Shown: piece by piece, positions 1 through 51,448 of the stretch
Position numbering within the stretch: position 1 is the first letter of the stretch
Layout of the letters: every line of letters begins with the position of its first letter
Virus record (IMG/VR): IMGVR_UViG_3300012923_000003
Span: 1 to 51,448 of that record
DNA from: a virus
Length of the DNA: 51,448 bases
Reading direction: 5' to 3' (one strand)
The notes under the pieces: model-generated
Databases searched by the model: none
What the model was told of the DNA's origin: nothing
The model's input: the letters and a program-made list of their open reading frames with translations, nothing else
Translations under genes and position numbers: made by a program

Positions 1-123
1 GAGACTGTAACCGAAACTCCAACCCGTATTGATCCTCATCAATATGAGATCGGTGCGGCAATGGAAGCCAACGCTAAGGAAGTGGCTTCTAAGGCTGACT
101 GGCTGTCGGTAACCATCAATACC
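1..123. repeat. Terminal redundancy, left copy
   Basis: Bases 1-123 are identical to 51326-51448, and the reading frame of the first gene runs through the join without a break. This is what an assembler leaves at the ends of a circular or circularly permuted contig. It gives a unit genome of 51,325 bp. A genuine short direct terminal repeat of exactly this size is less likely, because the repeat ends inside a coding sequence. Confidence 0.95.
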
Positions 124-1128
124 ATTGCTAAGGCAAAGCAAGATTATGAAGGCGGACCCTTTCAAGTCATGTTCAAGGTAATGGAAAAGATGAGTGCCGA
201 GCAGATCGATGCTTTGCCTGATCCCGACGCAGAGACCGGCAACAATCCCGGCCTGTACAAGATCAGGATTGTTGGTGCCAAGGGTAAACCAGTGGTGAAA
301 GAGCGTAAATTTTATCACGTTCTTTCGGATGCTTTGCCGGGCAACATCGGTAAGCAACAGCGTATAGACATGCTTGAGTTGAGCATGAAAGACCCTGTTC
401 AATTCAATATCTCTAGTGTCCCTCAAGACATCAAGGACATGGATAAAGATCGGCGTTCGGCTGAGATATCGAAACTTAGTGGCGAGTTATCAACATCGCG
501 GACCAATGTACTGGCAGCGTTTGAATTGCTATTCCATATCCGTGCTGTCAACGCTTTGCCCGGTGCGACTGCTAATGTGATGTATGCATTGGACGCACAA
601 GGCAAAGAATTAGACGGTGAGGATGGCCGAGATACGGTAGTGGAAAACACTCGGACACCTATCACAGTCACCACAACAATCGATGGTCGAAAGGGCAAGG
701 ATACTACACAACTTAGTATCTCTTCCTTTAAGAAGCTTCGACCGGCTGTCGCACTGGAAAAAGGTGGCACTTATCAGGCGTTGATTGATAGTGCCCCGAC
801 AGTGAAACGTGGCACCAAAGGTGAAGGTATTGATCAGACTGGCGGCACTAAGCCGGAGCTGATCAATACTAAGGACACTCTGTTCGCTCGCTTACTTGAT
901 ATCCATGATTACTTGGATGAAATCACAACCGATAGCAAAGCAACTATCGTTGCGTCAATCATCCAAGACCTGAGCCGAAAGGAAGGTAGCGAAGATAATC
1001 TCGTCACCTTCACTGAGGTACGCAACATGCTAACGGATATCTTGAACAAGGTGTTCAAAGCAAGCGATCGATACATCGCTACCAAGGCAAAGCAGAAGGC
1101 TGCCGAAGCAGCCGAAGCAGCAGCCTAG
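1..1128 (+). CDS. Early protein of unknown function, 385 aa when joined to its start at 51296
   Basis: The frame is open from base 1. The true start is the ATG at 51296 near the right edge of the window, preceded by GAGAGGATT; joined, the protein is 385 aa. I do not recognise the family. It is soluble, mixed charge, with a Lys/Asp-rich middle (residues about 130-170) and an Ala/Glu/Lys-rich C-terminal tail (AAEAAEAAA). No membrane segment or catalytic motif is evident. It is the first large gene of the rightward arm, lying behind the strong promoter at 51150 and a long hairpin-containing leader, so it is probably made early and in quantity. That would suit a host-takeover or DNA-binding role, but this is inference from position only. 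Confidence 0.85.
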   Translation, partial: ETVTETPTRIDPHQYEIGAAMEANAKEVASKADWLSVTINTIAKAKQDYEGGPFQVMFKVMEKMSAEQIDALPDPDAETGNNPGLYKIRIVGAKGKPVVKERKFYHVLSDALPGNIGKQQRIDMLELSMKDPVQFNISSVPQDIKDMDKDRRSAEISKLSGELSTSRTNVLAAFELLFHIRAVNALPGATANVMYALDAQGKELDGEDGRDTVVENTRTPITVTTTIDGRKGKDTTQLSISSFKKLRPAVALEKGGTYQALIDSAPTVKRGTKGEGIDQTGGTKPELINTKDTLFARLLDIHDYLDEITTDSKATIVASIIQDLSRKEGSEDNLVTFTEVRNMLTDILNKVFKASDRYIATKAKQKAAEAAEAAA

Positions 1129-1130
1129 GA

Positions 1131-1174
1131 TTGCAAGCTGTTGCTCCATCGCAAGGTGGGGCAGCAACGTGCAA
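1131..1174 (+). promoter_or_regulatory. Intergenic hairpin leader before the 83-aa gene
   Basis: The gap holds an imperfect hairpin: GTTGCT pairs with AGCAAC, extended by CC/GG with a small bulge and by an outer TTGCA/TGCAA pair. It ends 25 bases before the next ATG and has no T-run, so it is more likely an mRNA-stability or translation element than a terminator. Confidence 0.45.
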
Positions 1175-1198
1175 TACCGCACGATAAGGGGAACCAAG

Positions 1199-1450
1199 AT
1201 GAAAGTTATACCCTTCAAAATCAAGACTGGACGCCGCGCATATCGTAATCGACGCGAGGTACAAACGGGAGAGACCTGCTACGCAGTGCAAGACGAAACG
1301 ACTGGCCTGTATTTTGTCTGGGCGTATACCAATGAAGCATTTGCCCAACGAATGACAAGCCGGTTGAGTATCGGAGATGAAACAGATCGCGCCTGCAATT
1401 GGCGACGTGACGTACAAGACACCATGGTATCAAGTCGAGATATAATCTAG
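1199..1450 (+). CDS. Small early protein, 83 aa, unknown
   Basis: I chose the ATG at 1199 because it sits seven bases behind a clear AAGGGG ribosome site; an upstream GTG at 1169 in the same frame lacks one. The protein is basic at the N-terminus (KIKTGRRAYRNRR) and acidic later. No family is recognised. Two downstream genes (1794, 2169) use a nearly identical AAGGGGAATACC leader, so these three small genes share a translation-initiation style. A terminator follows at 1470. Confidence 0.75.
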   Translation: MKVIPFKIKTGRRAYRNRREVQTGETCYAVQDETTGLYFVWAYTNEAFAQRMTSRLSIGDETDRACNWRRDVQDTMVSSRDII

Positions 1451-1469
1451 AGTGTTACCTAATAGACAC

Positions 1470-1501
1470 ACCCTGTGGCAGAAATGTCACAGGGTTTTTT
1501 A
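1470..1501 (+). terminator. Rho-independent terminator
   Basis: An 8-bp perfect stem (ACCCTGTG / CACAGGGT) with a 10-base loop is followed by a run of T. It closes the first early transcript. Confidence 0.9.
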
Positions 1502-1529
1502 TTGTCTCATTCCGTTCTATCTATGTCCG

Positions 1530-1578
1530 ATCAGGTGTTGCTGATCTACATCAGGTGTTGCATATCTGCCACACCTGA
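1530..1578. promoter_or_regulatory. Operator-like repeats, CAGGTGTTGC family
   Basis: ATCAGGTGTTGC occurs at 1530-1541 and again at 1550-1561, exactly 20 bp apart (two helical turns). An inverted variant CACACCTGA follows at 1570-1578. The same core recurs as palindromes at 1679 and 50814. Spacing by two turns on one face of the helix is typical of cooperative regulator sites. The 1502-1715 stretch holds no gene. Confidence 0.6.
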
Positions 1579-1595
1579 GAAAAGTGATAGGTTTT
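1578..1595 (+). repeat. 18-bp dispersed repeat, copy 1
   Basis: AGAAAAGTGATAGGTTTT is found here and, identically, at 3634-3651. A 14-bp core (AAAAGTGATAGGTT) is also at 19980-19993. Function unknown; candidate protein-binding site. Confidence 0.6.
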
Positions 1596-1678
1596 CAGCA
1601 GCACGCGCGTGTGTTATAGGTTTAATCATATGTTTATGTAGATGAATACAGCAGTATATTAGAAGTGGATGTCAACTT

Positions 1679-1698
1679 GTGTTGCTGATATGCAACAC
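1679..1698. promoter_or_regulatory. Perfect palindrome GTGTTGC-N6-GCAACAC, operator candidate
   Basis: Seven-base perfect arms flank a six-base centre, 18 bp upstream of the -35 box at 1716. The arms match the core of the direct repeats at 1530 and 1550. Confidence 0.6.
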
Positions 1699-1715
1699 TA
1701 AGCCATTTAGCTACT

Positions 1716-1744
1716 TTGACTTAACCCCATAGCCATGGTAGACT
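1716..1744 (+). promoter_or_regulatory. Sigma70-type promoter, rightward
   Basis: TTGACT, 17 bp, TAGACT. The spacer (TAACCCCATAGCCATGG) resembles the spacers of the promoters at 3870 and 51150, so this is a family of phage promoters. The predicted start near 1751 gives a roughly 40-base leader for the gene at 1794. Confidence 0.8.
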
Positions 1745-1793
1745 TAATAATGCCGAGAGAGGTTTCGGCATTGCACAGAAAGGGGAATACCAA

Positions 1794-2027
1794 ATGAGCA
1801 AATACTCCATTATCTTCCAGAGACAGGCCAACCATGTCGAGCATCGTACTAAGGGACACGTTCCCAATTGTACACCCGCTGTTGATACGTTCATCGAACG
1901 GACACCGGAAGAAATCCACGAATGGATGAGGGCGAGCACTGAACGCTACATCCATCAAATGAAGACGATGAAGTTCCGTGATTTCATCAATGCTCCATTG
2001 GAACTGGCACCACCAGTATTTAGGTAA
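1794..2027 (+). CDS. Small early protein, 77 aa, unknown
   Basis: The ATG at 1794 lies behind AAAGGGGAATACCAA. The product has a helical C-terminal half (EEIHEWMRASTERYIHQM) and no recognised motif. It is the first gene behind the 1716 promoter and its operator-like repeats, so its expression is probably regulated. It may be the regulator itself or a host-takeover factor, but nothing in the sequence proves either. Confidence 0.7.
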   Translation: MSKYSIIFQRQANHVEHRTKGHVPNCTPAVDTFIERTPEEIHEWMRASTERYIHQMKTMKFRDFINAPLELAPPVFR

Positions 2028-2168
2028 TGCGAGGCACCACGGCTGTTTTCATGTAAGTGAAAACAAGCCTTACCTCGGCCTAGGCTGCGCTGGCCCAAAC
2101 GAGCGAAGGGACCTAGGGTATGTCCGCATAAACTGCCCGCATCTATGTCTTGAACCAAGGGGAATACC
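2028..2168 (+). other. Structured intergenic region
   Basis: No credible gene is seen. It contains a perfect 7-bp hairpin (GTTTTCA / TGAAAAC, 2045-2064), two CCTAGG palindromes and GGCC-rich segments that can pair with each other. It may be a long 5' UTR or a small RNA in front of the gene at 2169. Confidence 0.4.
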
Positions 2169-2432
2169 ATGAAGATACTTAAGATCACGGCCAATCAAGG
2201 CTACACTGTAAATGGTGTCAGAGTATACCATCAATTCAGTGATACTAAGAACGGCTTTTATCACCGTTTAGCAGCCAATGGAGTGGCTGCGGACTGGGAG
2301 GCGTATGAGTATATTGCTACTTATACGTTAGGCAAGCGTATCTTCGCTGCTACTACTGACTACTATGCTAATATACTGCCACGTGTATTCGAAATCACGA
2401 GAGGAACAGCCGATGTCGCAGATAGAATATAA
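2169..2432 (+). CDS. Small early protein, 87 aa, unknown
   Basis: The ATG at 2169 follows AAGGGGAATACC. The protein is rich in Tyr and Ala, with no membrane segment and no motif I recognise. Its 3' end overlaps the next gene by 20 bases, which suggests coupled translation in a chain of small genes reaching to 3873. Confidence 0.7.
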   Translation: MKILKITANQGYTVNGVRVYHQFSDTKNGFYHRLAANGVAADWEAYEYIATYTLGKRIFAATTDYYANILPRVFEITRGTADVADRI

Positions 2433-2592
2433 AATCATCCTTCCCACAAGTCTCCATGATCATCGAAGTGGAGTCTATACAAGTATGGACGATGTAATGG
2501 CAGTCGTCTTAGATCTAGTAGAGGACGACGGCGTCACATCTTTCATCATCTGGAAAGCAGTCATAGGTGAAGGGGAGGTGGACGGTGCCTAA
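2413..2592 (+). CDS. Small early protein, 59 aa, unknown
   Basis: The start is the ATG at 2413 behind GAGAGGAAC. The frame is open farther upstream, but those codons lie inside the previous gene. The product is acidic (DDVMAVVLDLVEDDGV) and may fold as a small alpha/beta domain. No family recognised. Its end overlaps the start of the gene at 2585. Confidence 0.6.
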   Translation: MSQIEYKIILPTSLHDHRSGVYTSMDDVMAVVLDLVEDDGVTSFIIWKAVIGEGEVDGA

Positions 2593-2752
2593 GTTCGCTA
2601 TCCTCGTGACCCACAACGAGTTTCTGTGGTGGAGTTATACATTGGTTATTGATCATAAGCCTGTGATCAATGAACAGAAGTATGCTACCCCATTGGCAGC
2701 ATTCAACGCAGCACTTAATGATGCAAACAAGAGAGGACTATACAATGGTTGA
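2585..2752 (+). CDS. Small early protein, 55 aa, unknown
   Basis: A GTG start at 2585 sits six bases behind GGGGAGG and overlaps the previous stop codon. It begins MPKFAILVTHNEF and is aromatic-rich. The end overlaps the following ATG at 2745. An in-frame GTG at 2567 is possible but lies upstream of the ribosome site. Confidence 0.55.
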   Translation: MPKFAILVTHNEFLWWSYTLVIDHKPVINEQKYATPLAAFNAALNDANKRGLYNG

Positions 2753-3086
2753 TACCATCAAATGGAAACATGGCATACTCGGTACCTATAGATATCTCGA
2801 AGGTGCGTATTTATCCGGGCCAATGAGTCACAAGGAAGTCTATCTCCTAGGCTTTGCGCGACCTCATTTTCCTGTACCTGCAATTCAAGTCAAGTGTTTC
2901 TTTCATCCTGAATATATTAACGTTGTTAGGTACAATGGTAATCAAGGGATATATGGTCCTGGATATGAGACTATTCATGAATGGCCAACACGATATCTCT
3001 GTATCTCTACTAAAGAGTTACACTGTCAAACACTAGGATATGCACAATGTGAATACTGTGCATGGCGTGAACGAGGGAATAAATGA
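2745..3086 (+). CDS. Early protein with C-terminal cysteine cluster, 113 aa, unknown
   Basis: The ATG at 2745 is behind AGAGGA, overlaps the previous stop, and ends overlapping the NYN gene by four bases (ATGA). The C-terminal 25 residues hold a cluster of Cys and His (LHCQTLGYAQCEYCAW) that could bind a metal ion. Family unknown. Confidence 0.65.
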   Translation: MVDTIKWKHGILGTYRYLEGAYLSGPMSHKEVYLLGFARPHFPVPAIQVKCFFHPEYINVVRYNGNQGIYGPGYETIHEWPTRYLCISTKELHCQTLGYAQCEYCAWRERGNK

Positions 3087-3643
3087 AACGTATCGGTATC
3101 TTTATCGACGGGTCTAACCTATACATGAGTACTAAGGCATTGAGCTTCAGAGTAGACTTCACTAAGTTACTTAACTACTACAAGCAACAAGGTGATGTAG
3201 CCCATGCCTTCTACTTCACTGCTCTACCACCAAAAGAAGTTCAATCACCTTTACGTAAGATGATTGATTACGTGGATTACAATGGCTGGACTGTAATCCA
3301 GAAAGAAACCAAGAAATATGTTGATCTTGAGGGAACAGAGAAACTCAAGGGCAATATGGATGTGGAGATAGCGGTACATGTTGCTGAAACTGCACCGTTC
3401 ATCACTAACTTAATCTTATTCTCTGGGGATGGAGACTTCCGTGTACTACTGGAATCTATTCAGCGAAGGCATGGTATACATTGTACTGTTATCTCCGCTC
3501 GGAGTTTGGTGGCTGATGGACTACGTCGACAGGCGAATGAATTCATAGACTTAGCCACACTCAAGGATGCGTTCAACCATGAGCCCGAGCAGGAATCTGT
3601 GCGCCCCAAGCGCAAAAGATTCTTGTTTGGCCCAGAAAAGTGA
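3083..3643 (+). CDS. NYN-domain (LabA/DUF88-like) ribonuclease, 186 aa
   Basis: This matches the NYN family of PIN-like, metal-dependent ribonucleases. FIDGSN (residues 7-12) gives the first acidic residue, Asp9. NMDVEIAVH (91-99) gives Asp93. SGDGDF (114-119) gives the last pair, Asp116 and Asp118. All expected acidic residues are present and the length is normal for a stand-alone NYN protein, so activity is likely. The C-terminal tail (RPKRKRFLFG) is basic, as if to hold RNA. The ATG overlaps the preceding stop (ATGA), so it is co-translated with the early chain. In a phage it could degrade host mRNA or tRNA, or process phage RNA; the target is inference. Confidence 0.88.
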   Translation: MKRIGIFIDGSNLYMSTKALSFRVDFTKLLNYYKQQGDVAHAFYFTALPPKEVQSPLRKMIDYVDYNGWTVIQKETKKYVDLEGTEKLKGNMDVEIAVHVAETAPFITNLILFSGDGDFRVLLESIQRRHGIHCTVISARSLVADGLRRQANEFIDLATLKDAFNHEPEQESVRPKRKRFLFGPEK

Positions 3644-3651
3644 TAGGTTTT
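3634..3651 (+). repeat. 18-bp dispersed repeat, copy 2
   Basis: AGAAAAGTGATAGGTTTT, identical to 1578-1595. Here it covers the last codons and stop of the NYN gene and lies just before the ATG at 3658. Confidence 0.6.
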
Positions 3652-3657
3652 GCCGCC

Positions 3658-3873
3658 ATGCCATACGTAATCAGACCACGCCATGTAAGTCAGAGAGCTT
3701 ATAATGCACTGTACCGTGCATTATTCAATGGCCTCTTACCCAAGGATCATCATAATTGTGATGGTGTAGACATCGAAGATCAGGAAGCGCTTAACGAAGC
3801 GATGAATGATCTCTACAAAGCTAAGATAGCAAGACATCTACTTAAGACGGGTTATCCACTTAAGCCACGTTGA
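3658..3873 (+). CDS. Small early protein, 71 aa, unknown
   Basis: I chose the ATG at 3658. An in-frame GTG at 3640 overlaps the NYN stop (GTGA) and would add six residues; coupling favours it, the 18-bp repeat there argues against it. The product is basic and helical (QRAYNALYRALFNG, ending LLKTGYPLKPR). No family recognised. Its stop codon lies inside the -35 box of the next promoter. Confidence 0.6.
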   Translation: MPYVIRPRHVSQRAYNALYRALFNGLLPKDHHNCDGVDIEDQEALNEAMNDLYKAKIARHLLKTGYPLKPR

Positions 3874-3898
3874 CTTAACTCACTGGCCATGTTAGACT
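3870..3898 (+). promoter_or_regulatory. Sigma70-type promoter, rightward
   Basis: TTGACT, 17 bp, TAGACT, with the same boxes as at 1716. The flanking TTAAC and GCCATG are also shared. It drives the gene at 3924. Confidence 0.8.
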
Positions 3899-3923
3899 TT
3901 AGATAATGAGAAGGGGAAAGGAT

Positions 3924-4403
3924 ATGGCAAATCGAACCATGCAACAGAAGGCTTTGAAGTTGCGTAAGCAGCGACGAGCCATGCCAAAGGAACTGATGCG
4001 AAGCGGCATCATTCCCAATCGCGGAGTGTTAGGAGAATACAAAGAACGTGCCAAAGGTCTCGGTATAAGTGAAGATGAAGTCAATCTGCTAATCAAGACC
4101 TTCTACAAACGCGATCCTATACCTAGTATCCCTGCCGGAGAAAGCAAGGAAATCAAGGCTCTATTGAAAGAGTTGAAAGAACGTATACCAGAGCAACATT
4201 TCTTCTCTGTGCTAGATAATTGTTGGCACAAGACTATTTGCTTCTACAATGCGCAGAAGACTTGCTTCGTAATGGCGCATACTGACCTGCGTAAGCTGAT
4301 TACTCGACGATCCATCGAATATAATAGCAAGGATAGAATTATGCAGGCATATTATTCAGGTAAGATTATCTGGATATCCTGCCAATCCATCAAGTCAGGT
4401 TAA
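3924..4403 (+). CDS. Basic early protein, 159 aa, unknown
   Basis: The ATG at 3924 follows a strong AAGGGGAAAGG. The N-terminal 60 residues are very basic (LRKQRRAMPKEL), compatible with nucleic-acid binding. The C-terminal half contains Cys and aromatic residues (DNCWHKTICFYNAQKTCF). No known domain is recognised. It has its own promoter and a strong terminator after it, so it is a single-gene unit. Confidence 0.75.
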   Translation: MANRTMQQKALKLRKQRRAMPKELMRSGIIPNRGVLGEYKERAKGLGISEDEVNLLIKTFYKRDPIPSIPAGESKEIKALLKELKERIPEQHFFSVLDNCWHKTICFYNAQKTCFVMAHTDLRKLITRRSIEYNSKDRIMQAYYSGKIIWISCQSIKSG

Positions 4404-4455
4404 TAGCCCCTCCCTGACTTGGTCCGCCGACAGTCGCCGCACGGCTGTTGGTCTT

Positions 4456-4524
4456 AACCCCATCGTAGCCAGCTCCGTTCATCGCTCCCCTCGATGAACT
4501 GCCTCTGGTTACGGTGGGGTTTTT
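4456..4524 (+). terminator. Large compound terminator
   Basis: An outer stem pairs AACCCCA with the GTGGGGTT side and is followed by a T-run. Inside are CCAG/CTGG and a perfect 8-bp hairpin (GTTCATCG / CGATGAAC). It ends the transcript of the 159-aa gene. Confidence 0.8.
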
Positions 4525-4564
4525 CCGTTGCTAATCCAAATCATTACGAGAGAAGGAGAATGAT

Positions 4565-5110
4565 GTGGATACTGTAACAAGATGGATTATCGACTACTTC
4601 GAATTGTTGATAATCCTTGCACTGCTCGTGTCGCTGTGCGGAATAGCGATGGGTGTAAGGTACATTTGGTTAGGCTGGTTCCGTGATCCTCTCGTCAAAT
4701 TGTATAACAGGATTATTCGTAATCCTATTACACGTTTAATGGGACCATTGCGTGCCAGATTATCCAAACGTGCTGCGAACACGTCGAGGGACAAGATGGC
4801 CAAGTGGAGAAAGGGACACTTAGCAAACGCATTCTACGAAACTATCCACCGTGAGATCGAGGCCGGTAGGCAATCGAAACAACAGGGCAAGCGTTTGCAG
4901 TCGGAGCTAGCCAAATTCTTCGGGCTGTCTGACTTGGCCCGTATCAAGACTCACGAGGATGCCATCAAGCATCGATTGATGCTGAACAAAGAGTATGAGA
5001 TTGGTCCTAAGGGACCGATTCCCGGCGGCAAACCAGGGGAAGATATTGTCCCTGTTTATAAGTTCGAGGGCTTGGGTTCTAAGTTCTTGAATAAGAAGGG
5101 AGCTGCCTAA
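4565..5110 (+). CDS. Membrane-anchored protein, 181 aa, unknown
   Basis: The GTG at 4565 follows AAGGAGAATGAT; the ATG overlapping it in another frame ends after four codons. Residues about 13-40 form a hydrophobic segment (LLIILALLVSLCGIAMGV) followed by a very basic stretch (RARLSKRAAN), which predicts one transmembrane helix with a large cytoplasmic domain. The rest is charged and helical. Function unknown; early membrane proteins in phages often act in superinfection exclusion or in host membrane takeover. The stop overlaps the next ATG by one base (TAATG). Confidence 0.75.
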   Translation: MDTVTRWIIDYFELLIILALLVSLCGIAMGVRYIWLGWFRDPLVKLYNRIIRNPITRLMGPLRARLSKRAANTSRDKMAKWRKGHLANAFYETIHREIEAGRQSKQQGKRLQSELAKFFGLSDLARIKTHEDAIKHRLMLNKEYEIGPKGPIPGGKPGEDIVPVYKFEGLGSKFLNKKGAA

Positions 5111-5364
5111 TGCACAAGCGTAAACGGTGCTGGTTCTGTGCCCAAGAAAATGTCCGTAGGACATTCAAGAACCGAACTGCAATGCGAAACCACATCTTCC
5201 AGAGCCATCCGGATGAAGCGGCTATCCGCATTGCCTCGTTCAAACGTGTTGGTGAACGAGGTGTTCCCAATGTAGTGCACTACGGTGCACGTATGCGCAA
5301 GAAACTTGGACTTGAATACAACAAGGCCGGGCATCTGCGTTCTACTCTGGAGCCAGCAGCATGA
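5110..5364 (+). CDS. C2H2-type zinc-finger protein, 84 aa
   Basis: CWFC (residues 6-9) and HIFQSH (about 29-34) form a CxxC...HxxxxH zinc-binding pattern with the spacing of a C2H2 finger. The remainder is basic (RMRKKLGLEY), consistent with nucleic-acid binding. It overlaps the preceding stop by one base and the following ATG by four (ATGA). Small C2H2-like phage proteins can act as transcription factors; the target here is unknown. Confidence 0.75.
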   Translation: MHKRKRCWFCAQENVRRTFKNRTAMRNHIFQSHPDEAAIRIASFKRVGERGVPNVVHYGARMRKKLGLEYNKAGHLRSTLEPAA

Positions 5365-5534
5365 ATTGGATTTCCGAGAAGTCCAAGCTCGCCAAACAAC
5401 GTCATGCTCACTATCGGTCGGCAAAGCGTGATGCTGAACTACAACGTCGGCGCCATCCTAAACCAGTCTCTAAGGATGGGTCTATCTTAACACCAAAGAG
5501 ACTAGCTGAGAAGAAGAGAGAGAGCAATGATTAA
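5361..5534 (+). CDS. Very basic small protein, 57 aa
   Basis: This short frame starts at an ATG that overlaps the zinc-finger stop (ATGA) and ends eight bases inside the next gene. Nearly a third of the residues are Lys or Arg (ELQRRRHPKP, RLAEKKRE), suggesting RNA or DNA binding. Its position between two coupled genes supports it despite its size. Family unknown. Confidence 0.6.
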   Translation: MNWISEKSKLAKQRHAHYRSAKRDAELQRRRHPKPVSKDGSILTPKRLAEKKRESND

Positions 5535-7020
5535 CCAACCACAGACCATCATCCACGCCAAGGCGGGACACCAAGTTCCCAAGGAATTGTGGGAGACTGC
5601 ATTACGCAAGTGTCCTACGGTATCTGGTTATGCCATCCGTGACACTCACGATGACAAGACCACTCTCGAAACTGAGCACTATACTCAGGCAGTCACCGTT
5701 GACAATATGTCGACACTGGAAGGGCAGGCCAAGGAATATGAACGAGTTTACTATCTAGCCAATCTTCCTGGCACTCATACTAAAGATGATGTGCAACCAT
5801 TTGTACTGACCATCATGGAAGATGAGCAGGACACTATCGGCATCGATATACTTTCCTTCTTTCTGGAAGGAGACTTCCCCAAATACTCTGATCCCAAATC
5901 AGGACACACTGACGAATACAATTTCGCCTATGAAATTGTTATCCCTACCTTGCAGGACATGTTCATGGCCGCCGGTCAAGACATCGCCCTGTTCACTGCT
6001 GCTCTGCACAAGCCATTGTTCGAGAAGAATTTGATGGCTCATGTCAACCATCGCGCGGCATTCGTGTTTCTTCCTCTACAGGGCGATCCGATTAAATTCG
6101 GTACCAATGAGCTGGGTCTCGGCGCTGACTGGGGTAGCTGCTCACAGCATTTAGACTTTGCCAAGGTGGAAAAACCTATTATCGCGGCAGTCGCAAAGGC
6201 GGCGGGGAAATTCAATCCATTTAAGAAGGCAGAGCCGGCATTGCCTGGAGGGGTTTACCATACTCCTGAAAAGAAGCCAGTCGAGGATCCAAAACCTGAT
6301 ACAGCAATCAACGCCGGCAAAAAGCTGATCAAACTTCCATCAAAACTGGATAAGTCTGGCAGGAACCGATGGCTACGTCTATTCAATGGTGGTGATCTGC
6401 CAAAAGATCATGATCATCGAGATTTCCAGGGTCTCTGGATTAGTCCGGAAGCTCTACCCTATGCACAACGCGATGTTGCTACATTGGCTCAGGTCGATGC
6501 TCTCGGAGCCGAGATGCGTAAGGGTGTTAAGTCTCCCCCCAAGGATATGCGGCCACCGCCAAGTTCTGCTACGGATTATCTGCCCACATTGACTGATGCA
6601 GACATGACCGAACAGACTGGCATCTTGGCCAAGTTCGTCGACCGCGACAAGGTGCCTTCAGCTCTGGATATTCAAAAGATGGAGGCCAAATGGCCAACCT
6701 ATTCGGAGAAGATGGGCATTCCATTCGAAGGTATGTTCCGTTGGACTGACATCGAAATTCTCGAAGTCTGCGGAGGACATAAACCAGCTATGATGTTGGT
6801 CTTGGAATTCAGACGTCGGCTGATCGAGAAGTGGGACCCTGCTGGCTTCACTGCTTCGGTCAAGACTGGAACCGAGGCTGCCAAACATGTTGCAGCCAAG
6901 GAAATCCTCAAACCCGGTGAAACCAAGCAAGTTGGTAGTACTACATTCAAAGCTGCGGCTGAACCGACCACTGCGGCAGCAAAGCGGAATGCCTTGTTCG
7001 GCATCAAGAAATCAGCTTAG
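5527..7020 (+). CDS. Large middle protein, 497 aa, possibly glutamine-amidotransferase-like N-terminal domain
   Basis: Residues about 1-215 show the order of elements of a class II glutamine amidotransferase (Ntn) fold. These are a SGYAIRD strand, a DVQPFVL segment where the family has N-x-(Q/H)-P-F, then LSFFLEGDF where the family has HNG, and a late GTNELGLGADWGSCS segment where the family has a W-x-S-N turn. The N-terminal catalytic Cys is missing, so if the relation is real the domain is probably inactive or altered. Residues about 215-300 are a Pro/Lys-rich linker. The C-terminal part is unassigned. The next gene looks like a gamma-glutamylcyclotransferase; the two folds are known together in amide-bond metabolism clusters. 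The fold call is weak. Confidence 0.75.
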   Translation: MINQPQTIIHAKAGHQVPKELWETALRKCPTVSGYAIRDTHDDKTTLETEHYTQAVTVDNMSTLEGQAKEYERVYYLANLPGTHTKDDVQPFVLTIMEDEQDTIGIDILSFFLEGDFPKYSDPKSGHTDEYNFAYEIVIPTLQDMFMAAGQDIALFTAALHKPLFEKNLMAHVNHRAAFVFLPLQGDPIKFGTNELGLGADWGSCSQHLDFAKVEKPIIAAVAKAAGKFNPFKKAEPALPGGVYHTPEKKPVEDPKPDTAINAGKKLIKLPSKLDKSGRNRWLRLFNGGDLPKDHDHRDFQGLWISPEALPYAQRDVATLAQVDALGAEMRKGVKSPPKDMRPPPSSATDYLPTLTDADMTEQTGILAKFVDRDKVPSALDIQKMEAKWPTYSEKMGIPFEGMFRWTDIEILEVCGGHKPAMMLVLEFRRRLIEKWDPAGFTASVKTGTEAAKHVAAKEILKPGETKQVGSTTFKAAAEPTTAAAKRNALFGIKKSA

Positions 7021-7100
7021 TTACCCACGAACGTGGAGCGAGCGATGGGTAACTGAGGCAGGCGTGGGTTGTGTAGTCCTCCCAACATAATCCACGCCTG
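7021..7100 (+). promoter_or_regulatory. Two perfect hairpins between genes
   Basis: TTACCCA pairs with TGGGTAA (7021-7052), and CAGGCGTGG pairs with CCACGCCTG (7059-7100). There is no T-run. Probably an mRNA-processing or stability element, or a binding site; it ends just upstream of the AGGAGG of the next gene. Confidence 0.5.
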
Positions 7101-7119
7101 TTCCTAATAGGAGGAATTG

Positions 7120-7743
7120 ATGAACCCGCACATTCTCAATATGATTGCCTTGAGAAAGACCGAATTCACCCCAGACATTGCAATACTTGAGCAAAGCCAG
7201 TTTCAACTGGTGTTCATATGTGATGATCTAATGACGGCAGGGAGGAACTATTCATTGATTGCTGACTGCTCTGCTAAGATCGCCAGAGCATTCACTCAGA
7301 GACCCTATAACTTCTATCGAAAGAGAACTGATGGAAGTTCTGTAGTCATGAACCCATCTGGTAAGATGACGACTGGATGCTATAAAATCAAAGGAGAAGT
7401 ATATTCTGTGCTATCTTCTGAAATGATTAGACTTGACAATCATTACCAGAATGGAGTACAATTCAAGCGTTATCGAACCAAGCTTCTATATCCGACCACA
7501 CCTTCCGGCGTGATTGAGAATAAGTCTGAGGACGGAAGTCCTCTGCCCTATACCCTGCAGGGCAAGAAGCGGTTCACCCTCCCCGAACGAGTTGATCCCA
7601 TAGAAGCGTGGATGTATATTGGTCTGCGATCCTATTGGGATGATCTATTGGATGGAGGCTTTGCCTTTGAACCCGTACATTTAGCTGAACCAGAAAGACC
7701 TCGCAATTGGCTCCCCAAGTATTACCACTGGCAGAACAGATAA
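7120..7743 (+). CDS. Gamma-glutamylcyclotransferase-like (AIG2/GGCT fold) protein, 207 aa
   Basis: The ATG at 7120 is five bases behind AGGAGG. FICDDLMTAGRN (about residues 28-39) resembles the family's F-V-Y-G-T-L nucleotide-fold loop. The segment GEVYSVLSSEMIRLDNHY (about 90-107) matches the G-x-V-Y ... L-D pattern in which the acidic residue is catalytic. AWMYIG (about 163-168) matches the late AxxYIG strand. GGCT-fold enzymes cyclise gamma-glutamyl amides to 5-oxoproline. The substrate here is unknown. Its 3' end overlaps the primase-helicase start by 37 bases. Confidence 0.6.
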   Translation: MNPHILNMIALRKTEFTPDIAILEQSQFQLVFICDDLMTAGRNYSLIADCSAKIARAFTQRPYNFYRKRTDGSSVVMNPSGKMTTGCYKIKGEVYSVLSSEMIRLDNHYQNGVQFKRYRTKLLYPTTPSGVIENKSEDGSPLPYTLQGKKRFTLPERVDPIEAWMYIGLRSYWDDLLDGGFAFEPVHLAEPERPRNWLPKYYHWQNR

Positions 7744-9284
7744 CCGAAAAACATATTGCCTGCCCTGACTGTGACTCATCCGATGCTCTGTGTAAGTATT
7801 CAGATGGTCACAGTTATTGTTTTAGTTGTCTAACTTATACTCCACCTGTTGATAAACAAACAGAAGAGGTGTTCAGCTATGAGTATCTCCCATATCGTGG
7901 AATTAATAAGGAAATCTTTAGCTTCTATTCTTCTAAAACGAAAGTGGGAGATGACGGTCGTCCAATCTCCATCGGGTTTCCTTACCCTAATAATTCATAT
8001 AAAATTAGAACCTTAAATAAGAAAGCATTCTATACGCAAGGTGATATAAGTAAAGCTGGTTTGTTTGGTAGAAACAAGTTCGCAGCAAGTAGTCACAAGA
8101 CCGTGACTATAACAGAGGGAGAGCTCGATGCTCTATCGCTTTATCAGGTTCTACGCAGTCCTGTCGTCTCTGTTCACAGCGCTTCTAGTGCTGGAACTGA
8201 TGTTAGCCTGGACCGATCCTGGGTTAACTCGTTCGAAAGAATACTACTTGCGTTTGATGGAGATGAGGCAGGACGTGAAGCAGCATCTAAAGTTGCAAAG
8301 TTGTTTGATTACAACAAGGTTTTCATGGTGCGGTTCCCAGGGGGAACCCGCAAAGACGCCAATGATTACCTCCGAGCCGGAGAAAGGGACGAACTAGTCA
8401 CACTATGGTACAATGCCAAGAAGTTTCTTCCTGAAACCATCATCTCGACTTTCCCTGAGTTCGAGAAGGTTATCCGAGAGCAACCTCAGCATGGTGTGCC
8501 ATATCCATTCCCCACTTTGAACTTCATGACTTATGGCATCCGCACCAGTGAGTCAGTGTTAATTACGGCTCAAGAAGGTGTCGGTAAAACAGAGGTGATG
8601 CATGCAATCGAACATCAACTACTCGTGGAAACAAAGGATGCAATTGGCGCAATCTTCTTGGAAGAGCCTAAGAGGCGACACCTACAAGCTATTGCAGGTA
8701 TTCACCTCCAGCGTCCCGCACATCTACCGGACAGTGGTGTCACAGACACTGAAACTATCCAAGCCATACAAAACGTGGTTAGGCTGGACGAGCGCCTTCA
8801 CATCTACTCTCACTTTGGATCAGATGATCCTGAGATCATTCTCGATACCATTAGATTTCTGGTATCCGAACGTGGTTGCCGTTATATTCTTCTCGACCAC
8901 ATCACTATGGTTGTTAGTGGTCTTGGAGGGAAAGATGAAAGAACTTCACTCGACTATCTTTCCACCCGACTTGAAATGATGGTTAAAGAGTTAGACTTCG
9001 CTCTAATCATAGTGAGTCACGTCAATGACGATGGTTTTACTCGTGGTTCCCGGAACATCTCTAAGATTGCCGACGTTCGAATTGATCTGTTCAGAGAGAT
9101 CACTCACCCTGATCCCATTGTCCGGCGAGTTACACGTATGGTCGTCTCCAAGAACCGGTTCTGTGGTCGTACGGGACCAGCGGGGGAACTGCTATTCGAT
9201 CCTGCAACTTACACCTTAACAGAGGACTTAGGATATGGGATACAATCTCAAGATAATCTGCGAACTGAAGCAATGGCGTCTTAA
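7707..9284 (+). CDS. T7 gp4-like DNA primase-helicase, 525 aa
   Basis: This bifunctional enzyme primes lagging-strand synthesis and unwinds DNA at the fork. Cys19, Cys22, Cys38 and Cys41 form the N-terminal zinc ribbon. TOPRIM motifs follow: TEGELDA (about 136-142) and FDGDEAGREA (about 178-187). The RecA-like helicase has Walker A EGVGKT (about 289-294), Walker B YILLDH and a SHVNDDGF motif, and ends near residue 510. The length is close to T7 gp4. No ATG suits; the start is a TTG inside the previous gene, giving 18 residues before the first Cys. The downstream gene overlaps its end by 50 bases. Confidence 0.95.
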   Translation: MAPQVLPLAEQITEKHIACPDCDSSDALCKYSDGHSYCFSCLTYTPPVDKQTEEVFSYEYLPYRGINKEIFSFYSSKTKVGDDGRPISIGFPYPNNSYKIRTLNKKAFYTQGDISKAGLFGRNKFAASSHKTVTITEGELDALSLYQVLRSPVVSVHSASSAGTDVSLDRSWVNSFERILLAFDGDEAGREAASKVAKLFDYNKVFMVRFPGGTRKDANDYLRAGERDELVTLWYNAKKFLPETIISTFPEFEKVIREQPQHGVPYPFPTLNFMTYGIRTSESVLITAQEGVGKTEVMHAIEHQLLVETKDAIGAIFLEEPKRRHLQAIAGIHLQRPAHLPDSGVTDTETIQAIQNVVRLDERLHIYSHFGSDDPEIILDTIRFLVSERGCRYILLDHITMVVSGLGGKDERTSLDYLSTRLEMMVKELDFALIIVSHVNDDGFTRGSRNISKIADVRIDLFREITHPDPIVRRVTRMVVSKNRFCGRTGPAGELLFDPATYTLTEDLGYGIQSQDNLRTEAMAS

Positions 9285-9498
9285 CGAAGAACATCGTTCA
9301 GTGACTGGGATAATCCATAATACCAATGATCAAAAGGAATACCCTGAAGGGGAGAAATATTCTATTTTAAATTACAAAGCTAGATTACACTATCCGGCAT
9401 TCGACGTTGATCCTGTGGCCAACAAAGAACACTGGTTAGTTGAAACACACTTAGGCAACTTCTTTGTCCTATATACATCTCAAGAGCGTAAAGAATGA
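9235..9498 (+). CDS. Small protein, 87 aa, unknown
   Basis: It starts at an ATG inside the primase-helicase 3' end, behind AGAGGACTTAGG. The product is beta-rich with alternating charged residues and no recognised motif. It sits between the helicase and the uracil-DNA glycosylase gene and is probably co-translated with both, so a replication accessory role is possible but unproven. Confidence 0.65.
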   Translation: MGYNLKIICELKQWRLNEEHRSVTGIIHNTNDQKEYPEGEKYSILNYKARLHYPAFDVDPVANKEHWLVETHLGNFFVLYTSQERKE

Positions 9499-9501
9499 CC
9501 T

Positions 9502-10308
9502 ATGATCTATCCGTGGAAACTTAACTTCTGGCAATCCGGTGAATGGCAGGTGTGCAATGAGAGGCTTAAAGATTTGGAAAAGGCTGGTACTACATACAAC
9601 CCTACGCGGGCAGATTTGTTCGCAGCTCTTCGAGCAACATCAGATCGCGATGTTCGCGTCGCGATTATCGGACAGGACCCGTACCCCGATAGCAGATATG
9701 CCACCGGTTTTGCTTTCTCCATTGCAAGAAGCTTCAATCCAAATGAGTTTCCACCAACCCTCAACGTCATCTTCAAAGAATATGTCGCCGACCTCGGATA
9801 CCCCTTTCCACGTTGTGGTGATCTCAGCCAATGGACAGCACAAGGAGTGCTTCTTTGGAACGCGGTCCCAACTTGTCAGTCAGGTCGATCTCTTTCTCAG
9901 GACTGGGACGAGTATTCCTTCCTTACAAAGGAGATCATTCAGCGTCTGTCTCAACGAGGTGTGGTGTTTGCATTTCTCGGGGCAGTTGCAAAACGGTATT
10001 TAGAATATGTTGATTTGACCAACAATGAGATCATCTTAACATCCCATCCATCACCACGTGCCAACAGGTTTTCAAGGACTCCGTTCGAAGGGTCCAGGTT
10101 GTTCTCAACCATCAATGATAAACTAATCTCTCAAGGCCTAGCTCCTATAAATTGGAGATTGGACGATGTACCAGATCGGAAGAACTCAGGTGAAACGGAA
10201 GTTCGGCAACATGGACGTGTATGGCATAGTAAACGATCTCTATCGTGGCAACCGGGGCAAGCTACTGGTGGAAGTAATAGCGACGGGCGGTTGGTGGTTC
10301 ATGAGTGA
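9502..10308 (+). CDS. ung: Uracil-DNA glycosylase, family 1 (UNG type), 268 aa
   Basis: It removes uracil from DNA by cleaving the N-glycosidic bond. The water-activating loop is GQDPYP (57-62, catalytic Asp59), where most family members have GQDPYH. LLWN (117-120) supplies the uracil-binding Asn. SHPSP (181-185) holds catalytic His182. The family normally ends shortly after the INWRL segment (about residue 220). The last ~47 residues are low in structure and overlap another gene at 10166, so the tail is probably dispensable. Phages more often encode UNG inhibitors than UNG itself. The position between helicase and polymerase suggests repair of phage DNA during replication. Confidence 0.92.
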   Translation: MIYPWKLNFWQSGEWQVCNERLKDLEKAGTTYNPTRADLFAALRATSDRDVRVAIIGQDPYPDSRYATGFAFSIARSFNPNEFPPTLNVIFKEYVADLGYPFPRCGDLSQWTAQGVLLWNAVPTCQSGRSLSQDWDEYSFLTKEIIQRLSQRGVVFAFLGAVAKRYLEYVDLTNNEIILTSHPSPRANRFSRTPFEGSRLFSTINDKLISQGLAPINWRLDDVPDRKNSGETEVRQHGRVWHSKRSLSWQPGQATGGSNSDGRLVVHE

Positions 10309-10372
10309 TCCCAGTCATTTGGAGATCATTAATGAGGAAGACAAATCAATACGTACTAAAACTGTGCGGTAA
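10166..10372 (+). CDS. Small protein overlapping the UNG 3' end, 68 aa
   Basis: It starts at an ATG eight bases behind GGAG and overlaps the glycosylase tail by 143 bases in another frame. The overlap begins just after the UNG core ends, which suggests this is a real gene and that the UNG stop drifted downstream into it. The product looks like a small beta-barrel (DVYGIVNDLY, KLLVEVIATGGWWF). Function unknown. Confidence 0.6.
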   Translation: MYQIGRTQVKRKFGNMDVYGIVNDLYRGNRGKLLVEVIATGGWWFMSDPSHLEIINEEDKSIRTKTVR

Positions 10373-10515
10373 ATTTTAGAGGCAGTACTAAATATATAAA
10401 TTCAGGTAAAATCTAGTCAACAGTCATTTTCCCGGTGTCTAGGTACCTGGGACCAGAAATAACGCACCACGGGCCTTCCTAGGCCTTCCTACGGCCTATC
10501 TAGAAGGAGTGGACC

Positions 10516-10830
10516 ATGCTTAAATTGGTCGTAAACAACAACAAGACTGAGGAAGAGGTTGAGCAGCCTCGACTTCGGCTTGCTGGCAAAGGTCCTACTA
10601 GTTGGGACTGGCTCAGTTCGATGGAGTCAGGCACTGAGTTTCTATGCAGTCATAAGTCGCAGCAATCTTGGTTGTTGACAAGCTTTACTCATGGAGGTAA
10701 GAAGGAAGGCGCAGTACTATTAATACCTACTGCTACAATGAACAATCATACGAGTTGGATCTGGGTTGATCCTGTTGAATTCTGTAAAGTATTTGAACTA
10801 AGAGGAATATTGGAAGTACCTGATGGATAA
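10516..10830 (+). CDS. Protein of 104 aa, unknown
   Basis: The ATG at 10516 follows AAGGAGTGGACC. The 143-bp gap before it holds a duplicated GGCCTTCCTA and no gene. The protein has an acidic N-terminal stretch and an aromatic-rich C-terminal part (SWIWVDPVEF). No family recognised. Its stop overlaps the next gene by eight bases. Confidence 0.7.
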   Translation: MLKLVVNNNKTEEEVEQPRLRLAGKGPTSWDWLSSMESGTEFLCSHKSQQSWLLTSFTHGGKKEGAVLLIPTATMNNHTSWIWVDPVEFCKVFELRGILEVPDG

Positions 10831-11023
10831 TATTATTTTAATGGAAGAACAAGCAATGTGGTGGACCATGACCATGTTGAAGAAATCTATTAGTCATATG
10901 AAAAGAAAGAATACTGAAGGACAATACGACATTGCAATTATCAAAGAACAGAATATACTTAGGTCATTCTTTGAGCAAGCGCTCAAGAAGCCAGAAGCTG
11001 AGATCACAGAGATCGCAGCCTAA
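10823..11023 (+). CDS. Small helical protein, 66 aa, unknown
   Basis: It starts inside the previous gene's end (ATG at 10823, GGAAG upstream). The product is Met-rich at the N-terminus (MWWTMTML) and then charged and helical. Family unknown; probably translated together with its neighbours. Confidence 0.6.
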   Translation: MDNIILMEEQAMWWTMTMLKKSISHMKRKNTEGQYDIAIIKEQNILRSFFEQALKKPEAEITEIAA

Positions 11024-11057
11024 CAAATCCCAAGTGGGGATTAATCAGGAGCTACGA

Positions 11058-11168
11058 ATGTATACCAGCAAGACCACTGAGATCATCATTGCTTGTGCCG
11101 CGATGACTGTCGTCGTCGTCGGCATCATCTACTTCTACCTCCACGCCGTGCCACTCCCTATTCATTAA
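11058..11168 (+). CDS. Single-pass membrane peptide, 36 aa
   Basis: The ATG at 11058 follows CAGGAG. About 20 hydrophobic residues (IIIACAAMTVVVVGIIYFYL) form one transmembrane helix after a short N-terminal tail (MYTSKTTE). Function unknown; early membrane microproteins of phages can perturb host membrane enzymes. Confidence 0.6.
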   Translation: MYTSKTTEIIIACAAMTVVVVGIIYFYLHAVPLPIH

Positions 11169-11179
11169 CACAAGAGATA

Positions 11180-11212
11180 CCCTCGCGCGGTCTCCTCTCT
11201 CCCGCGCGGGGG
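11180..11212 (+). promoter_or_regulatory. Strong GC hairpin before the 67-aa gene
   Basis: An 11-bp stem (CCCTCGCGCGG / CCGCGCGGGGG, one G-U pair) with an 11-base loop has no T-run. It may stop or pause RNA polymerase weakly, or act as an mRNA-processing barrier. Confidence 0.5.
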
Positions 11213-11228
11213 TTACTTTGGAGATACA

Positions 11229-11432
11229 ATGAATGATTTATTCAATTTAATCTGTAAATTAAATGCTACTGGCATTAGTTGGTCTATAGATAAATACCCT
11301 GGATATTATGTAGCCAGAGTTAATTCTTATCATGTAGTTAAACGTGAATACATTGATGATCTCTTCAATACAATGATTGAATTAGCTAATAGTCCCGAAC
11401 GTCCTCCCATTGTAAATGGATGGGATGATTGA
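11229..11432 (+). CDS. Small protein, 67 aa, unknown
   Basis: The ATG follows TTTGGAGATACA. The protein is small and soluble, with alpha/beta character. Its stop codon overlaps the TTG start of the polymerase (TTGA), so the two are translationally coupled. Family unknown. Confidence 0.7.
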   Translation: MNDLFNLICKLNATGISWSIDKYPGYYVARVNSYHVVKREYIDDLFNTMIELANSPERPPIVNGWDD

Positions 11433-13381
11433 AGGTTGTAATCGACATTGAAACCAATAGTTTAAACAATCCTAGTCAGATATGGCTGATTGTTTGTAAA
11501 GAAATTGAGACTGAAACCTATCAGATTTTCAGAAATTTAACCACCGACGATACCGAAAGGAAAAGATTTAATGACTTCAGATCAGATCCAACTATACACT
11601 GGATTGGCCATAACTTTCTTGGGTATGATCACCCTGTGCTCGTGGCTCACGACCTCTTATGTTCTGGGGATATACAATGCACTGATACCCTCATCATATC
11701 CAAGATGGTCGACTACCCGAGACCTGGACACTCCATTGAAGACTATGGTTTGGAGTTCCAATATCCGAAGATAAAGTTTAATGATTGGACTAAGTATTCT
11801 CAAGAGATGGAGGATTACTGTGTTAGAGATGTGGACATCTGTCACAAGATATATCAAAAATACTCCAGGTATGTCTCTAACCCTATACATAAACCTTCTA
11901 TTAATCTTGAGCATGACTTTCAGATTATTGTTAACAACCTTCATAGCAATGGTTTTAGCTTCAATAGGGATAAGGCTATTCGATTACTTACTAAGGTACA
12001 AGAAGACTTAGCTATACTAGATAAAGATATCTTAGAAGCTTTTCCCCCTAAGCTTAAGCTTATACGTGAGATAACTCCCAAGGAGACTAAGTATGGCACT
12101 ATTAGTCTTACTTCAATTCCTAAGGAAATGCGCAATGATATCTCTGATCTTAGTGTTGGCAGTCCTTTCTGCTATTGCCATTGGCATAGCTTTAATCCAA
12201 GTTCTCATAAGCAGATTATTGAAATACTTGGAGAAGCAGGATGGCGACCAGTAGATAAAACTGACACTCACATTGAGACTGAGAGAGAGCTAGGTAAATT
12301 AAGATATACTAAGAGAACTCCTGAGCTTGACATACATATCAAACAGTTGTATGCTAAGCTTGAAATAATGAAGAAGGCTGGATGGAAGATCAACGAGAAG
12401 AACCTCGATACTTTACCAGGAACAGCCCCGCTATCCGCTCGCAGTCTTGCGAAGCGTATCCTCCTTGAGTCCAGACGCCGTACGCTTACCGAATGGCTGG
12501 CATTAGTACAACCAGACGCCCGTATCCACGGTAAGTTCTATGGGATAGGCGCCTGGACTCATAGGATGGCTCACCGTAATCCCAATACTGCTAACATACC
12601 AAATGATCTAAATGGAATAGGTCATAAAGTTTTATACGGCAAGGAACTACGTTCTTTCTGGTGCGCACCTAAGAACCGATTACTAGTCGGCGTGGATGCA
12701 GAAGGTATCCAGTTGCGCATCTTTGCTCATTACATCGATGATCCCGAATTCACCGAAGCATTGGTCAATGGTAAAAAGGAGAACAAAAGTGATCCTCACT
12801 CCCTTAACCAGAGAATACTTGGACCAGTCTGCAAGTCGCGCCAGAGTGCTAAGAGGTTCGTTTACGCCCTACTTCTCGGCGCTGGCAACGGAAAGCTTAC
12901 CGAGATATTGGAATGTTCAAGAGAGGAAGCTGATGCCGCTCTTGAACGCCTTATGGATAGATACCAAGGTTTCACATATCTCAAACGAACTGCCATACCA
13001 GCGGATGCGAAACGTGGATGGTTTCGAGGACTCGATGGCAGAGCTGTTAGGATATTTGGCGAAACGGTCAGTGAGAGAAGACACTTATGTATGTCTGGCT
13101 ATCTTCAGAACGGTGAGGCTATTGTAATGAAGCGAGCTACACTTAAGTGGCATGACTTACTTAAGCAAGACAATGCTATCTTAGTAAACTTAGTTCATGA
13201 TGAATGGCAAACAGAAGTCCCCAACGATATGGAGGTAGCATTACGAGTAGCACAGATGCAGGCAGACAGCCTACGCGAAGTAGGTGAAGAACTTAATCTC
13301 AAATGTCCATTAGCAGGAAGCTACTGGAATGATGATCATAAAGATTATACAATTGACAAGGATTGGAGTAAAACACATTGA
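11429..13381 (+). CDS. Family A DNA polymerase with 3'-5' exonuclease (T7 gp5-like), 650 aa
   Basis: This is the replicative polymerase. Exonuclease motifs: DIETN (residues 5-9), IGHNFLGYDH (about 53-62) and YCVRDVDICH (about 130-139). Polymerase motif A is GVDAEGIQLR (about 420-429), motif B RQSAKRFVYALLLGAG (about 470-485) and motif C LVHDEW (about 588-593). All catalytic acids are present and the length is slightly under T7 gp5. The start is a TTG that overlaps the previous stop; the exonuclease motif begins only five residues in, so no longer N-terminus is needed. Whether it uses host thioredoxin as a clamp, as T7 does, cannot be told by eye. Confidence 0.96.
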   Translation: MKVVIDIETNSLNNPSQIWLIVCKEIETETYQIFRNLTTDDTERKRFNDFRSDPTIHWIGHNFLGYDHPVLVAHDLLCSGDIQCTDTLIISKMVDYPRPGHSIEDYGLEFQYPKIKFNDWTKYSQEMEDYCVRDVDICHKIYQKYSRYVSNPIHKPSINLEHDFQIIVNNLHSNGFSFNRDKAIRLLTKVQEDLAILDKDILEAFPPKLKLIREITPKETKYGTISLTSIPKEMRNDISDLSVGSPFCYCHWHSFNPSSHKQIIEILGEAGWRPVDKTDTHIETERELGKLRYTKRTPELDIHIKQLYAKLEIMKKAGWKINEKNLDTLPGTAPLSARSLAKRILLESRRRTLTEWLALVQPDARIHGKFYGIGAWTHRMAHRNPNTANIPNDLNGIGHKVLYGKELRSFWCAPKNRLLVGVDAEGIQLRIFAHYIDDPEFTEALVNGKKENKSDPHSLNQRILGPVCKSRQSAKRFVYALLLGAGNGKLTEILECSREEADAALERLMDRYQGFTYLKRTAIPADAKRGWFRGLDGRAVRIFGETVSERRHLCMSGYLQNGEAIVMKRATLKWHDLLKQDNAILVNLVHDEWQTEVPNDMEVALRVAQMQADSLREVGEELNLKCPLAGSYWNDDHKDYTIDKDWSKTH

Positions 13382-13506
13382 GTGATATTGATGAACTTAT
13401 ACAAAGGATGGATACTGAAGGTTCAGCATCTACTTTCAATCAAAGAGAAATTGATCTGATGATTGATGCTCTAGTCTTCTATAAAGAAATGCAGGTTATA
13501 CAATAA
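13378..13506 (+). CDS. Small acidic protein, 42 aa
   Basis: A TTG start overlaps the polymerase stop by four bases (TTGA), the same arrangement as the polymerase start, and its TAA overlaps the next ATG by one base. The product is acidic and helical (DIDELIQRMD, REIDLMIDALVFYKEM). Tight coupling on both sides supports it. Family unknown. Confidence 0.6.
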   Translation: MSDIDELIQRMDTEGSASTFNQREIDLMIDALVFYKEMQVIQ

Positions 13507-13733
13507 TGTTACACGCAAGAGAAGATTATAATAGATTTCAAGATCCTGCGGGATTGATACCCGAAGATGAACCTGTGTTTCTACTTAGAGCACAAGATAA
13601 ATTGGCATGGCATATCGTAAAGATGTATGCATTTTGTGCTGAATTAATTGGTCAACATCAATTGGCAGAAGTATGTAATACTCATGCCAAGAAAATGAAA
13701 GAATGGCCAATTAAAAAGACACCAGATTTATAA
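13506..13733 (+). CDS. Conserved-type phage protein, 75 aa
   Basis: The segment EDEPVFLLRAQDKLA (about residues 20-34) followed by a long helix is a pattern I recognise from small proteins of unknown function in other phages and prophages. No catalytic role is known. It sits between polymerase and the SSB-like gene. Confidence 0.7.
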   Translation: MLHAREDYNRFQDPAGLIPEDEPVFLLRAQDKLAWHIVKMYAFCAELIGQHQLAEVCNTHAKKMKEWPIKKTPDL

Positions 13734-13744
13734 GGATAATACAA

Positions 13745-14239
13745 TTGGTTAAATACGGTAAGACAGAAACAGTTTATGTTCAAGGCAAGGTATCTTGGTT
13801 TAGAAACAAGACACCTAACCAATGGAATAAATACGCAGTTCAAATTCATCCTAATGTCAAAGACTTAGAAGTCATTCGTGAACTTCAATCCCAAGGCTTA
13901 AAGAATGTAATTAAGAAAGATGATGATGGATACTATATTAGCTTCACTAGACCGGTGACTAAAGAATATCAGTCTGGTAGAATACAAAGCTATGCACCAC
14001 CTACAGTGACTGATAAAGATGGTAACATCTATGAAGGTCAGGTAGGTAATGGCAGTGATGCTACTTTGAAGCTTGAAGTCTATGAGCATGCTACCCCAGG
14101 TGGTAAGAAAGCCAAAGCTGCTCGGTGGGTATCAGCTCGGATAGATAATTTAGTACCTTTTGAAACTGAGACAGATACTTTCCCTGAACAGAAGGTAGCC
14201 ATCGAAGGATTAAAGGAACAACCTGAACAGTTATTCTAA
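13745..14239 (+). CDS. Probable single-stranded DNA-binding protein (T7 gp2.5 position), 164 aa
   Basis: The TTG start follows AAGGATAATACAA. The protein is beta-rich and basic in the middle (YGKTETVYVQGKVSW, GGKKAKAARW), like an OB fold. Its C-terminus is acidic and ends in Phe (KEQPEQLF), as in T7 gp2.5, where the terminal aromatic residue is needed for protein contacts. It follows the polymerase gene. The identification rests on fold appearance, tail and context and is not certain. Confidence 0.65.
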   Translation: MVKYGKTETVYVQGKVSWFRNKTPNQWNKYAVQIHPNVKDLEVIRELQSQGLKNVIKKDDDGYYISFTRPVTKEYQSGRIQSYAPPTVTDKDGNIYEGQVGNGSDATLKLEVYEHATPGGKKAKAARWVSARIDNLVPFETETDTFPEQKVAIEGLKEQPEQLF

Positions 14240-14496
14240 TCCTCCAGAATACTAGTTGACTGGAGTGCCACATATCTCTCGTGTGCTAAGGATCCCGTAG
14301 GGCACCGGCGAGGGAAGCCCAACTAATACTTAATTCTACAGCATGAACCCTACACGCTTCCAGAAAGCTTACTAAGAAGTAAGCAACCCCACCCTCTGGT
14401 CGGACTCAGGTACCGGGCTGTATGAACCTCGGATATAGTCCGAGAGGAAATGAACCAATGTGACTTCCCTACTGGGAATGTAACCATCAGGGTGAC

Positions 14497-14553
14497 AACC
14501 TTAAAGTCAGCAATAGCCCAGGAAGATCGGTGCAAATCCGATAGAGGTTACCA
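14497..14553 (+). ncRNA. D-armless tRNA-like module 1
   Basis: A 5' arm AACCTTA pairs with AGAGGTT (6 of 7, one G-U). A T-arm-like hairpin ATCGG-TGCAAAT-CCGAT precedes the 3' arm, and ACCA follows it, as at a mature tRNA end. Between the 5' arm and the T-arm are 22 bases, too few for both a D arm and an anticodon arm. Confidence 0.4.
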
Positions 14554-14803
14554 AGGGGTCTACTTCTTAGGTAGATAAATCCTCTACTGTTCAAGGCGGT
14601 ACTGGTGAGCAAGATGGTGAGCAAAGGTAGCGAGCACAACCGTAAACCAGTCTCATTAGCTGGAGCGGCAGATAGCAAATAGAACGCGTATGTGGCGGCT
14701 ATGGTGCATAGTATGTCTAACCTCTGTAGAGGACGCGCATGAGGATAAAGGACTTGTCTTAAATGGCTAACAAGCTGAAGCGGTCTGAAGTTTGACTAGG
14801 TGT

Positions 14804-14856
14804 ACGGAATAAAGGTTGATCTACCACTCCCTGTTGGTTCGATTCCAACACTCCGT
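14804..14856 (+). ncRNA. D-armless tRNA-like module 2
   Basis: ACGGAAT pairs with ACTCCGT (6 of 7), and GTTGG-TTCGATT-CCAAC is a perfect canonical T-arm. The gap between the 5' arm and T-arm is again exactly 22 bases, as in module 1. The sequence after it can form a competing CTCCGT-GGG-ACGGAG hairpin. There is no encoded CCA. Confidence 0.4.
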
Positions 14857-15690
14857 GGGACGGAGACTGGCGGCAATGGTGGCGCGCATAAAGCTGAGCA
14901 AGTTTCGGTGCGATGCCGATAGAGCTTGAGTAGCAGATGGCTCAGTTAGTACCCGTGTAGTAGATGGATAGATGACCGAGGGACGTAGGCACTGTGAAAG
15001 GTGTCAATGCTGGTTCGAGTCCAGTCCTAGTATGTGTCGTAATGTAGTAGGCTTGTGATAAAAGCGAGATCCGAACTGGGAACACCATCAGTGACTGGTG
15101 TAGCGTTAAGGGTAAGAGATACCTCTCAGCCTCTCTGACCCCACTGTTACCACTGTTCGAGTAAGGTTGGCGCTCTAGATGTGAGTGACTCTTGAATACC
15201 CACACCCTTCAACATAGTCCTGAACCTACCCTAGACGGCCCTGTGGTTCTGGTCGCGTAGACGCAGCATTTCTTGTACCGCACACTGGATACGGATAACC
15301 TCCAGGCCTATGAGCGGGATGTGCAAGGAGTCGGAAGATCGAGAGATGCGCAGTAGCGAATAGTCTATTCGCAAGACTGGATATAGACTGTCTACATTGA
15401 CAGGGGTATGAACGCCGCGTAAAGATCACCGCGAGACGCGTACCAAGCAACCGACTACTGAGACTAAGCGTACCGCTGAAAAGGAAAGATAAGCATACGC
15501 CGAATAGCAACATAGGACGTATTATAGTAGGTCGTTACATGACTGAGATAATATGCAGTAGCTGGTCCAGCAAGTCCATAGAACTTAACCGTAGGAACAC
15601 CGGACTAGTGTTCAACTGCATGGAGGATGTACCGTGAATATTCGTTCCTCACAGCAGAAACCCAGACCTCCTTAAGAAAATCAACAGGCA

Positions 15691-15717
15691 GGGGTGGGCC
15701 ACGTTTGAGCCCACCCC
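15691..15717 (+). promoter_or_regulatory. Strong terminal hairpin of the non-coding region
   Basis: GGGGTGGGC pairs perfectly with GCCCACCCC over a 9-base loop. No T-run follows. It may mark the 3' end of the structured RNA or be a processing barrier 23 bases before the next ATG. Confidence 0.6.
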
Positions 15718-15739
15718 AAGCTACAAAGGAGAGCGTGCC

Positions 15740-16030
15740 ATGAAGAAGATTATCATGGTCGACCCTAATGATTTCTTCACCGGTCGATCAAAGCGTGATA
15801 TGATCCCAATGGATGATCTAAAAGTATACAAGAAATGGAAGAAGTTCTTGAAAAAGGAAGAAGAAGAGAAGAATAAAGCTAAGAAAGGCCCAGAAGGATG
15901 GTGGGCTAGGAAGTCTGTTGCCGAGAGGACATGTATCATTGCCATCTTTGGTCCGCCAGCAGGCATAGCTTATGTCTTCGGACTACTACAGGTTGCTAAA
16001 CTATTGGCTATATCGGCAGGTGTCCACTGA
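15740..16030 (+). CDS. Membrane protein with charged N-terminal half, 96 aa
   Basis: The ATG follows AAAGGAGAGCGTGCC. Residues 1-62 are strongly charged (KKWKKFLKKEEEEKNK). Residues about 65-92 are hydrophobic (CIIAIFGPPAGIAYVFGLL) and form one membrane helix, perhaps a hairpin at the Gly-Pro-Pro turn. Function unknown. It is the first gene after the structured RNA region. Confidence 0.7.
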   Translation: MKKIIMVDPNDFFTGRSKRDMIPMDDLKVYKKWKKFLKKEEEEKNKAKKGPEGWWARKSVAERTCIIAIFGPPAGIAYVFGLLQVAKLLAISAGVH

Positions 16031-16065
16031 CAGAAATACGAACATTAATACAAGACATCTACCGA

Positions 16066-16890
16066 ATGGTAGGTAAGGAAGAGAATTGGCTGACAAGTGA
16101 TATCGCTACTCAATTCACGTCTGAACTCACAATTAAACTCCAAGGATCCTTCAGTCCGCAAAGCCGCACTGGCTTACGTCTCAGCGGTCTGGGCCCAAAG
16201 TGCCCGGCACAACTGTGGTACTCAATACATACCCCATTGGCTGCAGAGCCCCTCCCCCCGTGGGCCAGGATCAAATATATCTACGGACACATACTTGAAG
16301 CGCTTGTAATCGCAATGGCCAAAGCCTCCGGCCACGAAGTAACAGGAGAACAAGATGCTGTATCTGTTGATGGGATCATCGGGCACCGAGATTGTGTTAT
16401 CGACGGGTGCATCGTTGATGTTAAGTCTGCTAGCAGCCGTGCTTTCCAAAAGTTCAAGGACGGTTCAATCGCATCCGACGATAGCTTCGGTTATCTTGAT
16501 CAACTTGATGGGTATCTTGTGGGCTCCTTGGATGATCACCTGGTAAGAAATAAGACTACTGCCTATCTATTAGCAATCGATAAACAATTAGGTCACATGG
16601 TGTTATATGAGCATACTGCGCGCGAAGAAAGTATTAGAAAAAGAATTCGAGATTATCGAGATGTCATCGCTCTTGATCGAGCTCCGCAATGCACTTGCGA
16701 AGAAGTACCCGATGGAAAGTCAGGAAACATTAGACTGGGCAATACAGCAAGCTATAACTCGTTTAAGTACCAGTGTCGTCCACAGCTTCGAACCTTTCGC
16801 TATAGCGACGGACTAAGATACTTAACCAAAGTAGTTAGAAAACCTGATGTTCCGGAGATAAATCGTCATGGACAAATCATATATAACTAA
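16066..16890 (+). CDS. PD-(D/E)XK exonuclease (RecB/Cas4-like nuclease fold), 274 aa
   Basis: The core GHRDCVIDGCIVDVKSAS (about residues 106-123) is the G-H-x-D ... D-x-K motif of this nuclease superfamily, preceded by a helix with Glu (GHILEALVIA). Later, QLDGYL and AYLLAIDK match the usual helix and strand. In phages with this layout it takes the place of the T7 gp6 5'-3' exonuclease, working with endonuclease I in host DNA breakdown and recombination. A cysteine pair (CTCEE) near 213 is too little for a Cas4-type iron-sulfur cluster. The frame extends upstream to a CTG at 16027 overlapping the previous stop, an alternative start adding 13 residues. Confidence 0.8.
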   Translation: MVGKEENWLTSDIATQFTSELTIKLQGSFSPQSRTGLRLSGLGPKCPAQLWYSIHTPLAAEPLPPWARIKYIYGHILEALVIAMAKASGHEVTGEQDAVSVDGIIGHRDCVIDGCIVDVKSASSRAFQKFKDGSIASDDSFGYLDQLDGYLVGSLDDHLVRNKTTAYLLAIDKQLGHMVLYEHTAREESIRKRIRDYRDVIALDRAPQCTCEEVPDGKSGNIRLGNTASYNSFKYQCRPQLRTFRYSDGLRYLTKVVRKPDVPEINRHGQIIYN

Positions 16891-17059
16891 CCCTACTCAC
16901 GGCGGTAAAGTTACTTGCCATAAATGTAATGGATTTATCAAAGAAGGAGAAGGAGTTGAATGGGTTAATATTCCTCCTTTAAACCATTTAGTTTACTTTC
17001 ATAAAGAATGTCTCAATAGATATGAGCACTACTACGGTCTGGACAAACCTATTGACTAA
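16868..17059 (+). CDS. Small zinc-binding protein, 63 aa
   Basis: CHKC (residues 17-20) and HKEC (45-48) give a CxxC...HxxC pattern spaced for one zinc ion. It overlaps the exonuclease end by 23 bases and lies directly before endonuclease I. A nucleic-acid or protein adaptor role in recombination is possible. Family not recognised beyond the zinc site. Confidence 0.7.
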   Translation: MDKSYITNPTHGGKVTCHKCNGFIKEGEGVEWVNIPPLNHLVYFHKECLNRYEHYYGLDKPID

Positions 17060-17073
17060 TGATATACTAATAC

Positions 17074-17406
17074 ATGCTACGCAATAAATTCGAGGCTAGA
17101 ATATACGCTAGCCTCAAAGCCAAGAAAATTAAGTTTAAATATGAAGGTGAGAAGATACTGTATCTTATCTCAGGACACTATGTTCCAGACTTCATCATTG
17201 CTACCAGACATGGAAAGATATACGTCGAAACTAAAGGACACTTCCGTCCCGAAGCTAAACGTAAAATGCGCGCCGTAAAGAAACTCAATCCCCAATTAGA
17301 TATTAGAATATTGTTTTACTCATACAGTAAGTCGAGTGTTAAATGGTGCGTCAAGAACAACTTCCCCTATGCCATAGGAGATATCCCCGATGAGTGGCTT
17401 CATTAG
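17074..17406 (+). CDS. Endonuclease I, Holliday-junction resolvase (T7 gp3-like), 110 aa
   Basis: It resolves branched DNA and helps degrade host DNA. All four T7 active-site residues can be aligned: Glu in NKFEARIY, Asp in YVPDFII, and Glu and Lys in YVETKG. The following hPQLDIRILF and the late WC and IPDEW match the family. It is shorter than T7 gp3 because the C-terminal tail is reduced. It overlaps a membrane peptide gene by 17 bases. Confidence 0.93.
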   Translation: MLRNKFEARIYASLKAKKIKFKYEGEKILYLISGHYVPDFIIATRHGKIYVETKGHFRPEAKRKMRAVKKLNPQLDIRILFYSYSKSSVKWCVKNNFPYAIGDIPDEWLH

Positions 17407-17551
17407 TTCTTTCATAACTCACACTTTAGCTTTCCTCCTAGGAGCTAGTCTAATCTTCGCTATCTTAGCTCTGGCTATGTCTCAAACATTTGATATCCAT
17501 ACCGCCCACGGCGATGCTGTCTGCTTCATTACTCAGGTGCATAAACCATAA
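17390..17551 (+). CDS. Single-pass membrane protein, 53 aa
   Basis: The ATG lies within the 3' end of endonuclease I. A hydrophobic stretch (TLAFLLGASLIFAILALAM) forms one helix, followed by a short polar tail with one Cys (GDAVCFITQVHKP). Its stop abuts the next start. Function unknown. Confidence 0.6.
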   Translation: MSGFISSFITHTLAFLLGASLIFAILALAMSQTFDIHTAHGDAVCFITQVHKP

Positions 17552-17701
17552 GTGACTTCCTACGCTACCCTATTAGAAGTATATACCTTGGAAGAATTAC
17601 TTGAACTAAACGATAAGACTGAAGAAGATTGCTTAGAGTTTCTCGTTGAAGAGAAGTTTATTAAGTTACCTACCATTAAACCATTAGACTTTGACGAATG
17701 A
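17552..17701 (+). CDS. Small acidic protein, 49 aa
   Basis: The GTG start directly follows the previous TAA. The protein is Leu/Glu-rich (LEELLELNDKTEEDCLEFL) and likely all-helical. It overlaps the next ATG by four bases (ATGA). The region is dense with coupled genes, which supports it despite the lack of a strong ribosome site. Confidence 0.55.
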   Translation: MTSYATLLEVYTLEELLELNDKTEEDCLEFLVEEKFIKLPTIKPLDFDE

Positions 17702-17892
17702 TCAAACACCCTAAGACTAGAGCTGAGAGGCTACGTCTCAAATACCTAAAGGATACCTTTGACGATAAATCCAAACGATCTTCCCTCCAGTACAGGAAGC
17801 AGGAGATCAAAGCGAAGGAACTCGAAGATGAGCTTAGGGTCCAAGTATCTGGCTCGCAAGAGGAAGCAGAATTCGCAATCAATCCAGTCTGA
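17698..17892 (+). CDS. Small basic helical protein, 64 aa
   Basis: The ATG overlaps the preceding stop. Lys/Arg-rich helices (TRAERLRLKYLKDTF, RKQEIKAKELEDEL) suggest a coiled coil or nucleic-acid binding. The 3' part overlaps the next gene by 65 bases in another frame. No family recognised. Confidence 0.6.
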   Translation: MIKHPKTRAERLRLKYLKDTFDDKSKRSSLQYRKQEIKAKELEDELRVQVSGSQEEAEFAINPV

Positions 17893-18064
17893 GATATCTT
17901 TGGCTAATGTCAGAGATGGACTGTTGCCCATGCTGTACACTCTCAATGTAATCAAGCCAAGGGATGAAGTCGTGGAGATTGATTTCGACTGGCATAACAT
18001 CAAGGACGAGATTTGTCCTATAACCATCTACGTGAAAGGAGCGCCAAAGAGTAATAGTGGCTAG
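17828..18064 (+). CDS. Small protein, 78 aa, unknown
   Basis: I chose the ATG at 17828, eight bases behind AAGGA; the frame is open upstream but only inside the neighbouring gene. The N-terminus is basic (KYLARKRKQN) and the C-terminal half beta-rich (VVEIDFDWHNIKDE). It overlaps the following GTG by eight bases. Confidence 0.6.
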   Translation: MSLGSKYLARKRKQNSQSIQSEISLANVRDGLLPMLYTLNVIKPRDEVVEIDFDWHNIKDEICPITIYVKGAPKSNSG

Positions 18065-18302
18065 AAACTATAAGAAAGAAACGGCCTATGAAGAAAATCC
18101 TCAGCAGGTTAAACGGCGTGAAGCTCGGAATAGAGCCCGTCGTAAAGCACTCAAGGCCGGAACAGTCCACAAAGGTGATAAGAAAGAACTTGACCACATT
18201 GGATACCATCGGACTGGTAGTCTTGACCGTGTTCCCACTCGTGTTGTTAGCGAGCATGCCAACGTGGTTAGACAACCTCCCCACAAAAGAAAGAGAAAAT
18301 GA
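18057..18302 (+). CDS. Small HNH-like basic protein, 81 aa
   Basis: The layout VKRREARNRARRKALKAG then KGDKKELDHIGY then VVSEHANVVRQ resembles a family of short phage proteins related to HNH nucleases, with the D-H pair conserved. The final catalytic His/Asn positions are not convincing, so it may be a DNA-binding relative without nuclease activity. The start is a GTG overlapping the previous gene. A second frame (18088-18306) overlaps it; see rejected items. Confidence 0.7.
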   Translation: MARNYKKETAYEENPQQVKRREARNRARRKALKAGTVHKGDKKELDHIGYHRTGSLDRVPTRVVSEHANVVRQPPHKRKRK

Positions 18303-18442
18303 ATGAGTTCATAGACAATCATGTCTGGATCTTAGCAGTAGCCCGAGTATTAATCGGGTTTTCATTAATATTTCTAATAACAATTAGTACTAAGAAAATA
18401 ATTAGGTCATTACGACCCAAGAAAAGGAAACATCATGAATGA
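18299..18442 (+). CDS. Single-pass membrane protein, 47 aa
   Basis: The ATG overlaps the end of the HNH-like gene. One hydrophobic helix (VWILAVARVLIGFSLIFLI) is followed by a very basic tail (KKIIRSLRPKKRKHH), placing the tail in the cytoplasm. It overlaps the next gene by eight bases. Confidence 0.6.
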   Translation: MNEFIDNHVWILAVARVLIGFSLIFLITISTKKIIRSLRPKKRKHHE

Positions 18443-18626
18443 AATCCTTCAGGACATGGCCACTGAGCCTGTGGCGCTGGATCACTTCGTCCTCGGCCTC
18501 GACGACGAAGGCAACGAAGTCAAGATCAAGGTCGACGAAGCTGGCGAACTCTCGCTCGTTCAGGACATCGAAGACCGCGACGAAGCCGTCGCTGACAAGG
18601 ATGATGACTCCGCCGTTCCCTTCTAA
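18435..18626 (+). CDS. Highly acidic protein with an SSB-like C-terminal tip, 63 aa
   Basis: The ATG follows AAAAGGAAACATC. About a third of the residues are Asp or Glu, and the sequence is more G+C-rich than its neighbours. It ends DKDDDSAVPF, very like the acidic tip of bacterial SSB (DDDIPF), through which SSB recruits many repair and replication proteins. It could bind those host proteins or mimic DNA by charge. This is inference from the tail and composition; no family is recognised. Confidence 0.7.
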   Translation: MNEILQDMATEPVALDHFVLGLDDEGNEVKIKVDEAGELSLVQDIEDRDEAVADKDDDSAVPF

Positions 18627-18658
18627 AGCTTGATTTGATCTAATGACAAATCAGCACT

Positions 18659-18691
18659 CCTAGTGGTGTCTCCCGCGCCTTAGCCACTAGG
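18659..18691 (+). promoter_or_regulatory. Perfect 8-bp hairpin before the terminator
   Basis: CCTAGTGG pairs with CCACTAGG around a 17-base loop. With GATTTG/CAAATC just upstream it may protect the 3' end of the transcript. Confidence 0.5.
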
Positions 18692-18699
18692 TAAACTTG

Positions 18700-18734
18700 A
18701 CCCCGGCACTCCTAATAGAGGCCGGGGTTCTTTT
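18700..18734 (+). terminator. Rho-independent terminator
   Basis: An 8-bp stem ACCCCGGC / GCCGGGGT is followed by TTCTTTT. It separates the long middle operon from the gene at 18765. Confidence 0.88.
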
Positions 18735-18764
18735 GATCGTGCTTACGATCTATTGGATATTACA

Positions 18765-19658
18765 ATGAATAATCCTGCTTACTATCTAGAATACGAAGAT
18801 GGATTAGGACCTTACTGGAAATGTTTTGATGGGAATGATGGACAATGTATGTCCACGCAGAGAACTAAACAAGATGCTATGTCTTGGTGTCGTGGATGGA
18901 ACCATATCCTATTAGGTGAAATAGGACATCCTCATCTTTCTCACAGACAATGGAAGAAATGGTTCCCCGGCTATCCTAATTCAAAACATATTTATAATGC
19001 TTATAAAATGGACTATCTAATGTATGATTCAGTAAATACCTTTGCATCTTTACCTGAAGTAAAGTGCAGCGTTGTCTCCTCACCCTATCTAGACGGAGAC
19101 AGCTTCTCAAAGATAATGCGTAAACAAGAAGAAGGGAATAATCCCATGTATCTCGATGATTGTGTTACCGTTTCTCCGTGGCCTACAACTACGAAGAAGT
19201 GTGGTCAGCCTCAGGCTGCTACTCAGTCTGTGATCCAGGTGATCACGGACTCCAAACCTGACACTGCTGTTCATCAGCGTAGCTTCCTTACAAGTCGTGT
19301 TCACGATCTCAAGTACGTTAAGTACAATGAGATCTCGGAGCAGTTCTTCAAGAATGAACCGAATGGTCCAAAGACCGTAGCTGAGTTGAAGGAGCGCCTG
19401 AAGAAGGGCCACTACACGGTTGAGTTGCCGAAGGGTTTTGGCTACGACAGTGAAGATGATGAAATCTACTGGCGGGATGCCTTCTCTTGGCGGACGCCGG
19501 AGACTCAGTTCGATAAGGCCGGCTGGGAAGCTGCCTACAAAGAACTGACCACCTTCGTCTCGGACATCCTTGATCAGATTGCTATCCTTGATCCCAAGGA
19601 AGGTCTGGCTCTGCTGGATGATCTGAAGAAGTGGAAGCCTTCCAAGACTAAGAAGTGA
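18765..19658 (+). CDS. Protein of 297 aa, two-part composition, unknown
   Basis: I chose the ATG at 18765; an in-frame upstream ATT-rich stretch has no better start. The first about 110 residues are AT-rich in codon use and rich in Trp, Tyr and Cys (YWKCFDGNDG, SWCRGWNHILL). From about residue 115 codon use shifts to G+C-rich, and the last 100 residues are charged and helical (LKERLKKGHYTVELPKGFGY). The shift suggests a fusion of two older parts or partial transfer. A weak TTGATC-N17-GATATT promoter may lie just upstream. It is the last gene of the rightward arm. Not recognised. Confidence 0.75.
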   Translation: MNNPAYYLEYEDGLGPYWKCFDGNDGQCMSTQRTKQDAMSWCRGWNHILLGEIGHPHLSHRQWKKWFPGYPNSKHIYNAYKMDYLMYDSVNTFASLPEVKCSVVSSPYLDGDSFSKIMRKQEEGNNPMYLDDCVTVSPWPTTTKKCGQPQAATQSVIQVITDSKPDTAVHQRSFLTSRVHDLKYVKYNEISEQFFKNEPNGPKTVAELKERLKKGHYTVELPKGFGYDSEDDEIYWRDAFSWRTPETQFDKAGWEAAYKELTTFVSDILDQIAILDPKEGLALLDDLKKWKPSKTKK

Positions 19659-19666
19659 TATGATTT

Positions 19667-19742
19667 GATTACGACAAGCATTTCAGATGGTTGATGCGCC
19701 CGGTCGCACCGGGAGAATGCAGTTCGAATCTAAGGCGTAGTC
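19667..19742 (+). tRNA. tRNA-like element with defective T-stem (possible pseudo-tRNA)
   Basis: The 76 bases have tRNA proportions. GATTACG pairs with CGTAGTC over seven pairs (one G-U) and the pairing extends to TTTGATTACG/CGTAGTCAAA. A D-arm GCAT / ATGC carries the usual GG in its loop. CCCGG-TCGCA-CCGGG stands where the anticodon arm belongs. A TTCGAAT T-loop sits at 19723, but its stem (TGCAG / CTAAG) pairs at only about three positions. The anticodon would be CGC if the stem opens by one pair. No CCA is encoded. It may be a decayed tRNA or a tRNA mimic; it ends nine bases before the terminator. Confidence 0.4.
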
Positions 19743-19750
19743 AAAGAAGA

Positions 19751-19785
19751 ACCCCGTAGGGACGTAAATCCTTACGGGGTTTTTT
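19751..19785 (+). terminator. Bidirectional terminator between convergent arms
   Basis: The stem ACCCCGTA / TACGGGGT is followed by six T on the + strand. On the - strand the same stem is followed by TTCTTCTTT. It sits between the ends of the rightward and leftward operons. Confidence 0.88.
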
Positions 19786-19899
19786 CGTGTCTTGATTCTA
19801 AATTAAGTAAGTTAACATACAACTGGCGGCTGTTCCTGAGGCTGAATGTGCTAGATAGTGTACTGATCCTATTAGGCAATCGGCCCAGGAGTCGTAATT

Positions 19900-19971
19900 A
19901 TGAACGATCATCTTATGTGCATGAGGGGTTCCGAAGTTAAGTGTGGCTATGAGTGTCCATTTCAACATTAA
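19900..19971 (+). CDS. Possible micro-protein, 23 aa, Cys-rich
   Basis: CAGGAG lies eight bases before the ATG. The peptide has three Cys (MCMRG, VKCGYECPF) and overlaps the end of the convergent 406-aa gene. It lies beyond the terminator, so expression would need read-through or its own promoter. Evidence is limited to the ribosome site. The rest of 19786-19967 holds no gene that I can support. Confidence 0.3.
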   Translation: MNDHLMCMRGSEVKCGYECPFQH

Positions 19972-21188
19972 TTCTCTTTAAAAGTGATAGGTTCTGACTT
20001 CATTATCATACCAGTCTTCGGATCCATTACACCGTAGGCAGAAGTAGTAACAGCTTCCTTGACAGGTATTTGACGATGTGCTGGAATATCTGCAGTATGT
20101 TCTGGATGGAACATACGACGTTCTTTTTCAGTTAGAAGTAAACGAGTTTCTACGTTTCTAGCTTCAGTCTCTCCTGCTAACCTAAGATAATATTTAGCAG
20201 CTTGTTGATTACCAGCTGCTTTGTATTCTTGATACTTTTTAAAGACTGTAGTTAGATATTTACTTCGAGCATACTCTTCTTCGGTCAGACCTTTAGTATT
20301 GATTTTCCTTATTATAGCTTCGGATTCAGGAATTAAAGCTTCAACATCTCTAGTATATCTTAGATGATAATCTTTCCCAGCCTTACCGGGAGAACCTCCC
20401 TTAACAAACCCTTCAATATCTTGAATAGCATGTTGAACTTCATGCATTAAGATACCTTGATTCTCAGAAGCTTCTGTACCCATCCTTATAGTCTTTGATC
20501 GAGAAGCCCATTCTGCACCTGTGGAAGGATAAATAGGATCTCTTACAACTCTAATATCTTGTAATTGAGGATAGGCTTTGTACAATTCTGGATGATCTAA
20601 AACTAAAGGTAAGGCTAAAGATTTCTCTCCAGTCGTACTAACACGAGCATCCTCGTGCCATCCTTTATCAAAGCTAGCCTTACTATCGTCTATTTCATAA
20701 CGCCATTTACCTTCAGCTCCACGCCAAAAGCCAGTTTTCTGATATATGTGTTCGTCAAGACTTCCAAGTTTACCGGGAGGAAGTCCAGTACCTTCTAAGA
20801 TTTGAGCATGTGCGAGGTCAGATAATTTACTTCCGATGGCTGCGCTTTTAACTCCAGCCATAGTACCCGGACCTGCCGACATCCCTATGTTAATTCCTCG
20901 TTCAATATCCTCATCGGTAATATTAACTAACGGACTAGCTGTACGAAACCTTATATGCTCTCCTTCGGGGGTTAAGTTAGTCTCAGGTACTTTCTCCGGT
21001 ACATTGGTACCTCCCTCTGGTTTTAACGCACCAGCGGGCTCCGTAGGGCTTCCTAGAGACATCGTAGAAGTGGTGGAGAGTGGCTCTTGCACAGGCCTAA
21101 TGGTAATAGCCTGTGATTTCTTAGCCTGATCGACTAAGAAGGCAGACTCATCGGGAAAATATTCTCCTGCGCTAGAACCAATGGGCAT
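19968..21188 (-). CDS. Ejection-associated polyvalent protein with HEXXH metallopeptidase-like motif, 406 aa
   Basis: The block from KTGFWRGAEGKWRYEIDD (about residue 150) through MHEVQHAIQDIEGF (about 250) to AGETEARNVETR (about 340) matches the large polyvalent-protein-associated domain usually called LPD23. It contains a zincin-type HEVQH motif with a downstream acidic residue. Polyvalent proteins are thought to be delivered into the host with the DNA. The first ~130 residues are Pro/Ser-rich and unstructured. It is the last gene of the leftward arm, beside the internal virion proteins. A protease acting in the envelope or on host proteins during entry is plausible but unproven. Confidence 0.8.
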   Translation of the reverse strand: MPIGSSAGEYFPDESAFLVDQAKKSQAITIRPVQEPLSTTSTMSLGSPTEPAGALKPEGGTNVPEKVPETNLTPEGEHIRFRTASPLVNITDEDIERGINIGMSAGPGTMAGVKSAAIGSKLSDLAHAQILEGTGLPPGKLGSLDEHIYQKTGFWRGAEGKWRYEIDDSKASFDKGWHEDARVSTTGEKSLALPLVLDHPELYKAYPQLQDIRVVRDPIYPSTGAEWASRSKTIRMGTEASENQGILMHEVQHAIQDIEGFVKGGSPGKAGKDYHLRYTRDVEALIPESEAIIRKINTKGLTEEEYARSKYLTTVFKKYQEYKAAGNQQAAKYYLRLAGETEARNVETRLLLTEKERRMFHPEHTADIPAHRQIPVKEAVTTSAYGVMDPKTGMIMKSEPITFKEN

Positions 21189-21220
21189 GTTATTGAAAAT
21201 TCCTTACCATGAATTTACTT

Positions 21221-23395
21221 TTACTCCTTACCCTTATTAAAGGTATCTTCTAATTTCTGCAGAGACTTATCGTGAGAAGATATAATAGCATTCATCATTG
21301 GTCTAGTAATAGATTGTAGAGCTGGATCAGCATTATGTAATATACCTAGAACATAGGCGCTAGTATTACTACCTTCTTTAGATTGAACATTACTCAATTG
21401 ATCTAAAGCACCATTGACACGTCGTATAATAGCATTAACATTACGTCCATAAACATTTGAATCTAATATAGCCCCTGGATTAAGAGGAAGCTCTAGAAAT
21501 CTATTATGTTCATTATCCCAGTGAACTTCAAACTTCTTAGGTAAGGGAGCCTTATCGCCTAAGGCCGCAGTAGGTGTTGGAGCATATTGATATGTTGCAT
21601 TAGCATTAGATATATTCTTAAAATCTTCTCGGAACAGAACTGGGAACTCATTCTCTCCCCACCTCTTCATATTATCCCAGGCTACTTTACCTTCACCACC
21701 TTGCTGCCGAAGCTTCCACATACTATCGACAATATCAGTAGATAACATACGATCATAAGCCGAGTATTTACCCGGAACATACTGTCCTTTCAGATTAGTA
21801 TAATCCATCTTGAGCTCATCCATCAATCCCCAATTATTAGGAGCAAAGGCATACTTAGCTACATTAAGTTTAACATCATCGGGAGCTTTAGGATCCGCAA
21901 TGATCTTAGGGATCATTAGATAATTATCAACTAGACGAGTAGATGGAGCAATGTTAGCTTTCTTAGCTTGTTGAATATCTTCCTTAGCACTTGCCGGATT
22001 AAGTGGATCAATCTGAGCTGCTGCGGCAGCTAGTTTACCTTGATAGATTGGAATTAGATCTTGAGGCAAGTTAGATAACAGTCCTGCCTTCAACATAGCA
22101 TCGCCCCATTGTGGGGCAATCTTAGCCATGCCTGCAATAATTCTTAATTGATCTCCCACCTTAGGTTGGTTATAAAGATCTAAGTGAGTCTTCTCATCAA
22201 TGGATTGAGTTATACGGGCTGCAGTATGCGCAAAGCCTAGTTTCTCATCAGAGATATATTTGATGTATTCATCTAGAGGCCTAACCTGTTCAGCAATATG
22301 ATTCTTAACTTTATCAGGACCTATTAAACCTATGGTAGTCTGACCATTAGAGTCAGGTTCATTAGCTTTACGTATTGCATTAGAAACTAAATTAGCTTTT
22401 AAAGCAGTGAGACCCATAACACCTTGTTCAAGTCTGACTGGATCTACTTTAGATCCTTCTGCATTAGCTTTGGTAATAGTATCTACTAAACCCTGAGCAG
22501 TCTGAGTACCTCCAGCTATATTAGTAATATCCAAGGCAGCTTGAGTATCGTGTCCAACTGTCTTAGCAAAAGACTGTTCAGCTTTAGTTACTTTATCTGA
22601 TAGCTTACCTTGATCGTTGGCTCGCTCTGACATCTCTTGCTTACGTTCCCAATCCTTGGATGAGTACTTAGCTATATAAGCATAGACTTGATCCGGAGTT
22701 ACTTGGCCACGATCCCACATTGAAGCTAAGATAGCAGCATTAGGAACTTGATGTTGATTAACTCCACCTAAACCTTCTGTTACTGCATTCCTAACCATGG
22801 TAGTAACTTTATCATGTTCAGACTTAGCATTGCCAGCATTACGATTAATATCTTCTAATAGATTACGCATCACTGCATTGGCAGGATCAACTCCACTAAC
22901 ATTCTTAATAGTATCATCAATGTAATCTTTATAACCTGGATACTGAGCCCGGAGTTGCTTAGCCAGAGAATTAAGATTCATAGTATAGAGAGTATCATTA
23001 ACATGACCCATATTCTGGGCCTGAGATATACCTAATTGAGTAGCTCTATCCAAGCCTGATTGTAAACCGCCCGGAATTGGAGGTGTCTCTGCCTGAGCTA
23101 AGGTCTGAGGTTGAGGAGGGATTAAACCTTGCTGTTGATTACGGATATTTAAATAGGCCGCAGTGTAATCATCTCTTAACTTGTCAACACCAGCAGTAAC
23201 CTTATCTTTAAGATAAGACTTCTCCGAAGTGTCATAAAGCTTAGCCGCTTCTTCAATACCAGTACCTAGAGTACTAAGAGCTATACCTGTGGAAGTATCG
23301 GCTTTAGTAATATGTTCTGGCTCTTGAATAGGACGAGATACTCTGGTCCAATCCGGAGGATTTATCTGCGGTGGTTGAATGTCAAATGAAACCAT
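21221..23395 (-). CDS. Internal virion / DNA-ejection protein (T7 gp15-like position), 724 aa
   Basis: The length is close to T7 gp15 (747 aa), and it shares gp15's mostly helical, charged, Ala/Gln-rich character. The N-terminal 30 residues are Pro-rich (IQPPQINPPDWTRV). It follows the 1796-aa gene with a one-base overlap (TAATG type). In the T7 model such proteins line the ejection channel across the periplasm. The identification is by size, composition and order, since family similarity is hard to see. Confidence 0.75.
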   Translation of the reverse strand: MVSFDIQPPQINPPDWTRVSRPIQEPEHITKADTSTGIALSTLGTGIEEAAKLYDTSEKSYLKDKVTAGVDKLRDDYTAAYLNIRNQQQGLIPPQPQTLAQAETPPIPGGLQSGLDRATQLGISQAQNMGHVNDTLYTMNLNSLAKQLRAQYPGYKDYIDDTIKNVSGVDPANAVMRNLLEDINRNAGNAKSEHDKVTTMVRNAVTEGLGGVNQHQVPNAAILASMWDRGQVTPDQVYAYIAKYSSKDWERKQEMSERANDQGKLSDKVTKAEQSFAKTVGHDTQAALDITNIAGGTQTAQGLVDTITKANAEGSKVDPVRLEQGVMGLTALKANLVSNAIRKANEPDSNGQTTIGLIGPDKVKNHIAEQVRPLDEYIKYISDEKLGFAHTAARITQSIDEKTHLDLYNQPKVGDQLRIIAGMAKIAPQWGDAMLKAGLLSNLPQDLIPIYQGKLAAAAAQIDPLNPASAKEDIQQAKKANIAPSTRLVDNYLMIPKIIADPKAPDDVKLNVAKYAFAPNNWGLMDELKMDYTNLKGQYVPGKYSAYDRMLSTDIVDSMWKLRQQGGEGKVAWDNMKRWGENEFPVLFREDFKNISNANATYQYAPTPTAALGDKAPLPKKFEVHWDNEHNRFLELPLNPGAILDSNVYGRNVNAIIRRVNGALDQLSNVQSKEGSNTSAYVLGILHNADPALQSITRPMMNAIISSHDKSLQKLEDTFNKGKE

Positions 23396-26300
23396 TAGGG
23401 TTTATTTTCCTGTAGTAATTTAGTTCTATATTGTTCCAAACGAGTGCTGGGCACATCGGACTGAAACCACTTCTTGGTCGGAACTTTAGAAGTTGCAAAG
23501 TATTGATTGACTTGATCAGCTTGAGTTTCATAACCATTTAAAGCTTTAGAAAGTACATCAGCTCTCATATCCAACGGCATTCCTGACCATTCCATTCGAC
23601 CAAAGGCACGGCGCATATATTCATTGGCTTGATTCTGATCTAGATTAGAGGAATCTTGCAGACCGCGTCTAATCTCTTTGATAACCATCTTCTCAGTATA
23701 TTTCTGATACTCTTCTTCAGCCTTACGAATATTAGTTATCTGGTAAGCATCATCATCCTTCTGATTATGTAGACCAGTAGCTCCTTGGAATAGCGCATTC
23801 AAAGTACTGATATTACCTTGATAACCTTCATTCTTAGATAGCCAACGTCCAGTATTCATAGCAGTTAATACTTGCCAAGAAGCATTGATACTAGATACTT
23901 CTTTAAAGATATCCAAAGCATCTTCTACTTTGAAGGGATGCTCCATCTCTTTAGAATTACCTCGCATCCATGAAATCATAGATAAAGCGAGAGGACTAGT
24001 ATTGTTAATTGTATTGGCGAAGATACTTACCGAAGCACCGCCCATAATCTTCCACCAGACATTGTCAGACCAGAATTGATTGAAGCCTTGAATACCATAA
24101 CGAGGACCAATGTTATAGAAGTTACCTTTCTCTAGATCCCCTTTGCCCGTTGCTAAGGCTAATAAAGTAGCTGGTAATCCTTCCATCACTGCAGAAGTAA
24201 ACCAGTTCTGACCCATCACATAACCACGATCAATAGCTTCCTTCCGCCAGACATCATAAAGTGGTAAACCTGTAAGACCTGTAGCAATAGGTAAACCATA
24301 TAGACCAGCATAAATAGCCGCTGTTCTAGTCCTAGCAGCTCCGCTTATTCTATTACTAAACATTAATTCAGATAATCTTAATTGGTATGTAAGAAACTGA
24401 GTAGTAAGTCCCAGAACACCAGTATGGAGCTGAGAGCTAGAAGCCCTAGACATGTTAGTAGAAAGTAAGTCAGCCCTTTGTAAAATCTCAGCTCTCTGAG
24501 CGCTACTAATCGCGCCACTAGGATGTATCTCTCGGAACTCCCTGTAAGCGGTATACCAAGCTCCGAGCCTAACAGAGCGTTCACCTGTTCTGAAGAATGC
24601 TTGTCCCGCATTTAAGAAATTACCCCAATCGTTACCGATAAATTTATGTTGCATATTATCGTTCAAGGCATATTCACCGGCGACATGTTCAAAGCCAGTT
24701 TCACGTAAAAGTCTATTAGCTTCTAACCAATCTCCTGCTTTACCATAATTCAAGGCAGTAGCCATCTCATCCAACTTAGTCAGGAACCCTGGAGTTCTAT
24801 TAATGTTACCCCAACCATGAAGGAATGCGCCTGCCGTACCTCCAGCACCATGTCGAAAGCCAGCAATACCAACAATACTTGCGTAGGTCTGTGCTTGTAC
24901 TAAGATCTGTGCTGGATTGAAGATACCTAACTTAACGTTGAAAGCAAAGGATCTTAGAAGACGAACAGGATCATGAACATGACTCAATGCCCATAGCGGA
25001 ATGATGGCAGCCTTCTCTGTTAGTCCGCCTTTCTCATAGGCAGTATCCGCTAAGTGCTGAGTTATACTATGAATCCAAGTATCAAAAGTATTAGGCACAC
25101 CAACGAATTGATTAATCTTCATTCTATTAGCAAGTAGCTTCTGCACTACATCATGAGGCGCTCCAGACTTAAAAGCCGTCTCATCTCTAGCTAGATTAAA
25201 GTTCCAGAATGGAGAAGCTCTGATAGAAGACTCATCCTCTTTAAGATATGGACCTGCTTCGCGGAGCCAATGCTCGACAGCGAAGATCTTATAGTCATCC
25301 ATGTAAGTGCTATTGATCGCTCTATTAAGAGCACGGTTCATAGTGGGAATAGGATCAACCATCTTGGCTGGCTCATACTTCCACAATGAACTATCTCGTC
25401 CACCCGTGATGGTTCCAACTTCATCGGCATCACGCTGTAGATTGAAGGCTACTCTATTCTGGGCAGCATCAGATCCTTCACGGGTTCCGTCCCTAAACGT
25501 ACCGGGGTAACGTTGTTCCAATGATTTATCTATATCATAGATTTTTCTATTCTTAGGAACAACGTAAAATGGTTCAGTCTTACTCAGACGTGGGGGAAGA
25601 ATATTACCTTGAGGATCTCTCTTAGGATTAAACCAACCATGTAATTTATCCCAGTCAATGGGAAGAGTACGTTCAGCAAGAACCTTAGCTTCGTCTATTC
25701 TATTATCTCTAATTAAGACACGGACAGCATCCATGCGTCTGACAATGTCTCTACCTTTAGCTCTATTGTCTATTGGCATTACGGTCTGATCTCCAGTGTA
25801 GAGATCATTGTACTTAGTACGTTTATCGTTGGCTACTGAGCCCGCCCGTTCAGGAATTATTTGAGCTTGTTTAATATAATGTTCATAATCATATTCAAAG
25901 TGACCGCCACCACGTCTTGTAACATGATTGAAGTCTAGGGGCTTAGTCTCAACTCGATCAGTTAAGACATATCTAATTCGTTCTGCACCTGCTACATCAC
26001 TAAAATTCTTGAGAGGATATTCATCGGGATTATAAATTCTAATTACTCTACGAGCACCCGATGCAACATCTTTCTCCATCTTCTCCCAAATCTGTGGATT
26101 AAGTGCACGACTCTGTAAATTATATAACTTCTCATCTCCCTTACGCGTACCCATGATTAAGATATTGTCTTTACCATGAGGCATTGTCTTCTCTTGAATA
26201 CCATCGAAGTATCCCGAGACAGAAGAAGCTTTAGTTCTACCTGGACCTAACACAGAAATCTGATGCTGTTCGGTACCAATGCGGGCACGGTTACGAAACT

Positions 26301-28785
26301 CAGCTATCTCTGAGAATATTCTATTACCCTCGGTTAATTTAACATGAGCAAAGTAAGCTTCTACTTCAGGAAAACTAGGCGAACGATTATAGTATCTAAG
26401 ATAATGATCTTCGAGTTCACCGGGAGTTTTAAAGAAATAGCCTCGCTCTAGGGTATCTGGATCAGTAGCTTTGCGAGCATAGTCCAGAGTATCTGTAAAT
26501 TGTTTCCAGGTCTGTCGTTGCTTTAATGAGACTTTGTTAGCGATAGCTCTAGGCTTAGCACTCCAATAACCATAACTGACACCAGTAATAGGATCATTCT
26601 TATAATAGCCTGTTGCAATTGCTTCGATCTTAGATTGTTCATCTTTAGCCCATTGTTTAAATAAGTTCTGGGAATATACCGCAACCTTACGTTGAATAGA
26701 ATCATTCAAAGCTAAGGTATCATCTGCACCTCGCCATCTGCTTAACGCAGCTAATATTGGGTTTTGAGAAGTAGAAACCTTACTGGCACCTGCTCCTGTA
26801 AACAATCCTTTAGCATCTCTCTCAATCATATAATTACGAACTAGATCATCAGTCTCAATATATGGCTTAATAACCACAATCTTATAACCAAGACCTTGTT
26901 GTTCAACTACTGCTGGAGCTTTAGTAATCCTGGCATTAACTGCTTTGAGCGCTTCCTTATCTCGTTTAAGCAAAGCTCTTATGCCATCCTCACCACTGAC
27001 ATGCGATAAGATCTCAACCTTCTCTTCAGGAGTTTTAGCAACTCTAGCATTAGCTACATATTGTTTTAAGGCAGCTTCAGTTTCTGGAATAGACTTCTCT
27101 AATCTATTCTTAGTAGCTATATCAGTCTTACTCCCAACTAGTCGTTCTGGAATAGTCTGGACTCGGCCTTCGGCAGGAACTATCTTAGCTCCGCCAATGC
27201 CATGAAAATCTACGAAATTCTTAGCAACCTGTTCATTGGAGAATAGATCACCACCAATGTTAGATAGGTGAACCTCAGTATGAAAAGTATTAGTAATAGG
27301 CTCACGCTTAGGAGCAGAGAAATCTAAGATAGCCCCCTCTAAACCGGGGAACTGATCTTTAATAGTTGTGCCATAAGCACGTAGAGCATTCTCCATTTCC
27401 AAAGGAATGGGAGTTCTATTAACTCTGGCTGCAGTCAATGCAGTTTGTAGAATAGTATCAGCAGATTTAAGGAACCCATCTTGAAGACGAGTCATTTGCT
27501 CCCTGCTTAACGCGCCTGGACGAGAATAGTCATAGTCTCTAGCTAGGTTATCTAAGTCTAATCTAAAGTTAGATGGCAGCTTATCGACCATCTCTTGGAA
27601 GAAATCAGTTGTACCATTAAGAGTTTTATTTACTTTATCAGCAGTTCTGATTACCCCAGCTTCAACTGGATTGCCTGCACCTTCGGCAGCCGCAGCTTTA
27701 ATGGGAATATCTTTACCAGCTTGTGCAGCAGACTCCACGATATTCTTCACAGCCTGATTAGATCTATTCCAAATAGATACTTTACGAGTTAAAGCAAGAC
27801 CACCTTTTAAACCAGTAACAATATCTAATGGAGCTATCGCTGTGAAGGTACTATCAAGAAATCGCTGAGCAGAAGTAGTACCAACCAGGTAATCAGCAAA
27901 CTGTTTAGCCAGAGAAGGATTATCTTGACGTAAAGGATTGAGGATATTATCGACACGTAACTTGAAAGTCTCGAAGTCAGGTATCCGTAGTAGGACATCA
28001 GCTTGAGTCTTTAAGTTATTTCCTAATAGAAGACCAGCACCAAGAGTACCTCCAGCTTCAGGAACTAAGCCTCTCATCTTAGCTTCAGGATATATTTGAG
28101 TTAAGCTTTTAGCTTGATCAGCTAAATAAGGTAACCAGCCCTGTTCATGAACTTCTTGACCTAAGTTATCTTGCCAAGTACGGACATACTCCATCTTAGA
28201 CACCACAGCATTACCCTTATCTATTAAAGGTTGTACTTGTTCTGGAATATCTTTGACAGCCTGATCTAATACCGTATCTTTCATAGCAGCCGCAGCTTCA
28301 TGAATAGAACCTATGTAAGTTCTACCATAGTTCTCCTCTAATACCGAAGCAGGATCACTAGGTTTATTAGCAGGGTTAAAAGGATCTAAGATCTTTCTGA
28401 CATCAGTGTAATCTAGACCAGTGCCCTTCTGCCGAGCAGCATCTAGCAACATCTGTTGTTTCTGCTGAGCCTTCTGTTGATCTAAGTAAGCGGAGAATTC
28501 TTCTCGTATGCCAGGTTCCTCACCATGTAGAATGCGCATATAAACTTGAGCAGCATCCATTACACCGCTGTCACCAAAGGTGTAATTAAACTTATCTGCA
28601 CGTTGTTTAGCTATTGGTTGAGGCGGAGGATTAGCTGGACTAGCATCTACTGGAGCCAAACTAATCTGATTCTGTTCTGGAGCATCAGGCTCAGTAACAG
28701 AAATAGGACCCGGTATTGCCTGAGGCGCTGGCGCAGGGTCTTGATTATCAGAGTAGACAGTAATGGGATCTAGCTGTTGTGCCAT
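23395..28785 (-). CDS. Giant internal virion / DNA-ejection protein (T7 gp16-like position), 1796 aa
   Basis: At 1796 aa this is by far the largest protein and about 480 aa longer than T7 gp16. I see no lytic transglycosylase motif at the N-terminus, which is Pro/Ala-rich. The middle holds a beta-rich block (about 820-1000) with IRYVLTDRVETK and similar stretches. The C-terminal third contains hydrophobic helices (AIYAGLYGLPIATGLTGL, about 1530-1550) and long amphipathic helices, resembling the C-terminal domains of large polyvalent proteins. It probably forms the membrane-spanning part of the ejectosome. It is placed before, not after, the gp15-like gene, unlike T7. Confidence 0.8.
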   Translation of the reverse strand: MAQQLDPITVYSDNQDPAPAPQAIPGPISVTEPDAPEQNQISLAPVDASPANPPPQPIAKQRADKFNYTFGDSGVMDAAQVYMRILHGEEPGIREEFSAYLDQQKAQQKQQMLLDAARQKGTGLDYTDVRKILDPFNPANKPSDPASVLEENYGRTYIGSIHEAAAAMKDTVLDQAVKDIPEQVQPLIDKGNAVVSKMEYVRTWQDNLGQEVHEQGWLPYLADQAKSLTQIYPEAKMRGLVPEAGGTLGAGLLLGNNLKTQADVLLRIPDFETFKLRVDNILNPLRQDNPSLAKQFADYLVGTTSAQRFLDSTFTAIAPLDIVTGLKGGLALTRKVSIWNRSNQAVKNIVESAAQAGKDIPIKAAAAEGAGNPVEAGVIRTADKVNKTLNGTTDFFQEMVDKLPSNFRLDLDNLARDYDYSRPGALSREQMTRLQDGFLKSADTILQTALTAARVNRTPIPLEMENALRAYGTTIKDQFPGLEGAILDFSAPKREPITNTFHTEVHLSNIGGDLFSNEQVAKNFVDFHGIGGAKIVPAEGRVQTIPERLVGSKTDIATKNRLEKSIPETEAALKQYVANARVAKTPEEKVEILSHVSGEDGIRALLKRDKEALKAVNARITKAPAVVEQQGLGYKIVVIKPYIETDDLVRNYMIERDAKGLFTGAGASKVSTSQNPILAALSRWRGADDTLALNDSIQRKVAVYSQNLFKQWAKDEQSKIEAIATGYYKNDPITGVSYGYWSAKPRAIANKVSLKQRQTWKQFTDTLDYARKATDPDTLERGYFFKTPGELEDHYLRYYNRSPSFPEVEAYFAHVKLTEGNRIFSEIAEFRNRARIGTEQHQISVLGPGRTKASSVSGYFDGIQEKTMPHGKDNILIMGTRKGDEKLYNLQSRALNPQIWEKMEKDVASGARRVIRIYNPDEYPLKNFSDVAGAERIRYVLTDRVETKPLDFNHVTRRGGGHFEYDYEHYIKQAQIIPERAGSVANDKRTKYNDLYTGDQTVMPIDNRAKGRDIVRRMDAVRVLIRDNRIDEAKVLAERTLPIDWDKLHGWFNPKRDPQGNILPPRLSKTEPFYVVPKNRKIYDIDKSLEQRYPGTFRDGTREGSDAAQNRVAFNLQRDADEVGTITGGRDSSLWKYEPAKMVDPIPTMNRALNRAINSTYMDDYKIFAVEHWLREAGPYLKEDESSIRASPFWNFNLARDETAFKSGAPHDVVQKLLANRMKINQFVGVPNTFDTWIHSITQHLADTAYEKGGLTEKAAIIPLWALSHVHDPVRLLRSFAFNVKLGIFNPAQILVQAQTYASIVGIAGFRHGAGGTAGAFLHGWGNINRTPGFLTKLDEMATALNYGKAGDWLEANRLLRETGFEHVAGEYALNDNMQHKFIGNDWGNFLNAGQAFFRTGERSVRLGAWYTAYREFREIHPSGAISSAQRAEILQRADLLSTNMSRASSSQLHTGVLGLTTQFLTYQLRLSELMFSNRISGAARTRTAAIYAGLYGLPIATGLTGLPLYDVWRKEAIDRGYVMGQNWFTSAVMEGLPATLLALATGKGDLEKGNFYNIGPRYGIQGFNQFWSDNVWWKIMGGASVSIFANTINNTSPLALSMISWMRGNSKEMEHPFKVEDALDIFKEVSSINASWQVLTAMNTGRWLSKNEGYQGNISTLNALFQGATGLHNQKDDDAYQITNIRKAEEEYQKYTEKMVIKEIRRGLQDSSNLDQNQANEYMRRAFGRMEWSGMPLDMRADVLSKALNGYETQADQVNQYFATSKVPTKKWFQSDVPSTRLEQYRTKLLQENKP

Positions 28786-29357
28786 TAAACGTAAGGCCCT
28801 CCAAATCCAGTGTTACTACTTATATTCTTATAAGCTGCTCCAATAATTGGGCCTGCTTTAATTGCAGCACCGCCTAGAGATTGATAACCCTGGCCTGTAG
28901 CAGCCTGCCCACCAAGTAAAGCTGATCGACTTTGTAGTCCAGCAATCTGAATTCTCTTCTGACTTATGTCAGTATCAATGCCAAAGATGTTTCTGCCAAT
29001 TTCTAAATTCTGACTAATACCTAAAGCATTAACTCCACCTTCATCCGAGGCCGCAGCTAAGCCACCTTGTAAGCCTGAACCAAATTGAGCTCCTCCGGCA
29101 GTAGCACCGGCCACACTACGAGCTTGAGCTTGTTGAACATTACGAAAGTTTTGTAACTGCGCTCTATTAGCTTCTAATTCCATCTGTTGTTGTTTCTGAG
29201 CTTGAACTTGTTGTTCATCTCCAGCTATCTGGCCACTGACACTTGCTACCTGAGCACTTAGCTGTGCCTGTTGTTTGGCAGCACTAGCTTGTTCAGCTCC
29301 TCCGAAAAGAGATAATCCTAAACCAGCAAGACCTAAACCAATTGAAACAGGATCCAT
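28785..29357 (-). CDS. Internal virion protein (T7 gp14-like), 190 aa
   Basis: It starts MDPVSIGLGLAGLGLSLFGG, a Gly/Leu-rich hydrophobic segment, then a long Gln/Ala coiled coil (KQQAQLSAQVASVSG). This layout is typical of gp14-type proteins, which form the outer-membrane pore at DNA ejection. The size matches T7 gp14 (196 aa), and it lies between nozzle and larger ejection genes, as in T7. The ATG overlaps the preceding stop. Confidence 0.85.
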   Translation of the reverse strand: MDPVSIGLGLAGLGLSLFGGAEQASAAKQQAQLSAQVASVSGQIAGDEQQVQAQKQQQMELEANRAQLQNFRNVQQAQARSVAGATAGGAQFGSGLQGGLAAASDEGGVNALGISQNLEIGRNIFGIDTDISQKRIQIAGLQSRSALLGGQAATGQGYQSLGGAAIKAGPIIGAAYKNISSNTGFGGPYV

Positions 29358-31678
29358 CAGACGCCTTGATTAGCAGTTTCATAGAGTGCCCAACCTAGGA
29401 TATCAAAGGGTTGTCCATCTACTGAAGTTATTTTAATTTGTAATACCAAGCCATATCCTCGTAATCTATGTCTTCGAAATGCCATGCCGAAGTTAGGACT
29501 ATTAATATTTACTAACTGATTAACACTCCATTTGCCTGAATCTGTATTCAAAGGATAGTCCCATAAACTTTGAATGTAATAGGATACTGGCTGACCTAGT
29601 CTAGAGTATATATAGATGTAAGGTATTTGAAATCTACGTCCACCTTGTCCATGTAATTTATATCCAGTAGTAAAACTCGAGATATAATTACTACTTCCAC
29701 TAGAAGCCCAATCTACAAAGCTAGAATCATGTTCATCTGCAAAAGTATAACTGTAAGTTCCTGCTAATCGAGAACTAAAGTATTTAAGAACAGGAGGTGG
29801 AGAATTACTACCTCCGGGACCTTCAACATATATTACTCCGTGAATAAATGGAGTCCCTGTAATACTGTAGGGAAAGAAAGCTTTATTAACTACATTGTAA
29901 TTTAGAATACTATCAAATTGATAACGATCAGTTACTGATACTTCATTGACACTTTTGTATGTCCACTGAACTATATAATCTATCGGATGATACGCACCCT
30001 TAACAAACTTCTTACTTTGTAAAGGAATGTTATTATAAAAGGAAAGAATAGTTCCTACAGTTACCGGATTAACTTCCAGAGGATTAACATGTAATGGGCT
30101 ATTAAGAAGTTGAGTTCCTTGCTTAGCTGGTTCAACTTTGTAAATACCCTCTTCATTCCAAAACATTGGAAGACCTTGCACATCTACAAAAGATGCACTT
30201 GAAATACTTCGCACTGAAGAAAGCTTTACAATAGTATAGTCATCGGCTGCAAACCCTATTCCAGTACTACCAGTGAGATACCATACGCCATTGGCGGCAA
30301 ATACTAGCATAGCATTTTGAAGAGGAAATAGTTTATAAATACTTCCACAACCTTGTATTTTAATCACTCCACCATCAGTAGGAAGTAGATTAAATAGAGT
30401 AGAACTGGTTGGATCATTCTGTTGAAAACAAGATCCAAGATCACTACCACTTTGAACTATCTGAGAAAAGTAAATATTCTCAGTCCAAGTGTGATAAGTT
30501 GTTCCAACAAAGACACTACTGTCTGCTCCAGTATACCAAGCTCTACCTTGGAACCAAGCTCCAGTTCGGGGTCGTACTGTAGTTGTTACATCCGGCATTA
30601 AAGCTGGGTTAGTATTAATAAGACCAGCGCGTTGTTTATTAAATTCACTTAAGACAAAATGGCCTTTAGGTGCAGGATAGCTACCAGGAGTAACATTATT
30701 TAACGTAGTCTTAGGATCGAAGACATTAGAAGAATTTCGATAATTCCACCATACATCACTATTAGCTGGATAAGCTCCTACAGCATTATACCATTGTGCA
30801 ATATACCAATCGGTGGGATTGATGTTCCAACTAGAAAAGGTTCCGGCCCCAACCTTATTAACCATCTGAACAGTCAATACATTACCTACATAGGATATAA
30901 CTGATCCTGACATATTTGCAGTATTACCAGCCTCAACCATTGTGACAGAGTCACCAACCTGTATTGGTTGAGAAGAACTAGTAATTGTTATAGCAAAGGT
31001 AGCGGGAACACCAACTCCAAATGTTTGTGTGGAAACATCAGCCCAGAAGTGACCCCATCCTTGGTTCTCAAGATTATAAACATGAGATGCTGAGATTGGA
31101 GCTGGAGGACGAATATTATTAGCTATCAGAGGATTTTCTATTACCCCTTCAAAGTCTCGAGTTTTAATTGTTATTACATTACCAGTTATTACACCGGCTG
31201 AATACGTACAATAGAATGGATCACAGCTAGGGTGGAAGACTACCAGATAACCATTACCATCTGCGAATTGACATTCTACTGTCGGATCAAATGTTCCTCC
31301 AACTGCAACAAAAGAAGAAACAGAGACTGTGGAAGCTAACAAAGTAGTTGATAATGGCGCTGCTGCAGTAGCTGAACTTGATTTATAGAAGTATAGCGTA
31401 GCTCCTATCTGTTGAACTACAACTTGAGTAAGACTATCTCCACCTGCATTATTCCACTTATAGTTTGAAATAGCTTTATTAGTTCTATCTGTTAAAGCAG
31501 ATAATGAGAAGTTAGTTTCGAAATCAATGCCTTCTCGGCGTACAACATCTCCAACCAAGGTATAGGTACAATTGTTGGTATCGGTAGCTGCATTCTCCGG
31601 GAAGTTTAATCCGGTGAATTCAGTTACTAAGCCTTTAGTAAATGAATTTTCTACACTACTAAGAACTTGTTGGGGCAT
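29357..31678 (-). CDS. Tail nozzle protein (T7 gp12 / tail tubular B-like), 773 aa
   Basis: The N-terminus (SSVENSFTKGLVTEFTGLNF, then NNCTYTLVGDVVRREGI) is the typical start of podoviral nozzle proteins. Beta-propeller-like repeats follow, and the C-terminal part fits the tail tip. An extra beta-domain near residues 220-275 (ITSSSQPIQVGDSVTM ... GAGTFSSWNI) is related to one in the adaptor protein downstream. It follows the 104-aa and adaptor genes as in T7-type tail clusters. Confidence 0.88.
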   Translation of the reverse strand: MPQQVLSSVENSFTKGLVTEFTGLNFPENAATDTNNCTYTLVGDVVRREGIDFETNFSLSALTDRTNKAISNYKWNNAGGDSLTQVVVQQIGATLYFYKSSSATAAAPLSTTLLASTVSVSSFVAVGGTFDPTVECQFADGNGYLVVFHPSCDPFYCTYSAGVITGNVITIKTRDFEGVIENPLIANNIRPPAPISASHVYNLENQGWGHFWADVSTQTFGVGVPATFAITITSSSQPIQVGDSVTMVEAGNTANMSGSVISYVGNVLTVQMVNKVGAGTFSSWNINPTDWYIAQWYNAVGAYPANSDVWWNYRNSSNVFDPKTTLNNVTPGSYPAPKGHFVLSEFNKQRAGLINTNPALMPDVTTTVRPRTGAWFQGRAWYTGADSSVFVGTTYHTWTENIYFSQIVQSGSDLGSCFQQNDPTSSTLFNLLPTDGGVIKIQGCGSIYKLFPLQNAMLVFAANGVWYLTGSTGIGFAADDYTIVKLSSVRSISSASFVDVQGLPMFWNEEGIYKVEPAKQGTQLLNSPLHVNPLEVNPVTVGTILSFYNNIPLQSKKFVKGAYHPIDYIVQWTYKSVNEVSVTDRYQFDSILNYNVVNKAFFPYSITGTPFIHGVIYVEGPGGSNSPPPVLKYFSSRLAGTYSYTFADEHDSSFVDWASSGSSNYISSFTTGYKLHGQGGRRFQIPYIYIYSRLGQPVSYYIQSLWDYPLNTDSGKWSVNQLVNINSPNFGMAFRRHRLRGYGLVLQIKITSVDGQPFDILGWALYETANQGV

Positions 31679-31992
31679 TAATCCTGAATTTCTTTGATTT
31701 CTATATTCCTGGTCCTGAAATAATCTTCAACATGTCGCTTTAGGGCTGGAAAGGAAGTGAAGTTAACTTTTAAAGGTTGTGGTAAAACTCCTCCATTTCC
31801 ATATTGCAAAGACCAGAAACAAGTCTCTGGATCCATCTTGGCATGGAGATTATTCTCTCCACTAAATAGTCTAGTATCCACCATACCTGTACTATTCTTA
31901 GGTAGTTTATTATCAATTATACCAAGCTTAAATATTCGATCTCTAGATCGCATCTTAGTGGTATTAGGAATGTAGTAATTAGTATCAGCCAT
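31678..31992 (-). CDS. Small tail-region protein, 104 aa
   Basis: It lies between adaptor and nozzle genes with overlaps at both ends. It is basic and soluble, with an FWSLQYGNGGVLP segment. It may be a tail assembly or structural component. No family is recognised beyond its place. Confidence 0.7.
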   Translation of the reverse strand: MADTNYYIPNTTKMRSRDRIFKLGIIDNKLPKNSTGMVDTRLFSGENNLHAKMDPETCFWSLQYGNGGVLPQPLKVNFTSFPALKRHVEDYFRTRNIEIKEIQD

Positions 31993-33124
31993 TAGAAGAA
32001 TCCCATCCTCTCATCTTAAAGTCACTAGCCCTACTTGTTATCATCCCGCCGCGTCTGCCGAAGTCAGGCAACTCATTAAAATAAGTTGGCCTATTAGTCA
32101 CCGATTTATTCTTCTGAATATTACTCCATCCTCGTTTAATTTCTTGTTCAGCTTTAGGATGAATAGATTGTTTAATTTCAAAGTAGGCTAAAGCCTTAGC
32201 TTCATTAAGTAGCAGAGTAAACTGTTCATCATCTAGATTAGGAATGAAACTATCCACCATCTGCCACTCCGGAACTATTCGGCCCCAACACATAGTTTTA
32301 CTAGTTTGAAGAATTGAGTCTTGAGTATTATCAAAAGCATCGAAAATAACATTGAAGTTACTTAAAATACAACAATGGGTAGGTTGACGATCTGTCTTAT
32401 AGTAGAAGGTATAAGATCCGGGAAAATTATTTACATTATTAGTAAATTGAAATGTTCCTACGTTAATCTCAGTCGGATTAAAAGTATTAACTCTTTCAAT
32501 AAATTGAGATATTGGCAGAATAGTTACATATTGATATCCCGGAATAGCTTGATTACTACTTGAAATAGCATTGATAAGCCAAGAGCTGAATGTTCCCGAA
32601 CCTTGTATTGAAGTTACATTAAGAATTAAAGTAGTGCCTGAATAGCTAGTTACATTGCCAGTCATAGAACTAGACCCAGATGTAGCTGTAGCCGTCTGTC
32701 CAGTCTTAATAGGTAAAGTACTTGAAGTTACTATAAATGTTTTAGAGCCTATACCAATAGTATTACTAGTCACAGAAGTTGTAGACCATAGCACTGTTGG
32801 TTTAATATCTACATTAATTCCATGGGCGGCCGTGGTAGTATTAACATTATCAAATATATTAGTATTAAAATACTTGATCCATTTGATTTCTGTTACACCA
32901 TCAGGAACAAACATCTCAACAGGAGATATAGAACTAAGTGAAGATTCTAATTGAATTAATTGATTATGTTCAGGAAGTTGAGTACGATTGACAATATCAT
33001 AATATTTATTCTTGATTATAGTAGCTATCTGTTGAGACTCAACATTATCTCCAATGCTATTGACTTCATCAGAAGACAAGGCACTTAAGACATTCTGAGT
33101 CATATCGAGTAAAGTCATTTGCAT
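31985..33124 (-). CDS. Tail adaptor protein (T7 gp11 / tail tubular A-like), 379 aa
   Basis: I start it at MQMTLLDMTQNVLSAL (33124); the frame is open to a TTG at 33154 inside the previous gene. The N-terminal helical part with DEVNSIGDNVESQQ and the late EIKQSIHPKAEQEIKRGW helices match podoviral adaptors that join portal to tail. Residues about 110-190 are an inserted Thr/Ser-rich beta-domain (SGTTLILNVTSIQGSG, then FSSW), similar to one in the nozzle protein. Confidence 0.85.
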   Translation of the reverse strand: MQMTLLDMTQNVLSALSSDEVNSIGDNVESQQIATIIKNKYYDIVNRTQLPEHNQLIQLESSLSSISPVEMFVPDGVTEIKWIKYFNTNIFDNVNTTTAAHGINVDIKPTVLWSTTSVTSNTIGIGSKTFIVTSSTLPIKTGQTATATSGSSSMTGNVTSYSGTTLILNVTSIQGSGTFSSWLINAISSSNQAIPGYQYVTILPISQFIERVNTFNPTEINVGTFQFTNNVNNFPGSYTFYYKTDRQPTHCCILSNFNVIFDAFDNTQDSILQTSKTMCWGRIVPEWQMVDSFIPNLDDEQFTLLLNEAKALAYFEIKQSIHPKAEQEIKRGWSNIQKNKSVTNRPTYFNELPDFGRRGGMITSRASDFKMRGWDSSNG

Positions 33125-33125
33125 T

Positions 33126-33497
33126 TTAACGTCGTTTCCAAGCATTAATGCCAATATTACCTAACAAGAAGGTAAGTACAGCATAAGGTAAATAAGCCAC
33201 ACTATCTGGGTACTTCTCCACAATAAAGACTAAATCCGGATAGTGATGAACCACAATAGTATCCCAACCAATAATCATAGTCCAAGCTACCACAGGAAGA
33301 CAGACGGCATCGCGTAAGATACGGATGCCGAGATCATCGCTAGTATCATGAATTATTTGAGCAGAGACTTTAGCCTCTTCAACCTCAGTCTGTCGCATTC
33401 CAAGTTGAGTATCTTTGAACTTACCATAGATACTACTAACTGTATTAAACAGACCTTGTAGAATAGGACCTATAAATGGTATCCAGCCTAACATCAA
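33126..33497 (-). CDS. Holin-type membrane protein, three-segment, 123 aa
   Basis: An N-terminal amphipathic stretch (MLGWIPFIGPILQGLF) is followed by a charged helix (RQTEVEEAKVSAQ) and two hydrophobic segments (AVCLPVVAWTMIIGWDTI, YLPYAVLTFLLGNIGI). This resembles three-TM holins of gene-transfer-agent and phage type. It sits in the lysis cassette with two other small membrane proteins and the endolysin. Which of the three is the true holin cannot be told from sequence. Confidence 0.65.
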   Translation of the reverse strand: MMLGWIPFIGPILQGLFNTVSSIYGKFKDTQLGMRQTEVEEAKVSAQIIHDTSDDLGIRILRDAVCLPVVAWTMIIGWDTIVVHHYPDLVFIVEKYPDSVAYLPYAVLTFLLGNIGINAWKRR

Positions 33498-33739
33498 TCG
33501 TCCTTATGTCCGTGTGCCAGGTAAGTTATAGCAGCAAGTGTAAATAAGAAAATTGGAAACCACAACGGCATTTCTACTTTCCCTAGATATGTTTGAACAG
33601 TAGGATCATTAAACATTCCATTTAACTGTGGGATAATTAATAAACCAGTAGCTGAAATTGCTTGAGCTTTAGCTAGTAGACGGGTTTGGCTTTGTAGCCA
33701 AAGGCGTTTAAACGCCGACTTTAGTTTTGAGATCTTCAA
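33494..33739 (-). CDS. Small membrane protein of lysis cassette, 81 aa
   Basis: A basic N-terminus (MKISKLKSAFKRLWLQSQTR) is followed by one clear helix (MPLWFPIFLFTLAAITYLA) and a weaker one (AISATGLLIIPQL). The gene overlaps both neighbours. A holin or antiholin role is inferred from context. Confidence 0.6.
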   Translation of the reverse strand: MKISKLKSAFKRLWLQSQTRLLAKAQAISATGLLIIPQLNGMFNDPTVQTYLGKVEMPLWFPIFLFTLAAITYLAHGHKDD

Positions 33740-33959
33740 TGTCAGTCTTTACAGCAGTAAGATCAGTTTGTATTCCTGCAGTAGCTTTGGGACCGAGCCA
33801 CCAGCCAAGACCACCGCCAATTATAAAAGCTATGACGGCAGAGATTAAAGCAGTCATATAAGAGACTCCATCTTCAAGTGTGTGAATAATATTAGTATCG
33901 GAAGGGACGGCAGCAGCTTGTGCCATGTATGTGTGAGCAACTGAAAGCATATCAGTCAT
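33708..33959 (-). CDS. Small membrane protein, holin or spanin candidate, 83 aa
   Basis: One membrane helix (MTALISAVIAFIIGGGLGWWLG, cut at its ends) is followed by a coiled-coil-like tail (TDLTAVKTDIEDLKTKV). It lies between endolysin and the 81-aa gene with overlaps. The short periplasm-facing or cytoplasmic coil could fit a class of small phage holins; alternatively a spanin-like role. Confidence 0.6.
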   Translation of the reverse strand: MTDMLSVAHTYMAQAAAVPSDTNIIHTLEDGVSYMTALISAVIAFIIGGGLGWWLGPKATAGIQTDLTAVKTDIEDLKTKVGV

Positions 33960-34586
33960 TTATTTTCCTTTGTTTCTGAAGTAGTGAATTGCAACACCAA
34001 CTAACACTGCAACTACAACTGTAGCAATAATAATTGAAGTTTGATGTGTATGAAAATGTTGAGATATTGGGACCCCCGCTCCAAGAGTAGCAACTCCAAC
34101 GACAGGAGCTGTAATATTATCTTTCTTGCTTGCTAAGAATTTGCTGTACTCTCTAACTCCTGCAACACGTCTAGTCCAACCTTTACCAAATACTGGAAAG
34201 GTATGTAGACTACGCAGGAAAGCCATACGTTCGTCATTTATAGCATCTATGAGAGAAGTACCCGACAGAGATTTAAATCGCTGTAAAGCCTTCCTAGGTC
34301 GTCCTAGCCCACTATTAACGCCATAATCGAAACAGCTATAGTCAACACCAGAGGAAAGATTATCACAATCAAGAGCATCCCAATACTTGGATTTGTAAAT
34401 CTGTTTGGCATCTTCTACCCTCATATTCTTTACATCTAAAGCAGTTCCTCTAGGATTAATATACTTACGATAATCTGTTAAAGTAATACCAAAATTAGTA
34501 GGACCACCAGGATCAGCGGGGTGATTACTATAACCTCCTTCATCTTTAAGAAGTCGATTAAGACAATCGTCAAAATTAGATCTCAT
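33960..34586 (-). CDS. Endolysin, glycoside hydrolase 108 family, with C-terminal membrane helix, 208 aa
   Basis: The N-terminal KDEGGYSNHPADPGGPTNFG block (residues 14-33) is the GH108 signature; Glu16 is catalytic in this family, which cleaves peptidoglycan glycan chains. A peptidoglycan-binding-like segment (YSCFDYGVNSGLGRPRKALQ) follows at about 100-120. Unusually, residues about 187-203 (IIIATVVVAVLVGVAIHYF) form a C-terminal membrane helix with a basic tail, so it may stay membrane-bound. It is followed by three small membrane genes. Confidence 0.9.
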   Translation of the reverse strand: MRSNFDDCLNRLLKDEGGYSNHPADPGGPTNFGITLTDYRKYINPRGTALDVKNMRVEDAKQIYKSKYWDALDCDNLSSGVDYSCFDYGVNSGLGRPRKALQRFKSLSGTSLIDAINDERMAFLRSLHTFPVFGKGWTRRVAGVREYSKFLASKKDNITAPVVGVATLGAGVPISQHFHTHQTSIIIATVVVAVLVGVAIHYFRNKGK

Positions 34587-35698
34587 CTAATTCTCCTAGC
34601 TCTTATAATTCCAAAGACAGCCATTGTTGAAACCGTAAACCCGGCGTCCGCTACAGCAAATACCGTGGTAGTACCAGATAAACTTAACCGTCTTGGACCT
34701 GTATTAATACCTATAGTGCCTACTCCAGTGACTGCACCAGCAGTTGCGTACATATGTTCATTGTAATTTCCGGGCGCAGTATCAAGAGTAGCACTAGTTG
34801 TTGAAATAGAATTTATTAAAAATGTTATATTTGTTGATGCTGCTGGAGAGAAATACATTTGACAAGAAACATCCCAATCGCCTGCACCCAAACTAATACT
34901 AGTTAAATTTAAAGGTACAGCCGTTGTCAACGCTAACGCAGAGCCAGTAAGGACTGTTGAAGAAATAAACTCACCAACATTGCCTGCATTGGCATTATCA
35001 TTTGTTACAGTTCCTGCTATACCTCTACCACTAGTAGCAAAAGATATATCTCCTGCAGTTAAAGCCAAACTTGTTCCAGTAGCATTTCCTAATGCCGGTG
35101 TAGTTAAAGTTGGTGAACTTATTGCAGGTGAACTACTAAAGACAAAGTTACCTGTACCAGTAGCTCCAGTACTAGTTATTCCTTCTACAGTAGGATGCCC
35201 GGATATAACTGGCGTAGTAATGGTAGGTGTTGTTGCGCGAACTACCCCACCAGTACCTGTAGGTGCATTTACCCAAGCACCTGTTAGAGTACCTGTAGTA
35301 GTTACCGGAGAATTAGTTACAGTAAAATCTGCGGGCAAGGCTAGCCCAACTGAAGAAGTAGTATTACTCCACTGAGTAACAAAATCAGCATTACTTGTTT
35401 TAGTTAAAGCTTGAGCTGTAGTTCCTCCCGCGGGAATGGTTGAAATAGTTCCGCCACCTATAAAGCTACTTAAATCTTGTAGACGTAATGGGGAATTAGT
35501 TGAAGATGGTGCAGGAAGATTTAAAATCTGATTAGAATTCATATCTAAATCAGATGACATTTGATTAGGAGCCGTTCCATCCCTAGAAAGAGTATTGTCA
35601 AATGCAGTCTGAACTATACCACTATTAGCATTTATGGTATTTGCAGCCGTTGTGGCATCTATTAGACTTGCAACATTATTTAATGTAATCTTAGACAT
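34583..35698 (-). CDS. Tail fibre protein with beta-repeat shaft and C1q/TNF-like tip, 371 aa
   Basis: Residues 1-80 are closely related to the N-terminus of the upstream 529-aa fibre (FDNTLSRDGT, PNQMSSDLDMNSNQILNLP), a virion attachment domain. The middle is Thr/Gly/Pro-rich. The last about 130 residues are beta-rich (ISLGAGDWDVSCQMYFSP ... RLSLSGTTTVFAVADAGF), like jelly-roll tips in phage fibres, which bind receptors. It overlaps its neighbours by four and one bases. Confidence 0.85.
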   Translation of the reverse strand: MSKITLNNVASLIDATTAANTINANSGIVQTAFDNTLSRDGTAPNQMSSDLDMNSNQILNLPAPSSTNSPLRLQDLSSFIGGGTISTIPAGGTTAQALTKTSNADFVTQWSNTTSSVGLALPADFTVTNSPVTTTGTLTGAWVNAPTGTGGVVRATTPTITTPVISGHPTVEGITSTGATGTGNFVFSSSPAISSPTLTTPALGNATGTSLALTAGDISFATSGRGIAGTVTNDNANAGNVGEFISSTVLTGSALALTTAVPLNLTSISLGAGDWDVSCQMYFSPAASTNITFLINSISTTSATLDTAPGNYNEHMYATAGAVTGVGTIGINTGPRRLSLSGTTTVFAVADAGFTVSTMAVFGIIRARRIR

Positions 35699-37287
35699 TA
35701 GTTATATATTCCACCTGATAATGTTGCACCTGCAATACTTCCTGGAAAATAGTTAGCACCGCCACCTGCAGTATCGATTAAACCTAATAGAGATGCATTA
35801 TACCGAGCTCCGGTCGCTGCACCTGAATAAGTATTCCCTTGTGCGAGGATATTACCTCCTTGTGCAACTGCAAATCCTGAAGAAAAGGCAGGTGTTCCTG
35901 TTAAAGTAATTGTTTCACTTTGAACTCCAATTACACCTTGTCCATTAGTGTTGTAGTGAGCAGCTGCACCTCCAGTAATAGTATAACTATCTGTGAAAGC
36001 ATCTACTTCAGCCATGTTGTAAGATCGAATATGAACCCCAGCACATGCTCCAAATACTACATTGCCAACTCTGACATAATTTCCTGCCCCAAGAACATGA
36101 ACACAATCACCACTTGTAGTAGTTTGCATTTTCAAGTTCTTAATCCAAACACTAATTGGAGCACCAGTTTCAAACCATTCGAAACAGTCAGCACTCGTAG
36201 TTGAGATTAACACATTAGAAGGAGTGGCTGCATTTCCTTGAATGATTATACCAAGATAAATACCGCCCACTGGACCTAGATTTGAAACTATCCCACTTGT
36301 GTAAGTTCCATCAGCAAGTTGAATAGTTACGACAAACCCTTGAAGATCCCAGTTTTTAACAATAGTATTCCATGCTTTTTGTAAAGTTTGGAAGGCACCG
36401 CCTGCTCCGGCAGCCAATCCATCATTAGAATCATTACCATTGGTAACATCTACGAAAACAGTAGGACCTCCAGTTAATCTCCATCTGCCTGGATCGGTAT
36501 GTTGCCATACATTATTTTGATTGAAAACAATAGTAGTCTGACCAGGGTAAAGCGTGAAACTTGGACCACCAGTTAAAACTATATTCTTAGCCCTAATACT
36601 ATCTTCATTAACTACAACATTTCTATGTGTAGCAGTTAATCCTGAAGCTGCTGGGAAAGTAAGAGTAAAGAAAGCACTTCCACCTAAAGCTATAGTAGCT
36701 CCATTATCCCCAGTAAGAACAGTATAATTGGCAGATTTAGCTAGACGAACTCCAAATATACCTGAAATAGCTTGAGTAAAAGCTGTAGTAGCTAATTGAG
36801 TTGTATTAGTTCCGGGTGCAGCGGTAGGACCTAAAGGTACTCCAGTAAATGTAGGCGATGCAATATCCGCCTTAAGAATTATTGCAGCATTCTGTGCCGT
36901 TGAAACAGGCTTATTTACATCAGAAGTATTATCAACATTACCTAGACCAACATCTCCTTTGACAAGAGCAAGATTAATCTTAGATTGTGAAATACTAGCT
37001 ACATCTGATAGGTTATTAGACTTAGCCATCGCTCCAGCCAGCGTAGTAGCTGTATTAATATCAACAAGACGAACTGGATCAAAAGATCCACTAGGTTGGG
37101 GAAGATTAATTATTCTATTAGAATTCATATCCAGACTGGCACCCATCTGATTAGGTTGAGTGCCATCTCGAGATAAAGTATTATCTATCCCAAGCTCTAT
37201 GATTTCATTATTGGTATTAATCGCGTTAACCGCGGTAGTTTGATTTGTTAAGTTAACTAGATCAGTTAACGTGATCTTATTTGCCAT
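35698..37287 (-). CDS. Tail spike/fibre with right-handed beta-helix, 529 aa
   Basis: The N-terminal attachment domain (NTLSRDGTQPNQMGASLDM) is a paralogue of that in the neighbouring fibre. From about residue 270 (VFVDVTNGNDSNDGL) it follows the pattern of pectate-lyase-type beta-helices, with strands such as GIYLGIIIQGNAAT and VWIKNLKMQTT. These domains often bind or cut surface polysaccharide. Catalytic residues cannot be assigned by eye. Confidence 0.85.
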   Translation of the reverse strand: MANKITLTDLVNLTNQTTAVNAINTNNEIIELGIDNTLSRDGTQPNQMGASLDMNSNRIINLPQPSGSFDPVRLVDINTATTLAGAMAKSNNLSDVASISQSKINLALVKGDVGLGNVDNTSDVNKPVSTAQNAAIILKADIASPTFTGVPLGPTAAPGTNTTQLATTAFTQAISGIFGVRLAKSANYTVLTGDNGATIALGGSAFFTLTFPAASGLTATHRNVVVNEDSIRAKNIVLTGGPSFTLYPGQTTIVFNQNNVWQHTDPGRWRLTGGPTVFVDVTNGNDSNDGLAAGAGGAFQTLQKAWNTIVKNWDLQGFVVTIQLADGTYTSGIVSNLGPVGGIYLGIIIQGNAATPSNVLISTTSADCFEWFETGAPISVWIKNLKMQTTTSGDCVHVLGAGNYVRVGNVVFGACAGVHIRSYNMAEVDAFTDSYTITGGAAAHYNTNGQGVIGVQSETITLTGTPAFSSGFAVAQGGNILAQGNTYSGAATGARYNASLLGLIDTAGGGANYFPGSIAGATLSGGIYN

Positions 37288-37291
37288 TTAA

Positions 37292-37549
37292 TTAAGCCGC
37301 ATTACTTAGAGGAGTCCAAGTTGTAGCGCCTGTCGTATTAATATAAACTCTAGTGTTAACACCACCATCAATCCGAATATACATAGAACCTTGCGCTGCT
37401 GTAAAAGTAGGAGCACCAGTTCCCGATGAAATACTCGGTCTTGAAGTGGGAGTAATAACAGCGTTAGTCATTGCATCCCAAGCTACAGAAACACCATCGA
37501 CATTAATCTGATTTCCTGCTTCATCCAAAGTTTTAGTTGAAAGAGCCAT
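37292..37549 (-). CDS. Small fibre/head-associated protein, 85 aa
   Basis: The segment GTGAPTFTAAQGSMYIRIDG and the Trp-containing end (GATTWTPL) match a short domain often found in phage fibre and head-decoration proteins. The ATG follows AAAGGAAAATAA. It lies between fibre and capsid genes. Confidence 0.75.
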   Translation of the reverse strand: MALSTKTLDEAGNQINVDGVSVAWDAMTNAVITPTSRPSISSGTGAPTFTAAQGSMYIRIDGGVNTRVYINTTGATTWTPLSNAA

Positions 37550-37569
37550 TTATTTTCCTTTCTATGCTT

Positions 37570-37590
37570 GAGGGAGCATTTAACTCCCTC
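37570..37590 (-). promoter_or_regulatory. Intergenic hairpin between capsid-associated and small fibre genes
   Basis: GAGGGAG pairs perfectly with CTCCCTC over a seven-base loop. No T-run follows on the transcribed strand, so mRNA stability or partial termination is likely. Confidence 0.55.
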
Positions 37591-37604
37591 TCACATATAG
37601 TTTA

Positions 37605-38324
37605 TTACTGACTAATATTGCCGTACAAGGTATACTTGACACGAACCTTAACTAGCCCGTTAGTGAATGCACCTGTCGCAATCGTTGACAAATAAGAATT
37701 ACTCGGAATAGGAGTAATGACATTTGTCACCAAAGGAACAGAACCAATCCAGGAACCACCACCAGCAACGGTGTTAGCAACGCCGCCTTGAATACCAGTG
37801 GCACCGGGTTGGTTCCACGTGGTCTTCACGCCGGACGCTTGCATAGCTGCTGCTGCAGTAGCGCCATTGATGATCTGAACACCTGGATTAGGTGTACATT
37901 GCACGAACGATGGTGAAGCACCCGCAGCCGGTGTGGTCTGCGTGACCAAGCCAACCGCAATGCTAGTGCCACCAGCGGCTGCGATAATCGTATCAAGCTC
38001 TACTTGCTCAATGAAGAGCTGAGTAGTCGTGAACGTTATAACACCGCCAGAGACAGTTGTCACTGGGGTAATTTGCAGTGGGAACTGCGTAGTTAAAGAT
38101 TGAATTCCCGCAGCAATAGCCGTAGTCGTTCCAGAGAACGAGGTCGGTGGAGCTGGAACTTGTAAACCACCTGCACCCATAGCCATGGGAACAAGAGGAA
38201 TTAGATATTCAATCTCGCGATTTTCGCCGTAGACGAGGAAATCGCCTGCGACTTCGGGGATGGCTTTCTGCGTACCATATTGGACGTATAAGCCATCTTG
38301 GTTAAACCATGAACCTGCTACCAT
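37605..38324 (-). CDS. Capsid-associated protein, 239 aa
   Basis: It directly follows the major capsid gene and starts with a good ribosome site (AAGGAGATATGAA). It is Thr/Gly/Ala-rich and beta-structured, with a hydrophobic N-terminal half (EYLIPLVPMAMGAGGLQVP). It could be a decoration or head-fibre protein. Codon use is as G+C-rich as the capsid gene, suggesting high expression. Confidence 0.75.
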   Translation of the reverse strand: MVAGSWFNQDGLYVQYGTQKAIPEVAGDFLVYGENREIEYLIPLVPMAMGAGGLQVPAPPTSFSGTTTAIAAGIQSLTTQFPLQITPVTTVSGGVITFTTTQLFIEQVELDTIIAAAGGTSIAVGLVTQTTPAAGASPSFVQCTPNPGVQIINGATAAAAMQASGVKTTWNQPGATGIQGGVANTVAGGGSWIGSVPLVTNVITPIPSNSYLSTIATGAFTNGLVKVRVKYTLYGNISQ

Positions 38325-38335
38325 TTCATATCTCC

Positions 38336-39295
38336 TTAGCTTGGAACTGCACTGGTGGCGGTAATCACGGTAACCATGTTTTCAGGCCGGTAAAGCTTGA
38401 AACCATATTCCGCAATGGTGAGGTATTCCTCCTGTAGCAAGTCCTTATTGAACTCACTATAGACAGTGGGCATCTGACGAAAGCCACCAATCCACGGTGT
38501 AGTATCACCAGGGGTTGCAGAGAAGAAATAGTTGCATACGCCACCACTTACTGCAACACTATTGATCGTTTCCGAAGCAATAGGTGGCAGGTAGTTCGAG
38601 ACGTAGATATCAAACCCATAGACATTGAAACGGAATTTAAAGCCCGTTACAATACCATCACGAGTTACATCTCCCCACATAGGCATGGGTGAGAGTAAGT
38701 TCACAAGGTTAGCTTGAGTTTGAAGAGTATATGCAACTGAAGGATCAACAACACAACAGAGATTGACCAAGGGCACATTAGCCTTGGTTAATGCATACTG
38801 TGCACGAGCAAAGTCAGTCAATGCGATTGATTGGCCAGTGCCACTTGCCACCCAACGATGGTCAGCGAGGTTGATGATATTAGGATTGCCGGCAGTTTGT
38901 CCTGCATTCGCCATAGCGAAGATGCGAGATTCCACGGCCTCCATTAACGCCCGATGTTGCCGTGGCACGAATGCCGCAATCACATCAGATGAGTAGAAAC
39001 TATCTCTCTTGAACTTTTCGCTAATCGAATGAGCAGCATACTTGTATTGATCGAATGAGAACTGGAAGTTACCAGTATCCATTGCGTTATACTTGACCGC
39101 CTGATTTTCTGTAAAATCTAGCGTTTCTGCTTCACCGATAGACGGAATGTTAATTGTATAGCCATCTGGGAAGTCTTGGATAATCTTGACAAACTTCATA
39201 GCATTCAATTCATCGAGAAGAAGTTCCTTGATCTGACGTGACCAAAGTTGACTCCTTACGAGATATTGATTAGTGGCGTCGGTAAAACCTGCCAT
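38336..39295 (-). CDS. Major capsid protein (HK97 fold), 319 aa
   Basis: It starts behind TTAAGGAGACTTCATT, a very strong ribosome site. Features of podoviral HK97-fold capsids: the basic N-arm, the RQHRALMEAVESRIFAMAN spine-helix segment (about residues 112-130), FARAQYALTKANVP and CVVDPSVAYTL. It follows scaffold and portal genes in the expected order, and its codon use differs from the late average in the way expected for a very abundant product. Confidence 0.92.
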   Translation of the reverse strand: MAGFTDATNQYLVRSQLWSRQIKELLLDELNAMKFVKIIQDFPDGYTINIPSIGEAETLDFTENQAVKYNAMDTGNFQFSFDQYKYAAHSISEKFKRDSFYSSDVIAAFVPRQHRALMEAVESRIFAMANAGQTAGNPNIINLADHRWVASGTGQSIALTDFARAQYALTKANVPLVNLCCVVDPSVAYTLQTQANLVNLLSPMPMWGDVTRDGIVTGFKFRFNVYGFDIYVSNYLPPIASETINSVAVSGGVCNYFFSATPGDTTPWIGGFRQMPTVYSEFNKDLLQEEYLTIAEYGFKLYRPENMVTVITATSAVPS

Positions 39296-39311
39296 AATGA
39301 AGTCTCCTTAA

Positions 39312-39339
39312 GGCTTATTTTCCGAAAAGGAAAATAGCC
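39312..39339 (-). promoter_or_regulatory. Hairpin between scaffold and capsid genes
   Basis: GGCT-ATTTTCC pairs with GGAAAATAGCC with one bulged base and a short loop. It stands just upstream of the capsid ribosome site and probably stabilises a capsid mRNA 5' end or sets the scaffold:capsid ratio. Confidence 0.6.
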
Positions 39340-39350
39340 GTAGATTATAA

Positions 39351-40103
39351 TTAATCCTCAGGCATACCGAATGCAGCACCTAATTCGATGGCATCGTTAT
39401 GCATTTGGATCGCGATTTTAGGGTCTAGATACGCTCTTGGATCTCTTTTATTTAATTCCTGATAATAGTTCCAATCCCGCTTCTGCACTGTGGGAGCGAA
39501 TCTGTCAGTTCGCAAGCTAGAGCGCGGTGGAGCTACATTAGTAGACTGTCTAGTTTCATCTAATCCGAATGTCCTGATAAAGACAGAGGGATGAGATTTA
39601 GCCAGATCGTCAGTAAAAGCTTGATCTAAGCCTAGTGTATCCATACGTTGTTTGAGAACTTCTGAAGCTTTATCTCCAAATTGTTCCCTTAGTTTTGCCT
39701 TAATCATATTGAAGTTTTCAGTCTGTTTAATCAGCTTCTCACGTGCTGTGAGCTTCTGTTCCAGAATGGAATCAATATCTTCAGGTTTAATCGATGGCTT
39801 GGTTTCTTCCACGGGGGTGATTGTGGTCTGTTCCGGGTTAGCGAGAAGTTTCTCTTGTCGAGCTATTAATTCTTCTAACGAGGCCTTCGCTGTAGCTTCT
39901 TCTCTTAATTTAAGATAATCTCCCCGAATGTTGTCGAAGCGGGCATTTTGTGTCTTAATAAAAAGATCGGACTCTACCTTTGCTGCTAAGAGCTCTTCTT
40001 TGGATTTGTCTTTCCATTTATTGAAGAGTTCGTCGCGTGTTTGCTGTTGCAAACTTTCGTTGGTTTGGTCAACCGGTACGTTGTCTAATAGGCTGTCGGC
40101 CAT
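39351..40103 (-). CDS. Scaffolding protein, 250 aa
   Basis: The protein is acidic, highly helical and charged (DELFNKWKDKSKEELL, SLEELIARQEKLLANP), and lies directly before the capsid gene. The C-terminal end carries a folded helical segment (VQKRDWNYYQELNKRDPRAY) that probably binds capsid subunits. Typical size for podoviral scaffolds. Its start overlaps the upstream gene by 35 bases. Confidence 0.85.
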   Translation of the reverse strand: MADSLLDNVPVDQTNESLQQQTRDELFNKWKDKSKEELLAAKVESDLFIKTQNARFDNIRGDYLKLREEATAKASLEELIARQEKLLANPEQTTITPVEETKPSIKPEDIDSILEQKLTAREKLIKQTENFNMIKAKLREQFGDKASEVLKQRMDTLGLDQAFTDDLAKSHPSVFIRTFGLDETRQSTNVAPPRSSLRTDRFAPTVQKRDWNYYQELNKRDPRAYLDPKIAIQMHNDAIELGAAFGMPED

Positions 40104-40365
40104 TATCTGTTTCCTTTTGGTCTAGGTTTATAAGTTTGGACACCATTCTTAAAGCAGCTTTAAAACCATTGGTGTGAGCTTGCTTATAGTCCCAATTAGG
40201 TGTCTCATATATCTTAGGACTTATTTCTGAAGCCTCAAGGGCTACTTTCTCTTCATCTAAGAGTTGCTGCAATCGATCTAAAACATGTCGGGCAGCTTTT
40301 AGACTCTTAGTAAATTTCTCTTTGTCTTCCTCAGTCTTTAAATGCTTGGTCCAAGCAGTTATCAT
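40069..40365 (-). CDS. Small head-assembly protein, 98 aa
   Basis: A helical protein (ARHVLDRLQQLLDEEKVAL) with a WDYKQAHTNGFKAALRMV segment, of a type commonly placed between portal and scaffold in podoviruses. Role unknown; probably head assembly. It overlaps both neighbours. Confidence 0.75.
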   Translation of the reverse strand: MITAWTKHLKTEEDKEKFTKSLKAARHVLDRLQQLLDEEKVALEASEISPKIYETPNWDYKQAHTNGFKAALRMVSKLINLDQKETDNGRQPIRQRTG

Positions 40366-40577
40366 TAGTTAGGTGTTCCTGTTCGTTTCACTGGAGTATC
40401 AGATCTCTTTGCTTGTTCCTTCGTTAACGAACCTGGACCTGATGCCTGACTAAGATCAGACCATGTATTTGGAGTCCCAGGAGGTATGATGGGAAGTACA
40501 TCTCCCGCGTACTGTTCAGTAGCTTTAGGTACGTTGTGGATTGGATGATCTTCCTGTTGCATTTGTAAATCAGACAT
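40365..40577 (-). CDS. Small protein, 70 aa, portal-scaffold interval
   Basis: The protein is Pro/Thr-rich and probably disordered (SQASGPGSLTKEQAKRSDTP). It overlaps its neighbours by one base each. Function unknown. Confidence 0.65.
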   Translation of the reverse strand: MSDLQMQQEDHPIHNVPKATEQYAGDVLPIIPPGTPNTWSDLSQASGPGSLTKEQAKRSDTPVKRTGTPN

Positions 40578-42460
40578 TATTGAGTTCCTAAAGTTCCAGT
40601 TGGAGTTGCATTGGCTGGAGGATTACGTTGCAACCCTAAACCAGGGCGAGCTGGAGTCTGGGGAGGTGGCGGAGAGAATTGACCTTGAGTGTTGGTATCA
40701 TAATCATGTCCAATTCCGGTAGCAGTTCCCATCTCCTGGTGAAGTTGTTCTTGAAGAGCCTGGACCATTCGTTGTCCATCAGCTTGTTCAGCGAGAGCAA
40801 TGTAGGGAGTGACTGCTCGATAATCTTTGAGGTCGAAGACAGACTCGAGTATCTTTGCAAGTGTAACCCCGGAGAAGTGAGGTTGGACAGTAGCCCATAG
40901 ATTTGAACCTGTGAGGGCCGTGAGATTTTGGACGAGTTCAGCTTGTTCAGCAAAGTGTCGTGCTCCAATTGGCTTAATTCGACCAACTCCTGTGATGTCA
41001 TCGACTGTAAGCGTTTGGAACGTGGTAGCATTGAGATCATTATCAAATACCTTTATGGTAAGTGCCCCTGATAAGTTCCTACGAGCTAACTCAAGCATGT
41101 AGTTAAGTAGCATTTCCAGAACTTGTTCAGAGAACTGGTTAATCTTATTTTGAAATAGACGGGAGCTGGCATTCTCTAGACGCTGTACTTCGTACTTTGT
41201 CTTTTCACCCGGGGACCGAATGCCCATCGCCTCACGGGGAGCTCCCGCCATTTCTTCCATCTGCATTTGAATCTTTTCGATCTTCATGTCAGATTGCATA
41301 ATTTGTACTTCAGGTTGGACTAGTTCGACATCCCCTTCTTCAGAAACGAAGATCTTTTCACCTGGTTGCCAGACATATTCTTCTACGAAACCTTTTACCT
41401 TTTGCACTGGGTATGTAACCAAATCCCAGATATCTGCGGCCATATTTTCAATATGGTCCATGCGATATTGCATACCAACAAGATTGGCTAATGGACCCAT
41501 ACCCCAGAGATTATCTTGTTTACGGCGCCAAGGAGAGTGGACAATCGGGGGATAGCCAAAGAAAGACGGATTAGGTTTATTCTCGATCAGCTTGTGTCGA
41601 TCGACCACCGTAATAACACGATTCTTTTCAAAGACATCCGTATAAGGATCGTACCAATCTCCATAGAAAGTTAAGACCTCTACCATATCGGATATTAAAT
41701 AAGCTCGGAAGTTAGTGAAACCATCCATGGCATAGAGACGATCCTTTTGGATCCAATCTCCTTCAAATTGCCGAGCATGGAATCTAATCTTTTTTAAGTA
41801 TTCATATAGGGCTTCATACTCAGCTAAGTTCTCATCATTAGACATTCTATTCAATAAATCCTTTAGTTCACCTAGAGAGATTAGGGAACGGATGATTTTA
41901 GGAGATTGGATGAAATTCTCAGCAGTAGGGTTGAATACTATATCTAGAGGACTAATGCGACGAACGGCAGGACCAACATAGCCAGCTTGAGTTTTATCAG
42001 TTTGTTCTACTCTTTGATCTACCCATTCGACAGTACCAAAACAGTTACCGAAGTCGATGTAGTCTTGGATGATCTTTTCCATCTCAGACTTAAAGGTAGG
42101 TTGTTCAATTACCCAGGACATATAGTTGATGATGGAATCACGCTTTTCTACATCAGCAGCATCTTCATTCTCAGGTTCCCAAACTAGCCACTTCCGCTTG
42201 GGAAACAGTGTGGCGATGTAGTTGGCAAATAGGTTGTCACGGATTTGGCAAAGTTTAGGGACTGTCGTCTTATTCTTCCAAGGAAGGGAGGCATTTGAAG
42301 TCTGGGTAGTATCCGTTGCATAGACATAACGTCTTATCTCTTCCCAATCATTCTTGGCTACCTGACGTAAAGTATCCCATTGAATATATCGTTCTGTAAG
42401 TCTAGTTGCGAGAAGATCCGGAGAGATGACATTCTCGAGGGCCATTACCTTCCCAGTCAT
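40577..42460 (-). CDS. Portal protein (T7 gp8-like head-tail connector), 627 aa
   Basis: I start it at the ATG at 42460, which overlaps the terminase stop (ATGA) and follows GCGGAG; a TTG at 42475 and an ATG at 42445 are alternatives. The long helical core, KTKYEVQRLENASSRLFQNK (about residues 405-424) and RIKPIGARHFAEQAELVQ (about 495-512) are characteristic of podoviral portals. The C-terminus is Pro/Gln-rich and disordered. Confidence 0.9.
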   Translation of the reverse strand: MTGKVMALENVISPDLLATRLTERYIQWDTLRQVAKNDWEEIRRYVYATDTTQTSNASLPWKNKTTVPKLCQIRDNLFANYIATLFPKRKWLVWEPENEDAADVEKRDSIINYMSWVIEQPTFKSEMEKIIQDYIDFGNCFGTVEWVDQRVEQTDKTQAGYVGPAVRRISPLDIVFNPTAENFIQSPKIIRSLISLGELKDLLNRMSNDENLAEYEALYEYLKKIRFHARQFEGDWIQKDRLYAMDGFTNFRAYLISDMVEVLTFYGDWYDPYTDVFEKNRVITVVDRHKLIENKPNPSFFGYPPIVHSPWRRKQDNLWGMGPLANLVGMQYRMDHIENMAADIWDLVTYPVQKVKGFVEEYVWQPGEKIFVSEEGDVELVQPEVQIMQSDMKIEKIQMQMEEMAGAPREAMGIRSPGEKTKYEVQRLENASSRLFQNKINQFSEQVLEMLLNYMLELARRNLSGALTIKVFDNDLNATTFQTLTVDDITGVGRIKPIGARHFAEQAELVQNLTALTGSNLWATVQPHFSGVTLAKILESVFDLKDYRAVTPYIALAEQADGQRMVQALQEQLHQEMGTATGIGHDYDTNTQGQFSPPPPQTPARPGLGLQRNPPANATPTGTLGTQ

Positions 42461-44022
42461 GCCACTCCGCCCCAACGGGAGTGGAAGGTGAATTCAGGTA
42501 CTTTAGTTTTACTCATTCTATAATAATCTATTGGAGGTACTGCGAAGTCTATTACAGATGCTAAAGCATCTTTGACATCGTCATGGGCAGGATTGCTATA
42601 AATTAATTCTTCTTCTAAGACCTGGCAATTACCACTAGGATAGTGCCATATCTGTCTGTTCGCGTAACGCGGTTCTAACACCGAGAAGATCCTTTCTTCT
42701 TTTGAACCTTGCCATCTACTAGGACGATATTCATCTATAGCCAGGGAGAGACCATTGCGTCGGATGTAGTTTTCTTTTAAATCTTCGACAATGACTTTCT
42801 GCGCAACTGAAACCTCACATCTAATCTTTCTGAAACCCCACTTATCGTATAACTTTAATATATGATTGAAATATTCAGAAACTCTATCAGTCTTAAAACG
42901 GTCTATTTCCAAAATGTAATAATTGTGAAAACTATCAGTACCAAGAACGACAATACTAGTGAAATCAGACTTCTTACCTGTAGAGTAGGCAAAGTCCACT
43001 GAGGCACATACATTAAGACGTTCTCTTTTGAAGAACCAATGATGGTCCCTTTTGGTAAGATAATTCTGGTCATAGTACTGGAATAAGTCCCTTTGGATGG
43101 GTGAATTATCCACATCGTGGGGATCGTTATAATACTGTGCCCTAAAATGGATTTTATTGAGATATTGCGCTCTTTTAGTGGCGAGGATATCGGCGTCAAA
43201 ACCAAACCATTTGCCATCTGATCGCCGTTGACGAGGCCAGAGAAACTGTCCAGAACCATCGCCTGCTGTTTCAACCGGGTATTCTTTGCTTTCAAACAAA
43301 GAGACTGAAGCTTTTTTATCTCCGTTTTCGTCATATTCATCTATTTCCATTTCGAGTAAACTTGAATACAGATCCTTGGGATGGTATCGAGTCCCAACCA
43401 CCCACTCTCGGGCATTCACAGTTTCAATAGAGGATAAATAAGAATATTGATCTATTACCTTTTGTCGTCCTTCTTCGAGGTATGCGTTACTTTGAACCAC
43501 CACGTCATCAAGGACGGCAATATCGCAATGCATACCAACAATGTTACTAGTAAGTCCAGCAGTGAAAATTGAGGGATCACGAATTGACTCTTCTCTACGT
43601 TTGGGGTGATCTAGGGATATTTCCCGTTCAGTCCACTTCTCTCGTTTAGCTTCATCTTTGATAACCATATCGGGCCAGTAAAGCCGATATATGTCATCTG
43701 TAAAGATATCTTTGATAAACTTCAATTGCTTGGTAGCAAGATTAGAAGTAGACGAAATATAGAGAACTCTTAGCGTAGGATCTTTAGTTAACTCCCAAGC
43801 AACTCTATAAGCAATTAGAGCTGACTTCATGTGGTCTCTAGGTAGTAAAAGTAGTTGGTGAGATTTAGCACCATTAGAAGTCCACCAATGAATTACTTCT
43901 CGGTGGATATTACCTAATAGACGTTTTGGATGAACTAATTCAATGAACTTTTCTAAAGAGCTTTCAGCTAATTTACGCCGTTCATCTCTAGTCTTTTGTA
44001 TCTCGGATTTAGGCTTTTTCAT
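42457..44022 (-). CDS. terL: Terminase large subunit, 521 aa
   Basis: This is the ATP-driven packaging motor and nuclease. The Walker A-like loop is PRDHMKS (61-67), in place of the classical G-x-G-K-S, as in many podoviral terminases. Walker B is IAVLDDV (about 168-174). The C-terminal RNase H-like nuclease has ASVDFAYS (about 344-351), EVSVAQK (about 415) and HDDVKDALAS (about 489). Normal length. No small terminase is obvious; one of the small upstream genes may serve. Confidence 0.94.
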   Translation of the reverse strand: MKKPKSEIQKTRDERRKLAESSLEKFIELVHPKRLLGNIHREVIHWWTSNGAKSHQLLLLPRDHMKSALIAYRVAWELTKDPTLRVLYISSTSNLATKQLKFIKDIFTDDIYRLYWPDMVIKDEAKREKWTEREISLDHPKRREESIRDPSIFTAGLTSNIVGMHCDIAVLDDVVVQSNAYLEEGRQKVIDQYSYLSSIETVNAREWVVGTRYHPKDLYSSLLEMEIDEYDENGDKKASVSLFESKEYPVETAGDGSGQFLWPRQRRSDGKWFGFDADILATKRAQYLNKIHFRAQYYNDPHDVDNSPIQRDLFQYYDQNYLTKRDHHWFFKRERLNVCASVDFAYSTGKKSDFTSIVVLGTDSFHNYYILEIDRFKTDRVSEYFNHILKLYDKWGFRKIRCEVSVAQKVIVEDLKENYIRRNGLSLAIDEYRPSRWQGSKEERIFSVLEPRYANRQIWHYPSGNCQVLEEELIYSNPAHDDVKDALASVIDFAVPPIDYYRMSKTKVPEFTFHSRWGGVA

Positions 44023-44540
44023 CTGGCTGTCATTGGTCCTGTAGTAGCCAAGAAAGGCAGAGAATGTATTGGAACGGCCCCGCCTGAAAAGGGAACATAA
44101 TTTAGAGTAACTGGAATACCATTTACAATATAAGTCCCCTTATTTGCTAGTATAGATAAAGCTACTGGATTTGCCTCTGCATTTCCAGTAAGTGTAAATG
44201 TTCCTTTAACAGCCTGGATAGTTTTAGCAAAATTTACATTTTGAGCTATGCCATTAACTATATAGGTTCCTTTTACAGTATTCATAATTCTTCCCACCGG
44301 AAGAGTTACTGATATACCATTAACTACAAAACTACCTTGTGCAGCATTAATCTTAATACCTCTATTAAGAGTTATATTCTTACCAGATACTATATAAGTA
44401 CCTTGTGAAGTTGAAATAGACCTAGAACTATTAAGCGCTGCTGCAATTCCACTGACTATAAATGTACCTTGACTTGCAGATAAGGTAAATGAGGTTCCCG
44501 TTCCTCCACTGCCACTTGCAAATAGAAGTAAAAGAGACAT
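44019..44540 (-). CDS. Repeat protein, virion-associated candidate, 173 aa
   Basis: After a Ser/Gly N-terminus the protein has about six repeats of roughly 21-27 residues with the core QGT(F/Y)IV(S/N)G, for example SQGTYIVSG, AQGSFVVNG, VKGTYIVNG and NKGTYIVNG. Each repeat probably forms two strands of a beta-roll or fibre. It overlaps the terminase gene by four bases. A structural or adhesion role is inferred. Confidence 0.7.
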   Translation of the reverse strand: MSLLLLFASGSGGTGTSFTLSASQGTFIVSGIAAALNSSRSISTSQGTYIVSGKNITLNRGIKINAAQGSFVVNGISVTLPVGRIMNTVKGTYIVNGIAQNVNFAKTIQAVKGTFTLTGNAEANPVALSILANKGTYIVNGIPVTLNYVPFSGGAVPIHSLPFLATTGPMTAR

Positions 44541-44541
44541 C

Positions 44542-44769
44542 TTAACTTAGTGATAGAGGTGTAATCGGCTGTGCTTTTTCGTAGGCTTGTTCATCTGCAA
44601 TGGTTTTTGCTACAATAGTATTGGCCCAATTTAATAATACCTGGACATTCGTTTGTCCCGGAGATCCAAGTGAAATAAGCCATCGATTTGCATCTGTTTC
44701 AGAAAAAGTATAAGTTTTGGTAAGTGTACCAGTAGCGATGCTAGTAAATTGAAAAGTTAAGGTCGCCAT
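44542..44769 (-). CDS. Small virion-associated protein, 75 aa
   Basis: It starts MATLTFQFTSIATGTLTKTY, with alternating polar strands and then a helical C-terminal half with NTIVAKTIADEQAYEKA. Located among presumed virion accessory genes. Family unknown. Confidence 0.65.
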   Translation of the reverse strand: MATLTFQFTSIATGTLTKTYTFSETDANRWLISLGSPGQTNVQVLLNWANTIVAKTIADEQAYEKAQPITPLSLS

Positions 44770-46386
44770 TTATGCCTCCAATGCCAACGAAAATAAGAAA
44801 TGTCCGATGCCTGCATATGGCTGTGAACAATATAAAATCCCTAGCTTCGTTGCACCATCAAACATATAATTCATTGTTAAACGATTGCCAGTTACACTTG
44901 AACTATTTAAACCAGGATAACGTAAATATGTTTCACCAAATAATGTACCGGATACAACATCGAACCGATGAAAGCGTTGTTGAGGATTCCAAACCTGGCC
45001 TGAAACCAAGCCTAGCCCAGTAATATGAAAAAATTTACCTCCTAATGTTACTGGATCGTAAACTCCACAACTTGCAATCGCGGCATTATAAAGGCTATTG
45101 GAAAATCCAAAAATAGTAGCTCCATTAGTCCACGTCCCCGTAGCCGCTGCAGTCATATCAAAAAAATCCACATTACCACCATTACCTCGAAATAACCAAA
45201 ATTGTCCTTGAAGACGATTACCAGTGGGATCTCGCGTAATGCCAAAACATGGAATAAACATTGCTCCGTTTGAAACTGCATTACCTGCGGCAGAAAATGT
45301 AGTCGTATCCCAAGTATTAGCTCCAATATTGTAAGTATAAGTACTTGCACTCGATCCAGTACGCACAATAATACGATCATTATTCTGCTCAAGTACAAAT
45401 TTCGTGACATTGGCTGTTGGTGCAAATGTCATAGTTGGCACAGTAAAAGTCGGAGTATTGCCGGAAGTATGAGATGTGATATTATAACGAGCACCAACAT
45501 TAGTTGGATTAGTTGTATCTTCAACTACTCGAATTTGGAAATTACGATATTCATTAGTAAATAAACTAGGAGTTGATGGATTAGTCAATGCATTAGCAAT
45601 AATAGTTGTGGTCGTTCCTCCCGATGCTGTAAAACATTTATTAATAGTATTATTATAAGTCGATCCATTGTCAATGAAACCGTCTCCAGGATTACGATCG
45701 TTAGAAACATAAAGTTCGCACAATGGAATGCCTTTAGCATCTGTCGTTGTAGCAAAATTGGTAGTTGAAAGTGTTCCTGTTGCAGCGGTTAAAATATCAA
45801 AACTCTTATAACTTCCCCCAGCCTGTGCTCCATAAATTTTGCCTGAAAGAAATTCGTAAGCATCTCCACTAGCTGGAGTAAATGTTAATGCAGGTGTAAA
45901 ATTAATAGTCGGGGTAGTGCCTGATGTATTCGCGGTAACTGTAACTTCTTCGGTCTTTCCTGATGCAGCCGCTGAATTACCAATTATTTTTAAACGATAC
46001 CCAACTCCATCTCCACGATTAGTAAGTTGATTGGCCCCGACTGACGCTGGCAATGCTGTCGATAACACAACACTTGTTGTAGTCGCGCCTGTTGTAATAG
46101 TTCCACGCGGTCCTTGTTGCGGATGAAATACTTGAAATGAACCATTACCAAGAGAAATAGGATTAACAAAAGCGTTATTCCATTCATCAAGAATAGGATT
46201 ATAAGTAGATATAGTCGCCGGACCAGCGCCACTCAGAAAAATCTGTGGAATTCGAGTTGTATTATTCCGAAGATCAGAAAGTATATCATGATAAAAAAGT
46301 TGTGTCGGACCTTGCATCAACGGTGGCGAACAGGGTGCCCAAAGCGGTTTATCTAATCCAGGTTTAAAATTGATTGTAGTGCTCAT
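44770..46386 (-). CDS. Beta-propeller-like virion/adsorption protein, 538 aa
   Basis: I start it at the ATG at 46386, overlapping the previous stop (ATGA); the longer frame from 46416 lies inside that gene. The protein is Thr/Asn/Gly-rich with repeated patterns such as YTYNIGANTWDTTTFSAAG, like kelch-type blades (hydrophobic-Y-N-x-x-x-x-W). It probably lies on the virion surface and may bind a carbohydrate. No enzyme motif seen. Confidence 0.7.
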   Translation of the reverse strand: MSTTINFKPGLDKPLWAPCSPPLMQGPTQLFYHDILSDLRNNTTRIPQIFLSGAGPATISTYNPILDEWNNAFVNPISLGNGSFQVFHPQQGPRGTITTGATTTSVVLSTALPASVGANQLTNRGDGVGYRLKIIGNSAAASGKTEEVTVTANTSGTTPTINFTPALTFTPASGDAYEFLSGKIYGAQAGGSYKSFDILTAATGTLSTTNFATTTDAKGIPLCELYVSNDRNPGDGFIDNGSTYNNTINKCFTASGGTTTTIIANALTNPSTPSLFTNEYRNFQIRVVEDTTNPTNVGARYNITSHTSGNTPTFTVPTMTFAPTANVTKFVLEQNNDRIIVRTGSSASTYTYNIGANTWDTTTFSAAGNAVSNGAMFIPCFGITRDPTGNRLQGQFWLFRGNGGNVDFFDMTAAATGTWTNGATIFGFSNSLYNAAIASCGVYDPVTLGGKFFHITGLGLVSGQVWNPQQRFHRFDVVSGTLFGETYLRYPGLNSSSVTGNRLTMNYMFDGATKLGILYCSQPYAGIGHFLFSLALEA

Positions 46387-46745
46387 GTGATATGTGCTCG
46401 CGTACCCGTTGCCCAAGCCGTTGTCATTTCATCAAAGACAACATTGTTATTGGGGAAACCAGCATATTGATTAACGTTTAGACCTGGAAATACCACCCCT
46501 GAAGTAATCGAATCTAATAGAATGCGTAAACGTCCACTCGCTGGATCATTTGCAAGTCCCAAAGACGTAGCTAAAACATTTTGAATATTTCTAAGTTCGG
46601 CAGCAATATTAACCAATGACATTTGCTGTATGATATCAGAATTGGTAGCTGTAACTGTGTTATCAACAGATTCAGTCGCAATAGAAGCCGGACTTGGGGA
46701 ACCTACTGTGCCTGATGTTGAAGTATTAGGTATGGTTGTAGTCAT
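46383..46745 (-). CDS. Virion-associated candidate, 120 aa
   Basis: A Thr/Ser-rich N-terminus is followed by a coiled helix (IIQQMSLVNIAAELRNIQ) and a C-terminal beta part (FPGLNVNQYAGFPNNNVVFD). It lies in a run of accessory structural-type genes and overlaps the next gene. Function unknown. Confidence 0.6.
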   Translation of the reverse strand: MTTTIPNTSTSGTVGSPSPASIATESVDNTVTATNSDIIQQMSLVNIAAELRNIQNVLATSLGLANDPASGRLRILLDSITSGVVFPGLNVNQYAGFPNNNVVFDEMTTAWATGTRAHIT

Positions 46746-46748
46746 TAA

Positions 46749-47309
46749 TTAAAATCCTGTTCCTTCTTCCCATGCTGTTTCAATTGCAAAACTCCATGTT
46801 CCAGTTGCTGGAACTGTAGCTTGAATAACAAAACCTTCATTCTGCATTAGTAATAATCTCTCTTCCGTAGTCCATGGTGTAAATAAAGCAATTGGAGCCA
46901 AGATATCATTTCCCGCTGTAGCTGGATCGGAAGATACCAAACTGCCTATTGCTTGTGCATCTAATGTTCTAGTACCTGCAGTCAATGTCGCAGTAGAGGA
47001 AATTCGTAAATCACCAATCTGAGAAGTTGGATATGCGGTTCGTAATTTACCATCATTTCCAACTGGAACTATTGCTGTACCCCCAGTATCTGAAGCAGTA
47101 AATTTACGTGCTACAAACATATTAAAAATGAATGTCCCTGCTGCAAATGCGGTAGAAGTATCTCCAGCAGAAATTCTAACTCTACGAATAGAACATTGTA
47201 AGGAAGGGCTGGTCCAACGAAATGAATAGATTGGAGCAGCAGATCCTAATCCTGCTGCCATCACACCACTAGGAGCTGATATATTATAAATACCTGAAGT
47301 AATTGACAT
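46749..47309 (-). CDS. Virion-associated candidate, 186 aa
   Basis: Mostly beta-structured (SIRRVRISAGDTSTAFAAG ... TWSFAIETAWEEGTGF), without a membrane segment. The spacing with its neighbours is one to four bases, so it is in the same translation unit. It resembles jelly-roll type accessory proteins of phages, but no name can be given. Confidence 0.6.
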   Translation of the reverse strand: MSITSGIYNISAPSGVMAAGLGSAAPIYSFRWTSPSLQCSIRRVRISAGDTSTAFAAGTFIFNMFVARKFTASDTGGTAIVPVGNDGKLRTAYPTSQIGDLRISSTATLTAGTRTLDAQAIGSLVSSDPATAGNDILAPIALFTPWTTEERLLLMQNEGFVIQATVPATGTWSFAIETAWEEGTGF

Positions 47310-47743
47310 TAAGTTACCGTGAAGAAGCCATTAGTACCATCAAATGCAACGGTAAATGTATCCCCTGCATTAAGAGAGATACTAGCTCCATAATCAAACC
47401 AACAGACCAAAGGTTTCAAAGGCGTTGTAGGAGTAGTATTATAGACCACTACATACCTAAATGGACCCATGCCGCCACCGGAACCTGTCCAAGTAACATT
47501 AGTTGCAAGGACCTTCTCGACACCTGAAGCAGATGAATCTGACATAGCAGAAGCTATGCCGCCTACGGTATAACCGCCACCTGTACTTAATTCAGTACCG
47601 GAGATATCACCATATAGGTGATTAGTAGCAACAGGAGCTGTATTGGAAAGCATGACATCAAATGTCTGGCCACCAGATTTGAAATTATGGACGCCTTCAG
47701 TAAGATCTTGAGTAAATAGATTGAATTTATTAAATGCTGCCAA
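47309..47743 (-). CDS. Virion-associated beta protein, 144 aa
   Basis: It starts MAAFNKFNLFTQDLTEGVHN and has GGGYTVGGIASA and a Trp/Tyr-rich end (CWFDYGASISLNAGDTF). I recognise this plan from widespread small virion-associated proteins of phages. Its exact role is unknown. It overlaps the upstream coiled-coil gene by 14 bases. Confidence 0.7.
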   Translation of the reverse strand: MAAFNKFNLFTQDLTEGVHNFKSGGQTFDVMLSNTAPVATNHLYGDISGTELSTGGGYTVGGIASAMSDSSASGVEKVLATNVTWTGSGGGMGPFRYVVVYNTTPTTPLKPLVCWFDYGASISLNAGDTFTVAFDGTNGFFTVT

Positions 47744-48293
47744 CTCGGCCTCCTACTGTACCTAATGTACCGGTATCGGCAGTCATGATGTGATGAGTAA
47801 CTCCCATGGCGGCTTGAAGAGCCTCATGTTTAGCCTCATAACTATTTTTAAGATTAGACGCCTTAGCTTCTAATTCCTGTAGATCCTTTTCCTTAGCATT
47901 TAAAGCTATTTCTTTAGAAAAGACTGCGGATTCTCTAGCTATTAGCTTAGGTTCAATTAGATTATGACGATTCTCAGTTTCTACGATAGTAGACTGTCGT
48001 TTAGCTAAAGTAGACTCTAAATCAGACAATTGCTTACTACGAACTGCATAAGCGGCGTCACTATCGGCTTTAATTTTAGAAACCTCGGCTAACTTAACTT
48101 CTACTGCTGCCTTCTTAGCCTCTAACTCTCGGTTAGTTTTCTGAGAAGAAATAGTAAAATCATCCACCATCTTCTGATGAATTTTAGTAGCTTCAGTTAT
48201 ATCTTTTAGTTTAGCTTTAGCTGCTTCTGGATCAGAAAGCGCAGCTAGCAGGGAGAATACTGCATTAGAATCTCCGGACCCACTTCCCATCAT
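47730..48293 (-). CDS. Coiled-coil protein, 187 aa
   Basis: Residues about 15-165 form a continuous charged coiled coil (KLKDITEATKIHQKMVDD, ESTLAKRQSTIVETENRH). It could be a rod, scaffold or small-terminase-like assembly factor. The start ATGATG overlaps the previous stop. Confidence 0.65.
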   Translation of the reverse strand: MMGSGSGDSNAVFSLLAALSDPEAAKAKLKDITEATKIHQKMVDDFTISSQKTNRELEAKKAAVEVKLAEVSKIKADSDAAYAVRSKQLSDLESTLAKRQSTIVETENRHNLIEPKLIARESAVFSKEIALNAKEKDLQELEAKASNLKNSYEAKHEALQAAMGVTHHIMTADTGTLGTVGGRVGSI

Positions 48294-48595
48294 GTTGAGG
48301 TCACCGCTGAAACTTTATAACCTTGCCCCATTGGAATAGAGTAGTATTCAGTCTGTCCTGCAGACAATCGCCGATTAGTATTGGCAACGGCTGTAGGATT
48401 AGTACCAAATAGGATACTTGCAACTCCATCAACGTGGATACGTACTAAGGAAGTATTATTTTTAAAGGCGGCGGACTGTCCTGCAGTCGCAGTAAATGGA
48501 ATATTTTGGTCAGCAGTAGCCGGCTCTGCACCGACGGGGATAACCCCACCGACTTTACCGACATCTGCAAACTCGGTTACATATAAGGTAGACAT
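48290..48595 (-). CDS. Small beta protein, 101 aa
   Basis: Beta-rich with a HVDGVASILFGTNPTAV segment and AGQTEYYSIPMGQG end; this layout recurs in small head- or tail-associated proteins of phages. It overlaps the coiled-coil gene by four bases. Confidence 0.65.
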   Translation of the reverse strand: MSTLYVTEFADVGKVGGVIPVGAEPATADQNIPFTATAGQSAAFKNNTSLVRIHVDGVASILFGTNPTAVANTNRRLSAGQTEYYSIPMGQGYKVSAVTST

Positions 48596-48598
48596 AAA

Positions 48599-48928
48599 TT
48601 AACTTTCTTTTAGAATTTTCTTAATCTTTTTAGAGACTGGAGTTAAGTCTTCATCGGGTGAATTCAGGTATAAGCCTTGGATAGTGGCATTACGTAATTT
48701 AATATCCATTAAATCTGTGGCCATAACAGCAAATCTGGTATCATCATGTTTTTCATGATAATCTAGCTTATCCGAAATCTCTTTACCTAATTTCTGAATT
48801 TGATCGTGAACTAAGCTTTTAATTTGTGAGAATTTACCTTCTAACCACCAGGCTAAAGACCAGACTGCACCGATTATAGTTGCCCCAATTCCAATTAGAC
48901 TCCAATCCACATTCTGCATCTCCGCCAT
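48599..48928 (-). CDS. Membrane-anchored coiled-coil protein, 109 aa
   Basis: One N-terminal membrane helix (WSLIGIGATIIGAVWSLAWW) is followed by a charged coil (IQKLGKEISDKLDYHEKH) and a basic end. It resembles Rz-type inner spanins or small phage membrane proteins, but it is far from the lysis cassette. Role unknown. Confidence 0.7.
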   Translation of the reverse strand: MAEMQNVDWSLIGIGATIIGAVWSLAWWLEGKFSQIKSLVHDQIQKLGKEISDKLDYHEKHDDTRFAVMATDLMDIKLRNATIQGLYLNSPDEDLTPVSKKIKKILKES

Positions 48929-48937
48929 TGCAAGATT

Positions 48938-49066
48938 TTACTTCTTGTCCTCAAAAATATGAGATAAAGCAGCAAAACCGGTTAATTCGGTCTTAGGCCC
49001 TTCCTTAGGTTTAGGTTTCTTCATATTGGCTTTATCGTCTTTCTGACGTTTATTTCCTTTAGACAT
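48938..49066 (-). CDS. Lysine-rich small protein, 42 aa
   Basis: The ATG lies near AAGGAAAT... downstream coding and follows the very short frame noted in the rejected list. Residues 1-25 are extremely basic (NKRQKDDKANMKKPKPKEG), followed by a short hydrophobic segment. It may bind nucleic acid or be a packaged virion peptide. Support is from tight gene spacing only. Confidence 0.5.
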   Translation of the reverse strand: MSKGNKRQKDDKANMKKPKPKEGPKTELTGFAALSHIFEDKK

Positions 49067-49101
49067 GGTAGTCACCATGTCGCATAAAACAGAATGTTTT
49101 A

Positions 49102-49272
49102 TTACTCATCTCCTAAATCCTTATTAGGACCAATTGGAATTAGACCTAAGCCAGTTTTAGTAGACTTTGGCATATTATAGGCGGGATGGTTCTTAGGATC
49201 ATTGGGAGTCCCGTGGGGGACTCCATAATCTGCATAACCAGTTATTTCCTTATTAAGTTCATCAAGACTCAT
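49102..49272 (-). CDS. Small protein, 56 aa
   Basis: Rich in Pro, Gly and Asn (YGVPHGTPNDPKNHPAYN) and likely unstructured. It starts just beyond the stop of the preceding lysine-rich gene, in the same chain of tiny late genes. Confidence 0.55.
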   Translation of the reverse strand: MSLDELNKEITGYADYGVPHGTPNDPKNHPAYNMPKSTKTGLGLIPIGPNKDLGDE

Positions 49273-49275
49273 AGA

Positions 49276-49389
49276 TTAATATCCCTTTATCTTTCTATCT
49301 CTCTTCTTATCTTTACTAGAACCTTCCTTAATACCTAGTTTCTTATCTTTAGCCATATCTGCCTTCTTGGCAGTAGTAGCTTTGGCCAT
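49276..49389 (-). CDS. Lysine-rich micro-protein, 37 aa
   Basis: Fourteen or so of 37 residues are Lys or Arg (KKADMAKDKKLGIKEG). The ATG overlaps the previous stop by one base (TGATG). It could neutralise packaged DNA or bind RNA; unproven. Confidence 0.55.
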   Translation of the reverse strand: MAKATTAKKADMAKDKKLGIKEGSSKDKKRDRKIKGY

Positions 49390-49688
49390 CAGACTACAGG
49401 AACAGGAGTAACTGGAGTATTAGCAGTGACAGCATCACTCAGAATCTTCTGATTAGCTTGAATGCTAGCAACTACTGCACCTATAGCCGCAGGATCATTA
49501 GAGGCTTGAGCAGCCTTGAGTTCAGCGACAATGTTGTCGAGTAGAGTTACGATAGACTGATCTACAGTGGTTTCTGCAGCAACAGCGTCAGCGATATCTT
49601 GGAGAGTAGCCATTAGTTTAGTTTCCTTTTGTAATATTTGATTGAGTAGACCAATAATTGCATCATACTCGGTTTGTGGTAGTATCAT
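49389..49688 (-). CDS. Small coiled-coil protein with possible dual start, 99 or 74 aa
   Basis: Two in-frame ATGs each follow a very similar leader: GAGGATACTAAACTA at 49688 and AAGGAAACTAAACTA at 49613. The long form starts MILPQTEYDAIIGLLNQIL and the short form MATLQDIADAVAAETTVD, itself a complete Ala-rich helical protein. Both may be made. The upstream 20-bp tandem repeat lies just before the first start. Confidence 0.65.
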   Translation of the reverse strand: MILPQTEYDAIIGLLNQILQKETKLMATLQDIADAVAAETTVDQSIVTLLDNIVAELKAAQASNDPAAIGAVVASIQANQKILSDAVTANTPVTPVPVV

Positions 49689-49702
49689 TAGTTTAGTATC
49701 CT

Positions 49703-49742
49703 CATTAGATTGTAAGAACAATCATTAGATTGTAAGAACAAT
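49703..49742. repeat. Tandem 2 x 20-bp repeat with internal inverted repeats
   Basis: CATTAGATTGTAAGAACAAT is repeated twice head to tail. Each unit contains GATTGT-AAGA-ACAATC, a perfect six-base stem. It is located between the second and third late micro-genes and may be a regulator site or RNA hairpin pair. Confidence 0.75.
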
Positions 49743-49846
49743 CAATGATGCATGAAAGAACCTATGAAGTTGAGGACATTGTTTCCTACAATCCAGCCCA
49801 TTCCCATGAATAGACCCCATAAGAACCATTCTATTGCTTTAGCCAT
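49742..49846 (-). CDS. Single-pass membrane micro-protein, 34 aa
   Basis: The sequence is almost entirely hydrophobic or aromatic (AIEWFLWGLFMGMGWIVG), forming one helix. AAGGAG is 14 bases upstream of the ATG, a little far. Its last codons run into the tandem repeat. Possibly an accessory lysis or virion membrane peptide. Confidence 0.5.
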   Translation of the reverse strand: MAKAIEWFLWGLFMGMGWIVGNNVLNFIGSFMHH

Positions 49847-49867
49847 TTATTGAATATTACTCCTTTC

Positions 49868-50005
49868 TTAAGCTCTTCCTCTGCCTACGGCAGAACTACC
49901 TTTATGTTTTGCATTCCAGATCTTAGCAGCCTTAGTTTTAGCAGCCTTCAAGGACATACCCTTAGATACAAAGGAATCTCTAAGCTTTTCATAGCCAGCG
50001 GGCAT
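49868..50005 (-). CDS. Small basic protein, 45 aa, of a widespread phage type
   Basis: It starts MPAGYEKLRDSFVSKGMS and continues LKAAKTKAAKIWNAKH. I recognise this pattern from very common short phage proteins of unknown function. The ribosome site AAGGAT is ten bases before the ATG. Confidence 0.75.
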   Translation of the reverse strand: MPAGYEKLRDSFVSKGMSLKAAKTKAAKIWNAKHKGSSAVGRGRA

Positions 50006-50022
50006 CTTTAGAATATCCTTTG

Positions 50023-50181
50023 TTACTTAGTTATATTTATCTTCTCTTCTGTTAATATCTTCATAGCTTGTTGTCCTAGTAATATACTTAGTACTAAGAG
50101 TCCTCTTTGGTCTAGGTCTTCTATTAAAGATTCTAAGGTAGTTACCTTATCTGGTATTTTAGGTAGTATTAGATTTGACAT
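50023..50181 (-). CDS. First gene of the leftward arm, 52 aa, probably leaderless
   Basis: The ATG at 50181 has no ribosome site, but the -10 box of the leftward promoter ends six bases before it, so the transcript should begin at or next to the AUG. The protein is helical and Leu/Ile-rich (LVLSILLGQQAMKILTEE). Family unknown. Confidence 0.6.
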   Translation of the reverse strand: MSNLILPKIPDKVTTLESLIEDLDQRGLLVLSILLGQQAMKILTEEKINITK

Positions 50182-50203
50182 TATAGTATTATACAGGTAT
50201 AGT
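50175..50203 (+). promoter_or_regulatory. Rightward sigma70 promoter, overlapping the leftward one
   Basis: TTGACA, 17 bp, TATAGT. It predicts a transcript start near 50210 for the gene at 50235. Its -10 box and spacer interleave with the boxes of the leftward promoter at 50188-50216. Confidence 0.8.
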
Positions 50204-50216
50204 GGAAGATTGTCAA
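50188..50216 (-). promoter_or_regulatory. Leftward sigma70 promoter, perfect consensus boxes
   Basis: On the - strand: TTGACA, 17 bp, TATAAT. These are exact consensus boxes at optimal spacing. It should drive the whole leftward operon from about 50181. Confidence 0.88.
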
Positions 50217-50234
50217 ATTTATTTAGGAATTACA

Positions 50235-50540
50235 ATGAAAGTACAATTAAACGATATTAGAGCAGAATGTAATTGGGAGGGTAAGGAACCTGAGAATCAT
50301 AGTCCTGGATTTGATTATTGTAGAAAACTAATTAAGGATGGATTTGATCCTGAAGAAAGATTGGATATATATCGAGGAGAGAATTTAGCTTATTCTATAA
50401 CTTCCCTAAAAGAGGGAATTAAATGGAAAATTAGGGAAAATAGCAAAGTTGGTCCAAAGTTTATTAAATATGTACCCAATGATTACTTTTTAAAGGGCCG
50501 TGCAGCTTCACCTATGAAGGTTGCTGATGCGTTTAAATAG
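50235..50540 (+). CDS. First gene of the rightward arm, 101 aa, unknown
   Basis: I chose the ATG at 50235 behind TTTAGGAATTACA; an earlier in-frame GTG/ATT region lies inside the promoter. The protein is Asn/Lys/Glu-rich and soluble (YCRKLIKDGFDPEERLDIYR). It lies directly behind the rightward promoter at the switch, so it may be an early regulator. No DNA-binding motif is obvious. Confidence 0.7.
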   Translation: MKVQLNDIRAECNWEGKEPENHSPGFDYCRKLIKDGFDPEERLDIYRGENLAYSITSLKEGIKWKIRENSKVGPKFIKYVPNDYFLKGRAASPMKVADAFK

Positions 50541-50599
50541 GTTAGACGTACCAACATACCGGGGAAAGTGCTGAAATAGAGATTTGGAGTAGAAGAAAC

Positions 50600-50725
50600 A
50601 TGGAAATATTCGGAGACTGGGCAGTAAGGCTCGTTTCCCTTTTGGGGGAAACGGCCGTATGGGCAGTATTTACACTTTGGCTGGTTGGAATATGCTATTT
50701 GCTGTTCAAGAGCATAGAATTTTAA
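50600..50725 (+). CDS. Single-pass membrane micro-protein, 41 aa
   Basis: It starts MEIFGDWAVRLVSLLGE and has one hydrophobic helix (AVWAVFTLWLVGICYLL). A GGAG lies ten bases upstream. It is the only credible gene between 50541 and 51295. Function unknown. Confidence 0.5.
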   Translation: MEIFGDWAVRLVSLLGETAVWAVFTLWLVGICYLLFKSIEF

Positions 50726-50791
50726 TACTACGTATAAAAATATACCGAGATATATTTTTGATGTAATTCATTGCGCGGACGAAACCCCCCG

Positions 50792-50811
50792 ACCCCCTAT
50801 GGAGGGTTTTT
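50792..50811 (+). terminator. Probable terminator of the first rightward unit
   Basis: ACCCCC pairs with GGAGGGT through one bulged A, followed by TTTTTG. Moderately strong. Confidence 0.6.
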
Positions 50812-50813
50812 GA

Positions 50814-50827
50814 GCAACACCTGTTGC
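50814..50827. promoter_or_regulatory. Palindrome GCAACA-CC-TGTTGC, operator candidate
   Basis: Its reverse strand contains CAGGTGTTGC, the exact core found twice near 1535-1560. It lies just beyond the terminator and upstream of the promoter at 51150. Confidence 0.6.
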
Positions 50828-51073
50828 TGGAAAGACACGAACAAGGCATGAACGAAGGAAGAACAAAGCAGGAATAAAACGTAAAACTCTTAAATTGCAT
50901 AAGATACTACCATAGCATCTATAGCTTACAATATACCTTCATTAGCCTAACGGCGATAGCAGGTGAGCGTAAGATATCAGATGCTATTCTATAGATACTC
51001 GTTGTAAACCAATATGAACAGAGCACTCCGCGGGCATTCATGAATATGAATGAACCGCTTTATTCATCTCTGT

Positions 51074-51100
51074 GGCTGAAATGTGGTAGCATTTCAAGCC
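51074..51100 (+). promoter_or_regulatory. Hairpin upstream of the 51150 promoter
   Basis: GGCTGAAATG pairs with CATTTC-A-AGCC (one bulge) around a six-base loop. The wider 50828-51125 stretch shows no gene, only AT-rich DNA and a TTCATGAATATGAATGAA near-palindrome around 51040. Confidence 0.4.
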
Positions 51101-51125
51101 TTATGGCAGAACTAAGGCACAAATA

Positions 51126-51166
51126 CCTTGATTAAGCCACAATGTGACCTTGACTTAGCCACAATG
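51126..51166 (+). repeat. Two 19-bp direct repeats overlapping the promoter
   Basis: CCTTGATTAAGCCACAATG and CCTTGACTTAGCCACAATG start 22 bp apart; the second contains the -35 box. They look like a duplicated promoter element or tandem operator. Confidence 0.65.
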
Positions 51167-51178
51167 GCTTGCTAGTCT
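51150..51178 (+). promoter_or_regulatory. Sigma70-type promoter for the first large early gene
   Basis: TTGACT, 17 bp, TAGTCT, sharing the CTTGACTTA-CC context with the promoters at 1716 and 3870. The start near 51185 gives a leader of about 110 bases. Confidence 0.8.
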
Positions 51179-51247
51179 ATGGATGGTGCTTAACGGCACT
51201 GGGCGCAAGCTGTGCCCGTTGTTTGACAAGTGAAAAAGACTGATAGA

Positions 51248-51267
51248 CCACAAGCATCCGCTTGTGG
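51248..51267 (+). promoter_or_regulatory. Leader hairpin before the 385-aa gene
   Basis: CCACAAGC pairs perfectly with GCTTGTGG around ATCC, 28 bases before the ATG. A second weaker hairpin (GGGC...GCCC) is at 51201-51217. Probably an mRNA-stabilising leader. Confidence 0.6.
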
Positions 51268-51295
51268 CTATTCGTCATGAGAGAGGATTAAGACT

Positions 51296-51448
51296 ATGGC
51301 TAAGAACATTCTAAACCCCAAGGCTGAGACTGTAACCGAAACTCCAACCCGTATTGATCCTCATCAATATGAGATCGGTGCGGCAATGGAAGCCAACGCT
51401 AAGGAAGTGGCTTCTAAGGCTGACTGGCTGTCGGTAACCATCAATACC
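51296..51448 (+). CDS. Start of the 385-aa early protein (continues at base 1)
   Basis: The ATG at 51296 follows GAGAGGATTAAGACT. The first ten codons (MAKNILNPKA) are unique to this end; from 51326 the sequence repeats bases 1-123, where the frame continues to 1128. See the entry at 1-1128. Confidence 0.85.
   Translation, partial: MAKNILNPKAETVTETPTRIDPHQYEIGAAMEANAKEVASKADWLSVTINT
51326..51448. repeat. Terminal redundancy, right copy
   Basis: Identical to bases 1-123; shows that the contig closes into a circle of 51,325 bp. Confidence 0.95.

Follow-up and report, generated by a model that had tools for sequence, protein, structure and literature searches.

To our knowledge only few large structured RNAs of bacteria and phages have been described, and most of them are without an assigned function. 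Among these, GOLLD and ROOL are phage RNAs that form RNA-only cages and adjoin tRNA islands (PMC12286853). OLE RNA lies most often directly upstream of oapA, which encodes a membrane protein that binds the RNA (PMC12265935). The locus described here stems from one virus record of 51,448 b (the window, by which we mean this whole stretch). The window belongs to an uncultured T7-like phage lineage, with a DNA polymerase that is at most 39% identical to those of isolated Roseobacter and Lentibacter phages, its best match. We are practically certain that a region in its replication gene block represents a real, large and structured RNA.

A search with the Rfam 15 models, including those for GOLLD, ROOL, OLE, HEARO, the introns and tmRNA, matched no family. 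In the region nothing reached the gathering score, nor E ≤ 5 except for a meaningless SOX2OT match, and in 10 relatives nothing was found at E ≤ 1. The GOLLD, ROOL and OLE RNA covariance models likewise gave no match in the region or in the 10 relatives. Group I and group II introns and HEARO were set aside, having no Rfam match, and the region sits between intact genes. ARAGORN reported no tRNA gene in the window and 57 loci, and neither ARAGORN nor Rfam returned a tmRNA, in one or two pieces with a tag frame. A complete cloverleaf with a free acceptor end was not found either, ARAGORN giving zero and the acceptor being capped. By the tests applied the region is not GOLLD, ROOL, OLE, tmRNA or tRNA. 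A literature search, with most subscription papers and preprints outside its scope, gave no paper on this RNA or on a permuted tRNA-like phage RNA, and the RNA class appears to be undescribed in the literature and databases searched.

Between positions 14240 and 15739 no ORF exceeds 95 aa, and the longest pair, of 87 and 95 aa, runs antisense. A preliminary description of this DNA had seen no credible gene here and a G+C content above that of the neighbors. Both observations hold, the latter on the upstream side (0.49–0.51 in the region vs 0.35–0.39 just upstream), and the conserved reading frames in related phages that it had proposed to look for were sought and not found. An alignment with seven relatives contains 176 indels relative to the window, of which only 32 are multiples of three, showing that no reading frame is conserved in the region. 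With no conserved frame and indels that do not come in threes, a coding region is ruled out. Scans of the region for promoters and terminators gave nothing convincing: the promoter-like count was slightly above that of shuffled sequences and the terminator-like count equaled it. The features of the locus are collected in Table 1.

Table 1. Features of the RNA locus and its neighboring genes, in window coordinates.
Feature	Positions	Strand	Remarks
SSB-like gene, upstream neighbor	13745–14239	+	assigned by position and C-terminal tail; syntenic in relatives
Large structured RNA, approximate limits	14322–15720	+	alignment start; CCNCCUUAA and covarying 3' hairpin
Hairpin CUCGGAUAUAGUCCGAG	14428–14444	+	covarying
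T-loop hairpin AUCGG-UGCAAAU-CCGAU	14526–14542	+	not conserved in close relatives
Anticodon-arm-like hairpin CCAGU-CUCAUUA-GCUGG	14647–14663	+	5 bp, fixed 7-nt loop, covarying stem
Domain with closing helix 14770–14776/15050–15056	14770–15056	+	covariation
T-arm GUUGG-UUCGAUU-CCAAC	14833–14849	+	
Capped acceptor-like hairpin CUCCGU-GGG-ACGGAG	14851–14865	+	covarying (domain helix 7)
D-arm-like UGGCGGCAAUGGUGGCGC	14868–14885	+	weak form of the permuted module
T-loop hairpin UUCGG-UGCGAUG-CCGAU	14904–14920	+	domain helix 12
Hairpin with UGUGAAA-type loop, just 5' of the last T-arm	14987–15006	+	covarying (domain helix 14)
T-arm GCUGG-UUCGAGU-CCAGU	15009–15025	+	domain helix 15
AAUGUAGUAGG..GUGAUAAAAGCGAGA	15041–15074	+	block with the highest conservation in the window's clade; alignment
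Hairpin GCGAAUA..UAUUCGC	15356–15372	+	covarying
3' element CCNCCUUAA (CCUCCUUAA in the window)	15667–15675	+	near-universal
3' hairpin GGGGUGGGC..GCCCACCCC	15691–15717	+	covarying; no U-tract after it
96-aa partner candidate	15740–16030	+	Lys/Glu-rich middle, C-terminal membrane segment
Cas4-domain exonuclease-like gene, downstream neighbor	16066–16890	+	phrog_1990, E = 1e-20

Relatives were gathered by protein-anchored searches of viral contigs, which gave 58 dereplicated loci. All of these uncultured contigs have the gene order ssb-like, region, small ORF, cas4-like, with 1.5–4.2 kb between the ssb-like and cas4-like genes, while in more distant relatives (Cas4 identity below about 48%) this gap is only 0.2–1.0 kb. 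The isolated phages T5S1, CRP-13 and phiM6 carry compact genes at the locus, and no isolated phage with the RNA was found. A search of bacterial genomes for a host or prophage gave a single match, to a distant Cas4 of a Dependentiae MAG. The RNA locus is fixed in one lineage of uncultured soil phages, within the replication gene block. In the replication arm of the window we also noted a gene at 9502–10308 (+) that matches the uracil-DNA glycosylase superfamily (Pfam PF03167, E = 6.5e-13). The ssb-like gene itself has no Pfam or PHROG match. Nucleotide-level alignment with the window works for seven relatives, and most other loci have little or no blastn similarity to it. The divergent loci nevertheless have the motifs GGTTCGAGTCC, GTCTCATTAGC, GGAGGCTAAAAC, CCGGTGACAGACG and CCNCCTTAA in common, far above shuffled sequences. 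Two more members of the lineage were found through the RNA pattern alone (L163 536–575 (-) and L156 1797–1850). A recurring motif pair, GGAGGCUAAAAC and CCGGUGACAGACG at a distance of about 40–55 nt, was seen in L035 (623–690), L068 (578–630) and other relatives; it is absent from the window's clade.

The strong covariation signal in the region lies entirely on the + strand. For the domain at 14770–15056, the structure, which was predicted from the same alignment of five relatives on which its covariation was scored, has 79 pairs with 92.3% of cells paired in the window's clade, against 35–42% in slid controls. In it 27 pairs changed on both sides, compared with 12.2 ± 2.6 after shuffling, and none of 500 shuffles matched this value. 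Its closing helix reads ACAAGCU/GGCUUGU in the window and ACGAUCU/GGAUCGU, AUGAUCU/GGAUCAU and AUGGUCU/GGACCAU in relatives. Many further helices covary across the whole region. Because full-length alignment fails for the distant members, this covariation covers domains and modules rather than one common global fold. The folding energy of one domain is ordinary (z = -0.34), so that the case for structure rests on covariation and not on stability. The secondary structure is well supported in this way; the region would be transcribed and its transcript perhaps processed. The preliminary description had proposed one or more large structured RNAs and a search for covariation in related phages, and the covariation found there speaks for one RNA. 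The place of the T-loop hairpins in tRNA-like modules, the adjoining membrane-protein gene and the fixation in a single lineage had escaped that description. Of the hairpins that it listed, three (14428, 15356 and 15691) are confirmed and covary, whereas those at 14242 (14241–14264, in the 5' stretch) and 14367 are patchy: the former is absent from L002 and L020, and the latter occurs in only some relatives. As the conserved alignment begins at 14322, the RNA probably starts near this position rather than at 14240, and CCNCCUUAA together with the covarying 3' hairpin sets the 3' limit at about 15720. Within the lineage the RNA measures about 1.1–1.5 kb.

Two types of small hairpin recur in this RNA. 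The four T-loop hairpins reported at first sight are all present in the window (Table 1). Strict T-arm hairpins were counted 60 times, in 37 of the 58 homologous regions, and not once in 480 kb of flanking DNA, on the minus strand or in shuffled sequences. Hairpins with a CUCAUWA or CCCAUUA loop occur in 26 of the 58 regions, one in each, again with zero counts in the 480 kb of flanks and on the minus strand. When the tabulated hairpins of both types are compared, positions 1–5 pair with many different pair types, and from position 6 onward pairing is at chance level, showing that each arm has a stem of exactly 5 bp and a loop of 7 nt. This is the geometry of the T-arm and the anticodon arm of tRNA. 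The window loop CUCAU(U/A)A at 14652–14658 could in addition pair with the AUGAG of GNAUGAGG (around 14736–14746) in a possible pseudoknot; this candidate partner (AUGAG in GUAUGAGG) is invariant in the window's clade.

In many relatives (about 15), the T-arm is followed by a capped acceptor-like hairpin and then by a D-arm of the tRNA-Leu type, UGGCGNAANYGGNARACGC. On 11 divergent phages this module is 94.4% paired, and its covariation of 0.558 compares with 0.178 ± 0.034 in shuffled controls, none of 500 reaching it. All four acceptor pairs change on both sides, and in the D-stem C-G is exchanged for U-A. We built a covariance model, R1, for T-arm, capped acceptor and D-arm with the 11 phages as seed. 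It matched L081, L076, L077, L022, L073 and L021, all outside the training set, with E = 1e-9 to 1e-6, and also recovered L054 from outside this set. Among its tabulated matches, 69 of 76 fall within the region, on its + strand. The 11 seed phages and at least six further relatives have a tRNA-like T-arm and D-arm whose stems covary and whose loop residues are conserved. The bases 3' of the D-arm pair with those 5' of the T-arm in a closing helix (combined p = 2e-6) of up to 11 bp, which under a strict rule is missing beside the D-arm in L010 and L056. With a cloverleaf entered via the anticodon-stem position and an acceptor end that is closed, the arrangement amounts to a circular permutation. 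R1 lacks specificity, since in other phages it also picks up the junctions between tandem tRNA genes, but the acceptor strands form 5–10 bp in the capped type and only 0–2 bp at such junctions. We consider it very probable that the relatives contain a permuted tRNA-like module. For the window itself the chances are evenly balanced: R1 matches 14833–14885 weakly (E = 0.003), and in its own clade the T-arm and the capped hairpin are well established, while the alignment does not resolve a D-stem. Judging from the loop residues, the D-loop and T-loop may dock.

In distant relatives the corresponding gap, ahead of the cas4-like gene, holds tRNAs, namely an ordinary tRNA-Met (CAU, loop CUCAUAA) in L110 at 2888–2963 and a degenerate tRNA in L089 at 5616–5689. 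That the RNA descends from a tRNA gene once located here is offered as a suggestion only. T-arm, capped acceptor (5–10 bp) and D-arm were also seen outside ARAGORN tRNAs in unrelated phages, often near tRNA islands: L117 10489–10544 (-), L128 4353–4409, L131 23–75 (-), L143 3652–3709, L145 5996–6051 (-), L150 12949–12997 and L162 772–829 (-). These sites are possible permuted tRNA-like RNAs elsewhere.

At the 3' end, the element CCNCCUUAA was counted 50 times in the regions and twice in the flanks, at a median distance of 74 nt from the next gene. In 45 of 49 loci, a fraction biased upward by the choice of the most hydrophobic ORF among the candidates, the gene that follows codes for a protein about 98 aa long, which is Lys/Glu-rich in its middle (median 42% charged) and carries a membrane segment at its C terminus. 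When aligned, the tails of these proteins look homologous; the proteins of L007, L008 and L077 are similar but fall below the cut-off. The 96-aa ORF of the window has no Pfam or PHROG match.

The noncoding fold, the permuted tRNA-like pieces and the membrane-protein gene just downstream together point to what is probably an undescribed RNA machine. The RNA would fold into several domains with tRNA-type parts as joints. In many relatives the T-arm hairpins would lie in the permuted tRNA-like junction, which the rest of the RNA would enter through the anticodon-stem position. The RNA would be cut from the replication transcript or stay in it, and would bind the charged small membrane protein encoded beside it. 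The resulting membrane-linked RNA-protein particle might serve phage replication or host takeover. Taken as a whole, a new class of large structured phage RNA with tRNA-type parts, acting in such a particle, is the reading that we cautiously favor. The particle by itself is a tentative proposal, drawn from the partner gene in 45 of 49 loci and the OLE/OapA gene order. More speculative still is that a very large RNA made of duplicated, permuted tRNA pieces forms, with a dedicated membrane protein, a membrane-bound machine for replication or takeover.

Other readings have to be weighed. The RNA could act alone as an oligomer or cage, as the phage RNAs GOLLD and ROOL do (PMC12286853), with the membrane protein as an unrelated neighbor. 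It is indeed large, multi-domain and phage-borne, and its many fixed hairpin loops could dock or kiss. The missing sequence or model match to either RNA and a membrane-protein gene that comes next in nearly every phage make this unlikely. We see a still smaller chance that the CAU anticodon-arm mimic and the T-arms are a decoy that absorbs host tRNA-cutting or tRNA-modifying enzymes, for example the anticodon nucleases of defense systems. The exact 5-bp/7-nt geometry of both arms would suit this role, as would the CUCAUAA loop of some members, found likewise in tRNA-Met, the real tRNA-Met at the same locus in L110, and the single anticodon-like hairpin per phage in an otherwise fast-changing RNA. 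Against it, most members have U at loop position 37, unlike tRNA, only 26–29 of 58 have the anticodon-like hairpin, and a decoy needs neither 1.3 kb of conserved architecture nor the CCNCCUUAA end. Slightly less probable again is a giant leader that controls the downstream genes for the membrane protein and the Cas4-like exonuclease. The region is always directly upstream of them, CUCCUU is a potential pairing partner for AAGGAG, the ribosome site of the gene that follows, and the 3' hairpin is without a U-tract terminator. The third base of CCNCCUUAA varies, however (T, A, C, G), while the ribosome site and GGNGGCTAA show no corresponding change, and we know of no leader of such length. The idea that CCNCCUUAA pairs with GGNGGCUAA as an anti-Shine-Dalgarno element was rejected, as the variable base does not covary. 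Finally, a functionless relic of a decaying tRNA array is barely credible, since, for all the spacing of the tRNA-like arms (roughly 70–115 nt) and the R1 matches to tandem tRNA gene junctions in other phages, tandem or decayed tRNAs are ruled out by the ARAGORN null in 57 loci, by compensatory changes that keep the stems, by acceptor strands paired in a capped hairpin (86% of cells, vs 0–2 bp in tandem tRNAs) and by module flanks that close a helix.

In summary, this phage RNA is larger than GOLLD and among the largest structured RNAs known in phages. It is fixed in a defined lineage beside replication genes and has a candidate protein partner. The permuted modules hint at a way in which tRNA parts can be assembled into large RNAs, and the many divergent natural versions are a ready set for structure work. 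If the more speculative reading is true, a membrane-bound machine made of such an RNA and a dedicated small membrane protein would be a kind of system not described before.

Compared with known systems, the RNA resembles tRNA, tmRNA and viral tRNA-like structures in its 5-bp T-arm with UUCRA loop, its D-arm (UGGCGNAA..GGNARACGC) and its 7-nt anticodon-arm-like loop, and the permuted order is that of two-piece tmRNA genes. It differs from these in an acceptor stem that is capped by a short loop or cut to a 5-nt linker, and in a module without CCA end, anticodon or tag frame. Like OLE, it is a large and structured RNA followed immediately by the gene of a membrane protein that contains charged residues (PMC12265935), a parallel limited to gene order and membrane segment. 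OLE RNA has another sequence and structure (no Rfam match) and resides in Gram-positive chromosomes instead of phages, and OapA has four predicted membrane helices compared to one or two in the phage protein, which has about 98 aa and a C-terminal membrane segment. The comparison with GOLLD and ROOL drawn in the preliminary description stands for size class and phage context and fails on the Rfam match, the tRNA island and the parts. Like these RNAs, the one described here is large, elaborately structured, phage-carried and connected to tRNA; but here about 1.1–1.5 kb of RNA, with no tRNA island in the loci, has permuted tRNA-like parts built into its fold and is fixed beside ssb-like, cas4-like and membrane-protein genes.
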